Translations under genes and position numbers: made by a program
From: Aphelocoma coerulescens
Lineage: Eukaryota > Chordata > Aves > Passeriformes > Corvidae
Direction: 5' to 3'
Assembly (NCBI RefSeq): GCF_041296385.1
Contig: NW_027184083.1
Coordinates: 496,001-560,000 of the forward strand
DNA: 64,000 bases
Shown: positions 1 to 64,000 of the stretch, piece after piece
How positions within the stretch are numbered: the first letter of the stretch is position 1
How the letters are laid out: each line of letters opens with the position of its first letter
The notes under the pieces: model-generated
Database searches by the model: none
Told to the model about the DNA's origin: nothing
The model's input: the letters and a program-made list of their open reading frames with translations, nothing else

Positions 1-2
1 CT

Positions 3-1124
3 AATGAGGATTCTCAAGGCCGCTGGTATTTACCAGATAAACGCCAAATTTTAAACAAAAATTTAACCCAAGAAATTCTACAAAATATCCACCAAAGCAA
101 TCATTGGGGTTCAAAGGCTCTGGCGGATCACTATCTCAGAACCTTTGGATGCACTGGTGTTTATGAAACAGCCAACCAAATAACCCGGGACTGTGTAGTC
201 TGTCAAAAAGTTAACAAAAAGGTAATGAAAAAGAACACTGGAGGAGGAATTGAATTAGCAATCAGGCCTTTCCAAAACATTCAAATTGACTTTACAGAAA
301 TGCCTCCTGTCCAGAGGTGGAAATACCTATTGGTAATCGTTGATCACCTTACTCACTGGGTGGAAGCTATTCCAACTGTCAATGCAACAGCCCAGACAGT
401 GAGTAAGGTGATCCTCGAGCAAATTATCCCCCGTTATGGGATAGTCCACCGCATAGATTCAGATCGAGGTACCCATTTTACCTCCCAAATTGTACAACAA
501 TTGGCTCAGCAATTAGGAACAAATTGGAGATTACACACCCCGTGGCATCCACAGAGCTCTGGGAGAGTGGAACGGATGAACCAGACAATCAAGAACACCC
601 TCACAAAATTAATGCTGGAAACAAAATGGACCTGGGTAAAATGCCTTCCACTTGCTCTTCTTAGAATTAGGACACAGCCAAGATCTGATTTGGGTTGTTC
701 ACCATATGAGATGTTGTATGGATTGCCCTACCTTGCTACACCACAAGAGCTGAATGTGAAAGAGTGTGGAAACACCAATGTACAACAATATGTACAGATA
801 ATTGACAAAAATCTGGAGTTGCTAGGGGAAAGAGGTTTTCTTCCACAAACTCCCCCACTTGATGCTAAGAGATACCAATGGAAGGTCCTCCCTCAAGGGA
901 TGAGGAACAGCCCAATTATCTGTCAGTGGTATGTCGCCCAAGCTTTAGCCGGAGTTCTCAAGCAGTTTCCTGATGCATGCTGCTACCATTACATGGATGA
1001 TATCCTGGTGGCAGCGTCCACTCGGGACGAGCTGCTGAGAATACAGCCTCAGCTGCTCGCTGCTCTGCATGCCTATGGATTAGAGGTAGCTCCGGAGAAA
1101 GTTCAACAGCATCCTCCTTGGTAA
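3..1124 (+). pseudogene. Chimeric pol remnant: gammaretroviral integrase joined in frame to a beta-like reverse transcriptase fragment
   Basis: The frame is open from base 3, so the 5' end lies outside the window. Its first part is a class I integrase: an HHCC zinc-binding region ending in DCVVC near 190-205, then the catalytic core with D in QIDFTE, D in DSDRGTHF and E in GRVERMN. At about 862-866 the reading switches to a reverse transcriptase palm of another lineage (LPQGMRNSP, then YMDD near 990-1005). Retroviral pol runs RT, RNase H, integrase, so integrase upstream of RT marks a recombination or deletion junction. The frame ends at TAA (1122-1124), where an RT normally has a WxYLG motif, and RT-like coding continues past it up to 1180. 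It is a relic and not a working enzyme. Confidence 0.85.
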
Positions 1125-1180
1125 TATTTAGGAGTGAAAATTTTGGACCAAACTATCCAACGCCAAGAGGTGCAATTCCC

Positions 1181-1556
1181 TGTAGATACAAAAATGCTGC
1201 TAGCAAGGATTTTCTTGCTAGTTTCTAAGTCTGTGAGAGACTTTTCTCTCTCACAGAAGAGGTAGCAGGGAATGTAAACAACCAAGCCACCTGCAACCTT
1301 GAAAAGTCTTGTTAATGGTATAGAAGAAAAATATTTTGACACTGGATGTTTTAGGATTTTAGCCAATCACCCCCAAGGGGTGGCTGGTCCTTTGTCCAAT
1401 TAGACTATGAAGAAAAAAGTCTATAAAAGAGTTTGCAAAATAATTAAATAAATCAATCTTGCTGCACAATTCCTGCCTGCTGGATCTGCTCCTCCTCCTC
1501 CTCCCTATGGCTGCGGGACACGGTGATATACCGTAGGAACCAGGCCTGCGGTAATA
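1181..1556 (+). repeat. ERV-A 5' LTR
   Basis: Starts TGTAGATA and ends GGTAATA, two bases before the primer site. It has a CCAAT box (AGCCAATCA near 1358), TATAAAA at 1422-1428 and AATAAA at 1447-1452. With only about 20 nt between TATA and AATAAA, the poly(A) signal should lie upstream of the cap site, as in avian leukosis-type LTRs. Two short stem-loops occur in U3 near 1196-1217 and 1230-1253. Confidence 0.88.
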
Positions 1557-1558
1557 TT

Positions 1559-1577
1559 TGGTGCTGCCCGACGTGAT
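1559..1577 (+). promoter_or_regulatory. ERV-A primer-binding site, tRNA-Trp type
   Basis: TGGTGCTGCCCGACGTGAT lies two bases after the LTR. It matches the tRNA-Trp primer site of avian leukosis viruses apart from a short mismatch and one extra base at positions 6-9. This supports assigning 1181-1556 as the 5' LTR. Confidence 0.8.
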
Positions 1578-1643
1578 TTGCACTCTCTGATGTGTCCTGC
1601 TGCTGCGAGCCAAGCCGAATTCCTCTAGAGGTACGCTGTTCCC

Positions 1644-1939
1644 TGTCGGGGGTCTCCTCCCCCTGCCATGTAGCCCTGGGAGAGGGGCCCTGAGGGCACA
1701 GACACACGGGGTTTCCCTGCCCCTGGTCAGCCTCGTTCCCCATTGGTTGGTTTGTGCTTCCTGCAGGGGCAAGGACCCTCGGGTCCCGTGACTGTAACAG
1801 TTCCTCGGCAGAGCCCCGGCCATGCGGCTGGGGAAATAAACATCTCTGAAACATCTATCAAGAATCCGTCCATATATATTTTTTTTCCACGGGACTCCTG
1901 GTTTGATATAGGCGTGTTACAGTAATCCCCGCTGTAACA
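1644..1939 (+). repeat. ERV-Y 5' LTR
   Basis: TGTCGGGG to GCTGTAACA. Contains an inverted CCAAT box (CCATTGGTTGG near 1740) and AATAAA near 1842. It pairs with 4232-4514. A possible primer site starts with TGGTGGTGAATTGTG at 1943; I cannot assign its tRNA. Confidence 0.85.
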
Positions 1940-2060
1940 AAATGGTGGTGAATTGTGAGCAGAACGATCCCCAATCCCTAAGCGACTGATTTGTGTGAGT
2001 AAACCCTGGAAACTTTGGATGCCTCTTCTTGGTTTTGTTTTGCTATTCCATATCTAAACT

Positions 2061-2302
2061 ATGGAGGAACCGTGGGAAGACTCTTGGCTTTCAGAGCCGC
2101 ATATGGACATTTATCTTAAACTTAAAATGATTCTTGAACAACGATTTGTAAATTTTAGCTTGATTCAACCTCAGAAAGAACTGAAACACTTCCTGGCATG
2201 GTTGTTTAAGAACTTTTTCTATGTTTCTTGGGATTTAATTCTTACCAAGGGCTTTTGGAAGACCGTTTGGACACAGTTAATATTTAAGTCAAAATATATG
2301 CC
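2061..2302 (+). pseudogene. ERV-Y gag start, matrix-like domain, 5' part
   Basis: ATG at 2061 opens 80 codons of a small helical protein with WLFKNF in the middle. The matrix domains of ERV-C (WLFQYF) and ERV-B (WISRNF) have a similar pattern, which supports a betaretrovirus-type matrix. Unlike ERV-C it starts ME and lacks an N-terminal glycine for myristoylation. The frame is cut by the solo LTR at 2303. The bases beyond that LTR (from 2951) lie in the frame that would continue this one if the LTR and one target-site copy were absent, so the gene was probably open here before the insertion. Confidence 0.65.
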
Positions 2303-2950
2303 TGTGCCGGTTTGGCCAAATTTAGAAATATATACTCTGAGAGAAGGCACAACCACCCCTCCCCCACCAGGTTCGGGAAAAAAAAAAAAATTTTCCTTGA
2401 AGGAAAGTGAAGAAAATAAAACTATTTATTTAACAAACACACGGGAAAGGAAAATGCGGTTAAATGGTAAAATCTTTCGCTCTGGAGGAAAAACCTGGGA
2501 AAGCGTTAGAGTCCTCCCTTTGGTCTCCTCGGAGCTGGGGCTTGGCCCAGGGCCAGGCCCTCTGTGCCCAATGAAAAGTCCTCCCGATGTGCTCTGAGGT
2601 TGAAAGCAGTCCAGTAGCAAAAGGAGAAAAATCCGGAATTCTAGAGAAGGAAAAGCAAAGTCCAACTCTCAGTCTCTCTCCGGAGAAAAAAGAAACTGAA
2701 AACAACTGGCCAAAAGCTGACTGGAACACAGAAAGCCCGGGTGCTTCCTTGCTCCCCTGCCGCGGCTGGGGAAAAAAAACCTCCTATCTTTATGTGACCT
2801 TGAACAAGCTGCAAACTGCTTTGAGAAAGTTTTGTTCAGTTTTTTCCTTCCCCCTCTCAGGCTCAGTTTAGAGGCATAGAAAGGCACAAAAATTAATTTC
2901 TGGGCATAGGCAGCGATATGGGATACACATCATAACGTCACCCCAAGACA
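2303..2950 (-). repeat. Solo LTR, family S, copy 1 (inside ERV-Y)
   Basis: About 648 bp, closely similar to 58971-59621. On the minus strand it runs TGTCTTGGGG to GGCACA and holds AATAAA (plus-strand TTTATT near 2426). Flanks are ATGCC (2298-2302) and ATGCT (2951-2955), a target-site duplication with one mismatch. It splits the ERV-Y gag start. Confidence 0.85.
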
Positions 2951-3562
2951 ATGCTGATGGAAGAATATTTTCGTGAATATTATTTAATTACCGAGACTGT
3001 TGAGCAATGTCAGCTGTGTCCTGGTGAAGGGAAGCCTGGCTCAGGGACCGTGCGACCCAGGCCACGTGCACCGAATGCTCTGCGAGCAGCAGCGAGGCAG
3101 ATCCCGTGCGCGGGTAGAGCCATGCGAGCAGCAGTGTCGATAGCAGAGCGAGGCGCGGCGGGAGCGGTGCGACCCGGCAGTGCCCGCCCGGCCCCACGCA
3201 ACGCATGGTGGAGCAAGCCCCGTGAGTGCCCGACCGAGAGGGGCGGAGCGCGGGCGGCGGCTGGCAGCGATGGAGCGGAGCCGTGCCCAGCCAAAACGCG
3301 CACTGGAGCAGGGCGCGGGGGGGTCATCGCTCAGGGGCCCAGCCGAGACATGAGTGCAGCCCCAGGCAGCGGCAGCAAAGCTGCGACCAGAGGAGGCGAC
3401 GCATGGAGAACGGAGCAGGCCCCGAACGTGACCCTGGGAAGAGCGCGCAGGCACCAGCAGCCCCGACAATTCCAACACGGGAGCGACCGAAAGAGAGAGC
3501 AAAGACACAGCGAGACAGAAAACAGCAGCCACTCGGAAAAAGGAAAAGACCATAGTAGCTAA
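2951..3562 (+). pseudogene. ERV-Y gag continuation and arginine/alanine-rich linker
   Basis: This frame resumes the interrupted matrix frame with an acidic, aromatic start, then turns into 170 low-complexity residues rich in R, A, G and S encoded by a CpG-rich stretch. It stops at 3560-3562, in a different frame from the cold-shock domain that begins just upstream of the stop; a +1 shift would be needed to join them. A second frame (3226-3555) also ends here with a basic tail (KRKR) and would need a -1 shift, near an AAAAA run at 3537-3541. The N-terminal regions of cellular Y-box proteins are also low-complexity, so part of this may have been captured with the domain. Which frame was real is not decidable from sequence alone. 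Confidence 0.5.
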
Positions 3563-4013
3563 GATTTTAGGGATAGTGAAATGGTATAATGTTAAACAAA
3601 ATTATGGTTTTATAACAAGATGTGATAACCAGCAAGACATATTCGTGCATAGAACTGCTATTAAAAAGAATAACCCTGAAAAATGCATCCCAAGCTTAGG
3701 AGATGGAGAGGTGGTGGAATTCAAAATCATACAAGGTAGAAAAGGGTTACAAGCATCACAGGTCACTGGGCCTGATGGTGTTCCTGTGAAAGGCAGTATA
3801 TATGCAAAACATCGTAGTCATGTTAGACAATATCTCCATTGTAAGCCCCCCCTACAGTCTCCCTTTCCTAATCCCACCTTTCCCTTTTACCCTATGTCCT
3901 ATTACCCCCAGTGTATTCCCAATCCGTTTTTCCATCCATGGTTTCCCTCACAAAACCCTGCCTTTGCCAATTGTTTCCCCAAAAATCCCTTTCCAATGCT
4001 GAGTGGGGGATGA
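3432..4013 (+). CDS. Y-box type cold-shock-domain protein captured inside ERV-Y
   Basis: The frame is open from 3432. Its first good cold-shock residues begin near 3560, and the conserved core runs to about 3840. Y-box hallmarks are visible: KWYNV, the RNP1-like NYGFI, the RNP2-like DIFVH, the TAIKKNNP loop, GDGE, and the VTGPDGVPVKGS end. The domain binds single-stranded RNA or DNA in cellular YBX proteins, and the expected aromatic and histidine contacts are kept. After it come about 57 residues rich in P, F, Y, N and W that do not resemble the basic/acidic repeats of YBX tails. No ATG precedes the domain in this frame, so expression would need splicing, frameshifting or a non-ATG start. 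There are no introns, consistent with capture from mRNA. I do not assign a specific YBX paralogue. Confidence 0.8.
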   Translation, partial: PWEERAGTSSPDNSNTGATERESKDTARQKTAATRKKEKTIVAKILGIVKWYNVKQNYGFITRCDNQQDIFVHRTAIKKNNPEKCIPSLGDGEVVEFKIIQGRKGLQASQVTGPDGVPVKGSIYAKHRSHVRQYLHCKPPLQSPFPNPTFPFYPMSYYPQCIPNPFFHPWFPSQNPAFANCFPKNPFPMLSGG

Positions 4014-4231
4014 AAAGGGGGAGGGAAGAAATTAAACCCTCTCCTGCCGCAGTTTCCCCACAAAGCATGCTCAGAGAGTTCTGTCTCCCTTCTGTCAGCC
4101 CTAAGATGTTCCCCAGAATCTGTTTGGACATTTAAAGACTTAGGAGGGTGGCTTGTTTTGTTTTGAAACTGTTCTTGTTATGTTAATCCAGTTGTCTTCA
4201 TTCTCCTTTTATTAAAATAAAACGGGTGAAA

Positions 4232-4514
4232 TGTCGGGGTCCCTCCCCCTGCCATGTAGCCCTGGGAGCCCTGAGGGAGGCACGGGGTTTCCCTGCCCCT
4301 GGTCAGCCTCGTTCCCCATTGGTTGGTTTGTGTTTCTTGCGTGGGCAAGTACCCCCGGGTCCCGTGACTGTAGCAGTTCCTCGGCAGAGCCTCGGCCATG
4401 CGGCTGGGGAAATAAACATCTCTGAAACATCTATCAAGAATCCGTCCATATATATTTCTTTTCCACAGGACTCCTGGTTTGATGTAGGCGTGTTACAGTA
4501 TCCCCACTGTAACA
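4232..4514 (+). repeat. ERV-Y 3' LTR
   Basis: Same family and orientation as 1644-1939, TGTCGGGG to CTGTAACA. It has AATAAA near 4411. Purine-rich sequence precedes it, and GCTCCC follows as the right target-site copy. Confidence 0.85.
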
Positions 4515-4560
4515 GCTCCCCTTCCCGCCCCGGGACCGGGAGGTCCGACAGAACTGAGAA

Positions 4561-5100
4561 ATGGCAAACAGCGGCTCACAAACCGAAGCTGCGGTGCAGG
4601 TCTGGAAAGGTGTGTTTAGTATAATGCACACCTCCATTCCTGAAAACTCAGTTCGGGAATTATTAGACTGGGCTACTTTAAAAGGGATTTCCATGGACAG
4701 AGATAGTGCCCTGGACTTTGCCTTATGGCAGGAACTCAGATGCGCTGTCGGACACGAGCTCCTGACTGGGGAGCCAGCAGCGTTAGAATTATACAAAACC
4801 TGGCGTTCATTATTTTTCCTGCTGACAGACCTTGACTGTGACAGCAAGGCTGGATCGCCTATCTCAGTGATGAGTGACAGAGGAATGTCCGAGGGGGGCC
4901 CCGTTGACTGGGTTTCTGGGGAAAATGATGGTGGATTCCGAACCCCCCCCCCCCGGCTCCACAGGCAGAGCCTGCGCCACTTCACCCTGCACAATCGCAG
5001 GACTCCGCAGCCCCCAGGGAACCCCGCACCGGCAGAGGCGAGGGGGTCAAGGCAGAGGCGGCGGCCACGGCTTATCCAGGGCCGCAGATCAGCGGCTTAG
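4561..5100 (+). pseudogene. ERV-A gag, matrix part, broken at a C run
   Basis: ATG at 4561 starts a matrix-like domain of about 100 residues with two helical, W-containing blocks, followed by a polar segment. There is no myristoyl glycine (MAN start). Near 4949-4959 a run of C is the likely site of a frameshift: after it the frame runs into RGR-rich sequence and ends at 5100, while the downstream gag frame resumes from about 5206. Confidence 0.65.
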
Positions 5101-5205
5101 CCACATGGACGCCCAGAGAGGCTCCTAGCTCGGTTCCATATGGACCTGGATCTAACTTCTTAGCCAGCGTAGCACCGGGCGTGCCTGCACCTAGACTCCC
5201 TGGGT

Positions 5206-7068
5206 GTGGTCCACTGCCCTCCCTGGCGCTGGATTGTTGTGCGCAGTCGACCTTTTAATGCAGCATTTGCCTTTGCTGACAGAGCTACTGAACCTATCCC
5301 AAAGGATGGAGGAACTGCTCAGCCTGTTAGAGCGGCAGATGCACTGCCCGCACCGCCAGCACAGCTAGCACCGCCCGCGCCCCCCCCGCCATCCGCGGGA
5401 GACGCGGCTCCGAGCCAAGAAACGGCGCTGTCGGTGGCGGACCCGGAAGCGGCTCAGCTGCGTGAAAACCCGGAAGCCGCGGCAGCTGCAGAGCAGCGGG
5501 CAGGGGCAGCAGCGCCCAGAGCGATCCCCGAGAACGGGCCAGCGGCAGCAGCGCCGGGCGCAGCTGGGGAGCGCGAAACAGCAGCGGAAGCAGCGACGGC
5601 GCCGAACGCAGCTGCTGTGCCAGAGGTGGCGGCGCCGAGAGAAGCTGCAGTCTGTCCTGTCTGTTCTTCCTCTAGCAAACTTAGCCAAAGTGCCCCTCCA
5701 CGTACGTTTCTGTTCACTCCCAGCACCCCAAAGTTGCCTTTGCCTGATGATTCCTCGTCAGGCAGTGAGGCAGATGAGGTTCTGGCCCCAGGTCGTCAGG
5801 CGTCTGTAGCCGCGCAGCGAAGGAAAAGGCTGCTCCGGTCTCGCCCCTGGACCTTTCAGGACAGCACGGGAACAGTGTATCCGACGCATTATAATCTATT
5901 CTTAGAGTCCCTTAAGATGTGAGCATTGGAGGAGGGTGACTGGAGGTTGTTAGAAATCCTTGGACTGCCATCTGGATCTGAGGATTCTGGGGGTAACCGG
6001 GGAGCTGTTACACTCCATCCACAGTCTGTGCCAGAAGTTCAGGATGGTAGTGCTTCCCCTAAAGGGGAGATCCAAGCTTTCCCAGTGTATAAGGCTCTCC
6101 TAGATTCAGGGGAGCATGACAAGCATGAGGTAATTGCTTGGAAAGTTGCCCAGGACCTCCAATCCAAGGTGGCACAATATGGACTAGGTTCTGCTGAGGT
6201 TATGCAGATAATAAGGGTGATAAATACAGAGTTGCTTTCTCCATTTGATGTCAGACACTTAGGTCAAATTCTATTTGAACCTGTACAATTTACAGTTTTT
6301 GAGAAAACCTGGAGAAAGCTGGCCGACAAGGCTGCATTAGCAAATTTGCAGCTCCCTGCTGCTGATCCTAGACAGACAGCAGGAGTGGATGCTTTGATGG
6401 GGACTGGTCCCTTCTCTGATCCCAGTCTACAGGGTACCTTGTCCTCTAGAGTCCTGCAGCAAGCTCAACAGGTCGGCATGGCTGCCCTGTTGAAAACCAT
6501 AGAGTTGTCTGCGCCTAGAAAGCGATATACTGAAATAGTTCAAGGCAAATCAGAGTCATTCCTCGCTTTTGTAGAGAAAGTCGCTGCTTCTCTCGAGAAG
6601 CAGGTTGAGGATGACGGGTTAAGACAGATGTTGTTAAGGCAGTTAGTGAGAGATAACGCAAACGAGGAGTGCAGAAAAATCATAGATGCCTTACCAGGGG
6701 ACCCTGAGGTGACAGACATGGTCGAAGCCTGCGCTAAGGTGGGATCTGGGAACCAGAAAAGGTCTGCTTTGGCTGTGTTCCTGCAGCCTGTTCACGCATC
6801 TTCTGGTCCTGAACCAAAGCCACCAAAACAGGTGAAGAAACGGAAGCGGCCTAAGGCGATCCAAAAAGAGAACACACCGATCCCCCAGTGCAAGAGGTGT
6901 GGCAGGCCAGGGTATTGCTCGGACTATTGTAGATCTCAGACTCATGCCAATGGTTGGCCTGTTGGGAATCTTCCGCCTGGGTGCAAGGAGGGGGAATTGC
7001 TCTCCGATGCAGTCGCTACCCCAGAGAGTGGCACAGGTACAGGCACAGGCCTACCCAGCCACCCTTGA
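5206..7068 (+). pseudogene. ERV-A gag: alanine/proline-rich region, capsid and nucleocapsid, one in-frame stop
   Basis: The first 180 codons are A, P and E rich (a spacer between matrix and capsid). A TGA at 5920-5922 interrupts an otherwise continuous frame. From 5926 the capsid follows, with the start-like QAFPV near 6070 and a major-homology-like stretch QGKSESFLAFVEKV near 6541-6582. At 6889-6930 a single zinc-knuckle-like motif reads CKRCGRPGYCSDYC. Its third ligand, normally His, is Tyr, so metal binding is doubtful. The frame ends at 7068. The frameshift upstream and the internal stop make this a pseudogene. Confidence 0.8.
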
Positions 7069-7144
7069 GACAGCACCCAGGGATCAGACGGCACCCATGG
7101 ATCAGACGGGTTTGACGTCCACACCGCCGCTGCAGTCGTCTTAG

Positions 7145-7830
7145 ACTCTAGCAGTACTTATAAGGTTCCCTTGGACGCATATGGACCCTTAGCCCAGGGA
7201 TCCAGTGCGATGCTGGTGGGAAAACCTGATGTTGCCCATCAAGGAATCTTAGTGCACTCAGGAGTTATTGATTCTGACTTTAAAGGTCAGATTTGCGCTA
7301 TGGTCTCCATGCAGAAACCCTCTGTAACTATTCCTGAAAAGACCTCCCTTGCTAAATTAGTGCCTTTTAAGTCTTGTGTCCCCAGGGTAGAACAAACTCA
7401 CGAAGATAACGGCAGTGGATCTACGGGACTTCCGCAGGCCTTCTGGACTGCAGACATCTCTGACCAAAGGCCACAGATGACATGTACCCTGGTCCTGCCG
7501 AACACCCGTCCACCCCAGATTCAGCTTCGAGGTTTGATTGATATGGGTGCTGATGTAACTATCATCTCCTTCTCTGCATGGCCTCCCTCATGGCCTTTAG
7601 CCCCGGTGGGATCGGCCATCGCAGGATTAGGAGGAGCCATACAGAGCTATTTAAGCGAAGGGCCTGTGGTGGTGAAGGATTCAGAGGGGCACACAGCTAC
7701 GATTAGGCCTTATGTTCCTACCACTTCCCATAATCATTGGGGCCGGGATGTGTTGGCAGCTTGGGGCGTATGGATTGGGACAAATTTTAGCAGGTGTGTC
7801 AGAGCGCACAGTATCCTACACTGCCTTTGA
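7145..7830 (+). pseudogene. ERV-A dUTPase-like and protease region, active site altered
   Basis: The dUTPase-like part carries a GVIDSDFKGQI motif near 7261-7293, matching the GVID-type uridine-pocket motif of retroviral dUTPases. The protease follows with IDMGADVTII near 7540-7570. The catalytic DTG is changed to DMG, which should abolish activity. A G-R-D motif near 7741 marks the protease C-terminal part. After about 7790 the frame becomes non-homologous and stops; this is the 5' edge of the deletion that removed reverse transcriptase. Confidence 0.78.
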
Positions 7831-7849
7831 GGTGGTTGATTAACACACC

Positions 7850-9168
7850 AATCCGAGTCAGACTCTGCTCACTTAGTTGAATTAAAGGCTGTTACCATGG
7901 CTTTTCAGCGATTCTCACAGGAACCTTTGAATTTGGTTACTGACTCTGCTTATGTAGCATATATCACCCAATGCTTAGATTGTTCCCTTCTGAAGGAGGT
8001 GAAAAATGCGGCTCTGTTTTCACTGTTGCAAACCTTGTGGTCTGCAATTCAAGCTCGAGTGCATCCGTATTACATTCTGCACATTCAAAGCCACACCAAT
8101 TTACCAGGGTTTCTAACAGAAGGCAATGCCAGGGCTGACAGGCTGGCCAACCCTGCGCGGGTAGAGCCTCAGCCTGACAAAATTGCACAAGCCAAGGCAT
8201 CGCACGGTTTCTTCCATCAAAGTGCACATACCCTGCAGAAGCAGTTTCATTTAACACCAACTGAGGCGTGCGACATTGTCAGCGCTTGTGCTGACTGTCA
8301 TGGACTCGCTGCGCCTTTGCCAGCTGGGGTAAACCCCAGAGGGCTAAAAGCCTTGCAGATTTGGCAAACGGATGTAACTCACATCCCAGAATTTGGTCGG
8401 CTGAAATATGTGCACGTGTCTATTGACACTTTCTCCTCGGCTATGTGGGCTACTGCTCACACTGGAGAGAAGGGCCGTGATGTCATTGCCCATTGGAAAT
8501 TGGCTTTCTCAGTCCTGGGCGTGGCAGCTTCTGTGAAAACCGATAATGGTCCTGCCTACGCCTCGGAGAAGACGCGGCAGTTTTTACACCTATGGGGTGT
8601 AGACCATACCTTTGGTATCCCACATTCTCCTACTGGCCAAGCCATTGTTGAACGTGCTCATGGTACCTTGAAGCGTGTTTTGGGCAAGCAGAAAAGGGGA
8701 ATGCATGGAGAAACCCCACAGAGCCGACTAGCAAACGCTTTGTATACAATTAATCACCTTACAGTACCACAAAATTCAAATAATCCTGTTATTCTGAATC
8801 ATTTTCTCTCATTGCAGTCTGCAGGCGACGGACAACTGCCCCAGGCAAAAGTCTGGGTGCGGAATTTACTCACTAACCAGTGGGAAGGCCCTCATGAGCT
8901 TATCGTTTGGGGTTGTGGGTATGCTTGCGTTTCCACAAATACCGGGGTACGGTGGCTACCTTCAAAATGCGTTCGCCCTGACCTACGGCACCAGAGGCAG
9001 AACAGGCAACCTCCAAATGATGACCAGAACGCCAATCATCCAAATGGCGACCAGAATGCAGATCATCAGCCTAATGACTCTTCGGAGGATGACCAGGATG
9101 TCAACCATCAGGCAGATGGTCCTTCTACAAGCAGAGACTGGGATGGTCCTTCCACAAGCAGAGACTGA
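7850..9168 (+). pseudogene. ERV-A RNase H end plus complete integrase
   Basis: It begins inside RNase H (LVELKAVTMA, then LVTDSAYV and GNARADRLA). The integrase has an HHCC region (H in ASHGFF and HQSAH, CADC near 8287), catalytic D in QTDVTH, D in KTDNGPAY and E in IVERAHG, and a C-terminal domain ending WLPSK. The last 60 residues are a D/N/H/Q-rich tail with a duplicated GPSTSRD block. The integrase itself is open and catalytically complete, but no RT precedes it, so the enzyme could not be made as a normal Pol product. Confidence 0.85.
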
Positions 9169-9279
9169 ACTTTAAATTTCTTGTTATGGAGTCAGATAGT
9201 TAAAGCCTTAAGGACATATTTAGAATTAATAACTGATGTAGATTTCTATTTGGCATTAATAGTAGAGTTGTTATCTTAT

Positions 9280-9297
9280 AAAACAAAAAGGGGAAAT
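9280..9297 (+). promoter_or_regulatory. ERV-A polypurine tract
   Basis: Purine-rich AAAACAAAAAGGGGAAA directly precedes the 3' LTR, as expected for the plus-strand primer. Confidence 0.75.
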
Positions 9298-9673
9298 TGT
9301 AGATACAAAAATGCAGCTAGCAGGGATTTTCTTGCTAGCTTCTAAGTCCGTGAGAGACTTTTCTCTCTCACAGAAGAGGTAGCAGGGAATGTAAACAACC
9401 AAGACACCTGCAACCTTGAAAAGTCTTGTTTATGGGATAGTAGAAAAATATTTTGACAATGGATGTTTTAGGATTTTAGCCAATCACCCCCAAGGGGTGG
9501 CTGGTCCTTTGTCCAATTAGACTAAGAAGAAAAAAGTCTATAAAAGAGTTTGTAAAATAATTAAATAAATCAATCTTGCTCCACAATTCCTGCCTGCTGG
9601 ATCTGCTCCTCCTCCTCCTCCCTATGGCTGCGGGACACGGTGATATACCGTAGGAACCAGGCCTGCGGTAATA
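9298..9673 (+). repeat. ERV-A 3' LTR
   Basis: 376 bp, the same length as the 5' copy, with the same CCAAT, TATA and AATAAA layout and the same U3 stem-loop. It is followed directly by env sequence of another element (ERV-F) with no visible target duplication. Confidence 0.87.
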
Positions 9674-9915
9674 CCGGATGGCTGCGTACCTTGGTAGTAG
9701 AAGGCTGCCGATTGCTATTTGTAGGTATAATAGGCTTAATAGTATTTGGGTGCATTTTTTCCTGCGTCAAAGCAGGGCTGCGAAAGATTATCGACCAGGC
9801 CTGGGTTGCCCAAAAAGAAAACGGGGGATGTGTAGAGGGATTCCTTGTGGAACAAGGGCATATGATACCCCTGGAAAGATTGGACAACCCAGGGTTGCTG
9901 AGGGATAGGTCCTAA
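9674..9915 (+). pseudogene. ERV-F env fragment: transmembrane anchor and tail
   Basis: About 80 codons, starting GWLRTL, with a hydrophobic membrane span (LLFVGIIGLIVFGCIFSCV) and then a tail that reads through the polypurine tract as KENGG into the LTR, stopping at 9913-9915. The same arrangement occurs in ERV-E (KENGG) and ERV-B (TEGGV). The rest of env was removed or replaced at the junction with the ERV-A LTR at 9673. Confidence 0.75.
9813..9830 (+). promoter_or_regulatory. ERV-F polypurine tract
   Basis: AAAAGAAAACGGGGGATG lies immediately before the LTR-F start and is nearly the same as the ERV-E tract at 31300-31316. Confidence 0.75.
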
Positions 9916-10177
9916 GACTAGGGAAAGCCCCTGAACAGGCCCCTGGCTGCAGGCAGGCCTGGAAAGCACCTGGCTGCAGGCAGGCCTGAGAGTCCTTCGC
10001 AAGGTATACACTGGCTGGCTCCCCAGCTGATTAGAGGCTGTCTAGAGGGACTGGACATGAATCTTTGCAAAAGTAGATATAAGTTTGCATAGTTGAACAA
10101 TAAAGGGAGAACGATGCTTAATCGTATTGGTGTACGTGTCGTTTATCCGGCCAGCTCTCCAGACTTGGTCCCTAACA
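9831..10177 (+). repeat. ERV-F 3' LTR
   Basis: TGTAGAGGG to CCCTAACA, 347 bp. It has a weak TATA-like element (GATATAAG near 10075) and AATAAA at 10099-10104. A short tandem of CCTGGCTGCAGGCAGGCCTG occurs near 9940-9988. No second copy is present in the window. Confidence 0.72.
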
Positions 10178-11638
10178 GTCCCTTCCAGAGGATTGGACAT
10201 AACATCATCCCTTCTATTCTGCCTAGGGGCTTGCCCATGGGAAACTGGCTCAGCATTTATTCTTGACGAGCTTCCTGTGGTAGTCATTCCTCTTCTCAAC
10301 TCACATACATTTGCTAGGGCAGAGGTGGGTTTTCCATCCCACCTCCTCATGTCTTCTCCATGTTCATGCAGGTAAAACCACAGATTAACCCATAGAGTGT
10401 ACCCTCTCTCCCTGGCCATGGGGTGCCTGCTCCTAATTACAGAGAATCATGTCTGTACTGTCAGGACATGGAAAATTTCCTCTCTAAGCTCCTCTTAAAA
10501 TTTCTGGAAATCCTCAGCCAGTTTTTACATGGACAAGACATGGGCCCATAACAGGGCAGAGATAGTTTCTTCAAGTGCTCAATTTGTCTTCTCCTTCCAT
10601 GCCATCACTGATAATGAGCTGGCATATGACATTGTCGCATTCCATACGAGTTTCAGCCACATGCGTAGCGTGCACTGAACACCATCAGAATTATCAGGGA
10701 ACCACTCATTACTTGAAAAAATTATCTCCAGCACAGCTAATTCTCTCAGGTACCAGATACCTTGCTCCATGGTGTTCCATGTGTCTTGGTGCACTGAAAG
10801 GTCATCCTTGCAAAGGTATCTTTGCTTCACACTTAACAGGAGTTGGCTCCAGAGGCTGAGGACTTCTGGTCTTTTCAAATCCCTTGGTCAATGCCCACAT
10901 CCTGGGACAGGGATCCTAGTTGTTTGGCTTCACTATCATCTAGGTTCATATCATTGGCTGTGGCACCCCAGCATTGCAGTAGCCAGGTCAGTATGGACTC
11001 ACCAGTCTGGTGGCTAAGATCTTTCCACAGATAGCGCAGCTCACCCAAAGATAGGAATTGGGTGATTATCTGTGGCTCTGTCTCTTCTACTGGTTGTGAG
11101 GGTCCTGCTTCCTCTTCATCACTCACTATGTGAACTGATTTGGTCTTGGATTTCCTCTTCTGTATAGGGGCAACTGCTACTGGAATGGGTTGTTCCTCTG
11201 GTTCAGCTGCAGTTTGAGTGGCCATGGTACCTGTTGATTTGGTTTCCTTCCCCTTCTCCTGAGGGTGCTGTACCATAACAAGCAGTGTCTGGTCAGCAGT
11301 GGCCAGGGCCCAGCACATTGCATAAGCTTGTGCCTCTCTGGAACTGCCACAGCATTTTCCATCACATATTTTATCCCTTTAAGAGGGTCCTCTAGTTGTT
11401 CAGGGGTGAACTTCCAAACCACTGGAGAAGTCCTCCAAATACTGGCCCATGTCCTCCCACATTCTATGCCACTCAAGATTATTCACCCTGGGGGCAGGCA
11501 TCTGGACAACTTCCCTAGAAATCTCTGTCCTGACTCTAAACATGGTGTAGACTGCACTGACTCTAAACACATTGTAGGTTGTATTGAGGAGTCATAGCAG
11601 ACTTAGCAACAAGAACATGCTTTCCTTAACATCCAGAG
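10178..11638 (-). pseudogene. ERV-I-related gag remnant (minus strand)
   Basis: Read on the minus strand, the blocks 11476-11177, 11318-10875 and 10878-10579 are successive, frameshifted parts of one gag. The middle block (ATQTAAEPEEQ, then an acidic linker and ITQFLSLGELRYLW) is clearly related to plus-strand gag at 63415-63787, and the third continues with a capsid-like GIWYLRELAVLEIIF. The stretch from about 10570 down to 10178 shows no further recognisable coding. It is a broken piece with no LTR of its own in view. Confidence 0.65.
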
Positions 11639-12132
11639 TGAAAGGAATGAGAGAGATTTGTCTTTGCAAAAAACTGTGGGTCTGCTGATAGGTAAAAGCT
11701 AGATACTGAGAGGTCAAAGAAACAATAGGTGGTATTCCACTGATTGATGAAAGGAGTGAGAGGGATTTGTCTTTACAAACAAACTGTGGGTCTGCTGATA
11801 GGTAAAGATAGATACTGAGAGACGAAAGAAGCAATGGAAAGAACCATAAATTCCATAGGAAAAAGAAAAACAGGGGGGTATACATTAGAAGGTGGACTGT
11901 ATTAAGCGATTCGGGAAGTCTGTACCTCTCAAGTACCTCAGCCAATGGAGAAAGAGAGAGGGAAATGCATCTGGGAAATCAGGATAAAAAGGAGGCTGCA
12001 TCCTCTAACAGTTTGAGAGACCCCAGGGGAAATGCCCACGACCTCTCCCTTTGTTCAAATAAAGTAACAGGACTCCTCTGTCTCCTTTTTGGACATAAAC
12101 CTCTGGTGTTTGTGGATTAATTTTCCTGAAAA
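11639..12132 (+). repeat. ERV-G 5' LTR with duplicated U3 segment
   Basis: Starts TGAAAGGAATGAG. A segment of about 108 bp is repeated in tandem (11639-11746, then from 11747), as is common for gammaretroviral enhancers. CCAAT (CAGCCAATGG near 11939), ATAAAAAGG near 11983 and AATAAA near 12058 follow. It ends just before the primer site. Confidence 0.8.
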
Positions 12133-12134
12133 TT

Positions 12135-12153
12135 TGGGGGCTCTTGTCCGGGA
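12135..12153 (+). promoter_or_regulatory. ERV-G primer-binding site, tRNA-Pro type
   Basis: TGGGGGCTCTTGTCCGGGA matches the tRNA-Pro site of murine leukaemia-type viruses apart from one extra base. Confidence 0.82.
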
Positions 12154-12361
12154 TATTTCCACCATCCAGGGCCGGTAGGCAGCAAGCGGAGTTGAAGGCG
12201 TGCCTCACCCAGTTTCGGTGATCAGCTCCCCATGGTGGCAGCCGGCACTGGGCGATTGATTGGGTTCCTGAGACTGTCCAGGAGATAGATGAGTGGGGGA
12301 CCAGGGGGGTCCGTGAAGAGTCCACAGGAAAGGACCACTGAAAATCTCACTGGTGAGTACA

Positions 12362-13500
12362 ATGGGATCTTTGGGGAGTAAACCTGAGAGGGCACCTATG
12401 GAGGGTAGCACAGGTAAAACAAGGCACCCATGGAGGGTAGCAAAGGTAAAGCTGGGAAGGGGCCCTGGAAAAAGGGATGACGATCCCAAAATATATCCAA
12501 AGAATCCCTTGGAAGAATATGGAATTGGTTTACACATTATCCCAGAGGTAATTAAGGACATAGATGCCCAGAGGGGGCAATAAGGGAAAGTCAAGAAGGG
12601 GTCTTGACAACAGGAGATGGACAAATAGTGTTGATATGTTGAGAAAAAATTAGTTGAAGGGGAGTGTAGAGAAATATGGTTGAGGCAAGGAGCGGCAGGA
12701 CCGGGTGAGGAGGTGCAGGACCAGGAGCACGGGCTGGGGGCCTGTGGGGGCTGCAGGGCAGCTCGGGCTCAGCGCCAGGCAGTGTCTGACCCCATCATCC
12801 CTGGGCAGGGGTGGCAGCGGCCCCTGGCCCCATGAGTTGCAGGACACCCCAGCCAGCTGTAGTGCTGCCAGCCTTGCACCCTGGGAGCGCCAAGAGGGAC
12901 GAGCCATTTGGACACTGGCAGGACAGGGACTGGCTCTGGTATACAGTATATGATAAAGAGAGTGAGCACAAGGAGGAGGAGAAAGGAATATCTGGGAAAT
13001 GCACATTATACGTGGAAGGATTAGAATTTTCTTTTAAGGATTTTGGTTGGTTCACTAGAGAAACAAATGATTTTGAGCTGTGGGAGAATGAGCACCCACA
13101 GGCAGTAGCGGGGGGGACTAGAGGAAGGGCAGAATAAGTCCCTGGATGAACTGGTTAGAAAGATACAGCAAGTGTATGTAAGAAGCGATGAGGAAAAAGC
13201 AAAAGCAAAGGCAAAGGTGATGGCAGAGTTTTTATGGCCCCAGAGGGATAAACTGCAGGGTCCAAGGGGTCCCTGGGGATAGAAGGGGTGGGGTCAACCA
13301 CAAGGAAGTGGCAGAAGCATTCCCTCCTCAGCAAGGGAGAGCCAACCCAAACAGTGGTGGGGAAGGAATTAGTCTGTATCTGCAGGGCAGAGGGACACTA
13401 GAAGCGGGACTAGCCACAGAGACAGCTGGATCCTCAGAAGAAGGAAGTCCAGAGGAGAATAGAGAGATTTTTAGGGGTGTTAGGGGTTCCGATTATTCTA
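12362..13500 (+). pseudogene. ERV-G gag remnants
   Basis: A short frame from ATG 12362 begins MGSLGSKPE, the MG start and length of a gammaretroviral matrix, and ends at 12583. Further on, 13140-13235 in another frame reads like the end of a gammaretroviral capsid, with a charged EEKAKAKAK helix. The intervening sequence is full of stops and frameshifts, and no nucleocapsid zinc knuckle is visible. The EEKAKAKAK segment recurs on the minus strand at about 61595-61650 in ERV-H. Confidence 0.6.
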
Positions 13501-13640
13501 GGGACCCACCACACTGGAGCCCTTGCTAACTTTTAAGGTGGGTCTGGATCAAGAGGTGTGTTTCCTGGTAGACACAGGGGCCTCTTGATCCATTTTGAAT
13601 TTTATCCCTAAAGGGGGAAAATTGTCAAAAAGATCTTTGA
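13500..13640 (+). pseudogene. ERV-G protease fragment
   Basis: Around 13563-13583 the bases read LVDTGAS, the aspartic protease active site, followed by an in-frame stop and then an ILNFIP-like continuation. Only about 45 codons remain. Confidence 0.6.
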
Positions 13641-15290
13641 TTATTCAAGGGGTTGTGAAAATTGTGGTTTCTTCTGTAGTCTTAGAAGTTCGAACACATC
13701 TTTCTCTGAGGTAATTGTGGAAATTGTGGTAAATGGATTTAGTGATTTAATTTCTTTGTCTACATGGGGTTTTGTGCGGAGCCTAAAGCTCCTGTTTGGA
13801 GAGGACCCACGCCCCTGTGCCTTTTGTATGTTTTGTTGTGAAAAGCCAGAATTGGCAGGTTTCAGTCCTGAAGCCAATTCTGCAACTCCTATCTTGCAAG
13901 GAGCCCTCCCACCAGTCTGTGGTTTGTTGTGGAGAGCTAGAATTGGCAGGTTCTAATCCTGAAGCCAATTCTGCAGCTGCTTCCTCGTGGGAATGGTGGT
14001 GTCCCTATGCAGGCTTAGGTATTTGTCATGCAACTTCCTCTGTGGGGGCTGTAGGAAAACTTTAGGGGAAAATGTTTTGTTATCCTTCCTTGGTTAATTT
14101 GTTAGTTGCCTCTATCCCTGGGGTGGACTTGATGCAAAAAATTGGGATAGGGGGCAATTGGTTACTAAAAAGATGATTGGCTACTAAAAAGGTGATTGGT
14201 TATTAAAAAGGGCTTTAGGCAGTGGCATTGCTTGCTGCTGAATTTGATCATGTCCAAAAGGAAAATCACTGGAACAAAAGGAGCAAACTGATAAGGCAAA
14301 CTCCTCCAAGGTGAAAAGCAGAAGCCTACTAAGTTAATGCAATTAACAACTTGTTTCACTCAGACTTATTTTGCTGGGGAAGTTTGTTTCTTTTCTCTTT
14401 TCTAGGAATGTCAAACATCCCGGCATCAAAGATAAGGAAAAGGGTTTGAGAGCAAGGAAACTGCAAGCAGCAAAATCATACCTAAATGTGATAACCATTG
14501 CTTCACGTGGACTCTCACTTTGTGCTAGCCCCAAAAAGTTTTACTTCTTTTTTTTAATAATCGGTCTAGTGGGCCAAATTTTCACTTTTCTTCTATAAGA
14601 ATCTACCAACACATGAGATGGAGCTGTATGAAAAAAAAAGAAATTTAAAGTGTCACCATAATTGCTTGAGTTGTCAGTTGGTTAATGTTTGCAATTTGTT
14701 TGTGTTTTCATTGCAAGTGACTTGGTGGGAGATCAAATAGTAGTTAAAGCATTCTACATATTCTTGAGTTTAACTTTTGTCTAACTTGTTTTGTCTTTTT
14801 ACTGAAAAATGGTGTGGCTAAAGGTCTTAGAGATGTATAATTTGTCTCAACCAATATTATCCTGAGAGTTGGTATAAGAATTTATACATATTTGAAATCC
14901 TACAAATATGGACTAACCTTCCCAGCTCTGCCTTGGAAGGCTTCAAAATTATTATAATATGGCTAAATTTTTCAGATTTCCTTACTAGTGAATTAAAGAA
15001 TCTTAACAAAACACAAGCAAATGCTACATGAGAAATGATTGCATCCCCCTTCCTAAACCAGGAGGGGTAGCCATGGAGTGCAAATAGGACATGAATAAAA
15101 TACAAAAAAGTCTTCTACCAGCTCTCAAACTAATGTGTTGTTGAATTTCATGCCATATGTCTTAAGAGGCTGTTTTAACTTTGCCTCACTCCTCCTTTTG
15201 ATGCCAATCAGTGTAGTGACTACAGCACATTCTGCAATACACGTGCTTTTCAGTTGTGGGTGCAGAGTGTGATGAAGACAATTTACTCAC
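13640..15290 (+). repeat. Non-coding block shared, inverted, with ERV-H
   Basis: This stretch lacks recognisable coding but is closely similar to the minus strand of 60050-61600, including landmarks such as AATTGGCAGGTTTCAGTCCTG (near 13851) and an AT-rich end near 15250. Within it a unit of about 90 bp containing a GAATTGGCAGGTT core occurs twice (near 13838 and 13928). Both elements carry it in the gag-to-pol interval, so it seems to be an old family-specific interior and not a recent transposition. Confidence 0.65.
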
Positions 15291-15890
15291 TAAAATTCAA
15301 AAGAAAAAGCTACTTGGGATAATAAAACTAAGTTTGAAAGAGAATTAATTTCATTTTTAATCCCACCAATAATGAAGCCACAGTTTCTGGTTTGTGTCAA
15401 GATTAAATTACAACAGTGCTATAATCTGTCTCCTGGAAAACAGAGCATAGCCCTGATGTAAAGATATGTTTGCATGAGAACATTTTGTATGAAAATGTTT
15501 TGTGTGTTAATTTTGTATCATAAAAACCAATCCTTCATAATGTATAGAATTAATTATCCAGCAGAGTAAGAATATTATTGTAACAAAAACTGTATAAAGA
15601 AGCTACAACCAAAGAAGCCTCCCTGAAGATACCTGACTAGGACTTTGAACTGTAAGTTAAACCACTAAGATTAGATAAAGGGAAAACCCATTCTTTAATC
15701 ATCTCAGGCCTAGGAAAATAAAACAACAACAAAAAAAAAAAAAACAAAAAAAACCAAACAAGGCTGAAAGAGGAATGCATCCACAAGAAAGCCAAACAAA
15801 GCAGAGATTCTTCCCTGGCTGAGTTTGGGGTGGAGGAGACCACAGCTCACAGAAGCCAGGTTTACACAGCCTCCTGCCCAAAACGAAGGG
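15291..15890. other. AT-rich spacer in ERV-G, possible worn LTR
   Basis: I see no coding here. A TGTAAAGATATG near 15458, GTATAAAGAA near 15590 and an A-rich tract at 15715-15755 could be parts of an old LTR, but no second copy or target duplication supports this. Confidence 0.35.
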
Positions 15891-15894
15891 GAAG

Positions 15895-16220
15895 TGGAAA
15901 TGAGTGATGTATATTTAAAACAATATGTGGCCAGGATACTGTCTCTTGTGAAATCTCTTTGACAGGAAGCTCAGCTGGCACAGACCCTGCCTTTGGACTT
16001 TGCTGTTCATAACATCCAGCCAGGAGATTGGGTCCTAGTTAAGGAGTGGAAAGAAGCACCACTGGTGGCGAAGTGGAGTGGACATTTCCAAGTGTTACTG
16101 ACCACAGAAACAGCCATCAAGACAGCTGAACATGGGTGGACCCATCACACTTGGGTCAAGGTCTCTGAGCCCCTGGAGATTTGGACATCTCAGCTGGAGG
16201 AAAAGGAGGGGAGGCCATGA
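15895..16220 (+). pseudogene. ERV-G integrase C-terminal part
   Basis: About 108 codons with one stop near 15961. The gammaretroviral integrase C-terminal signature PGDWVLVKEW lies near 16021-16050, followed by the SH3-like strand pattern and a GWTHHTWVK end. The catalytic core is absent. Confidence 0.75.
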
Positions 16221-17226
16221 CTGACACTCTGATGGAGTGGGCCGGAGTAGCAGCCAGTGCGGTGACATCGAAGGAAGCCCCGTGTGCCTATCCACAGATG
16301 GTCTGCTGAAATAGTCTGTATGGGCATCCCTCCACTCGGATCTCCAGTCACTGGGGGGCCAATCCTAGCTGTCATTGTTTTCTTTATGCTAAGCTGTTTC
16401 TGTGCCTTCACTTGCCACAGGTGGTGCGGGAGTCAACGTGAGAATTAGATTAGGTGATTGGATTACACCATTAGAATGGTTTTCTAATAATCTTACCTTT
16501 ATACTGTCAGTTTGGTTTGAGCCAGAGGTGGGAGAATCATATTTTTAATCCTAGGAGAAGAAGTAGCAAAAACCTTTAACCTTAGCAATTGTTGGGTCTG
16601 CAGAGGGCCAGGAGGATCTGAAGACTGGCCATGGATGGTCAGCCCAGTCTAAACTAAATGGTGGGTCAGCACCCTGAGTGAGGTCCATAATGGAACGGGA
16701 TTTTGGGATGAGGAAGGGTCCATGGTGACTTCATTCCTCTGAAAGAGGCATTTACTGTCTAAATAGAACAGAAGGTGTATATGTGAGAAAAAGTGTTTGT
16801 GACTGGACTTTATCTTTGGGTTTATCTATTAGCAGAAGAAGGGAGAGTGTGTAGAAAAATAAATGACTCAAACTGCTGTTTGCAAATAGATGACAATGGA
16901 AAAGTGGGGAAACAAATAACAAAAGGAATAAGAAAGTTAACACATATACTGGTCCAAATGTGGAAAGGATGGGAATGGGACATGTTTTCGTGGTTACCTG
17001 GTGGACTATGGGTTAAACAAATGCTTTTTTTCCTCTTATGTGCTGTAGCAACACTAATCTTTTTACCATGCATGATCCTTTGCTTAGTGCAACTTATTTA
17101 ACATGTGATCAAGGGGATGCAGGTAGTAGCCATGCCTACAGATCCAGAGATGGCTACAAAAGGACAGAAAATGATGTCACTGCAAATAATTGCAAAACCA
17201 AAAAAGACCCAGAAACAGAAAATTAA
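16217..17226 (+). pseudogene. ERV-G env, decayed
   Basis: It overlaps the end of pol, as gammaretroviral env does. The surface part has many stops but retains a CWVC-like motif (NCWVCRGPGG near 16586). From 16793 the transmembrane part is open: [10 protein letters not shown] near 16849, a cysteine motif with seven residues between the first Cys and the pair, then a WxxWLPG-like segment and a membrane span ([20 protein letters not shown]). The coding ends near 17101, and a second short frame to 17226 shows nothing recognisable. Confidence 0.65.
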
Positions 17227-17261
17227 GTCAATAATAACTAAAGTTTGTAAAGACAATTATT

Positions 17262-17282
17262 AAAAAAATAAAAGAGGAGGGA
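17262..17282 (+). promoter_or_regulatory. ERV-G polypurine tract
   Basis: AAAAAAATAAAAGAGGAGGGA lies just before a sequence (CAAAGGAATTGATT) that resembles the start of LTR-G. Confidence 0.6.
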
Positions 17283-18016
17283 TTCAAAGGAATTGATTTA
17301 CCAAAATATGGGTAAGGATCTAGTATCAATACCCAAATGAGACAGACAATGACTCTCTTAGAGTTAGAAAGTGTATGTGTATTCCAGCGCTGGGCAGCTG
17401 TGCGGGATAGTTCCCTGATATGCAGTGCAAAGATACAAGCAAATACAGAGCTTATTTATCTACAAAAATTATGAATATCCAAAATACAAATGCATATTTA
17501 TGACATTAACACTTCCCATTCTCCGTTTCATATGGAAATTAGCTAAATGTCATTAAGCATGCGTAGTGTGTTCTCTGAATCAAGTCAGTGGTCTTTTATT
17601 TGGGGAGTGGTTCCAAATGGATAAAGTAAAACTTGTCTTCCTCATTTTGAACTTTTTGCCTCTCTTAGTTTTGACAATACTAGTTACTTTGATGACCTTC
17701 CAATTTCCTCTTGCGTGACTTTTGGATTGGTTCTCACAAAGGGAGGAAATTGATAATTGTCCTTGTTCCTTAGACCAACTTATCAATGTTTCTGTTTCCC
17801 ATTCTAAGCACAGCTAAACAAACATAGAAGTGACAGACGATCAATTATTCAGGAATCAGTTACTCACATCTTAAAACTTGTTTCAGGTCCAGCTCTTCTT
17901 AACTAACTATTTTAATTAACTCTATCTGGGCCCGAACTCACTCTTATTCTAACTAATTTCAACACAGCTAGCCTATAACTAAAATCTTTATGTTTCTTTT
18001 AAAATTCTGTGTTTCA
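17283..18016. repeat. Start of ERV-G 3' LTR plus a probable inserted minus-strand LTR
   Basis: The first 50 bases resemble a worn LTR-G start. The rest (from about 17337) is unrelated to LTR-G and contains ATTCCAGCGCTGGG, a box also found in the R region of LTR-H (54190), suggesting a minus-strand LTR of a related family. Its ends and target duplication are not clear. Confidence 0.4.
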
Positions 18017-18389
18017 GAATGAGGGACTTGTCTTTACAAACAAACTGCGGGTCTGCTGATAGGTAAAGATAGATACTGAGAGATGAAAGAAGCAATGGAA
18101 AGAACCATTAATTCCATAGGAAAAAGAAAAACGGGGGGTATACATTAGAAGGTGGACTGTATTAAGCGATTCGGGAAGTCTGTACCTCTCAAGTACCTCA
18201 GCCAATGGGGAAAGAGAGAAGGAAATGCATCTGGGAAATCAAGATAAAAAGGAGGCTGCATCCTCTAACAGTTTGAGAGACCCCAGGGGAATGCTCCAGG
18301 GCCTCTCCCTTTATTCGAATAAAGGAACAGGACTCCTCTGTCTCCTTTTAGGACATAAACCTCTGGTGTTTGTGGATTAATTTTCCTAA
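18017..18389 (+). repeat. ERV-G 3' LTR, remaining part
   Basis: Closely similar to 11770-12127 in the 5' LTR, including CCAAT, ATAAAAAGG and AATAAA. It lacks the tandem U3 copy. Confidence 0.8.
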
Positions 18390-18674
18390 TGAGAGAATTC
18401 AAAATTCTCAGTAGTTGTTGTAGCAGATCTGAAGGGGGAGACGAGGGTGAAAGGCTGGGAAAAATTATTCTCTCCTGTTCCCCCCACAGACTGGGTACGA
18501 TTGTTAATGAATTCCCAGAGGTAGCAGCTGTTACAACCTGTCCCAGGAAACAAGAGTAACCCAGGTTCTTGTTAATAGATCCCTTGGGGCAGATTACAGT
18601 GAAATGATGCTGAATGATTGATGTGTGTAAATACATGCATATAGGATTTATTTTAGAACAATTTGGTTGCAAAT
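18390..18674. other. Unassigned spacer between ERV-G and LTR-I
   Basis: No coding is seen. GGATTTATTTTAGAAC near 18648 gives an AATAAA on the minus strand, so part of it may be a minus-strand LTR end. Confidence 0.3.
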
Positions 18675-19116
18675 TGTCCTGGGTTGCAGTGTATTCTATT
18701 ACCATCCTTATGAGCTGTTGAAACCAGGTGGGGAGTGTTTCTTGCCTCCTCCCTCTGGACTATTTTCTGTTAATGAGCCCATCAACGCCTTGCCTCATGA
18801 CTAATCATCCCATTGTGAGATGCTCCACCCAGAGGGAGGAAACAAGCATTCCATCCTGGATATAATCTGATATTCTGAACACCACAGACAAGCCCTTCCA
18901 CTGGATTCCCAGAGAACAAGAGCTACGTAGCCACCACTGGACCTTCCAAGAGCAGACCCCTCTACAGGATCAACAGAACCACATCTACCACTTCAGGAGG
19001 ACTTCAGCCACCATTTCACTGGACTGCTACCACCACCCTGACAGGTTGTATCCTGACTCTGTCAGTTTAACCCAGTGTTTTCTGCCTTTTTTTAAAAATT
19101 TCCCTATTAAATTATT
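18675..19116 (+). repeat. LTR-I, left part, split by ERV-C
   Basis: Starts TGTCCTGGG and follows the complete copy at 62039-62598 until about its last 50 bases, where ERV-C begins. The missing end lies at 53090-53137. Flanks outside the split copy do not form a clear target duplication. Confidence 0.8.
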
Positions 19117-19593
19117 TGTTGCTGCCTGTTCTGAGCTTCCCCTCCCCATCCCCCAGACACTTGCCTCTGCCATGTGCTCCGAGCTCCTTTGTTCTAAGCG
19201 CAGGCAAAACCAAATGTAACTCAAACTCTTTAGCAGTGTCTGATTGGCTGGTCACCCCGCGTCTTCCCCCAGTCCTCCCCTTTCCCCTTCTCCGAATAAA
19301 AGAGACAATCAAGGGAGGTTCCGCCCTCTCTTGCCTCTGCTATCCTTTCTGTGAACATCTTGTCATCTGTTTCTTTTGAAAGCTTCTAACTGCAGGAAAC
19401 TGAGCGAGCAGAGAGATATATTTCTCCCTCTTTGTTTCTGCTGGTGGTATTTGCTTTGCAGCTGATACAGGTACTGATTTTAGAGCTACTAAAGTGCTAG
19501 ATTGCCCCTGCTACCTCTCTGGGTTGCTCAAGGCTTTCTAAGGCATTGAACTACAAGTGCTAGCCGGTAAAAAGCTGAAAAGATACCTCCTCA
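19117..19593 (+). repeat. ERV-C 5' LTR
   Basis: TGTTGCTGCC to ACCTCCTCA. It has a CCAAT-like GATTGGCTGG near 19240 and AATAAA near 19298. Pairs with 52613-53089. Confidence 0.88.
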
Positions 19594-19595
19594 TT

Positions 19596-19613
19596 TGGGG
19601 CCCAACGTGCTAT
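19596..19613 (+). promoter_or_regulatory. ERV-C primer-binding site, tRNA-Lys-like
   Basis: TGGGGCCCAACGTGCTAT agrees with the tRNA-Lys1,2 site (TGGCGCCCAACGTGGGGC) over its first 14 bases except one, then diverges. Confidence 0.6.
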
Positions 19614-19982
19614 CTCTGAACCCCAGTTCTGAGAGACTTTTAGGGTGTCCCAGCAGCTGCGTGTCTGCTGGACTTAGCTCTGCACCTCCTGCCATGCCAG
19701 CTCTGTGTAGCGAGCTGTTACTTTTTGTGTAACAGTGAACCCAGAGCCTCAGCCTGTACCCTCCCCCACACCACGTGGCAAGAGAACGGCTGGAAAGTGG
19801 AAGACTCTTCTCGCTTGTTTTTTTTTCTCCGGAGCTGCTTTCCTGTGATAAATCCAGAATTCTGGTGAGTATTTCCCTGCTGGTTTAGGGGCTCCTGTCT
19901 TAAGTTGGTGCCGGTGCAATCTTTCTCCTTTTTTCCTCTTTTTTGCGATTTGGGGGTTGAGGTTTGTGGTGTTGCTTTCATA

Positions 19983-20273
19983 ATGGGATCTAATGTTTCT
20001 GCACACCATAGAGAAATATACCACCAAGTTCAAAGCTACCTTTCTTGTACTGGGCATAAATACCCTAAAAATCTAGTTCAATCTTTTGTACAATGGCTTT
20101 TTCAGTACTTTCCTAATCTGACCTCCGAGGACATAAGATATCCTGAATTTTGGGATAAGGTGGGGAGAAAACTCTCCTCTCTTAGGCATGCAGGAGACGA
20201 AACAGTTTCAAAATTCTTTCCTCTCCTGTTACTAAGTTATATTTTGCCAGAGAAAAAAGCAGTACATGAAAAG
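19983..20273 (+). pseudogene. ERV-C gag matrix, interrupted by ERV-B
   Basis: ATG 19983 gives MGSNVSA, a myristoylation-type N-terminus, then a betaretroviral matrix-like helical domain (WLFQYFP, FWDKVGRKL). The frame is cut after 97 codons by ERV-B; GAAAAG at 20268-20273 is the target copy. Gag resumes at 44130. Confidence 0.82.
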
Positions 20274-20813
20274 TGTGGAGTATGCCCAGCCCCCGCCCTG
20301 GAGGGATCTCTGCTGAGATAAGAGATTTTGCAATCACCCAGCAGGACTCCCTGGAAAGGCAACCACTTCTTTGGTCACGGCAAGAAAAGACAGACCCACA
20401 ATCCTTTAGGAGACCCTATGCAGATCCTTTGTAACCCATTGGCTTTCATCCATCCCCTGTATCCCTATAAAAGCAAGGCCTCTGCCCCTGTGGGACTCAG
20501 AGAGAGTTCTCGTCCCTGGCTTTCCCCTTCACCGGAGGGGACCAATAATAAAGCTACCTTTCATGCGGAACCAGCCACACGAGCCTCTCGTCTCTCTATC
20601 TGGTCTGGCTTGGCCTGGAGGCTGCCCTGCAGAGCTGAGCTGAAATCACGAGCTGATAATCACTAAAGAACTGACAACCTCTGCAAGGGCCCTCCTGCCA
20701 GCAGCTGAGGGAAGACACCGGGCCGCAGGAAGGCAATTCCTTTCGGGACCATCTCCCCAGACCAGTCACCTCTTCCTGGGTCAGAGCCACTGACCCCATC
20801 ACCAGCTGTAATA
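20274..20813 (+). repeat. ERV-B 5' LTR with TG...TA ends
   Basis: 540 bp, TGTGGAGTATG to AGCTGTAATA. The target duplication lies directly against TG on the left and, in the 3' copy, directly after TAATA, so the right terminus is TA instead of CA. CTATAAAAG near 20465 and AATAAA near 20546 are present. Confidence 0.87.
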
Positions 20814-20815
20814 AC

Positions 20816-20833
20816 TGGCGCCCGAACAGCCTT
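20816..20833 (+). promoter_or_regulatory. ERV-B primer-binding site, tRNA-Lys3-like
   Basis: TGGCGCCCGAACAGCCTT matches the tRNA-Lys3 site over its first 14 bases. Confidence 0.8.
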
Positions 20834-21159
20834 GGATCCCGGACCCCGGACCTGGCCTGAGCTGCGTCTTGACTTGCCAAGACAGAACCAGCCGTTCGTG
20901 TGCTGATCCTCTGAAGATAGACCTACGTTTTAGCAGGCCTTTTGGACGGGGACAGTTCGAGACCCTCGCCTCCCACCTAGGACAGAAGTCTGTGAGGATC
21001 GAACTGCCAGACCATCCCCCCAGCAGACCTTTCTAGGAGCCAGCCTCACCAGAAAACGGGATTTGTAAGTTTAAATTTGGGGCTCTCTCCTCTTTCTTGC
21101 GAGAAACTTAAAGTAATTTTGGGGTTTTTTCTCTTTTTTCTGCTGAGGGAGGAACTAAG

Positions 21160-23781
21160 ATGGGACATAGGCAAGCTAAACCCAGCCTTTCCCAATCTGA
21201 GAGAGACCTATACCCTTTTCTTCTAACCCTTCTCTTAAAATCTGACTTTAAATTCTCTACAGGTGCTCTTTCTAAGAAAAGTCTTAAATCTTTCAGTAAC
21301 TGGATATCTCGAAATTTTCCTGACGCTACAACAGACTCTGTCCTTTCTGATCCGTTCTGGGACAGAGTGGGGAACAAACTGTATTCCTCTCAAGCCACGG
21401 GAAACCTCTCTGTTTCCAAATTCATTCCTTTATTTCATTTATTGGTTAAAATGTGTCGTGCGACAAACCCCCCTCAGACAAACCCGTTCTCTGCCCTCCC
21501 CCCCTCCTACTCCCCCTCTCCGCCTCCGGCAATGGCCAGCCAGAGCGCGGACCCCGCCTGCCACCCCCTCCCTGGCACGGCTGGGGCGCCGGCCACACCA
21601 CTTCCCTACCCCGATCCCCTATTCCCAGCAGTCCTCCCATACCCAACGCCCCCCGCTCGCCCCTTTGGTTCTGCTGCCACCCCCCAGGCAGCGCGCACGG
21701 GATCCATCCCAGACCCATCCCCGTTCCCGGGGATGGATGCCTCTGAGCCGCCCCCAGCCCCATCTCCCTGTGCCCCTGGTATTTCGCAACCCTTCGCACA
21801 CGACACCACCCTTCCCCCTCTCGCACCGGCTCGCGGTGCCTCTAACCCACCCCACCGCGTCCCACAGCACCGCATCCCAGCTTCCTGCCGCATCCCTGCT
21901 CAACGCTGCCCTGCCCCCCCCCCACCCCAGCGCGGCAGCCCCGTCCCAGCAAGTCACCCTGCGGCCGCTGCCCCTCCCTGCACCCACGGAACAAGCATGG
22001 TACAACACGGGGCTGGTTCCGCAGAGCCCCACGCACGCACTGTGGGGCACGGAAAAAGCGTCCGCTCCTCTCGCCGCTGGCGGGACCCAGCTATCCGCAG
22101 CACTGCCCCAGCCTACTGCCCGAGGAGTGGAATCTCCCTCCCCCCTCCCCCCTCCCCCCACCGCCAATGGCACTGGCACCCTGGCAGGCACCGGCACACC
22201 TGCTCTCTCCCCCCCAGCTGCATCTTGCACAATCCCTGATGCTCCCCCTCTCCCTACACCCCCCCTCCCCCTACCACGGGTTCTTGCGCAATCCCCATCT
22301 CCTCCGCTGCTGCACTAGAGCCTACAGCCCCCCCACACCCTCCTACAGCTCATGTTGACTCCACACGGAATTGCGAAACCGGCACTACCTGCAACCCAAC
22401 CTCCCCCCAAACGACCTGCTGCTGTACAACCTCTCCACCCCCATGCTGCCACAACAGACCCCCTTCCCATCCCTCAAACCATCCCCAACCCCCAGCTACC
22501 CCTGCCCTGGCTAAAGGAAAGTCTGCATTTCAAAAATGCTGTGCTACGCCCCCTGTATCCCCACCCCGCCTTGCCACAGCTTATCCCTCCTTTTCAGATG
22601 ACAGTAGCAGCAGCTCTGACTCTGAATCTGAGGATCGATGGGCACAGACACGCAGGGAAGCAAACCGGGAGGGAGATTGGGAGTTAGCCCAGAAAATCTC
22701 AGCCTTTCCAGTCATTATAGGGAAAGGGAGGAGGGGTGGTCCAACTACAAAAACATGGGAACCTATCCCATACAAAGAAGTCAAAGAGCTTTGCAAGGCA
22801 GCAAAAGAACATGGGAGAGGGTCACATTTCTTTAGAAACTTATTGGAAGCCACTTTCTCTGCCTATACATTAGTACCACATGATATTAAAAACATTATTA
22901 ACTGCATCCTTTCCCCTGCTGAATATATGTTATGGGAAAGGCATTGGAAAAGACATTTAAAAACATTGTCTGACACTTATGCTAAAGATGCAAATCAGAC
23001 AGATTGGAAAATAGAACAACTGGCTGGAGAAGGTGACCTCCAAAAACCTTTAGATCAAGCTACAACCGTACCTGAAGTAGCATTACAAGACATAGCTAAT
23101 GCAGCAAAAATATCGCTGCTCCTTACTCCTGATGATTCTGTTCCTACACAATATTTCTCTAACATCAAACAGTCAGTAAATGAATGCTTCATTCAGTTTG
23201 TTGACCGTTTAAAAGCTAGCTTAGGGAAACAGATAGAGAGTCCGGATGGATGAAAAGAACTTTTGGGTAAACTTGCCATGGTAAATGCTAATGAACAATG
23301 TAAGAATATCTTGAGGGCCCTACCCATGGACACAGAACCCACAATAGAACAAATGATAGAGACCTGTACCAGACACACATCCACAGAAAACACAATGACC
23401 CAAGCAGTTGTAAAGGGCATCACAGAGGGAGTTTCTGGTGCATTTGCTGCAGCAGTCTCTAAGGAGAATGCCCGCTGTTTCTACTGTGGCGAACTTGGAC
23501 ACTTTATAAAGGACTGCCCACAAAGGTCACCCACTCAGGACCGTCGTGCCGCCTACCAAAGGCACCAGAGACAGCAACAGCACCAGCAGCGTCCAAAAAA
23601 CTTCTATCGCAGCGCAGTGTCAAGGCCCTGCGCTCAAACAAATCAAAGGCCATACTACCCCGCCCCGGCTGCAAACTCCACATCGAGTCACCGAGAGCAG
23701 ACAACTGGACCTCACCCGGCACCATCATCCCAGGCGATCCCAGAACACGTGAGAAGGATCCAACACATGGAGTGCTACTGA
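21160..23781 (+). pseudogene. ERV-B gag
   Basis: ATG 21160 starts MGHRQAK with a myristoylation glycine and a matrix domain (NWISRNFP, FWDRVGNKL). A long pyrimidine-rich stretch (about 21480-22560) encodes proline-rich spacer, including LPPSYSP, a possible late-domain-like site. It contains frame changes. Capsid runs from about 22640 to 23430 with an acidic/serine entry and a stop at 23251-23253. Nucleocapsid has one good zinc knuckle, CFYCGELGHFIKDC near 23476-23517, then a Q/H-rich tail to 23781. The stop and frame changes make it non-functional. Confidence 0.82.
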
Positions 23782-24001
23782 TGGGAACCAGATGCCAACT
23801 GGTAACATCACTGCCAATTTACTTTGTTGACAAGCGTTTTTATCGTATTCCCACAGGAAAGTATGGACCACAGAACTGCCCATGGGACATTCTTATCCTA
23901 AGCGATACCATCCATGGTCCAGAACAACTCTTTGTATTACCTGAGATACAAACAGTGCACCCTGGACAAGAGATTCTTGTCCAGCTTTGCTGCACGGACA
24001 C
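23772..24001 (+). pseudogene. ERV-B dUTPase-like region, 5' part
   Basis: About 75 codons of the dUTPase-like start of the pro frame, ending at the ERV-E insertion. GGACAC at 23996-24001 is the left target copy. The frame runs on into the ERV-E LTR only by chance. It continues at 31643. Confidence 0.7.
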
Positions 24002-24327
24002 TGTAGAGAGCTTATCTGAGGAATGGCTGCGCAGCAGAGGACATGATAAGATAGAGCCTTGCAGGATGTAGGAGTTAGCCTGTCGTGGGAAAAGGGGTTT
24101 CTTATCATCAAGGTGTCCAACAGGACACAAGCCAGAGCAGATTGGAATGAAGAAACCATCACCGCGGGGTGTGTTGTTCCCACGAGAGAAGATGACCAAT
24201 CGTGAGCTCAGGTTTTGCAATATGTATGAGCTGTTTAAGTGTTGTATAAATAAGAGATGAAAAGACAATAAAATCGAGGCTTGCCGATCATGAAATCATG
24301 AGCTTGTCTCCCGCGCCTTTCCCGACA
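24002..24327 (+). repeat. ERV-E 5' LTR
   Basis: TGTAGAGAGC to TTTCCCGACA. TATAAA at 24245-24250 and AATAAA at 24267-24272 are 22 bases apart, the compact arrangement of avian leukosis-type LTRs, where the poly(A) signal lies upstream of the cap site. Confidence 0.92.
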
Positions 24328-24329
24328 TC

Positions 24330-24347
24330 TGACGCCCGAACAGAAGG
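24330..24347 (+). promoter_or_regulatory. ERV-E primer-binding site, tRNA-Lys3-like
   Basis: TGACGCCCGAACAGAAGG differs from the tRNA-Lys3 site at position 3 and in the last four bases. It starts two bases after the LTR. Confidence 0.72.
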
Positions 24348-24529
24348 CACGTCATGTACCCCCCCCTACCCCCACTTCCACAAGGAAAGGTGCGTTGGGT
24401 TCAGGTCCTGCAGCTAGAGGGACGGCAATAAGAGCGGAGAACAACTGTTTCCGTCTCCGTGCCCGAACGACCACACCGGTGGGTTCGCTGATACGTGCTG
24501 CCGAAGCCTGGAGGGCTAGCAACGGTACC

Positions 24530-24535
24530 GTAAGT
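24530..24535 (+). promoter_or_regulatory. Candidate major splice donor of ERV-E
   Basis: GTAAGT, a consensus 5' splice site, ends one base before the gag ATG (24536). It could supply the leader for spliced env and accessory RNAs. Confidence 0.55.
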
Positions 24536-26257
24536 ATGGATAGGCAAGCAGCACAGGATTTATTTAAAGCTTTTCTTCTTAAGCGTCACTTTAAAGCTTT
24601 TAACTTAGAAAAAGACCTCCCTTCCCTACTAACTCACGCGCGTTCTTATGGTTTCTTTAACGACCCTCACAGCATTCACGAATTAGCAGAATGGCGGAGG
24701 TACGGGGATGAACTTTTTAGCCTTGTTTTAGACGATGATAAGTCAGCCAAGAAAATAAGCAAACTTTGGAAAGCAGTTCATAATGAGTTACTGTTAGTGC
24801 AGGCAGAGAAGCAAGCAGTCATAGGTTTTAAGACAGCGCATTCCCGTAACCAAGATAATGACTCCTCGGTTTTCCCTACAGCCCCCAACCCCCCCGCCTT
24901 TGCCACTATTGAGATTCCTCCAGAGCCACCCCCCACTGACAGTCAATCCCCCGCGCTGCCTACCCCCCTGCCTGCCCCCCCACCTTCCGCTTCAATCGCC
25001 GTTTCTGCATTAACCCCCTCATGCCCGCCGCTGCCGCCCGACCCCTCTAATGCCACGGAGCCTGTCCCTGGGGCAGAATCTGACCCGGCGGAGGCTATGG
25101 CAGCAAGGAGGAGAGAGTTGTGGCAGGCGCTTGCCCGAGACGGCATGGAAAGGGGAGATTCCGAGCTCCTAGCAGCGGCACAAGAAGCGATGGCTTTCCC
25201 TGTTGTTTTCACTACTAATGCGCAAGGGGGTCAGAACGCGCAGTTTGCCCATCTCGACTGGAAACTCCTGTCCCAGCTGAGAGCAACAGTCAGTAACTTT
25301 GGGGTGTCTAGTGAACCAGCTAAGCAGATGTTAGATTATCTTTTTAATGCCCACATTCTCCTGCCTGCCGATATCCTGGCTATCACGAAACTCATTTACA
25401 CCCCCTCTCAGAGATTGCTTTTTGAGGCAAGGTGGAGAGAGGAAGCGGCAAGTAGCACTAATCTCCCCAGACCCCAAGGGGATCCCTTAACAGGCCTTAC
25501 TGTAGACGAGCTTATGGGACAGGGCCTGTATCTCAGAGTTGAAGCTCAAGCTGGACTAGGGCCACATAAACTTAGGGAGGCAATGGCAGTAGCTAAGAGA
25601 GCAATAGATAAAGTCAGGACATCGGGAGGGACCCCCCTATATATGAGCATCAAGCAGGGTCGTGATGAATCGTTAAGCTCCTTTGTTGATAAGGTTATGG
25701 ATGCTATCTCTAGGGCAGGGATACCCGATCATATGCAAGATGCTATTTTAAGACAGTGCATTTTGCAAAATAGCAATCCTGCCACTAGATCTCTGATTAC
25801 CTCTATACCTGGTGATTGGACCACTCAGGCATTACTAGATAAAGCTGCGACCTTGCCCTCAGGTGCTCAAGCCTTTTTAGTCCAAGCATTAGAAAAGCTG
25901 GGGGAGGGATTGAAGGAACAAGCAGCTAGTGCTCAGACGCAGGTAATGGCCGCCCTTGCTCCCCTCCAAGCAGCAGCCACGCGCCCCCGGTTGCCTCCAG
26001 AGAGAAACAGAATGAGATGCTATCGATGTGGCCAGTCGGGTCACCTTCGTCGGGAGTGCTCAGCATCCGGAGTTTGGTGCAACAAATGCCAATCCAACAC
26101 GCATAACTCGAATGCCTGCCGCAACAAGAAGCGGGGAAACTCCCGGAGCAGCGCATCCAGCAGCCACGCAGGGACACAAGTAGCAGCTGCAAACCCTTGC
26201 CCTGCCTCCAGCCAGCAACAAGTGGCAGCATCGGCCTGGACTTGGCAGCCTCAGTAG
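24536..26257 (+). CDS. gag: ERV-E Gag polyprotein
   Basis: 573 residues from ATG 24536; the frame is open further upstream, but without ATG. It builds the viral core and packages RNA. Order: a helical matrix of about 110 residues with no myristoyl glycine (MDRQ), a proline-rich spacer, a capsid from about residue 220 with the major homology region IKQGRDESLSSFVDKV near 373-388, and a nucleocapsid with two perfect zinc knuckles, CYRCGQSGHLRREC (about 494-507) and CNKCQSNTHNSNAC (about 515-528). A GGGAAAC slip site lies at 26134-26140. Size and domain order fit betaretroviral Gag. No stop or frameshift is seen. Confidence 0.92.
   Translation: MDRQAAQDLFKAFLLKRHFKAFNLEKDLPSLLTHARSYGFFNDPHSIHELAEWRRYGDELFSLVLDDDKSAKKISKLWKAVHNELLLVQAEKQAVIGFKTAHSRNQDNDSSVFPTAPNPPAFATIEIPPEPPPTDSQSPALPTPLPAPPPSASIAVSALTPSCPPLPPDPSNATEPVPGAESDPAEAMAARRRELWQALARDGMERGDSELLAAAQEAMAFPVVFTTNAQGGQNAQFAHLDWKLLSQLRATVSNFGVSSEPAKQMLDYLFNAHILLPADILAITKLIYTPSQRLLFEARWREEAASSTNLPRPQGDPLTGLTVDELMGQGLYLRVEAQAGLGPHKLREAMAVAKRAIDKVRTSGGTPLYMSIKQGRDESLSSFVDKVMDAISRAGIPDHMQDAILRQCILQNSNPATRSLITSIPGDWTTQALLDKAATLPSGAQAFLVQALEKLGEGLKEQAASAQTQVMAALAPLQAAATRPRLPPERNRMRCYRCGQSGHLRRECSASGVWCNKCQSNTHNSNACRNKKRGNSRSSASSSHAGTQVAAANPCPASSQQQVAASAWTWQPQ
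26134..26140 (+). promoter_or_regulatory. Gag-pro -1 ribosomal frameshift site (GGGAAAC)
   Basis: The heptamer is in the gag frame as G GGA AAC, the same heptamer used by Mason-Pfizer-type betaretroviruses. The pro frame is open from here, and gag stops 117 bases further on. Confidence 0.8.
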
Positions 26258-26934
26258 ACTGTGATCTCCTGACGTCTGAAATCCATAACATCCCTACAGG
26301 ACTCACAGGACCCATCTGCCTCAATGGTACACCAGTAGGAGGCTTGATTCTTGGCCAATCATCTGCCACTGCCCTAGGACTATTCGTTCAACCAGGCGTG
26401 GTGGACGCTGACTCACAAGGTGATATCTTCATACTGGCTTATACTGTTCATCCACCTGTAAGGATTCCTAAAGGCCAAAGACTAGCTCAATTTGTACCTT
26501 TGCCTCAAGCCACACAAGGCATGCAACCCTTGCAGGCTCAACCAAATGCTCATACAGGCTACGGCTCAACTGGGGAACTAACCTTGCTCACCATCGATCT
26601 TAATAGCCGTCCACGGAAGCCGTGTGCCCTAACCTATAAAGGAGAAACAATCACGTTACAGAGCCTCCTAGACACAGGGGCAGACTCCAGCATTGTCGAT
26701 GTGAACACATGGCCCTCACATTGGCCTCTTCTGCCAGCAATGACAGCCATCACTGGTGTCGGAGGAATGAAACTAGCACACAAATCTCCACTGATAACTG
26801 TAGAAATTGAGGGCAAGAAAACTACCGCAACCTTTTCTATCGCCCCTCTACCCCCCACAGTCGACTGCCTCATCGGAAGAGATGTATTGGCCCAAATGAG
26901 TTTTGTGCTTACCGATGATCGCCATTTCTGCTAA
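26140..26934 (+). CDS. pro: ERV-E Pro: dUTPase-like domain plus aspartic protease
   Basis: The frame is open from the slip site to TAA 26932-26934. The dUTPase-like half has SGSIGLDLAA (motif 1), GVVDADSQGDI (motif 3) and GQRLAQFV (motif 4). Motif 3 lacks the usual Tyr after D, so dUTPase activity is uncertain. The protease half has the catalytic LLDTGADSSIV near 26668 and IGRDVLA near 26872, both intact. Expressed as Gag-Pro by -1 frameshift, it would cleave the viral polyproteins during maturation. It overlaps gag by 117 bases and the pol frame by 16. Confidence 0.88.
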   Translation, partial: LPEQRIQQPRRDTSSSCKPLPCLQPATSGSIGLDLAASVDCDLLTSEIHNIPTGLTGPICLNGTPVGGLILGQSSATALGLFVQPGVVDADSQGDIFILAYTVHPPVRIPKGQRLAQFVPLPQATQGMQPLQAQPNAHTGYGSTGELTLLTIDLNSRPRKPCALTYKGETITLQSLLDTGADSSIVDVNTWPSHWPLLPAMTAITGVGGMKLAHKSPLITVEIEGKKTTATFSIAPLPPTVDCLIGRDVLAQMSFVLTDDRHFC

Positions 26935-29552
26935 GGGCCGTTGCTTGGAATTTCCCGCTGCCACTAAGATGGACTGACAATAACCCTGTAGTGGTTAAGC
27001 AATGGCCTTTAAAACGGGAAAATCTGCTTCAAGCACACGCTCTAGTCAATGAGCAGCTTCAACAAGGACATCTCAAGCCTTCGACAAGCCCATGGAACAC
27101 CCCAATTTTTGTCATCCAAAAGAAAAATGGCACGTTTCGTCTGCTACAAGACCTTCGAACTGTCAATGCTCGTATGGAGCCTATGGGAGCGCTGCAGCCA
27201 GGACTCCCTAATCCAGCAATGTTGCCACAAGATTGGCCTCTTCTCATTATTGACTTAAAAGATTGCTTTTTCACAATTCCACTACATCCAGATGATACAA
27301 AGCGATTTGCCTTTTCATTGCCTGCTCTCAATCGTGGTGAACCAGACAAACGTTTTGAGTGGACTGTATTGCCGCAAGGAATGCGCAACTCTCCCACCAT
27401 ATGTCAATTGTATGTCGATGCAGCATTACAGCCACTGCGACAAAAGTTACCTCAGACCATCATTTATCATTATATGGATGATATTTTGTTTGCGCAGAAG
27501 AAGCCTTTTGACCAAACAGAAATTCAGCTTATTACCTCCTCTCTTCAAGAATGGTCTTTAGTAATAGCTGCTAACAAAATTCAAATATCCTCCCCGTGGA
27601 AGTATTTAGGATGGGTCATCACCAATCAAAGAGTGAAGCCTCAAAAACTGCATATCCAAGCCTCAATCACCACTTTAAATGATGCTCAAAAACTGTTAGG
27701 TGATCTGCAGTGGTTAAAGCCAATAGTAGGAATCCCTAATGTTCTATTAGACCAGCTCCGTCCCTTACTAAAAGGATCAGATCCATGCGCACCAGTACAC
27801 CTAACGCCGCAGCAGCAAGAAGCTCTACAACAAATCACCACCTGTATCACAGACGGTTTTGTTTCGCGTCTTAATCCAGACATCCCCCTCTCTCTTACTA
27901 TTTGGAATTCTGAAACTCACCTCCTCGGCGCAATTACGCAGCTAAAGAAAACGGGGGAGCTGACGGTTTTAGAATGGATATCACCACAGTTGCAGCAGCG
28001 AAAAACTATTACCACAAAACTTGAAAATTTGGCTAATTTAATTAAGAAAGGACGTTTGCGCATTCTGGAAATTGGAGGACAAGAACCTGAGTGCATCAAT
28101 CTCCCGATGGAAAAACCTGCCTTGGACTGGTACTTGCTAAATTCTTCATCACTCACGGAAGCGCTGTTGTCCTCAGGAGCCAAAATTCAGACTGGTCCCC
28201 TGTTTCCCAAGGCATTACAGTGGATAGGAGCATGGAACTGGATTTCAAAACCCTTGCGAGAAGATAAGCCTATCCACAATGCCATTACTGCATTCACAGA
28301 CGCCGGAAGAAAGACAAGGAAAGCAGCCGTCGTATGGAAACAAGACCAGCAATGGCATCAGCATTTAATAAACGCCTCGTCAGATGATACCCTGCAAACC
28401 TTAGAATTACTTGCAGTCGTTTGGGCAGTAACCCACCTCACAGGACCCTTAAACGTAGTTTCGGACTCGCTGTATGTAGTGGGCGTCGCCTCAAGAATTG
28501 AGGATGCAGTCATTAAGGAAGTACAAAACAAAAGGCTTTATGAACTCTTTCTGCAACTAAAACGCGCCCTAAGAGAACGGTCACACCCCTATTCCATTCT
28601 CCATATTCGCAGCCACATGTGGAATGAAGGCCTGGGTGAAGGAAATGAAAGAGCAGATAAACTTGTCTCGCTTGCCCAAAATATTCTCCCGAAACAAACA
28701 ATGGCGCGAGAAAGCCATGCTATTTTTCATCAGAATTCCAAAGGCTTGTCAAGGGAATTTGGTATCCCAATTGAAGAGGCAAAAGCCATAGTTAAAGCGT
28801 GTCCCGTGTGCAGTTTCCACAATAAGGGGCTAGGTTTAGGAGCAGGTGTTAACCCCAGGGGCCTAAAGGCTAACGAAATTTGGCAAATGGATGTCACTCA
28901 TGTCGCCAGCTTTGGACGGCTAAAATATGTTCATGTTACTATAGACACCTATAGTCATTTTATGTGGGCAACTGCTCAAGCAGGAGAAACAGCCAAACAT
29001 GTTGAACGCCACATGAATAGCTGTATTGCTATTATGGGAGTCCCTATAACAGTTAAAACAGACAATGGGCCCGCCTATTGCAGTATGCGAATAGCCAAAT
29101 ATATGACCCAATGGAATATTGTCCACAAAAGGGGAATTCCTCACTCCCCCACGGGTCAAGCAATTGTGGAAAGAGCACACGGTACATTAAAACAGTATCT
29201 AGAAAAATATCCTGACATTCCTAATACCCAAGACAAACTACTGAAATGCTTATTTGTTTTAAATCATCTTTGCATTTTTGGAGATAGACAGTCTCCTCCT
29301 GCCATAATCCATTTTACCCCACCTTCTAATCCGCAACCAGAAGTGTGGGTCAGATTTAAAGACCCCCAGTCAGGATTATGGCAGGACCCAGCCAAAGTTT
29401 TGTACTGGGGCAGAGGTTATGTTTGTGTTTCTACCCCGACAGGACCGCAGTGGATCCCTGCCAAATGGACTAAGCCAGCTTATACGCAGGGACAGTCCGC
29501 GACAGAGGAAGAAGAGACGACTCCAACAGGTGGTCTCACAAGTGCTACATAA
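26919..29552 (+). CDS. pol: ERV-E Pol: reverse transcriptase, RNase H and integrase
   Basis: The frame opens at 26919 after TGA 26916-26918, in the -1 frame relative to pro. RT shows LPQGMRNSP near 27370 and YMDD near 27472. RNase H shows its acidic set in AFTDAGRK, LELLAV, VVSDSLYV and NERADKL. Integrase has an HHCC zinc site (ESHAIFHQ, CPVC), then D in QMDVTH, D in KTDNGPAY and E in IVERAHG, and a C-terminal domain ending QWIPAKW. About 877 residues, a normal betaretroviral Pol length. All catalytic residues are present. I do not see a standard slippery heptamer in the 16-base overlap with pro. Confidence 0.92.
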   Translation, partial: SPFLLRAVAWNFPLPLRWTDNNPVVVKQWPLKRENLLQAHALVNEQLQQGHLKPSTSPWNTPIFVIQKKNGTFRLLQDLRTVNARMEPMGALQPGLPNPAMLPQDWPLLIIDLKDCFFTIPLHPDDTKRFAFSLPALNRGEPDKRFEWTVLPQGMRNSPTICQLYVDAALQPLRQKLPQTIIYHYMDDILFAQKKPFDQTEIQLITSSLQEWSLVIAANKIQISSPWKYLGWVITNQRVKPQKLHIQASITTLNDAQKLLGDLQWLKPIVGIPNVLLDQLRPLLKGSDPCAPVHLTPQQQEALQQITTCITDGFVSRLNPDIPLSLTIWNSETHLLGAITQLKKTGELTVLEWISPQLQQRKTITTKLENLANLIKKGRLRILEIGGQEPECINLPMEKPALDWYLLNSSSLTEALLSSGAKIQTGPLFPKALQWIGAWNWISKPLREDKPIHNAITAFTDAGRKTRKAAVVWKQDQQWHQHLINASSDDTLQTLELLAVVWAVTHLTGPLNVVSDSLYVVGVASRIEDAVIKEVQNKRLYELFLQLKRALRERSHPYSILHIRSHMWNEGLGEGNERADKLVSLAQNILPKQTMARESHAIFHQNSKGLSREFGIPIEEAKAIVKACPVCSFHNKGLGLGAGVNPRGLKANEIWQMDVTHVASFGRLKYVHVTIDTYSHFMWATAQAGETAKHVERHMNSCIAIMGVPITVKTDNGPAYCSMRIAKYMTQWNIVHKRGIPHSPTGQAIVERAHGTLKQYLEKYPDIPNTQDKLLKCLFVLNHLCIFGDRQSPPAIIHFTPPSNPQPEVWVRFKDPQSGLWQDPAKVLYWGRGYVCVSTPTGPQWIPAKWTKPAYTQGQSATEEEETTPTGGLTSAT

Positions 29553-29703
29553 CACCGAAGAGGAATTCCATACTAAATTTCTAATAGACTCTGAACGGGA
29601 AATTGAAGAGACCCTCATTCCCCGATTATACGCGGACTTTTTGCCACATTGCCAACGCTCATGCATTGTTTGTTATAATTGTTGCCATTTAAGCTCGGGT
29701 TAG
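29419..29703 (+). CDS. Candidate ERV-E accessory ORF 1 with arginine-rich motif
   Basis: 94 codons from ATG 29419, overlapping the end of pol in a different frame. It contains RQRKKRR near residue 28, of the kind used by Rev, Rec, Rem and Tat for nuclear import and RNA binding, then an acidic helix (EEEFHTKFLIDSEREIEE) and a cysteine-rich end (CQRSCIVCYNCC). Placement between pol and env suits a regulatory gene made from spliced RNA. No family match was made. An overlapping frame in a compact virus can stay open by chance, so this is a candidate only. Confidence 0.45.
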   Translation: MFVFLPRQDRSGSLPNGLSQLIRRDSPRQRKKRRLQQVVSQVLHNTEEEFHTKFLIDSEREIEETLIPRLYADFLPHCQRSCIVCYNCCHLSSG

Positions 29704-29926
29704 AATTCATTGCAGAGGTTGTAATTTACAGTGGTGGATCTTTCAGCGACAAGTGTCCACAGGGTTAAGGTGTCTCAATTGTGAGTTTCAGTGGAATCGA
29801 GCATCAGCTCAGGAAAATCTTGGTAAACTAACGGGAGTACCTCTAGATCAGAGTTTAGCGTTACTAGAAAATATCAAAGACCTCCACCTACGAGAATTGC
29901 GGTGGGAATTAAAGCATATTAGCTAA
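29693..29926 (+). CDS. Candidate ERV-E accessory ORF 2 with C4 zinc-ribbon-like motif
   Basis: 77 codons open with no ATG at the start, beginning as ORF 1 ends and in another frame. It carries CRGC and CLNC separated by 16 residues, with WW between them, then a helix-prone charged end (LLENIKDLHLRELRWELKHI). The pattern suggests a small zinc-binding domain. Lack of an ATG implies that it is a spliced exon, or is reached from ORF 1 by a frame change. It ends 44 bases before the env ATG. Confidence 0.42.
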   Translation, partial: ARVRIHCRGCNLQWWIFQRQVSTGLRCLNCEFQWNRASAQENLGKLTGVPLDQSLALLENIKDLHLRELRWELKHIS

Positions 29927-29970
29927 CAAACGTTCCGCTATCCTAGAAGCCCGTTGCAAGACAGGCCTTG

Positions 29971-31386
29971 ATGTCCCAGAGCTGTGGCAGGTTAAACCCC
30001 GTGACTGGGACAATGTGTGCCGCCGGTATACTCGCCGTATTGGGTCTTCTAAGCGTCCCAGGCACTTTGGCCCTCAAGCATAGATACCCTCCTAAGCTAT
30101 TCGATCCAAGGCAAAATGTTTGGGTATCTTTGGCACACGAATTAAATACAACTACGTTCTGTGCCAGCTTAGCTACCCCAAGTACTCCTTTTCTTACGTG
30201 CCTAATAGGAGTCCCCCTAACAAATACAACTTGGCTCCATTTCAGGTCAGCCGCCAATGATACAGGGTTCCGATCAGGCCGAATTACTGGCAATAACATC
30301 ATTGAAAGTTTCGAGCAGTATGATGTATGGGATGACCGCCTCCCATTCGGGCCTGAGCCGCAAGAGATTGAATTGATTGATTCTTTAAACGCCACTAGTT
30401 GCTTTTATATAGATAGCAGAAATTCACACTGCTCTGAAGGCACGCATACCAACTGCTGGAAAAATGTATCTACTCCTACTTGGTTGTCTCCCATAGGGAA
30501 CAGTTTAGAATGGGAAAAATCGTGGTGCAACCACACTGGTAGGACACAGGAAAAACCTGCACCAGGCACAGTCATACCCAGAAGGCTGCCCCCTGGATAT
30601 TTTCTAATTTGCGGAAATCGTGCTTGGTCCGGCATCCCTACCTTGCCCGTTGGCGGTCCGTGTACAATCGGACAGCTTAGTTTAGCCCTTCCACAGCACC
30701 ACCCAAATAAAACCCACCCCACCAGATGGCGCAGAGACCTATCCCAGACCCTCCAATCAAATTGTGATGATGAATTGACCTTGTGGAACAAGTGGGAGGT
30801 AATTTTTTCATCACTATTTTTGCCTGGAGGGGCAGCAGCTCGAGCTCATCGCAATATAGAGAGATTAAGCTGCTGGGTAGTGAAGCAAGCAAATGGAACA
30901 AGTAGAGTACTGTCCGCACTTGCAGATGATTTAAGCACAGCCCAGCATGCTGTATTACAAAATAGAGCTGCTATTGATTTTCTGTTGTTAGCTCATGGAC
31001 ACGGGTGTGAAGAATTTGAGGGATTATGCTGCATGGATCTAAATGATCATTCTCGCTCTATTCATGCAGAGATTCAACAGCTTATAAATCACTCTCAAAA
31101 AATTAAGGAAGATACAGGTTTCTTTGGCCTAGATGGGCTGGTCAGTGAACTGGGATTGGGTGGTTGGGTAAGAAGCATGGTAAAAACATTGTTTCTCTTA
31201 TTGATTATGGTTTTGGTAGGATTAGTCCTGTTCAGCTGCGCTCTAACTTGTATCAAGAGGGTACTGCTAAAAACAACAACTCTGAGCATGATAGCACATA
31301 AAGAAAACGGGGGAAGTGTAGAGAGCTTATCTGAGGAATGGCTGCGCAGCAGAGGACATGATAAGATAGAGCCTTGCAGGATGTAG
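29971..31386 (+). CDS. env: ERV-E envelope glycoprotein
   Basis: 471 residues from ATG 29971; ATG 30013 is an alternative that begins directly at the hydrophobic signal peptide (AGILAVLGLLSVPGTLA). The surface subunit has many N-glycosylation sites and paired cysteines. The RWRR furin site lies near 30724. The transmembrane subunit has a fusion region enclosed by cysteines (from 30763 to about 30870), as in avian leukosis viruses, a CX6CC motif (CEEFEGLCC) near 31006-31032, and a membrane anchor near 31186-31254. The frame reads through the polypurine tract and stops inside the 3' LTR. It is fully open, with no damaged motif. Confidence 0.9.
   Translation: MSQSCGRLNPVTGTMCAAGILAVLGLLSVPGTLALKHRYPPKLFDPRQNVWVSLAHELNTTTFCASLATPSTPFLTCLIGVPLTNTTWLHFRSAANDTGFRSGRITGNNIIESFEQYDVWDDRLPFGPEPQEIELIDSLNATSCFYIDSRNSHCSEGTHTNCWKNVSTPTWLSPIGNSLEWEKSWCNHTGRTQEKPAPGTVIPRRLPPGYFLICGNRAWSGIPTLPVGGPCTIGQLSLALPQHHPNKTHPTRWRRDLSQTLQSNCDDELTLWNKWEVIFSSLFLPGGAAARAHRNIERLSCWVVKQANGTSRVLSALADDLSTAQHAVLQNRAAIDFLLLAHGHGCEEFEGLCCMDLNDHSRSIHAEIQQLINHSQKIKEDTGFFGLDGLVSELGLGGWVRSMVKTLFLLLIMVLVGLVLFSCALTCIKRVLLKTTTLSMIAHKENGGSVESLSEEWLRSRGHDKIEPCRM
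31300..31316 (+). promoter_or_regulatory. ERV-E polypurine tract
   Basis: AAAGAAAACGGGGGAAG just before the 3' LTR. It is also coding (KENGGS) within env. Confidence 0.88.
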
Positions 31387-31642
31387 GAGTTAGCCTGTCG
31401 TGGGAAAAGGGGTTTCTTATCATCAAGGTGTCCAACAGGACACAAGCCAGAGCAGATTGGAATGAAGAAACCATCACCGCGGGGTGTGTTGTTCCCACGA
31501 GAGAAGATGACCAATCGTGAGCTCAGGTTTTGCAATATGTATGAGCTGTTTAAGTGTTGTATAAATAAGAGATGAAAAGACAATAAAATCGAGGCTTGCC
31601 GATCATGAAATCATGAGCTTGTCTCCCGCGCCTTTCCCGACA
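31317..31642 (+). repeat. ERV-E 3' LTR
   Basis: 326 bp, read as identical to 24002-24327. Followed by GGACAC. Confidence 0.92.
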
Positions 31643-32110
31643 GGACACACCTTTCTTTCTCCCACAGGGAACACCGATTGCTCAAGTTTTTTTACTTCCA
31701 CAGAACCGCCCAGAACAGCTTCCTCTCAATCCTACAGTAATGTGGATAGAGATTGTGGGCTCAAACAAACCAACCATCGAGTGCAGCTTGTTCTGTAAAG
31801 GAGAGAGGCTCTACCACCCAGGGATGCTGGACACCGGAGAAGATGTGACCATCATCGCCCCCTCTGAGTGGCCAGGGAATTGGGAACTGCAGCCAGTGGC
31901 AGGTATGATCTCCGGGATTGGTGGAGTTGCAGTATCCATGAGAAGCAAACGAAATGTTGTCATCGAAGGACCCAAGGGCAAGATAGCGACCACCTGACCA
32001 TTCGTGGTGAGAGCCCCCATCACCCTATGGGGCAGAGACCTTCTATCCCAGTGGGGTGCCACACTTACCATTCCTAGCCAGGATTTCTGACTGGGGCCAC
32101 TGAGAAATGC
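31643..32110 (+). pseudogene. ERV-B protease region, 3' part
   Basis: This resumes the frame interrupted at 24001. The active site reads MLDTGEDVTII near 31827, with Glu in place of the usual Ala after DTG. A TGA at 31996-31998 truncates it; a GRDLLSQWG-like end follows in the same frame near 32034. Confidence 0.75.
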
Positions 32111-34885
32111 GTGCTGCCATCTACTCCCCCGCTCACCTGGAAGACTGACAACCCAAAATGGACAAGGCAGTGGCCCCTTGAAAAAGAAAAACTCAGCGCG
32201 CTGGAAGCCCTGGTGGAAGAGCAACTTGCCAAAGGTCATATCACTGAAACCACAAGCCCTTGGAATTCCCCTGTCTTTGTACTGAAAAAGCCCGGCAAGG
32301 ACAAATGGAGACTACTCCAGGACCTACGAAAGATCAATGAGGTCACTGAAGACATGGGCCCCCTCCAACCCAGCCTGCCATCACCATCGATGCTGCCCCG
32401 AGACTGGATGCTGGCCATCATAGATATTAAAGACTGTTTCTTTAACATCCTTCTCCATCCTCAGGACACACCACAGTTCGCCTTCTCCATCCCCTCTCTT
32501 AATGAACAAGCCCCACTCAGAAGATATCATTGGCTCATCCTCCCACAAGGCATGAAGAACAGCCTGACCATCTGCCAGTGGTACGTTGCCCACATTCTGT
32601 CCCCCATCAGGAGCCTATTCCCGGAAGCAATCATTTACCACTATATGGTTGACATCCTAATCTGTGCATCAGAGAAAACTTACTTGGACACAACTCTTAA
32701 AAAGACAATTGAAGCCATAGAAGAAGCAGGGTTCGAGATTCGTGAGGACAAAGTGCAGCACTCCAGCCCATGGACATACCTCGGCCTCCAGATCCGTGAG
32801 AGAACCATCGTAGCCAGCAACTCACCATCAAAGAGGATCCCAAAACCCTAAGGGACGTACACAGTTTTTGCAGATCCATAAATTCGATACGCCCCCTACT
32901 GGGAGTCACAACAGAAGACCTCACTCCCCTCTTCAACCTTCTCTGCAGCAGCGGAGACTTGGACTCTCCACATGCCCTCACACCTGAAGCCCAAGGTACC
33001 ATCACCAAAGTCCAGGAAGCCCTGTCTTCACACCAAGCCCATCACATTGAACCCAGCCTGCCTCTTCAGTTTGCAGTTTTGGGTAAGGCTCCCCGTTTCC
33101 ACTGACTGATCTTCCAATGGGACCCTCAACTCAGAGACCCTTTGCTGATACTTGAATGGGTCTTCACAAGCCATCAACCTACAAAGACATTAACCACCTT
33201 CCAAGAAGTAATGGCACATTTAATAAAAGAGGCCAGAACTCGTCTCCGCTCTCTTGCAGGGTGTGAGTTCACATGCATATACTTGCCATTGACCACTGAA
33301 GAGCTAAAGCAGTTGCTCCAGACCAATGAGAGCCTCCAGCTAGCCCAAGATAGCTACACAGGCCAAATTTCCATTCACATTCCAAAACATAGATTTTTCT
33401 ACCATGATGCAGCTTTTAAATTGATTCCAAAATTAATCCAAAGTAGAAAACTTCTCAAAGCTCTGACCGTCTTTATCAATGGGTCTGGCTCATCACATCG
33501 GTCTGTCATGACATGGAGGCAACCCAATACCCCAAAATGGGAATTTGATATTAAAATAGTAGAGGGATCTCCACAGATTGCTGAGTTAGCAGCTGTTTGT
33601 CAGAGCCTTTGAGAAGTTTAAAGATGAACCTTTTCATTTGGTCACAGATTCGGCTTATGTCGCTGGCATAGCTATGAGGGCTGAGCATGCTTTTCTAAAG
33701 GAGGTCTCCAACCAAAAATTATACCAATTGGTTTCTACATTAATCCATTTAATCTCCCACAGAAAACAGCCTTACTACATTATGCATGTGAGGTCACACA
33801 CCGACCTCCCTGGTCCCATTGACAAAGGGAACAGGAGAGCAGATGCACTGGCCATGCCAGCAGAGACTGCAAATATTCCTGACATCTTTGCCCAGGCAAA
33901 GTTGTCACATGCATTTTTTCACCAAAACATTCCTGTCCTCGTCAGAATGTTCAAGCTTTCAAAAGATCAAGCAAAAGCGATCATTGCAACGTGCCCGAAC
34001 TGCCAGAACTACCAAATACCACCTATGGGTACCAGAGTCAACCCTCGTGGTCCTAACAGCTGCCAATTGTGTTAAACTGATGTAACCCACTTCCCATCCT
34101 TTGGGAGATCCACATATGTGCAAGTGTCAGTTGACACATTTTCTGGGGCAGTGTTTGCGTCAGCCCATGCAGGGGAAAATGCCATCCACATCATCAAGCA
34201 TTTTCTCCTTGCCTTCGCCGCCCTGGGAGTCCCTGAAGAAATCAAAACAGATAATGGGCCTGCCTACACCTCTCGCAAATTAATAGATTTCTTCAACCAA
34301 TGGGGAATAAAACACAAGACAGGCATACCTAGCAATCCCACAGGACAATCTACCGTAGAAAGGACCCACCAAACCCTCAAAAGAGTCCTCAACCAGCAAC
34401 GGAGAGAAACAGAAATCTTGTCTCCAGTTGAAAGACTCTGTAAGGCTCTCTACGTCATTAACTTCCTAAATGGTACCTCATCAGAGCCTGACCGCCCAAT
34501 ACTCTGCCACTTCTCAAATTCAACCCAAGCTAAGCTCACAGAGAAACCACCAGTGCTGGTGAAGGACCCAGAATCACACCAGGTCTCTGGGCTTTTCCAA
34601 TTGATTACCTGGGGGAGAGGCTATGCCTGTGTCCAGCTACCATCTGGCCCGAAGTGGTTCCCAGGAAAAAGTATAAAACCATACTTAGGCCCTACAAACA
34701 CTGCTTCCACAAACACCAAGAACTCTCCTGAGTCAAATACAGGACCTCCCCAAAACCCGACCAGCTCTGCATGGAGACGAAAACGTCGCCGAATGCCCAC
34801 CAACCAGGAAAAAGATCGTCCCACCACACGGCAGCAGACGAAACAGAAAGCTGAACAAGAAGCTACAGCAAAAGTCAAGCCGTAG
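32111..34885 (+). pseudogene. ERV-B pol, several frames
   Basis: RT (32111-32851) reads well up to its active site, but YMDD has become YMVD (near 32641-32652), losing a catalytic aspartate. Frames shift near 32830, near 33105 and near 33600. RNase H remains (FINGSGS, LVTDSAYVAG, NRRADALA), and integrase has stops near 34074 but retains D in KTDNGPAY and E in TVERTHQ. The C-terminal end is basic (WRRKRRR). Dead as an enzyme, but enough remains to place it near ERV-C. Confidence 0.85.
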
Positions 34886-35097
34886 GCCAGACACAGCCTG
34901 AAAAACTGATCCTTAGTTTATATGTTATCACCCCTTGTTACCCCAAAATATGCCTTTCCCTCAACCCTTGTCAAACCTCCTTAAACCCCAAAACTTCCCC
35001 TCTCACCACAAAGCTAACAGATCTCGCTTCTATTCCCTCTCAGTAGTCCCATCCCTGTCCAAAGATGAAATGTATCTATGTTGATGCTGTCCTCACC
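34886..35097. other. ERV-B spacer where env has been lost
   Basis: About 200 pyrimidine-rich bases without recognisable coding, between integrase and the env anchor. Confidence 0.4.
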
Positions 35098-35354
35098 GCT
35101 GCCTCGATGATCTAAAAGTAGATAAGAGCCTAGACTGGGTCAATGACCGTTTTGGACGATGGGGAATAATGGGATGGATTGCATCTTTGATTAAGGGAGC
35201 TTTGTGGGTATTCATTGTAATTATTACTGTGTTACTTATGTTCTCTTGCCTCCTACGTTGCTGCAGAAAGGCTGCTGGGAATGCCTTTTTACTAAATACA
35301 GAAGGGGGAGTTGTGGGGTATGCCCAGCCCCCGCCCTGGAGGGATCTCTGCTGA
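35098..35354 (+). pseudogene. ERV-B env remnant: membrane anchor
   Basis: Begins near SLDWVNDRFGRWG, followed by a strong membrane span (ALWVFIVIITVLLMFSCLL) and a cysteine-rich tail. As in ERV-E and ERV-F, the frame runs through the polypurine tract (TEGGV) into the LTR and stops at 35352-35354. Confidence 0.72.
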
Positions 35355-35823
35355 GATAAGAGATTTCGCAATCGCCCAGCAGGACTCCCTGGAAAGGCAA
35401 CCACTTCTTTGGTCACAGCGAGAAAAGACAGAGACACAATCCTTTAGGAGACCCTATGCAGATCCTTTGTAACCCATTGGCTTTCATCCATCCCCTGTAT
35501 CCCTATAAAAGCAAGGCCTCTGCCCCTGTGCAGAGAGAGTTCTCGTCCCTGGCTTTCCCCTTCGCTGGAGGGGACCAACAATAAAGCTACCTTCCGTGTG
35601 GAACCAGCCACACGAGCCTCTCGTCTCTCTATCTGGTCTGGCTTGGCCTGGAGGCTGCCCTGCAGAGCTGAGCTGAAATCACGAGCTGGTAATCACTAAA
35701 GAGCTGACAGCCTCTGCAAGGGCCCTCCTGCCAGCAGCTGAGATGAAGACACCGGGCCTCGGGAAGGCGATTCCTTTCGGGACCATCTCCCCTGACCCGT
35801 CACCCCTTCCTGGGTCAGAGCCG
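35312..35823 (+). repeat. ERV-B 3' LTR, main part
   Basis: TGTGGGGTATG onward, parallel to 20274-20795. A purine tract (GAAGGGGGAG) precedes it. Broken by ERV-D; the last bases are at 44109-44129. Confidence 0.85.
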
Positions 35824-35832
35824 CCAGTTTAA

Positions 35833-36505
35833 TGTCACGATCCGCTAATACAAGCGGGGGTCGTGATGGTTCATTTATCGATCTCAGAGTGTAAAAGGAC
35901 ACAAGAGATTTCAGTTTTAATCAGAACAGTGCACCTGTATTAAGTGCCCACAACACAGTAATGCAATAGAAGAGAGAAAAAGAGAGAGAGATAAAGAAAC
36001 AGAAAGTAGAGAGGAAGAAAAAGAGGGGGGGCAATAGCTACCAACGGATGAGACAAAGTCCTTGTGGTCTTCCGCCAATAGATTCGTCTTCTTTCCGTGG
36101 GGAGATCTCTGGCTCAGTTATTTCGAAAAGTCCCTTTATAGTCCTTTTCAGAACGACGGGCAACTGGCCAGGAAGTTGGGAAATCCACAGCCGTTGTTAT
36201 GGGGCCCGTTGCTTTGGGAAACAGGTACAGGACAGACGTACAAGACAGGTGTACCGGAGAGGTGTACAGGACAGGTCATTCCTTTCTGCTTCAGCGCAGT
36301 CCTTCCCGCTTGGGCAGCAAGAACGGCACAGTCCATTGTTACCTGCACTAATTTTCCTCAGGAATGCGTACCAGTTCCCAGTGGGAACATCTGCAGGCAA
36401 CACTTGGCAGACATCCCACCTCAGCAGGGCCAGGACTCCTGTGTTCAGTCTCTGTCCTCGGCGATGATTGTGAGGCAGATGAGGGATCTTCGGACTGTCT
36501 CTTAC
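35833..36505 (-). repeat. ERV-D 3' LTR
   Basis: On the minus strand TGTAAGAGAC to CGTGACA. Same family as 43436-44108. An open plus-strand frame through it is antisense to the LTR and is not a gene. Confidence 0.88.
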
Positions 36506-36728
36506 ACCACCCCATGACTCACGATTGTCGTCAGGAGAGCTCTATCAGCAGGATTTCGTAGTGTTGTTGCAAAGTCTTCAGGACTCGTCAATGTTGGTGG
36601 CATATCCCGGAAAAGGGGTAGAGAACATAAGAAAGGAAGAGAAAGAAAAGAAAAGAAAAAGAAGGAAACAAAAAAAGAAAGAAATAAATAATTTTTTAAT
36701 CAGAATACCTTTAATTTCTTATCACATC
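36506..36728. other. ERV-D spacer with GA-rich tract
   Basis: Between env stop and LTR. 36628-36690 is almost purely A and G on the plus strand. No coding was seen. Confidence 0.5.
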
Positions 36729-38290
36729 TTATTTTAATACTCGTGTAGTTCGTCTCGTGTCAATAACCTTGGGTATGTCCACAATGGATGGGATATTGGC
36801 CAAATTGTGGACATCTATTATAGGTGTCAACTGTGTTAACCGTTTCATCATTCTCCAATTCATGATGTATAAGACTGCTGATAAAGCAAAACCAATCAAA
36901 ACCAAAATCAAGAGAACAATGATGGGATGACACAATTTGTTCAGGACACCTGTAGCAGTAGGTGACCACCCAAAAAGAGTATCCCACCACCTGTGTTCAG
37001 CATCTTTCTTTACCCTTTCTAGAACACGATGTATTTCTTTCACCTTGTGATGAACTGTTACCAAGGTTTTCTGTCCATTTTTCTTGATCTTTTCCAAAAT
37101 TTCAATTAAATCTTGGTGAAGCAACAATTGCTTTACCAAAGTAAGGTTCATCCCAATGGGGGTAGGCAATAATTGGTGGATCAGTGTGTAATTGGACTGT
37201 AAAAGGTGATAAGAAGTAACTGGGGCTAAATATGAAAAACCACATCCTATGATTTTAGTAAAGTTACAAACACAAAAATTTGAATGATTTTTTGTATCTA
37301 CTACTAAATTTTCTACAAATACTTTATCACAAGCAGTTCTTAAGCATGCACATCCATTACCTATATAGACAAGCACTGTTTCAGGAATCTCGTTAGGATG
37401 AATTTCAAAATGACAGATATTTTGTTCTGTATCTAAACAAATGTCTTGAGCTCTAATTGCATTACTTTCACAGATGAACCCTTGTTGTTCTCAGACAATA
37501 CAAGTTTCTAAATTAACGGTTTGCCACTTCTCACCAATTTGACGGGCCCATTCTCTATGCTCGAAAGAATAGAGAACAGCTCCATCATGGTTCAGCCCTT
37601 AATGCAATGACAGGGAATATCAAATGCACTGAAGCATTGCGTATGGTCAGTACAAAGGCTGTGACTGTGTTTGTGATGGGATAGTAGGTAAAATTCACTA
37701 AGTTCCACCAGGATTGGAATTCTCTTTCAAAATCAGTGGCACTGTCCGAGATTATTTTCCGAATTTCAGTAGGAAAAGTGCCTCTCTTATAATTGAGGCA
37801 GCAACTGACTGCATCCATAATTGAGCCTGGATGCAGCTGAGAGCCAAAGAAATGTTATTTTGTGTAGCATCGAGTGCGTCAATTATCAATTTGTGGTCAT
37901 TCACATTTACCTTTTCCCAATTTGGTAATATGTTTGATAACAGCCACTGATGGCTTCCCAAGGCTAATAGGGACGACTGCAGTGGTTGTTGTATTTTAGT
38001 CAAATCTGTAGTTGTGGCAGCCAATTTATTCATTAGTACTTCTGAATCAATACTATTTAAGATTCCCAATCCTGTTCCCACGACACCGGTTATGTCTCTT
38101 TGCATTCATTTCTTAGAAGGGTTCGCTTTTGCAACCAGGTTGTCCACCCCTCGAAGGAAGTTTGCAGGAAAGGTGAACAAGCTGGCTGAACTTCTGACAC
38201 ATTGTTTTGCATCAGCAATTTGACTTGTTTAAGGGACTATGCCGGACTCTTCATGTCCCTCGGAGTTCTTCTGTGAAAAGCAAACACAAA
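36729..38290 (-). pseudogene. env: ERV-D env, mostly transmembrane subunit
   Basis: Read from 38290 down: a short surface remnant ending in a W-rich segment, then a fusion-type region (GVVGTGLGIL near 38080), an extended helical ectodomain, a cysteine cluster, and a membrane anchor (IIVLLILVLIGFALSAVLY) near 36880, ending at 36736. A frame change near 37585 and stops near 37480-37500 break it. The same env family, also damaged, is found in ERV-H (54753-56735), although the two have different pol genes. Confidence 0.8.
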
Positions 38291-38316
38291 CAGAGCCTGC
38301 CACCAAAGCCAGAAAG

Positions 38317-40293
38317 TTAGAATGATGGAATTATCCAGCGTGTATATATCCAATGCTCTCTCCCTAGGGCATCAGATGCTACCCATGCATATTTATTCAG
38401 GGGGCTTTTTAGCACAAGTGGTATTTCTCCTACGGTAGGGAGGTCTACCAAAACAGGTTGTCCAGGATAGTGTGCAGGATTCTTAGGATCATTAGGTCCC
38501 TGTAGTGAAGGAATTATGCTTGGAGCTGTTGGGCAAAAGGCAGTGATTTTAGGACACCCGTTTACCCCCCATCTATCATTCACACCTTTCACAGCTTCCC
38601 ATAGCCGAACATCCCAATTTCCCTCCTGTGGTTTCAGAAGTCGTTTCAAGAGACCATTGGTCCTTTCTACAATGCCGTTAGCTTGAGGGTAGTAAGGGGT
38701 GTGAAAAGTCCATTTAATCCCTTCACTTTTTGCCCAGTCCTGTACAACTTTGGCAGTAAAGTGAGACCCATTATCAGATTGAATTTCTTGTGGTTTTGGG
38801 AAAGTTCCAAACCATCCCTGCAATGCTTTGACAGTGTTATCTCCTGTAGCTCTTTTAAAGGCATCAGCCTGGACTAACCCAGATATAATCTCCACTCCTA
38901 CCAGCACAAAGTGTTTACCTCCTGACTTTTTAAAGGGGCCAATATAATCTACCTGCCACGCATCCCATAAGCCTTTACCCTTTCTTAAATGCAGAGGGTC
39001 ATCTTCCAAAGGGTGTCTTTCTAGCCGTCTGCAGCATTGTTCACAGGCTGATATGCATGTTTTACACATTTCTCTAGTAACAGGCCAACCTCGAGCTAGG
39101 GCTTCTTTGTACAAATCTTTTGCACCTGTGTGTTGTCTTTTTACATGCAACCATTCTAATAAGTGCTCCCAGTCCTCTGTAAACTGATCCTTTTTCAAAG
39201 GACTTAGTTTTGCTAATTCATCAGCTTTATTGTTCCACTCTCCTGCTGCATTTCCATCTGTCTGGTGAGAGGCTACCCACCCCACGGCAAAATTCCCTTG
39301 ACTTGCAATATTTAGAATTTCTTGCCACTTTTCCTTTTGCCATACTGGGATTCTGTTAACTTCCCAGTCATTTTGCTGCCAAAAGGGAAGCCACTCAGTA
39401 CATCCCTTAAGCACAGCATAGGAATCGGTGTAGATACAGACAAGAGAAGTATTCTGTGCCTCACGTTGGAAAACACTCCAAACAGCTATCAGCTCGCCAA
39501 CTTGCGCGCTGCCTTCCCCCTCTGTGATAATTCGTTCACCTGAGGAAGTGTGGAGGGCTACAGCCTTGTATTTCCACACCTTTCCTTCTCGCTTGGCAGA
39601 AGCATCTGTAAACCAAGAATTTGCTGCCTGTTCGGGGGAAAAAGGAGGGGCTACTTTAATGACTGAGGCAGGTTTGTCTTGGCTGCTACCCAAGTTTTCA
39701 GTCTCTTGGATTGCCAGATTTTTTACAGCTCCTTCAGTTACTGAGATGATGTTACAATAATGTTCAATCTGAGCATACCACTTCCTTACTGAGGCCTTCT
39801 GGGCCACCCCGTCAGGTGGGGGGGTCCCAGTAGAGACTGCCTTAATAACTTTGAAAGGGCCTCTCAAAACAATTGGTCGTTGTCGTGCAATCTTCTCCAC
39901 TTCTATGAGAGCTAAGCTAACCACAAACAATCCTTTCTCCCAGGTAGTGTACCTCTTTTTAGCATCTTTAAAGCCACGAGAGTAAAAACCAACAGGCCTC
40001 ATTGGACCCTCAGGACCCCGCTGCCATATGTGTACTGACAACCGTGAGGAGGCAAATCCCCATTCCACCTGGAAAGGATCTGTAGGGTGAATAGGGCCCA
40101 GGGCTTGGTGAGCTGTTGCTTCAAAAATCAACAATTGCAATGCTTCTTCTTGAGAAGCAGTCCATTCCCATTTTACCCCTTTTCTTAACAAGTTATAAAG
40201 AGGTCTGGCAATTATGGAAAAATCTGGGATGCGTTTTCTCCAGAATACTAATAATCCTAAAGCATGTTGGAGATCTTTTTTGGATTCAGGCAT
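38317..40293 (-). pseudogene. pol: ERV-D pol: RT end, RNase H and integrase
   Basis: 658 codons open on the minus strand. It begins in the RT thumb/connection, then RNase H (SWFTDAS, GELIAVW, IYTDSYAV, NNKADELA), then integrase with C..C zinc ligands (CKTCISACEQCC), D in QVDYIGP, D in QSDNGSHF and E in GIVERTNG, and a C-terminal domain ending YTRWI. This is the largest intact frame outside ERV-E. The upstream RT lies across a frame break near 40300-40322, so the full Pol is not open. Confidence 0.87.
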
Positions 40294-40321
40294 TTTAATC
40301 TGGTCTAAAGAGGTTAGGGTA

Positions 40322-40900
40322 TCAGGTGGGATGCGTCATACCTCCTTTCCACCAAATTCCCAAAAATTTCACTTCATGTGAAGGGTTTTGGATTTTTTCT
40401 GGGGGAATTTTCAAATCAAGGCTTTCTAAGTGGGAGATTATTTTCTGTTGGGTATCTCTCACTTCTTCTATTTCATCTCCTCCCACAAGGATATCATCAA
40501 TGTATTGATAAACAGCCACATTGTCAGCTTTGGGTATTTTTTCTAACTCTTGGGCTAAAGCGTGATGAGCCAGGGTAGGAGAATGTTTGTACCCTTGGGG
40601 AAGCCTAGTGAAAGTGTATTGCTGACCTTCCCATGTGAAAGCAAAGCAGTCCATATCTTCTGGCTGTAAAGGTATCATAAAAAACATGTCTTTGACACCT
40701 ATAGTTGCCATGATTGAATGAGCCTTTTCTTGAATCAATGTTATTAATTCTGCCAGAGTTGGGACAGCTGCTGTAAGAGGGTCTGTGTTGGCATTTAGCC
40801 TGCGAAAATCTATTGTCAGCCTTCACTTCCCATTAGGCTTTCATACTGGCCACATTGGAGAATTGAAAGAAGAATGAGTATTAACTATTACTCCTTGTTC
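40322..40900 (-). pseudogene. pol: ERV-D reverse transcriptase palm
   Basis: From about 40900 down the RT core reads with a stop near 40820 and then an open stretch: IMATIGVKDMFFMIPL, TRLPQGYKHSP and the active site YIDDILVGG near 40490. Both catalytic aspartates are present. Confidence 0.8.
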
Positions 40901-41350
40901 TCGCAGCTCCTGTATCACTGGCTTGATGCCCTCTTTGGCAGCCAGGGGAAGGAGGTATTGTTTCACATTAGTTACTTTGCTGAATGGTAGGGAGGCTACG
41001 GCTTGGAGCAGTCTGACGTTAAAATGGGGTGTGCCAAAAGACCACAGAAGACCCTCTGAGTCCTCCCACTGTCTCCCAACAAGGGCATTCATCCCTAATA
41101 AATTGGTTGGGATATCTCCAATCACCATATTAATAGAGAGTTGGTTTTCCTCTCCAGGCAAAGTGAGCTTGACTAAGGCCGCATTCATAGATTCTGTCAT
41201 TCCCAAGGCATTTAAAACACAATATCGGTTCTTTGTTGGAACAATTCCACACCTCTGGGCATCTTTCTTTGTCAGCGCAGAAATTTGTGCTCCAGTGTCA
41301 ATCAGAAAAGTTACAGGTGCCCGTTTAGGGCCTGTAATATCTGTGATCAT
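40841..41350 (-). pseudogene. pro: ERV-D protease and RT start
   Basis: The retroviral protease active site reads FLIDTGAQISAL near 41290-41310, followed by the IGDIPTNLLGMNAL flap/end region near 41100-41140. Then comes an RT N-terminal segment (REQGVIVNTHSSFNSPMWPV). It stays open to the window of the RT stop near 40840. Confidence 0.8.
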
Positions 41351-41559
41351 TATATCTCCTGTTTTATTTTTAGTGAGCCTTCTCAGGTATACCCATGCTC
41401 TGTCTCTTCGCCCACTGACAAGAGACGGAGGGTCTAGTTTCCCTGGTTTTGAGGGAGAGGTTGTTTTGGCTCACTGCACAGATTTTGAGGGAGGAGGGGT
41501 GCACTGGGTTGAAGTGACAGATTCAGTAGAATGGGTTTTCGGCAGTGCCAGTTAGACAC

Positions 41560-42978
41560 TACCTTACTCAATTTATCCAGGGGTAAGCCATCCATCACAT
41601 CTTTGGGGATCCCCTTTTTGATGCCTAATAACCACCAATGCTGATGGTTAGAGATCTGTTTTACATTTTCTGGCTTTTCGCTATGAGGATCCCTAATGTA
41701 CCTGACACCTTTTGTTTTGTCTGATTTTTCCTCTGGGATTTTTATAGGTCCAAATTTTCTACTGTAATTAATCAGATCTTCTGCAACCTCACTCCATGTC
41801 CAAACTTTGCGATCACTGGCAGGTGAATTCGATTGTGAACCTGGCGGCTGAGAGGGGGTTGAATATGGACTAAACCCAGGATCAGTAGATCCAGTTTGGT
41901 CGCTCGGGTTTCCAAGGAATCTATCCAGCCTTTCTACGGGACCTACAGCTGCTATGGTTTTTTGAAGGACAATTGCTGTAGGTTTGAGTTATTCTGGAAG
42001 GCCTCGAATTAAAGGGGTCATCAGTTCAGGTTTAACAGGTAATTGCATGGGGGATTCATATCCAGGAGTTAACTTCCTTTCATGGATCATTTGCAGACAT
42101 GCGGCTTTGTGGACGCTTTCTAGAAGTTGGTGGGGGGTACCAACTATAGCTAAAGGGTCTCCCCTTTCTAACGGATTGAGTCCCCCGGCCCAGAAAGCTG
42201 CACGCTGAGTCAGGGACCATGTGCCATGTTTGTCTCCTGTTGTCAAGAAAACTCCATGTCCCCAGTATCCACTGGCCTCCTGTTCAGTTAATTGAATTTG
42301 GTCTCCTCCAGTGAGGGACACTCGGAAAACATATTCCGTCTCAGATTCATGGGGGAGCCGCCCATACTCCTTTTTTAATCTAGCCAATTCAACAGCAGTG
42401 TATGGTATTTGTTTAGTGGTGATATGCGTTTCAAAATCTTCATCATTGATATAATTATATTCTGTTTTAATCAGAGGTCTCATACGAGGGCAGCAGTTTT
42501 CCTCACAATTTTTCATTAGCATTAGTTCTTTCTGGGGGTATATTTGGTTAATGTGAGGAGTTTCCTTTTCCTCTGACTCTTTTGGTGAGTCAGTATTCTT
42601 TGAATTCCTAAAGTATTCCTCTTTTAAAGCAGCCTCTAGCAAATGATTTTTATTCTTCTCTTCATCTAATTGTTTCTGTAAAATCTCCACTAGGTTTTGA
42701 AGGGAATCTATGATTGCTTTCTCCTCAGTACATCGCTTTAAGCGATGATCTATAGCTGCCGCAAGGCATGCCCGTAAAACAGAGCAGATTATGGTTTTAT
42801 TTCGGCCAAATTTAAATCTAGTCTCATGTTGTAAAGAACATACTCTATCAGTCACATAATCCAAATTAAACCAGTTATTTTGAGCCCATTCTTCCCCTCC
42901 CGGAGAGGGCCGGGCATTATGTTTTGCTAGCAGAGCATAAAACGCAGCTTTAACTTTTGCACTGGGGTTTTCAGTCAT
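41560..42978 (-). pseudogene. gag: ERV-D gag
   Basis: ATG at 42978 begins 329 open codons. An N-terminal helical domain is followed by a predicted coiled coil (residues about 85-125, rich in E, K, L and N), a linker, then a capsid-like region (LARLKKEYGRLP, GYWGHGVFL). The frame breaks near 41989, and a second stretch to about 41560 is P, S and K rich. No CCHC zinc knuckle is visible. No myristoylation site. The lineage is not one I can name with confidence. Confidence 0.75.
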
Positions 42979-43411
42979 TTTATGAAGGGATCAAAACTAC
43001 CACAGGAAGGTACAGGTTACACACTGCGACACACACAGCTTCCCTGTGTCTCCCTTCACTTCCCTGGGTGGGTGAAGAGACCAAATCTGCTTGGGAGGTA
43101 CTCCTTAAGTTACTTATGGTTGTCTCTTCACTACACCAAGCAGTCCAAAATCACACACACACAGCAAAAAACAGTTCCCCCTTTTACACTAAGAGATCTT
43201 TTGCAAAAAATCTGAAGACAGAGCCCTCAACTGAGTATGGGGTGCTTTTCAACCCAGGCGTGTGCAGTTTGCGGGAAATTCGAGTCATCCCCCTTGCTTT
43301 CTAGACACCGCTCACCCTTTTCGGGGTGTCGGGCTAGGTGCGGCTGGAGCGAAATGTCCTTCCCCTATTACAGACTACACACAACCTAGCAACCCCTTCT
43401 GTCTGTCAGAT

Positions 43412-43429
43412 CCTGTCCGTGACGCCAGT
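43412..43429 (-). promoter_or_regulatory. ERV-D primer-binding site, tRNA not assigned
   Basis: On the minus strand TGGCGTCACGGACAGGAT follows the 5' LTR after TTAAAC. I cannot match it to a tRNA with confidence. Confidence 0.6.
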
Positions 43430-43435
43430 TTAATG

Positions 43436-44108
43436 TCACGATCCGCTAATAAAAGCGGGGGTCGTGATGGTTCATTTATCAATCTCAGAGTGTAAAAGGA
43501 CACAAGAGATTTCAGTTTTAATCAGAACAGTGCACCTGTATTAAGTGCCCACAACACAGTTATGCAATAGAAGAGAGAAAAAGAGAGAGAGATAAAGAAA
43601 CAGAAAGTAGAGAGGAAGAAAAAGAGGGGGGGGCAATAGCTACCAACGGATGAGACAAAGTCCTCGTGGTCTTCCGCCAATAGATTCGTCTTCTTTCTGT
43701 GGGGAGATCTCTGGCTCAGTTATTTCGAAAAGTCCCTTTATAGTCCTTTTCAGAACGACGGGCAACTGGCCAGGAAGTTGGGAAATCCACAGCCGTTGTT
43801 ATGGGGCCCGTTGCTTTGGGAAACAGGTACAGGACAGACGTACAAGACAGGTGTACCGGAGAGGTGTACAGGACAGGTCATTCCTTTCTGCTTCAGTGCA
43901 GTCCTTCCCGCTTGGGCAGCAAGAACGGCACAGTCCATTGTTACCTGCACTAATTTTCCTCAGGAATGCGTACCAGTTCCCAGTGGGCACACCTGCAGGC
44001 AATACTTGGAATACATCCCACCTCAGCAGGGCCAGGACTCCTGTGTTCAGTCTCTGTCCTCGGCGATGATCGTGAGGCAGATGAGGGATCTTCGGACTGT
44101 CTCTTACA
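43436..44108 (-). repeat. ERV-D 5' LTR
   Basis: 673 bp, partner of 35833-36505. Confidence 0.88.
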
Positions 44109-44129
44109 CCCCCATCACCAGCTGTAATA
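44109..44129 (+). repeat. ERV-B 3' LTR, last 21 bases
   Basis: CCCCATCACCAGCTGTAATA matches the end of the ERV-B 5' LTR (20794-20813), and GAAAAG (44130-44135) follows as the right target copy. Confidence 0.82.
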
Positions 44130-45778
44130 GAAAAGCCTCTGCAAAAACCCACTGTTAATTCCCTTATACCCTCTTCCAACCCCTGTGTCCCTGACCCCTC
44201 TTCCCCTACGCTGGAAAACACAGCTAGAGCAGACTGCTTTTTAGCACAGGAGAGCTATCGTCCTCCTGGCTCACCCGTGTTTCCTCAGCACCCTGCCTTG
44301 GATGGGAATCCGGTGCCCATCCCAGGACCTTTCCAACCCTACTTCTCCACTCTTTTGTCCCCAGTTTCTAGCCCTCATGTTTTAAGTGCACGTAAAAACC
44401 TCTTCTCCCCAGATCTCTTTGTTCCCAGGGACAGCCATTGCCATGTGCTCGCAGCCCGGGAAAAACCCCTCCCCCCAACCCCTTTTCTCCAAGTTTGTTT
44501 GTCTTCAATAATGGCGGACGCAATGTTTCTTCATCTCCAAACTATACCTCCCACAATCCCTTTCTCCCCCACCCCACAAATCCCTTCTTGTCCCCATCCC
44601 CTCCCACTCCTGCTTCAGAACCTGACCCCGCCCCCAACCCCGCCCCCACAGTGTCACTTTTCACCCCTCCCTCTGTTCCCGCCCATGACTCAAGTACCAC
44701 CCCTGCCTCCCACAACCCTGCCCCCAACGCCTCCCCTCCTCCCGCCGCGTCTCTGCCTCCACTCCCCGCCCCTGCCCCTCCACTCCCTGCCCCTGCTTCC
44801 CATTGTCCCTCCCCAGGTTCCCACAATCATGTGGGAAGCCTAAATCCGGGAACTCAGGGCTACCAGGAAGTAACTCCAACTGCTCCTACTACACTCTCTC
44901 GTACTAGCAATGGAGCAAACCCTGGCTGGACCCCCTTTCCTTATTCTAATATTAAGGATTTGTGCAAGGCAGTTAAGGAGTTTGGAATGCATAGTATTTA
45001 TTTTAAGAGCCTTTTAAGTGCTACTTTTGCAACTCACTTACTTGTACCTCATGATTTAATTACAATTATGCAATCTCTACTCACACCTGGTGATTTTATG
45101 ATGTGGAAAAAGCAATGGAAAATAATTTTTTCTGATTTATTAAAAATTTTGTGGCAAACTCCAGATAATTACCTGGGCATGGACAACAATTATATCACAT
45201 TAGACCTTTTATCTGGTGACAATAATATGGCAAATCCTCAAAAACAAGCAATGCTTATCCCTCGTCCAGTTCTTACTGAAATCACATGTGCTGCTGAAAA
45301 GGCCTTAACATTACTACCATCGCAAACTCCTACCTCTCATTATACCAACATCAAACAATTGCCAAATGAAAATATTATTCACTTTTATAACCGTTTGTGC
45401 GAAGCTGTCTTTTCCCAGGTCCCTAATCCTGACCTCCAACAAGCGTTCCTACTCGAACTGCTCCAAGTTAATACGAATGATGCTTGCAAACAAGTCATCC
45501 TCACTCTTCCTTTGCGCCCTACTCCGACTGTTGAATCCATCCTCGAAGTCTGTACAAAGAAGGTGCAGCTGAACACAGCTCTTCCCTTTTTGAAAAAAGT
45601 GGGGATGGTTGGGGAGGTTGTGGAGAATGCTATGGGTACAGGGGAAACTCAATCGCCAGGTAACCTTATATGTTATTGTCAGAAAAAGGGACATGTAGCT
45701 TGCCACTGCAGAACAATTATAATTGCTGATAAAAACTCTTCAAAGACTGTTTCCCCAGGTCAACAGCAGGGAAACTAG
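44130..45778 (+). pseudogene. gag: ERV-C gag, rest: spacer, capsid and damaged nucleocapsid
   Basis: Continues the frame cut at 20273. A long pyrimidine-rich stretch (to about 44870) encodes proline-rich spacer with a frame change. Capsid runs from about 44920 (NGANPGWTPFPYSNIKDLC) with a QLPNENIIHFYNRLCEA stretch near 45358 at the major-homology position. The nucleocapsid motif near 45667 reads ICYCQKKGHVACHC. The first Cys of the CCHC pattern is Ile, so zinc binding is doubtful. It ends at 45776-45778. Confidence 0.82.
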
Positions 45779-45779
45779 C

Positions 45780-46554
45780 AACTCAACGCGTCCTAACAGC
45801 TCCGTGTTCAGACATAAATAGGGCTGCAAACAAAGCAACTTGGACTTCTGGACTCAGGTTTAAGGTAACCTGTGCTGAAACACACCATTTTAACAACAAC
45901 AAACAGACTGTAATACCCATCTCATTCCAGAATGTGGACCACATGCAAGACTTTACATACCTTTTTGTTATTGGAGACACTTGGGAAACACCTGCTGGGA
46001 TAGAGGTTACACCTACACTCATGAAAGTGGATCAGAACGGGTGTTCTAACCTAATTGTACAATGTATATATACGCTGTACTTCATGCCAAAGGGTCAAGT
46101 CATTGCACAGGCCATTCCACTGCCCAAATACCTGCCCACAGATGGTCATATCCCAGCCATCTGTTGGACTGAGGTTTTGGGAAACGACAAACCTGTAATC
46201 GAATGTAAGCTCGGTCACAAATCACATAAAATCAGTATAATGGGAATGATAGACACAGGGGCTGATGTGTCTGTCATTCCATTTGATAAGTGGCCTGAGC
46301 AATGGGAGTTACAATCTCAGGGCATCATACATGGGATTGGAGGTACCCAAATTGCGAAGCAATCCAAATACACCATCCAATTTGAAGGTCCTGAAGGACA
46401 AATAGCGACACTTCGTCCATACATCCTAGACACCAAATTCACCCTGTGGGGAAGGGATGCCATGTCTCAGTGGGGAACAAAAATTGATATCACCCCTAGA
46501 TATCAAAATTTTCTCTTGTGGCCGCTGGAGCAGAGTGCCATCCAGGAAAATTAA
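45780..46554 (+). pseudogene. pro: ERV-C dUTPase-like region and protease
   Basis: The dUTPase-like part is worn. From 45934 a frame of 206 codons includes a KGQVIAQAIPL segment (motif-4-like) and the protease active site MIDTGADVSVIP near 46246, with a GRDAMSQWG end near 46456. It overlaps the start of pol, as in ERV-E. The protease half looks intact. Confidence 0.8.
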
Positions 46555-48423
46555 CTTGGAAAACAGATGAACCAGTGTGGATTAACCAGTGGTCGCTAAA
46601 ACAAGAAAACTTAGAGGCACTCAAAACATTAGTAGCTGAACAATTGGCTAAAGGAAATATAGTTCCAACTAACAGCCCATGGAACACACCCGTGTTTGTA
46701 ATACAAAAACCGGGAAAGAACAAATACAGGCTACTCCAAGACCTGAGAGAAATTAATAAGGTTATTGAAGACATGGGACCCCTTCAACCAGGTATGCCAT
46801 CACCTTCAATGCTCCCACAACATTGGCATTTAGCTGTTCTTGACATTAAAGCTTGCTTCTTTCATATTCCATTCCACCCTGCAGATGCCCCTTGATTTGC
46901 ATTTTCTGTGCCCTCTATTAATCATGAAACTCCCATGGAATGTTACCATTGGCTTGTGCTTCCCCAAGGTATGAAAAATGCCCCAACTCTCTGCCAAGAG
47001 TATATTGCTAAAATTCTATCTCCCATCCGTGCCAAAGCAGAGAAAGCCATCATCCTACATTACATGGATGATGTGCTGGTGTGTGCTCCCAATTATCAGT
47101 ATCTCGAGCAGACACTTAACATGGTGATTGAGGCCCTAGAGGCCAAGGGCTTTGAATTACAACCTGAAAAAATGCAGAGAACAAGCCTTTGGAAATACCT
47201 CGGACTCAAAATCACAGAGACCTCTATCACCCCAACACCCGTCACCATTAATAATAACCCGAAAACACTAGAGGAAGTACAACAGATCTGTGGGACACTG
47301 AAGTATTTAAGGTCCTGGTTAGGACTCACCACAGAGGATGTAGCTCCTATTGCAAACCTGTTAAAAGGGGAAGGTGGTCCAGCATCCCCTAGATCCCTGA
47401 CAGAAGAGGCGAGGCAGTCTCTCAAAAAGATACAAGAGATCATTTCCACCAGACAAGCACACAGGTATCAGCCCTCCCTAGTCTTTAAGCTTGTCATTCT
47501 AGGGAAGGCACCACGCTTTCACGACCTCATATTTCAGTGGGACAAAGAGCAGAAGGAACCCCTCATCATAATTGAGTGGGTTTTCCTTCCACTCCAACCT
47601 CCTAAAACCATCACACAGCCACAAGAACTAATGGCAAAAATTATCATGCAGGGTAGAGCAAGGCTCCGCAGCCTGGCAGGATGTGACTTTGCATGCATCG
47701 ACTTACCTGTAACAACTGCCACATTAGAGCACCGACTTCAAAATAATATAAATTTACAATTTGCATTAGATAGTTACTCAGGCCAAATATCAAATCATTA
47801 CCCAAAACATGGCATATTTAATCTGGCATTCTCTTACATCCCTCGAGAGATTCAAAGTAGAAAACCCCTGGATGCAATCACCATTTTTACCGATGCTTCA
47901 AGAAAAAGAAAGAAGTCCATGGTCACATGGAAAAATCCAAAGACGCAAAAGTGGGAATCTGACATCAAGGTAATCCAGGGATCACCACAAGTAGCTGAAC
48001 TAGCAGCTGTCGTTGGAGCATTTGAGAGGTTCAAAGAACCCTTTAATTTGGTCACTGACTCAGCATATGCAGCTGGATTAACTGTTAGAGCTGAGCATGC
48101 TCTCCTAAAAGAAATCTCAAACAAAAAAATTTATGATGTGCTCTCAAAGCTAATTTATTTGATTTCCCACAGATAGCATCCCTATTTTGTCATGCATGTG
48201 AGGTCACATACAAACCTGCCAGGATTTATTGCAGAAGGTAATTGTAGAGCTGATGCCCTGGCTATGCCAGAAGACATAGTTCTATCAGGCGACTTACCAA
48301 AGCACCCCCAAGTTTTTGAACAAGCAAAATTGAGCCATGCTATGTACCATGAAAATATAACTGCTGTTATCCGCATGTTCCATCTGTCGTGGACATAGGC
48401 AAAAGCAATAGTGGCAACATGTC
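46518..48423 (+). pseudogene. pol: ERV-C pol: reverse transcriptase, RNase H and integrase start
   Basis: RT is interrupted by TGA at 46893-46895 (after ADAP), then continues from 46908 with LPQGMKNAP and the active site YMDD near 47068. RNase H has TIFTDASRK, ELAAVV, LVTDSAYAAG and NCRADALA. A stop at 48174-48176 lies near its end. Integrase begins near 48240 with the HHCC histidines and is cut at 48423 by the palindromic element. Two isolated stops and the insertions are the main defects. Confidence 0.85.
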
Positions 48424-51005
48424 TGTAGTGGTGTCATAGGTTAGCAAGCATAGTCCCGGAAGGGATGTCCTTGCCAAGGGGTGCTTACAGCTTCTTCTGG
48501 GACCTGATAGAACCTATCAGCAGCCAGTTTGAATATGGACAATTCTTTAAGCCACTTAAAGCTGTGACTGCCTCTGTGATACACACTTAAGAATAGACAA
48601 ACTCCCCCCCCAAGCTCTCTCTCATTTCCAGTGCTGGGACAGGTGGCTGCAGGGCCCGAGTGGGGGCCAGGAGGCCAGGCCAGGCCCTGCTTGGGCCAAG
48701 CCGGGCTGGGCCAAGGCCATCCTGAAGCCGATGGACCTTTTCCATCTGTGGAACCGCCCCTGCCACTTCCTTGCCGTGGGCAGCCGGAGCTGCTCAGCTC
48801 TCCCCCCTCTACACTGCGATAAGAAAAATTCAACATTCCAGCTGCAAAGCTGCAAGGCTGAGGTGAGATTAACCCTTTTATTGCTGTGAAGAGCTGAAAA
48901 CCTGAGGGAAGAGAAAGAGGAGATGCTTAAAGCTGAAATTCTGTTGAGAAGCTATGATATATCAGAGTATCCCGGTGTAATTTCATGAAGATATGGGGGG
49001 TGGAGTGTTCAACTCGTAAGCAAAAGCACCTGCGCTGAGATAGGCAGATGCTGACGCAGCTGTAATTTCATGAGAAGTTTGGACAGGGAGAGATGGACCA
49101 GATGAGGACTTTTGCTCCAAACGGGAAAGGAGGAAACCTCAGTTCCTAGAGATGCTCCCAGAGATAGTCCTAACGATGAAGATGAGGAAGACCCTTTGCT
49201 CCCAGGGAAGGAGAAGAGCCTCTGGTTTTTGTTTCTGAATGGCTCAACCTTAAAATTATACCCCAAAAACCTTCAAGAGTGGATCCTCGAAAGCAGTTGC
49301 GGGAAAAGCTGCAAGTCGGGGGAAGAGACTCACATGCAGGCAGAGAGACTCCTCTTCCTAAATGGACTGAACAATATTTGGAAGTGGGCAGCTGTCTCGT
49401 TGTGATGCTGTTTTCATAGCACGAGCAAGAAGAGACTTCTCTTTCTAAATGGACTGAACAAGGTTATTAGGGAAGTGGTAAACCGACTGAACATCTTAAG
49501 GGTTGTCCTTTTACATTGTCAGAGGGAGAAGGGAGGAAGGGGGAGAGAAGGAGGAGAGTTCTGAAGGTATGGTATAATTTTTTCCCCCTCTTTTAGGTCT
49601 GTTAATAAACTTTTTTATATTCTTTCAAGTTTGGTCCCTGCTTTGCATTTCTCCTAATTCTTATCTCACAGGAGATAAACAGTAATGAGTATTTAGGACC
49701 AAACCACTACACTAAATTGGTGTTTCCGCCCGGTTGCAAACCCAACCCGCGACAAGTGGTTTTGTCCAAAATACTCATTACTGTTTATCTTCTGTGAGAT
49801 AAGAATTAGGAAAAATGCAAAGCAGGCACCAACTTTGAAAGAATATAAAAAAGTTTATTAACAGACCTAAAAGAGGGGGAAAAAATTATACCATACCTTC
49901 AGAACTCTCCTCCTTCTCTCCCCCTTCCTCCCTTCTCCCTCTGACAATGTAAAAAGACAACCCTTAAGATGTTCAGTCTGTTTACCACTTCCATAATAAC
50001 CTTATTCAGTCCATTTAGAAAGAGAAGTCTCTTCTTGCTCGTGCTGTGAAAACATTATCACAACGAGACAGCCGCCCACTTCCAAATATTGTTCAGTCCA
50101 TTTAAGAAGAGGTCTCTCTGCTTGCATGTGAGTCCCTTCCCCTGACTTGCAGCTTTTCCCGCAACTGCTTTCGAGGGTCCACTCTTGAAGGTTTTTGGGG
50201 TAAAATTTTAAGGTTGAGCCGTTCAGAAAGAAGAACAGAGGCCCTTCTCCTTCCCTGGGAGCAAAGGGTCTTCCTCATCTTCATCTTTAGGACTATCTCT
50301 GGGAGCATGCCTAGGAACTGAGGTTTCTCCTTTCCCATTTGGAGCAAAAGTCCTCATCTGGTCCATCTCTCCCTGTCCAAACTTCTCATGAAATTACAGC
50401 TGCGTCAGCATCTGCCTATCTCAGCGCAGGTGCTTTTGCTTACGAGTTGAACACTCCACCCCCCATATCTTCATGAAATTACACCGGGATACTCTGATAT
50501 ATCATAGCTTCTCAACAGAATTTCAGCTTTAAGCATCTCCTCTTTCTCTTCCCTCAGGTTTTCAGCTCTTCACAGCAATAAAAGGGTTAATCTCACCTCG
50601 GCCTTGCAGCTGGAATGTTGCTTATCGCAGTGTGGAGATGGGAGAGCCAAGCCACTCCGGCTGCCCACAGCAGCGCTGTGGGGCGTTTCCACGGATGGAA
50701 CAGGCCCATGGCTATAGGATGGCTGTGGCCCAGCCCGGCCTGGCCTGAGCAGGGCCTGGACTGGGCCCACTGGACCCCACACGGGGCCTGCAGCCACCTG
50801 TCCCAGCACTGGAAACAAAAGAGAGAGCTTGGGGGGGGGGGGAGTTTGTCTATTCTTAAGTGTGTATCACAGAGGTGGTCACAACTTTAAGTGGCTTAAA
50901 GAATTGTCCATATTCAAACTGGCCAGCTGATAGGTTCTGTCAGGTCATGGGGGGAAGCTGTAAGAAGACCATCCCTTCCGGGACTATGCTTGCTAACCTA
51001 TGACA
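48424..51005. mobile_element. Palindromic LTR-P element: LTR, primer site, inverted LTR
   Basis: A 1288-bp LTR (48424-49711, plus) is followed by 39 bases holding a primer site, then an inverted copy (about 49751-51005). Flanks are ATGTC on both sides (48419-48423 and 51006-51010), so the whole palindrome integrated as one unit into ERV-C integrase. The left LTR has TGTAGTGG and CCACTACA ends. The right arm lacks the outer eight bases and ends CCTATGACA. No gag or pol is present. A truncated relative is at 62833-62966. Confidence 0.85.
49718..49735 (+). promoter_or_regulatory. LTR-P primer-binding site, tRNA-Val type
   Basis: TGGTGTTTCCGCCCGGTT is complementary to the 3' end of vertebrate tRNA-Val (ending CGGAAACACCA). 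It lies in the centre of the palindrome. Confidence 0.75.
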
Positions 51006-51611
51006 ATGTCCCAACTGCCAGGAGCTACAGCTTCCATCACTGGGCAGTGGGGTCAATCCCAGAGGCATTAACAATGGTCAAATGTGGCAGATGGACGTCA
51101 CACATTTCCCTGAATTTGGGAGATTAAAATATGTTCATGTTTCTATTGATATCTTCTCTGGTGATTTGTATGCCTCTGCACATGCAGGTGAAAAAGCTAA
51201 GGACGTTGAAAAACATCTTGTCCAAGATTTTGCTGTGCTCGGTATACCTGAAGAGATAAAAACTGATAATGGACCTGCCTACTCCTCTCAGGAGTTTAAA
51301 AACTTCCGTCAGCAGTGGGGATTCCGACATGTTACAGGTATTCCTTACTCCCCAACTGGACAAGGCATTGTTGAATGTGCCCATCAAACCCTCAAGCGAA
51401 TGCTGCTACAACAGTCAGGGACCACCAAACTCAACTCACCTGTCCTCAGACTCAGCAAAGCACTGCTTACCATAAACTTCCTGAATGGCACCTTTGAAGG
51501 TCAAAACCCACCCATCTATCATCATTTCCAGAACACCGGGAGACAGAAAATGAAGGAGAATCCAGAAGTCCTGATCCGGGACCCAGAGACTCAAAAAATC
51601 CAAGGACCTGT
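51006..51611 (+). pseudogene. pol: ERV-C integrase core
   Basis: Resumes after the palindrome with the zinc-ligand CPNC (51004-51020), then D in QMDVTH, D in KTDNGPAY and E in GIVECAHQ. All three catalytic residues are kept. The frame is cut at about 51610 by a minus-strand LTR-I. Confidence 0.85.
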
Positions 51612-52141
51612 TGTGCTAGTTTGAAAACAAACCAGTGGGAGGCACCAAGTCAGAATAACAATTTAATGGAAATTAAAGAAAAGGAAAAGAAAGTAAAAGA
51701 AAACACTGACAGAGTCAAGATACAACCTGAGTCCCTGTTAGGCAGGGTGGTGGTAGCAGTCCTCTGAAGCAGTGATCCTGTAGTAGAAGGGGTCTGCTCT
51801 TCCTCAGAAAGTCCAGTGGTGGCTGTGTAGCTTCTGTCCTCTGGAAATCCAGTGGAAAGAGTGTCTCTGGTGCTCAGTCCCAGATTATATCCACGATGGG
51901 ATGCTTGGTTCCTCCCTCTGGGTGGAGCATCCACAATGGGGTAATGCAGTCATGAGGCCAAGTGTTGATTAGGCTCATTAACAGAAGATAGTCCGGAGGG
52001 AGTTATCTCTGAGTCATGCGGCAGGACAATGATGGGCCATTAACAGCAAGATAGTCTGGGGGGAGGAGGCAAGGAAACACTGCCCCACCTGATTTCCACA
52101 GCTCATGAGGATGGTAATAGAATACACTTCAACCCAGGACA
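51612..52141 (-). repeat. Solo LTR-I (minus strand) in ERV-C integrase
   Basis: 530 bp, minus-strand copy of the family at 62039-62598: on the minus strand TGTCCTGGGTTG to CTAGCACA. The integrase frame resumes directly after it. No clear target duplication: the flanks CCTGT and CCATA share only three of five bases. Confidence 0.82.
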
Positions 52142-52360
52142 CCATACAAACTTGTAACTTGGGGACGTGGGTATGTCAGTGTATCTGCCCCTCAAGGACT
52201 GAGGTGGATTCCAGGGAAATGGATAAAACCTTATGTCACTTCCTCAAAAGTTAAGGAGGTTAAAACTGCCTCCTGGAGGAGGTGCCGTAAAAAAGATCCT
52301 GGTTTTGCACCCTCATGTAAACCCCTTACTCCAGATTTTGATGTTAATCCCTTAAATTAA
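52142..52360 (+). pseudogene. pol: ERV-C integrase C-terminal domain
   Basis: Continues with YKLVTWGRGYVSVSA and RWIPGKW, then a basic end (WRRCRKK) and stops near 52359. The order across 51006-51611 and 52142-52360 shows that one domain was split by LTR-I. Confidence 0.8.
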
Positions 52361-52612
52361 GTTGCCCTGTTTTGCACTCACGTTTTGCACTGTATTTTGT
52401 AAATCTTAGTCCTGATACTCCATACCATAGATGTCCTGACTAACCCCCTGAGTTTTAACTGGGGAACTAGTTTAAAGACATCCTAGGTACTGTCGAGTCG
52501 TAGGGATGATAGATTCCAATTATGCTTTGCACTGTTGTTTTGTTACTGTTCTATGCACTTTTAAGTTACTAAGAGTTACAACCCAGCTTTAAAGAAAAAA
52601 AAAATAGGGAAT
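52361..52612 (+). other. ERV-C 3' untranslated region and polypurine tract
   Basis: No env and no coding is seen. The tract at 52593-52612 (AAGAAAAAAAAAATAGGGAA) serves as polypurine tract directly before the LTR. Confidence 0.6.
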
Positions 52613-53089
52613 TGTTGCTGCCTGTTCTGAGCTTCCCCTCCCCATCCCCCAGACACTTGCCTCTGCCATGTGCTCCGAGCTCCTTGTTCTAAGCGCGGGG
52701 AAAACCAAATGTAACTCAAACTCTTTAGCAGTGTCTGATTGGCTGGTCACCCCGCGTCTTCCCCCAGTCCTCCCCTTTCCCCTTCTCCGAATAAAAGAGA
52801 TGATCAAGGGAGGTCCCACCCTCTCTTGGCTCTGCTACCTTTCTGCAAACATCTCTTGTCTTCTGTTTCTTTTGAAAGCTTCTAACTGCAGGAAATTGAG
52901 CGAGCAGAGAGCTATATTTCTCCCTCTTTGTTTCTGCTGGTGGTATTTGCTTTGCAGCTGATACAGGTACCGATTTTAGAGCTACTAAAGTGCTAGATTG
53001 CCCGTGCTACCTCTCTGGGTTGCTCAAGGCTTTCTAAGGCATTGAAATACAAGTGCTAGCCGGTAAAAAGCTGAAAAGATACCTCCTCA
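52613..53089 (+). repeat. ERV-C 3' LTR
   Basis: 477 bp, same length as the 5' LTR and the same ends. About 4% different by eye. Confidence 0.88.
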
Positions 53090-53137
53090 GTTATTCTGAC
53101 TTGGTGCCTCCCACTGGTTTGTTTTCAAACTAGTACA
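53090..53137 (+). repeat. LTR-I, right part of the copy split by ERV-C
   Basis: GTTATTCTGACTTGG to AACTAGTACA matches the end of the intact LTR-I (62551-62598). Confidence 0.8.
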
Positions 53138-53439
53138 CTAGAAAGCAGGTATGTAGCCATTTTGATTATTATTATCTATAACAATATGAAAGCATTGCAA
53201 TAAGAAAGTGCAAAAATATAATCCAAGGATATGTATAAGGGAAAAGAAAGAGAGAGAGAGAGGATGAGTGTGAAAACCTCACCACCCCGTCGACCTTCAC
53301 TGAGTCTTGATTGTTGCAGCTATCTCTTGGTCGAAGTGATAGTCTGTCAGGGGTGGGAGGAAGAAGTCCCCAAAACACAAAGAAACACAAACTCTGATGA
53401 ATTAAAATATACTCGGGCTCGGGGGAAGAGCTTTCATTT
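53138..53439. other. Unassigned spacer with (GA)n tract
   Basis: I see no coding. A GAGAGAGAGAGAG run lies near 53247-53262. It may be internal sequence of the element to which the minus-strand LTR-G belongs. Confidence 0.35.
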
Positions 53440-54135
53440 TGTAAGGAAAATTAATCCACAAACACCAGAGGTTTATGTCCAAAAAGGAGACAGGGTCCTG
53501 TTACCTTATTCAAACAAAGGGAGAGATCATGGGCATTTCCCATGGTCTCTCTCAAATTGTTAGAGGATGCAGCCTCCTTTTTATCCTAATTTCCTGGATG
53601 CATTTCCCTCTCTCTTTCCCCATTGGTGGAGGTACTTGAGTGTCGCAGTTGAGACGGATTCAACAGTCACGAATAATGCACACCAACTCCGTTCAGAAGG
53701 CAAAACGACAGAAAGGCATTTTATTCTACAAAGTCTCCATTTATATAGTCTCTTGGCACTCGTGCTGTGTCCTCATAGGCTTCTACATTAACACCTCTTA
53801 AAACTTATTGGTAGGTTGCAACCACCACCCATTAGAAAACAAATCTAAGCTAAAAACAACACCCCTAGGACAGCTGTGTGTTTTCTTCTCCTTGTTTTGG
53901 TTTCTTGATTCTGTTGATGCTAAAGTTCTCACGGGTACAAGCTGAATTCTCAAGGGTACAGAGTAATTGTGTTCAAATCAGTGTGTGTGAAACTTTCTGA
54001 CCAGCTGTCAGTTTCGACACTTGAGAGGTACAGACTTCCTGAATTGCCTAATACAGACCCCCTTCTAATGTATACCCCCCCCCCCCCCGCTTTTGTTTTC
54101 CTTGTGTCTCTGTTCTTTTTTTTTTTTTTTTAATC
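53440..54135 (-). repeat. LTR-G copy (minus strand), split by a solo LTR
   Basis: 53440-53640 and 54020-54135 follow the minus strand of LTR-G (11850-12132), with ATAAAAAGG and CCAATGGG shared. The U3 end is shortened and disturbed by C and T runs (54077-54089, 54116-54131). Confidence 0.75.
53641..54019 (-). repeat. Solo LTR-Q inside LTR-G
   Basis: 379 bp with inverted ends TGTCG and CGACA, flanked by a perfect CTTGAG duplication (53635-53640 and 54020-54025). On the minus strand it holds TATAAA near 53740 and AATAAA near 53722. Confidence 0.88.
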
Positions 54136-54139
54136 CAGG

Positions 54140-54716
54140 TGATATGCAGAAAAGACTCCACTACTGGAATAAGTAGTAAAGTAGGTATGTTTATTCCAGC
54201 GCTGGGACGCATAGGGGATAATTCCTCCAAAGTCATGCATGTCGACAGCTGCATTCAGCTTGGTATATATTGGGTTACAAGTTCCATATTCATTAAGTTT
54301 CCCGATATGCTTATACATATTCATTATGCAGCCCGCTTAGCCTCACCTCGTATTACAATGAGCCCAAAAGTCATTTACATCCACTTTGTGCCTGTGCAGT
54401 GTTGTCTGGTGGTCGTGGGCAGGGGTCTCTGGGATGAAGTAAGGGTCTTCCTCCTTCTGAACTTTTCACCTTGCTTCCCTGGGCATGGTCTTTATGTCCC
54501 TGGCCCAAGTCCAAACTTCAAGGGTGGTTTTAGTTAGTTTTAGGTACGAAAACAGGATCTTTGGTCAAGATTCCTTCCCTTTATCAATAGTCTTATATCT
54601 CCTCATCCTGCTTTGGTAGGCACAATAAGTGCTGAGCAAGCTGTATGCATTGTTTTTAACAAACAGCTTCTTAGCAAATCATTTAACCTCTGCTTCCCCC
54701 TCCTCCCCCTCATTCA
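54140..54716 (-). repeat. ERV-H 3' LTR
   Basis: On the minus strand TGAATGAGGG to GCATATCA, with AATAAA in CTGGAATAAACA near 54195. The minus-strand tract AGAAAAGGGGGGAC (54717-54730) just before it is the polypurine tract. Confidence 0.78.
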
Positions 54717-54752
54717 GTCCCCCCTTTTCTATAGAGTTAGTAAATTCTTTTA

Positions 54753-56735
54753 CTAATACACAAATTCTTTTTCTACTAATCTTTTATGATAAGCATCCCT
54801 TAATGCTTTCCCATGTGCATTTGACAAAGTAGTTAAAACTGATAACTTCTTTAGCACTCTATACTTCCAAACAAGCAACATAATAGACAACACGAGGCAA
54901 GCACTCACCAAAATTAATAAAACAATTATGGGGTGACATAATGTATTTAGAATGCCAGTTGCAGTAGGTGACCACCCGAAAAGCGTGTCCCATCAGTTAT
55001 GATTTGCATCTTGCTCTACTCTTCGCAAGATTCTGCTTATTTCTTGTGTGTCACGATGGATGGTGACTAAGGTCTTTTTCCCGTTCTTTCGGATTTCTTC
55101 TAAAATCTCAATTAGGTCCTGATGTTTCGCCAATTGCTTTACTAATGTGAGGTCCATCCCAATAGGTGTGGGTAGCAATGTATGGTATATGGTATAGTTA
55201 GACCTTATTAATTGATGAGACACAACCGGTGCTAAATACGAAAAGTCTCAGCCAACAATCTTGGTAAAATTACAAATAGAAAAACTAGAGTGATTCTTGG
55301 CAGCTACATTTATATTACAGTCATTTATCATCATAAAAGTGCAGATACTTCTTAAGCACACACAGCCTTGACCAATATATACAAGTACAGTTTTCGGTGT
55401 AGTGGCTGGGTGGACCTCGAAGTGACAAATGCCTTGTTCTATGTCAAGACATATGTCTTTGGCATCAAGTGTATTACTTTCACAGATAAATCCTTGTTGT
55501 TCCCATGTGATGCAAGATTCTAAATTTACTGTTTGCCATTTTTCTTCTACCATCCGAGCCCATACTCTATGTTCAGAGGGGTAAAAAACTGTTCCTTCAT
55601 AGTTTAGTCCCAATGCAACAATAGGATGAATTACATAAACTGTGGCATTATGTATGGTAAGCACAAAGGCAGTAGCTATGTTAGTCATTGGGTCATAAGT
55701 GAAATTTACCAAGGTCCACCAGGATTGGAGCTTTCTTTCTAACTTAATAGCATTATTCCAAACAGCTTCTCGGATTTCAATAGGGAAAACACCTTCATTT
55801 CCTTCTCTTATAATTAAGGAAGCTGTTGACTGCATCCATAATTGGGCTTGTATGCAGCTAAGGACTAATGATACATTGTCTTGAGCTACACTAAGTGTGT
55901 TTAATATCAGTCTGTGGTCCAGGTCGCTGGTCTTTGTGAAGTCTGGGAGTATTTTTGAGACTTGCCACTGACTGTTTCCTTATGCTAATAGGGAGGATTG
56001 TAGGGGCTGTTTTAATTTGGTCAGGTCACTGGTTGCCATGGCCAATTTATTCATCAGTATCTCTGAATCATCTCCATTTATAACTCCCAGTCCTGTTCCC
56101 AGCATGCCAGTCAGGTCTCTCTGCATTCTGCCTTTGAGGGGGGTTTGCTTTTGCAGCCAGGCTGTCCACCCTTCAAAGGATGTTTGTATTAAAGGGGAGC
56201 AGGCTGGTTGGATCTCAGAGATATTAATTTGCATTAGTAGCTCTACATGCTTAAGAGACCACTCTGGATTAAACAGCAATAATTGCTGGCCTGTGTTCCT
56301 TACTACATAGGGGCTAATTTCATAAATCTTTGGTTCAGGCTTAATTGGCATAGCTATGGTATTTATCTGGAATTTGAATGAGAGCCCATTCCTGTCTTGG
56401 GCCCAAACTACTTCAACAGTCTATACTAATGTAAAACTATACCAGCAATCTACTTCATTTGAATGACTGCAGATTTCATTATGTTTTTCTGTAGGAGTAG
56501 TTGAAATGCTAATTTGGGTTGCTTTCTTTATGAGTAGTTCCATTAATCATTCGGCATTCTATTTTGATTTCTTCTCCTACAGTTCCCTCTAGTTGCCAAG
56601 TTTTTTGGTTTTCCCATTCTTGCTTTATATACACTTGGTTTCTGTGCATGACCACAGTCAGCAGGTTTAAATCTTTTAAATCCGAATATTTCCCCATGAG
56701 TCGAGTAAACCGCATGAAGGCTTGGGACCATATGT
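54753..56735 (-). pseudogene. env: ERV-H env
   Basis: Read from 56735 down: a surface remnant joined to truncated integrase, a W-rich segment before the fusion-type region (GMLGTGLGVI near 56100), a long ectodomain with a cysteine cluster near 55400-55480, a GWSPTATG-type segment near 54960, and a membrane anchor near 54900. Five frame breaks or stops divide it (near 54990, 55240, 55980, 56400 and 56509). The same env family as in ERV-D. Confidence 0.78.
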
Positions 56736-58970
56736 CTTCTCTCTTATGAATAACTTCTCAAGGCTAAAAGCTTCGGGCCATCCTGAAAAAGTCTCTGTCA
56801 ACACTAGCAAATATTGATACCCCCCTTTTCTCAGAAGTTCTGTAAAATCAATTTGCTGCTGCTGTCCAGGCCCATGGCCCCTCCCAATTTGACCCATTTT
56901 TGGTTTGGGGGTAATTTTGGGATTAGTCTAGAGGCAAAGATTGCACTGTCGGGTTACTTGCACAACAGTTTCGTATAAATTTCTAGTGATAATTTTCCCA
57001 ATTAAGTAGTTAAATAAGGCATTTGTTCTCCAATGCATTTTCTGGTGCTCTTTTCTTATTAGTGACCATAGAAAATGGGAGGGAATAACCAATTTTCTTT
57101 CTGCAGTGATAGCCCATCCCTCTTGGTTAAATGTTCCCCCTTCATCTTTAATCAATTTCTTGTCCTTTTTGTTATATGTTGGCTTACCCTCTAGGGAAAG
57201 TTGTCCATCTGGGATCAAGGCTCCAGCCATTGTTACCTCACTTTTTTTCTGCTTCTTTTGCCTCTCGGTCTGCCAGATAATTTCCTTCTTCCAATTCTGA
57301 GCTCACCTATTGGTGTGCCCTTATGTGCATGATTGCTACCTTCTCAGGTATCTGGACTGCTTCCAACAGTCGCATTATTTCTTGTGCATGTTTAATGTTC
57401 TTTCCCTGTGAATTTAACAGTCCTCTTTCTTTCCAAATGGCCCCGTGTGCATGTACAACTCCAAATGCATACCTTGAGTCTGTATGTTTATCTTATTTCC
57501 TTTTGCTATCTCTAAGGCACGAGTTCGGGCAATTATTTCAGCTTTTTGTGCAGAGGTGTTTTTTGGCAGGGGTCCGGATTCTATCACCTCCTGGCAGGTG
57601 GTAACTGCATACCCAGCATGCTGCTTTCCACTGATGACATAACTGCTCCCATCAGTAAACCAGGTTTCTGCATCTTCTAAAGGGGTATCCTTCAGATCCG
57701 GGCGGCTGGAGTAGATGGCTTCGATAGTCTCTAGGCAATCATGGATTACTGCTTCCCCTTGATTTCCACTGAGAAAGGAAGCTGGGTTGACAATGTTAGT
57801 TACCACTATTTCTACATCATTTTGTTCCACCATGATGGCTTGAATCTTCAGGAACCTTTGTGGGGAGAGCCAGTGCCCGCCTTTCACTTCTAGCACCGCA
57901 GACGCCGTGTGGGACACCAGCACAGTCATTTTCTGACCCAAGGTGAATTTGAATGCTTCTTGGATGTTTAGCACGACTGCTGCGATGGCTCAGAGGCACC
58001 CAGGCTATCCTTTAGCTGCTGCATCTAGCTGCTTAGAGAAATAAGCAACTGCCCGTCGGTGTGGGCCCAGGTCCTGTGCTAGTATTCCCAAGTAAACCCC
58101 TTGTTTCTCATGGGAAAATAGAAAGAATGGTTTACTCGTGTCTGGTAGTCCTAGAGCTGGAGCTGACATGAGGGTATTCTTTAGCTGATTGAAGGCCCGC
58201 ATGGCCTCCTTTGTCCACTGGAGATCTCTGCTTTCCTTTGTAATGAGCTGGTATAGCGGTTTCACGAGCAGCCCATAATGGTAAATCCACAATCTGCAGC
58301 ATCCTGTCATCCCCAGAAAAGTCCGTAACTCTTTCACTGTCTGGGGTTTCGGGGTTTGGCATATCGCTTCTTTGCGATCTTGCCCCAACGTTCGTTGCCC
58401 GGCACTAACTTCAGAGCCCAGATATATCACCTTCTGTTTTACCACCTGAGCCTTTTTCTTAGATACCCTGTAGCCTTGGAGTCCCAGAAAGTTTAAGAGG
58501 CTTACCGTCCAAGCTATGCAAGCTTCCACTGTTCGGGTAGCTATTAAAAGGTCATCTACATACTGCAATAACATCCCTTCTCCTGGTGGGGCTTCCCAGG
58601 ACTCTAGGTCTTTTGCAAGTTGTTCTCCAAACAGGGTGGGACTGTTCTTACATCCTTGAGGCAACACCGTCCATATGAGCCGGGTTTTGCACCCACTCTT
58701 AGGGCTTTCCCATTCGAATGCAAAAATTTTCTGGCTGACTTCATGGAGAGGGAGGCAAAAAGAAGGCATCCTTTAAATCGAAAACGATAAACAAAGTTAG
58801 CTCTGGTGTTAAGCATGTTAACAGAGTGTAAGGATTCCCTACCACAGGATAGAGATCTTTAGTTATCTTGTTAACAGCCCGTAAATCTTATACCACCCGG
58901 TACAACCCATCAGGTTTATGGACAGACAAGATAGGAATGTTAAAATCAGACTGGCACTCTTTTAACAGTC
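56736..58970 (-). pseudogene. pol: ERV-H pol: RT, RNase H and integrase start
   Basis: RT (58816-58005) has the gammaretroviral LPQGCKNSPTLFGEQLAKDL and YVDDLLIA. RNase H (57974 to about 57250) has WFTDGSS and a RALEIAKG helix. The integrase zinc region (57230-56928) ends RQCNLCL, and the catalytic domain starts with D in QIDFTE near 56830 but is lost after about 56740, where env sequence begins. Stops near 58003, 57413 and 56925 separate the pieces. Confidence 0.82.
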
Positions 58971-59621
58971 TGTACTGGTTCGGCCAAATTTAGACATATA
59001 TCCTCCGAGAGAAGGCAGGTTACCACCCCTCCCCCACCAGGTTCGAAGAAAATAAATTTTCCTCGAAGGAAAGTGAAAGAGATAAAAACTATTTATTTAA
59101 CAAACACACGGGAAAAGTAAAATAATGCTAAATAATAAAATCTCTCGCTATGGAGAAAAAAAACCTGGGAAAGTGTTAGAGTCCTCCCTTTGGTCTCCTC
59201 AGAGCTGGGGCTTGGCCCAGGGCCAGGCCCTCTGTGCTCGGTGGAAAGTCCTCCCGATGTGTTCAAATATTGAAGCAGTCCAGTGGAAAAGGGAGAAAAT
59301 CCGAAATTCCAGGGAAGGGAAAAAAACATTCAACTCTCAGTCTCTCTCCGGAGAAAAAGAAGCTGAACAACTGGCCAAAAAACTGAACTGGGAGCAGCAA
59401 GGCGGGTGCTTCCTCCCTCCCCTGCCACAGCTGGGAAAAAACAAAGTTGCTATCTCTGTGTGACCTTGAACAATCTGCAAACTGCTTTGAAAAAGTTTTG
59501 CTCAGTTTTTCCTTCCCCCTCCCAGGCTCAGTTTAAAGGCATAAAAAGGAACAAAAATTAATTTCTGGGCATAGGGCAGGGCAGTGATATGGGATACACA
59601 TCATAAAGTCACCCCAAGACA
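58971..59621 (-). repeat. Solo LTR, family S, copy 2 (inside ERV-H pol)
   Basis: 651 bp, partner of 2303-2950. A perfect CAGTC duplication flanks it (58966-58970 and 59622-59626). On the minus strand it contains AATAAA (plus TTTATT near 59089). Confidence 0.9.
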
Positions 59622-59626
59622 CAGTC

Positions 59627-59960
59627 CTAACTGTAAGAATTTTTCAATTACTGGGCTAATTCCTTCTCTGTCTTCCTTTTTGAGGGGGTATTGTTTAATT
59701 CCAACTAGTTGTTTTCCCTCTTTGAGTTTGACCTGTATTGGGGTTGCATTTTTGGCTCTCCCAGGTACATCTGTGACCCAGACCCCTAGGAACACTTGAC
59801 TCATTATCTCCTCTCTAATTTCCTCTGTAGAGCCTTTAGTTGTTAATATTAGGCTCAGTATTTCCACGTACTGCTGGTCATTTACCTCTAGAATAATTTC
59901 CCCATTCTTAAATGTAATGGTTGCTTGTAATTGTTCTAATAGATGTTGGAATTTCAACAT
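59627..59960 (-). pseudogene. pol: ERV-H protease end and RT start
   Basis: Minus-strand frame of 119 codons containing the gammaretroviral link from protease to RT (KEGKQLVGIKQYPLKKE near 59680-59730). It continues the pol frame interrupted by the solo LTR. Confidence 0.75.
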
Positions 59961-60049
59961 CTCATACTAATGGGATAACTTGATCTGTTATTTCACTGTC
60001 TATGGGTATTTATCTTCTTTCATTCTTTTTTGTCTGTTTTAAGTAGTAA

Positions 60050-61600
60050 ATTGCCTTCATCACATTCTGCACCTACATCTGAGTGCAGAATGTGCTATAA
60101 ATAGGAGGCATGAGGCAAAGTTACAATACTCTCTTAAGACATATGGCATGAGATTCAACAGCATATAAATTTGAGAGTTGGTAGAAGGCATTTTTGCATT
60201 TTATTCATGTCTTATCTGCAGTCCATGGCTACCTTTCCTGGTTTAGGAAGGGGGATTCAATCATTTCTCATGTAGCATTTGCTTGTGTTTTGTCAAGATT
60301 CTTTAATTCACTAATTAGAAAATCTGAAAAAATTAGCCATATTATAATAATTTTGAAGCCTTCTGAGGTAGAACTGGGAAGGTTAGTCCATATTTGTATG
60401 ATTTCAAATTTGTATAGATTCTTATACCAACTCTCAGGATAATATTGGTTGAGACAAATTATACATCTATAAGACTTTAGCTACAACATTTTTCAGAAAA
60501 AAAAAGACAAAACAAGTTAGACAAAAGTTAAACTCAAGAATATGTAGAATGCTTTAACTACTATTTGATCTTTCACCAAGTCACTTGCAATGAAAACACA
60601 AACAAATTGCAAACATTAACCAACTAACAATGCAAGCAATTATAGTGACACTATAAATTTCATTGGTTTTCATACAGCTCCATCTCATGTGTTGGTAGAT
60701 TCTTATAAAAGAAAAGTGAAAATTTGGCCCACTAGACCAATTATTAAAAAAAAAGAAATAAAACTTTTTGGGGCTAACACAAAGCAACAGTGAAGCAATG
60801 GTTATCACATTTAGGTGTGATTTTGCTGCTTGCAGTTTCCTTGCTCTCAAACTGCTTTATCTTCGATGCTGGGATGTTTGACATTCTTAGAAAAGAGAAA
60901 AGAAACAAACTTCTTTGAAAAAAATGTGAAAAATAAGTCTGAGTGAAACAAGTTGTTGATTGCATTAACTTATTCAAGTGGAGTTTTAGTTTTTATTATC
61001 TGAAGTGCTTGTTGCACCACTTTTGTTGTTTCCCACAGGATTTAAGTGGGGTTTCCTCTAATTGATTCTTCACCGGAGGGAGTGAGACTGCTTTAAAAAG
61101 TTTTGCAAGAGTTGCAGTCTGTGAATCAGGCATTTGAATTGCTTTTTCTTTTTTTATTTTTATTTTGTTCACTGGCCACTCAGGACAGGCGTTTTCTCTT
61201 AAAATTTCTCTATAGCCCCCACAGACGAGGCTGCATGACAAATACCTAGGCCTGCATAGGGACAACACCATCTCCACAAGGCAGCAGCAGCAGAATTGGC
61301 TTCAGGATTAGAATCTGCCAATTCTAGTTCTCCACAATAAACCACAGACTGGTGGGGGGTTCCCCACAAGATAGAAGCTCTGGATTGGCCTCAGGACTGA
61401 AACCTGCCAATTTTGTCTTTTCACAACAAAACACAAAAGGCACAGGGGCATGGGTCCCCTCCAAACAGGATCCTTTCAGCTCTGCACAAGCACCACATAA
61501 CAGGAGCTTTACAGCTCCACACAAAACACCAAGCAGAAAAGGGAACTAAACACCCAAATCTATTAACCACAATGTCCACAATTCTTAAAACTTCTGCCAT
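60050..61600 (-). repeat. Non-coding block shared, inverted, with ERV-G
   Basis: The minus strand follows 13640-15290 nearly throughout. No convincing coding. Confidence 0.65.
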
Positions 61601-62038
61601 CGTCTTTGCCTTTGCTTTTGCCTTTTCCTCATCCCATGTAACATACACTTGCCATACTTTTCTAACCAGTTCCTCTCAAATTTCTCACTATTCTCTGCCA
61701 CTCTCTCCTCACTCTAACATTATCTACACCTTCATTTTCTGCCAAGTTCTGTATTCCTGCTCTTTCTAGTTTGATACCAAGCTCTCTCCTCTGGCAGCTT
61801 GGACACCACCCACTCCTTCTAGTAGAAGTACAATACGACTTTCTCTCACAATTAATACATGCACACAAATACAAGCTTCACAACTGTTTTCACACACTAA
61901 ACACGGGATTTCAAAAGGGAAATCAGATGGAGCTATATTAGAAAGGCATTGGGCGTCCCAAGAATTAAGACCAAATAACTGAGGGGGAGGGGTTCTTCTA
62001 ACCTCGTGCCTAGCCACAATTCTAATTCTATTAGCACC
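61595..62038 (-). pseudogene. gag: ERV-H gag remnant
   Basis: Minus-strand pieces: the capsid-end EEKAKAKAK near 61620 and a PPP-containing segment near 61980-62017 (RRTPPPQLFGLNSW). Stops divide them. Bases 61919-62038 recur at 63788-63906. Confidence 0.5.
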
Positions 62039-62598
62039 TGTCCTGGGTTGCAGTGTATTCTATTACCATCCTCATGAGCTGTTGAAATCAGGTGGGGCAG
62101 TGTTTCCTTGCCTCCTCCCCCTAGACTATCTTGCTGTTAATGGCCCATCAATGCCATGCCACATGACTCAGAGATAACTCCCTCTGGACCATCTTCTGTT
62201 AATGAGCCTAATCAACACTTGGCCTCATGACTCATTACCCCATTGTGAGATGCTCCACCCAGAGGGAGGAACCAAGCATCCCATCATGGATATAATCTGA
62301 GACTCTGAACACCAGAGACAACCCTTTCCACTGGATTTCCAGAGGACAGGAGCTACACAGCCACCACTGGACTTTCTGAGGAAGAGCAGACCTTTGTTTT
62401 TCTACAGGATCACCACTTCAGAGGACTGCAGCCACCATTCTACCAGACTGCTACCACCACCCTGCCTAACAGGGACTCAGGTTGTATCTTGACTCTGTCA
62501 GTTTGAACCAGTGTTTTCTTTTTTTTTTTCCTTAATTTCCCCATTAAATTGTTATTCTGACTTGGTGCCTCCCACTGGTTTGTTTTCAAACTAGTACA
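62039..62598 (+). repeat. ERV-I 5' LTR (complete LTR-I)
   Basis: 560 bp, TGTCCTGGG to ACTAGTACA. Other copies are 18675-19116 with 53090-53137, and 51612-52141 (minus). Confidence 0.85.
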
Positions 62599-62603
62599 TA
62601 ATT

Positions 62604-62621
62604 TGGCGCCCAAGGTGGGGC
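62604..62621 (+). promoter_or_regulatory. ERV-I primer-binding site, tRNA-Lys1,2 type
   Basis: TGGCGCCCAAGGTGGGGC differs at one base from the tRNA-Lys1,2 site of Mason-Pfizer-type viruses. Confidence 0.82.
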
Positions 62622-62677
62622 TTGTTCTGAGAGAAAGTCAGCATCACAATTTTGTATTAACAGAAACCTATTCACCA

Positions 62678-62848
62678 TGGTGCTCAGCTTGTCTACATGG
62701 GTACTGTATCTTGCTCTCTATATTTTTCCTCACATGGGGAACTACCTGCCTGTTGTATTGCTCCTGTTAAAAGCAGGGAATGGTACGAGAATTGCTTTAT
62801 TGGTTTATTATGTCTATAGCATAATAACTTGCAAGGCTGTCATAGGTT
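62678..62848 (+). pseudogene. ERV-I short hydrophobic frame before gag
   Basis: 56 codons from ATG 62678, strongly hydrophobic (YLALYIF, VVLLLLKAG, ALLVYYVYSII), ending inside the LTR-P fragment. It may be the original gag start, cut by that insertion. Confidence 0.45.
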
Positions 62849-62966
62849 AGCAAGCTGAGTCTCGGAAGTGATGTTCTTCTTACAGCTTGGTGCCTGCTTT
62901 GCGTTTCTCCTAATTCTTATCTCCCAGAAGTTAAACAGTAATGAGTATTTTGAACCAAACCACTAC
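62833..62966 (+). repeat. Truncated LTR-P fragment
   Basis: TGTCATAGGTTAGCAAGC at the left and the U5 end (AGTAATGAGTATTT, ACCAAACCACTAC) at the right, with more than 1 kb of the LTR deleted between. Confidence 0.72.
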
Positions 62967-63384
62967 TGAGGCGATGAATACCATTTGGAATATATACTCA
63001 ATTTTGTTTGGCTGTCCTAGTCTGGGCTCCTATGACTGGGATCTCCTCAACAATCGCACCCAGCCCCTGGTGGGAGGAGTAGAGAGTGGTTTCTTCCAGC
63101 CTTTCAGGCCAGGCACAGCAGTTTTTGAAAATATTGAGTTCCCTCTGGATGTTAAGAATGGTATAATCTTCTTGTCAGTTCTATTCTCTTTTTTCTCTAT
63201 GGCCTGCATTGTGTACACCATGCTTAGAAACAAAACACTACTTAGTGTGGTGCAACGTCTGCTTGAAGAGGAGGTAAAAAGGAGCAAAGCAACAAATACC
63301 ATGTCTACGCAGACTGTCGCAGAGGAGAAAGAAACCAAACATAAGAAAACAGTGTCCATGTCTACGCAGACTGACACAGAGTAG
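62941..63384 (+). pseudogene. gag: ERV-I gag, N-terminal part
   Basis: 147 codons from ATG 62941, whose first nine codons come from the LTR-P U5 end. It includes a membrane-type segment (GIIFLSVLFSFFSMACIVYTML) near residues 80-101, unusual for a Gag, then a charged region with two MSTQT repeats. It stops at 63382-63384. A related polar region follows in the next frame. Confidence 0.6.
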
Positions 63385-63414
63385 AAAGAAACCAAAGGCG
63401 CTGTCAGGGTCCCC

Positions 63415-63810
63415 ATGCAAACTATCACTGAACCAGAACAGCCTAAACCAATTGCAGTTGCCCCTGTTCAGAAGAAGAAATCAAAAAGCAAATCAGTCGG
63501 CATAGTGACTGACGAGGATGCAGCAGGACCTTTGCACCCAGCAGAAGAGGCAGAGCCAGAGATCATCACTCGGTTGCTATCCCTGGGTGAGCTGCGTGAC
63601 CTGCGGAGGGAATTCACCCGCCAGACAAACGAGTCTATCCTGACCTGGCTGCTCCGCATTCGGGACGCTGCAGCCAATGACACCATTCTGGATGGAAATG
63701 AGGCCAGGCAACTGGGATCTCTGTCCCGGGATGTGGTCATTGACCAGGGGATCAGGAGAACCCAAGAAACTCTCAGCCTCTGGCTGAGAAATCAGATGGA
63801 GCTATATTAG
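63415..63810 (+). pseudogene. gag: ERV-I gag, capsid start
   Basis: From ATG 63415: a P/E/K-rich linker, then a capsid-type stretch (RLLSLGELRDLRREFTRQ, TWLLRIRDAAAND). It matches the minus-strand remnant at 10875-11240. The real gag sequence ends at 63787; the last residues and stop are from the duplicated flank. Confidence 0.65.
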
Positions 63811-64000
63811 AAAGGCATTGGGCGTCCCAATAATCAAGACCAAATAACTGAGAGGGAGGGGTTCTTCTAACCTCGCCCTAGCCACAATTCTAATTCTATT
63901 AGCACCAAAAATCAATAATCTAGCACCGCTCCAAACAAATGTTTCAATACAACATACTCAAACAACACACAGCAACATACACATCCCTGATCTACAAACA
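63788..64000. repeat. Second copy of the ERV-I flank and further ERV-H sequence
   Basis: 63788-63906 repeats 61919-62038 with few differences. After TTAGCACC it continues AAAAATCAATAATC without an LTR. No coding was recognised. Confidence 0.7.

What the first reader, a model, noticed from the sequence alone, without database searches (positions are those of the whole stretch)
1644..4514. A provirus that captured a Y-box cold-shock domain
An open cold-shock-domain frame (3432-4013) lies between two LTRs of one family with a 5/6 target duplication. The domain is intronless and keeps the Y-box core, including both RNA-binding motifs. Known retroviral gene capture mostly concerns kinases, transcription factors and growth factors. 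I know of no described capture of a Y-box protein, though I could not search.
Basis: partly seen in the sequence, partly recalled or inferred. Interest (0 to 1): 0.93.

Follow-up and report, generated by a model that had tools for sequence, protein, structure and literature searches.

The report
Crow retroelement encoding Gag–Y-box fusion
This stretch of bird DNA holds a broken copy of a virus-like jumping element whose main gene joins what looks like a piece of retroviral matrix protein to a captured RNA-binding (Y-box) domain, and it appears to be the same element family as the insertion linked to grey plumage in hooded crows.

Summary
Frame 3432-4013 carries a Y-box-type cold-shock domain (CSD) between a 296-bp and a 283-bp LTR with a 6-bp target duplication (5/6), nested in another provirus. 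(1) The CSD is the 3' half of a longer gene: intact relatives (New Caledonian crow P0098, 440 aa, 24 member sequences; Florida scrub-jay P0103) join a Gag-matrix-like (MA) domain, a linker, the CSD and a Pro/Phe/Tyr tail in one frame. (2) The window copy is broken by a nested solo LTR (2303-2950), a frameshift and a stop. (3) The family is multicopy, with two diverged subfamilies and one apparent recombinant between them. Two published PCR primers for the 2.25-kb insertion near NDP in hooded crows, a candidate plumage mutation, match only this element in the window (one mismatch each). One lies inside the CSD frame, so that insertion very probably belongs to this family. My searches found no report of the captured domain. 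Best reading: a non-autonomous retroelement whose MA–CSD protein binds RNA and helps its transcript into a helper's particles. Architecture is shown by sequence; function is inferred. The source Y-box gene is unresolved.

The parts
1181..1556 (+). 5' LTR (aligned part) of the host provirus into whose leader the element inserted
   Evidence: 96.8% identical to 9298-9673; Gag p24, dUTPase, protease, RNase H and integrase matches downstream
1638..1643 (+). target duplication, left copy (GTTCCC)
1644..1939 (+). 5' LTR of the CSD element, 296 bp, TG...CA
   Evidence: same length as the published LTR of the NDP insertion
1940..2060 (+). leader; contains the match of published primer P_R_F_1 (1958-1977, minus strand, 1 mismatch); primer-binding tRNA not identified
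2061..2302 (+). Gag-matrix-like (MA) N-terminal domain; ATG at 2061 with A at -3 and G at +4; cut by the nested LTR
   Evidence: 91% to P0098 residues 1-80; family MA profile matches the Gag N-terminus at 21160 (E=3.9e-6, 0 of 200 shuffles) and a related piece at 19986 (E=1.1e-5); start context
2303..2950 (+). nested solo LTR of another ERV family, inserted later; duplication ATGCC (2298-2302)/ATGCT (2951-2955)
   Evidence: 85% to 58977-59620; P0098 runs across this point without it; duplication
2951..3431 (+). end of MA-like part and GC-rich linker; change of frame near 3414, stop just before 3432
   Evidence: 2945-3415 is 79% to P0098 76-234 in one frame, 3414-4004 is 92% to 242-438 in another
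3570..3770 (+). cold-shock domain (PF00313), uninterrupted in the frame
   Evidence: residues 47-113 of 3432-4010; Y-box-type alignment over residues 38-127
3816..4013 (+). Pro/Phe/Tyr-rich tail and stop; contains the match of published primer P_L_R_2 (3933-3952, 1 mismatch)
4014..4231 (+). 3' non-coding region, no poly(A) tract
4232..4514 (+). 3' LTR of the CSD element, 283 bp
4515..4520 (+). target duplication, right copy (GCTCCC)

Best explanation
The finding is one decayed copy of a non-autonomous ERVK-type LTR retroelement family of corvids. Its gene is a Gag-host fusion: a Gag-matrix-like domain, a low-complexity linker, a Y-box cold-shock domain from a spliced host mRNA, and a Pro/Phe/Tyr tail; no capsid, protease, polymerase or envelope domain was found. 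Shown by sequence: LTR anatomy, CSD, moderate MA homology, in-frame fusion in intact relatives, two subfamilies, an apparent recombinant, and very probable identity with the family of the hooded-crow NDP insertion. Inferred: the element is copied in trans by helper ERVs; the CSD binds and protects the element's own RNA in place of nucleocapsid; the MA domain carries this RNA-protein complex to a helper's assembly site, so that it is packaged.
Against: No functional data. No DNA of intact copies could be fetched, so selection (dN/dS) is untested. A protein with MA but no capsid lacks the usual particle contacts, so how it would enter particles is unclear. The MA match is modest: by single sequence the window's MA and P0098's beat 300 of 300 shuffles each, but P0103's does not (26 of 300 reach its score), and its best hit is elsewhere. 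Foldseek found no PDB match for the low-confidence MA model (pLDDT 64), and Pfam none in MA pieces. No second copy of these LTRs, hence no helper with them, lies in the window.
Confidence: 0.6

Rival explanations
1. Passenger: the capture happened, but the CSD does nothing for the element; frames look intact because copies are young.
For: The window copy is broken; the published NDP copy is dated at under 534,000 years (PMC7341801).
Against: Subfamilies A and B differ at 40 of 95 CSD positions (P0098/P0103) yet both have a long open frame, the same layout and the RNA-contact residues; the CSD is better kept than MA and linker.
Confidence: 0.2
2. Oncogene-like capture: the fusion alters translation or growth of host germ cells to favour the element, as gag-onc fusions do, not RNA packaging.
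For: A Gag-host fusion at the cost of later viral genes is the layout of acutely transforming retroviruses (recalled); cold-shock proteins are linked to proliferation and transformation (PMC5922376, abstract start in the listing only).
Against: The YBX C-terminal domain is replaced by an unrelated tail; no data on host effects.
Confidence: 0.12
3. A domesticated host gene of Gag-CSD type came first and was later picked up by LTRs.
For: The Aphelocoma gene P0103 is seen as a single protein on a 4.7-Mb contig; its flanks were not seen.
Against: In C. moneduloides the family is 12 clusters with 38 member sequences, and P0004 runs into the LTR.
Confidence: 0.05
4. A LINE-made YBX pseudogene dropped into a provirus.
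For: The CSD is uninterrupted, as from a spliced mRNA.
Against: No poly(A) tract; the CSD is in frame with MA in relatives; the layout recurs in two subfamilies.
Confidence: 0.02

Closest known systems
Crow ERVK subfamily corCorLTRK1b, including the 2.25-kb insertion 20 kb upstream of NDP in hooded crows (PMC7341801; abstract, passages and section 24 seen)
   Same: LTR 296 bp as here; total 2.25 kb against 2,218 bp here without the nested LTR and one duplication copy; both insertion primers match only this element in the window, 1 mismatch each, in the orientation needed, leaving 77 and 230 bp of flank for the published 659- and 564-bp products
   Different: The paper's main text has no occurrence of gag, cold shock, Y-box or open reading frame; the consensus is in a supplement that I could not read, so identity was tested on the primers, sizes and LTR length only
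Host-gene capture by crocodilian ERVs: KIT-ligand in CrocERV29, nectin3 in CrocERV31 (PMC4299795, passages)
   Same: Spliced host mRNA captured by a multicopy ERV
   Different: Those are signalling or surface proteins, between pol and env or in place of env; here an RNA-binding domain is fused behind MA and no later viral domain was found
gag-onc acutely transforming retroviruses (recalled)
   Same: N-terminal Gag piece fused to a captured host frame, defective for replication
   Different: Germline multicopy family; the captured part is an RNA-binding domain, no kinase or transcription factor
Vertebrate Y-box proteins YBX1/2/3
   Same: CSD 54-62% identical for window and P0001 to the vertebrate rows, one truncated row left out; RNA-contact residues kept
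   Different: No basic/acidic C-terminal repeats; Pro/Phe/Tyr tail; MA-like domain at the N-terminus; the 8 element rows form their own clade (97/96)

Membership tests
Class II (ERVK-type) LTR retroelement | Paired LTRs with TG...CA ends | tested here: met
Class II (ERVK-type) LTR retroelement | 6-bp target duplication | tested here: met
   GTTCCC/GCTCCC, 5 of 6
Class II (ERVK-type) LTR retroelement | Gag matrix domain related to that of other ERVs | tested here: met
   profile match to an ERV Gag N-terminus in the window (0 of 200 shuffles) and to a related piece; moderate strength, and one of three single-sequence tests failed
Class II (ERVK-type) LTR retroelement | Place in a pol tree | not testable with these tools
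   no pol found in the element; the class label rests on the duplication length, the MA match and the published name
Autonomous provirus | capsid, protease, polymerase and envelope genes between the LTRs | tested here: not met
   Pfam on the three main element frames finds only CSD; the relatives' gene fills 2061-4004 and intact relatives end after the tail; other frames were listed, not scanned
corCorLTRK1b (NDP insertion family) | LTR of 296 bp, total about 2.25 kb | tested here: met
corCorLTRK1b (NDP insertion family) | Both published insertion primers present, in the right order and orientation | tested here: met
corCorLTRK1b (NDP insertion family) | Match to the published consensus | not testable with these tools
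   supplement look-ups not available
Y-box protein (YBX1/2/3) | Y-box-type CSD | tested here: met
Y-box protein (YBX1/2/3) | Basic/acidic C-terminal domain | tested here: not met
   tail is Pro/Phe/Tyr-rich; YBX layout described in PMC6040738
Y-box protein (YBX1/2/3) | Falls inside one vertebrate YBX paralogue in a tree | tested here: inconclusive
   element clade is separate on a long branch, 94 columns, 21 rows
LINE-made processed pseudogene | Own poly(A) tail | tested here: not met
   longest A run 4 in 4014-4231

The most novel reading that the evidence does not exclude
Songbirds host a retroelement lineage that traded capsid-nucleocapsid-pol for a captured Y-box domain, so that its only protein, an MA–CSD fusion, acts as an element-specific RNA chaperone for hitch-hiking in helper particles; the insertion proposed to underlie grey plumage and premating isolation in hooded crows is a recent product of this lineage.
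Probability: 0.35. Interest if true: 0.95.

Novelty: new variant of a known kind. Interest (0 to 1): 0.86.

Why it matters
Retroviral captures that I know of (recalled) mostly concern signalling and growth genes; the two crocodilian cases seen here are a ligand and a surface protein. Here an RNA-binding domain, from a protein class that a betaretrovirus already recruits for assembly, has become part of an element's gene and has persisted through a split into subfamilies. If the domain packages RNA, it is a new solution to how defective elements spread. The likely link to the NDP insertion gives a hidden coding history to a prominent candidate speciation mutation in birds, and makes both questions testable with existing crow genomes.

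Full report
What is there. The stretch 1644-4514 is an LTR element inserted into the leader of another provirus, which therefore was there first. That provirus has LTRs aligned at 1181-1556 and 9298-9673 (96.8% identical) and Gag p24, dUTPase, protease, RNase H and integrase matches. The element's LTRs are 1644-1939 (296 bp) and 4232-4514 (283 bp), 269 of 296 columns identical, with TG...CA ends. The duplication is GTTCCC/GCTCCC, five of six.

The CSD is half of a gene. A protein search with the frame (97 proteins among 124 candidates) and one with an alignment (102 proteins among the 7,991 best candidates, a capped list) gave 15 close family proteins: P0001-P0007, P0098-P0104 and P0136. Twelve are from Corvus moneduloides, with 38 member sequences in all (my sum of the tool's counts); one is from Aphelocoma coerulescens; two are from unnamed ENA contigs. 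P0098 (440 aa, 24 member sequences; whether these are 24 loci was not checked) starts with an MA-like domain and runs through a linker into the CSD and tail. Its parts match the window at 2061-2306 (91%), 2945-3415 (79%) and 3414-4004 (92%). So the gene here begins at ATG 2061. The MA-like start is present in 4 of the 15 proteins (P0098, P0102, P0103, P0104); the others begin downstream or are partial. P0003 and P0005 hold antisense stretches of the element, so some entries are annotation products and do not count as genes.

The copy here is broken. A solo LTR of another family fills 2303-2950. It is 85% identical to 58977-59620 and has duplication ATGCC/ATGCT; P0098 crosses that point without it. 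The later part changes frame near 3414, and a stop stands just before 3432.

The N-terminus is probably Gag matrix. A profile of five MA pieces was compared with 224 stop-free pieces of the window. After the element's own two pieces, the two best start at 21112 and 19869 (scores 37.5 and 33.6; the next was 23.5). The first holds the N-terminus at 21160 that lies in one frame with Gag p24 (E=3.3e-29), with a zinc knuckle further on. The second (19986-20225) matches that N-terminus at 33%, E=4.9e-11; what follows it was not tested. None of 200 shuffles of the first reached its score. A separate profile comparison gave E=1.9e-5, probability 78. Against: by single sequence, window MA and P0098 MA beat all of 300 shuffles each, but P0103 MA does not (26 of 300 reach its score). 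No Pfam or fold match was found. I rate MA origin as very likely, not proven.

The family is diverged and mobile. Subfamily A (window, P0098 and others) and subfamily B (P0103 of scrub-jay; P0104 and the partial P0136 of crow) are my grouping; P0098, P0102, P0103 and P0104 share the full layout as far as each goes. Between P0098 and P0103 the identities are MA 39/106, linker 48/108 with 121 gap columns, CSD 55/95 and tail 30/50. P0004 has a B-type first part (residues 1-95: 68% over 94 to P0104, 122 bits; at best 51% over 39, 37 bits, to the A-type proteins tried) and an A-type CSD (96-230: 79% to P0098, 235 bits; 52% to P0104, 126 bits), as template switching between two packaged RNAs would give. 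Its end runs into this LTR (residues 263-280, 94% to 4409-4462) and, less certainly, past it into the leader (254-301 to 1809-1952, 53%). The 8 element CSDs in the tree form one clade (97/96) apart from the 13 Y-box rows, on a long branch, so one capture is likely and its source is unresolved.

Link to crow plumage. PMC7341801 (abstract, passages, section 24) reports a 2.25-kb ERVK insertion (corCorLTRK1b, LTR 296 bp) 20 kb upstream of NDP. All hooded crows genotyped there were homozygous for it, and it is associated with lower NDP expression. Of the two primers inside the insertion, P_L_R_2 matches 3933-3952 within the CSD frame's tail (1 mismatch; up to 3 allowed; chance mean 0.03) and P_R_F_1 matches 1958-1977 on the minus strand (1 mismatch; chance mean 0.00). 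Each is the only match in 64 kb. Their order and strand give 582 and 334 bp to the element's ends, leaving 77 and 230 bp of flank for the published 659- and 564-bp products. The element measures 2,218 bp without the nested LTR and one duplication copy. I take the NDP insertion to be a member of this family (about 0.93). Whether its frame is intact is unknown. The main text does not mention gag, cold shock, Y-box or an open reading frame.

Compared with what is known. ERV capture of spliced host mRNA is known, for example KIT-ligand and nectin3 in crocodilian ERVs (PMC4299795, passages). A Gag-fused RNA-binding domain with the rest of the virus gone is, to my searches (listed with their limits under Tried and rejected), undescribed. 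I file it as a new variant of a known kind.

Limits. The host genome search did not complete, no bird DNA outside the window was available, and paper supplements were closed. Species is inferred as corvid from protein and primer matches only.

Noticed in passing
window 24002-24301 and 31317-31616: Direct repeats identical over 300 bases, 7.3 kb apart: perhaps the LTRs of a very young ERV.
   Followed up: no
window 48523-50923: Large inverted repeat: arms of 365 nt (95%) and 288 nt (99%) around a short centre, looking like a palindrome about 2.4 kb long.
   Followed up: no
window 1742 and 4318: Both element LTRs hold CCATTGGTTGG, an inverted CCAAT (Y-box-like) motif, in an element that encodes a Y-box domain; may be chance or an ordinary promoter box.
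   Followed up: partly
window 21160-23778: ERV Gag with MA, p24 and zinc knuckle; the frame is interrupted by a stop between MA and p24. A related MA piece lies at 19986-20225.
   Followed up: partly
window 13145-15202 and 60097-61675: Two stretches in opposite orientation, 78-98% complementary over six arms; what they are was not checked.
   Followed up: no
P0134 (unnamed JGI contig, 2,496 bases): A CSD protein of unknown organism whose VFVHRTAI and IPSLGDGE stretches resemble the element's more than the vertebrate YBX rows do.
   Followed up: no
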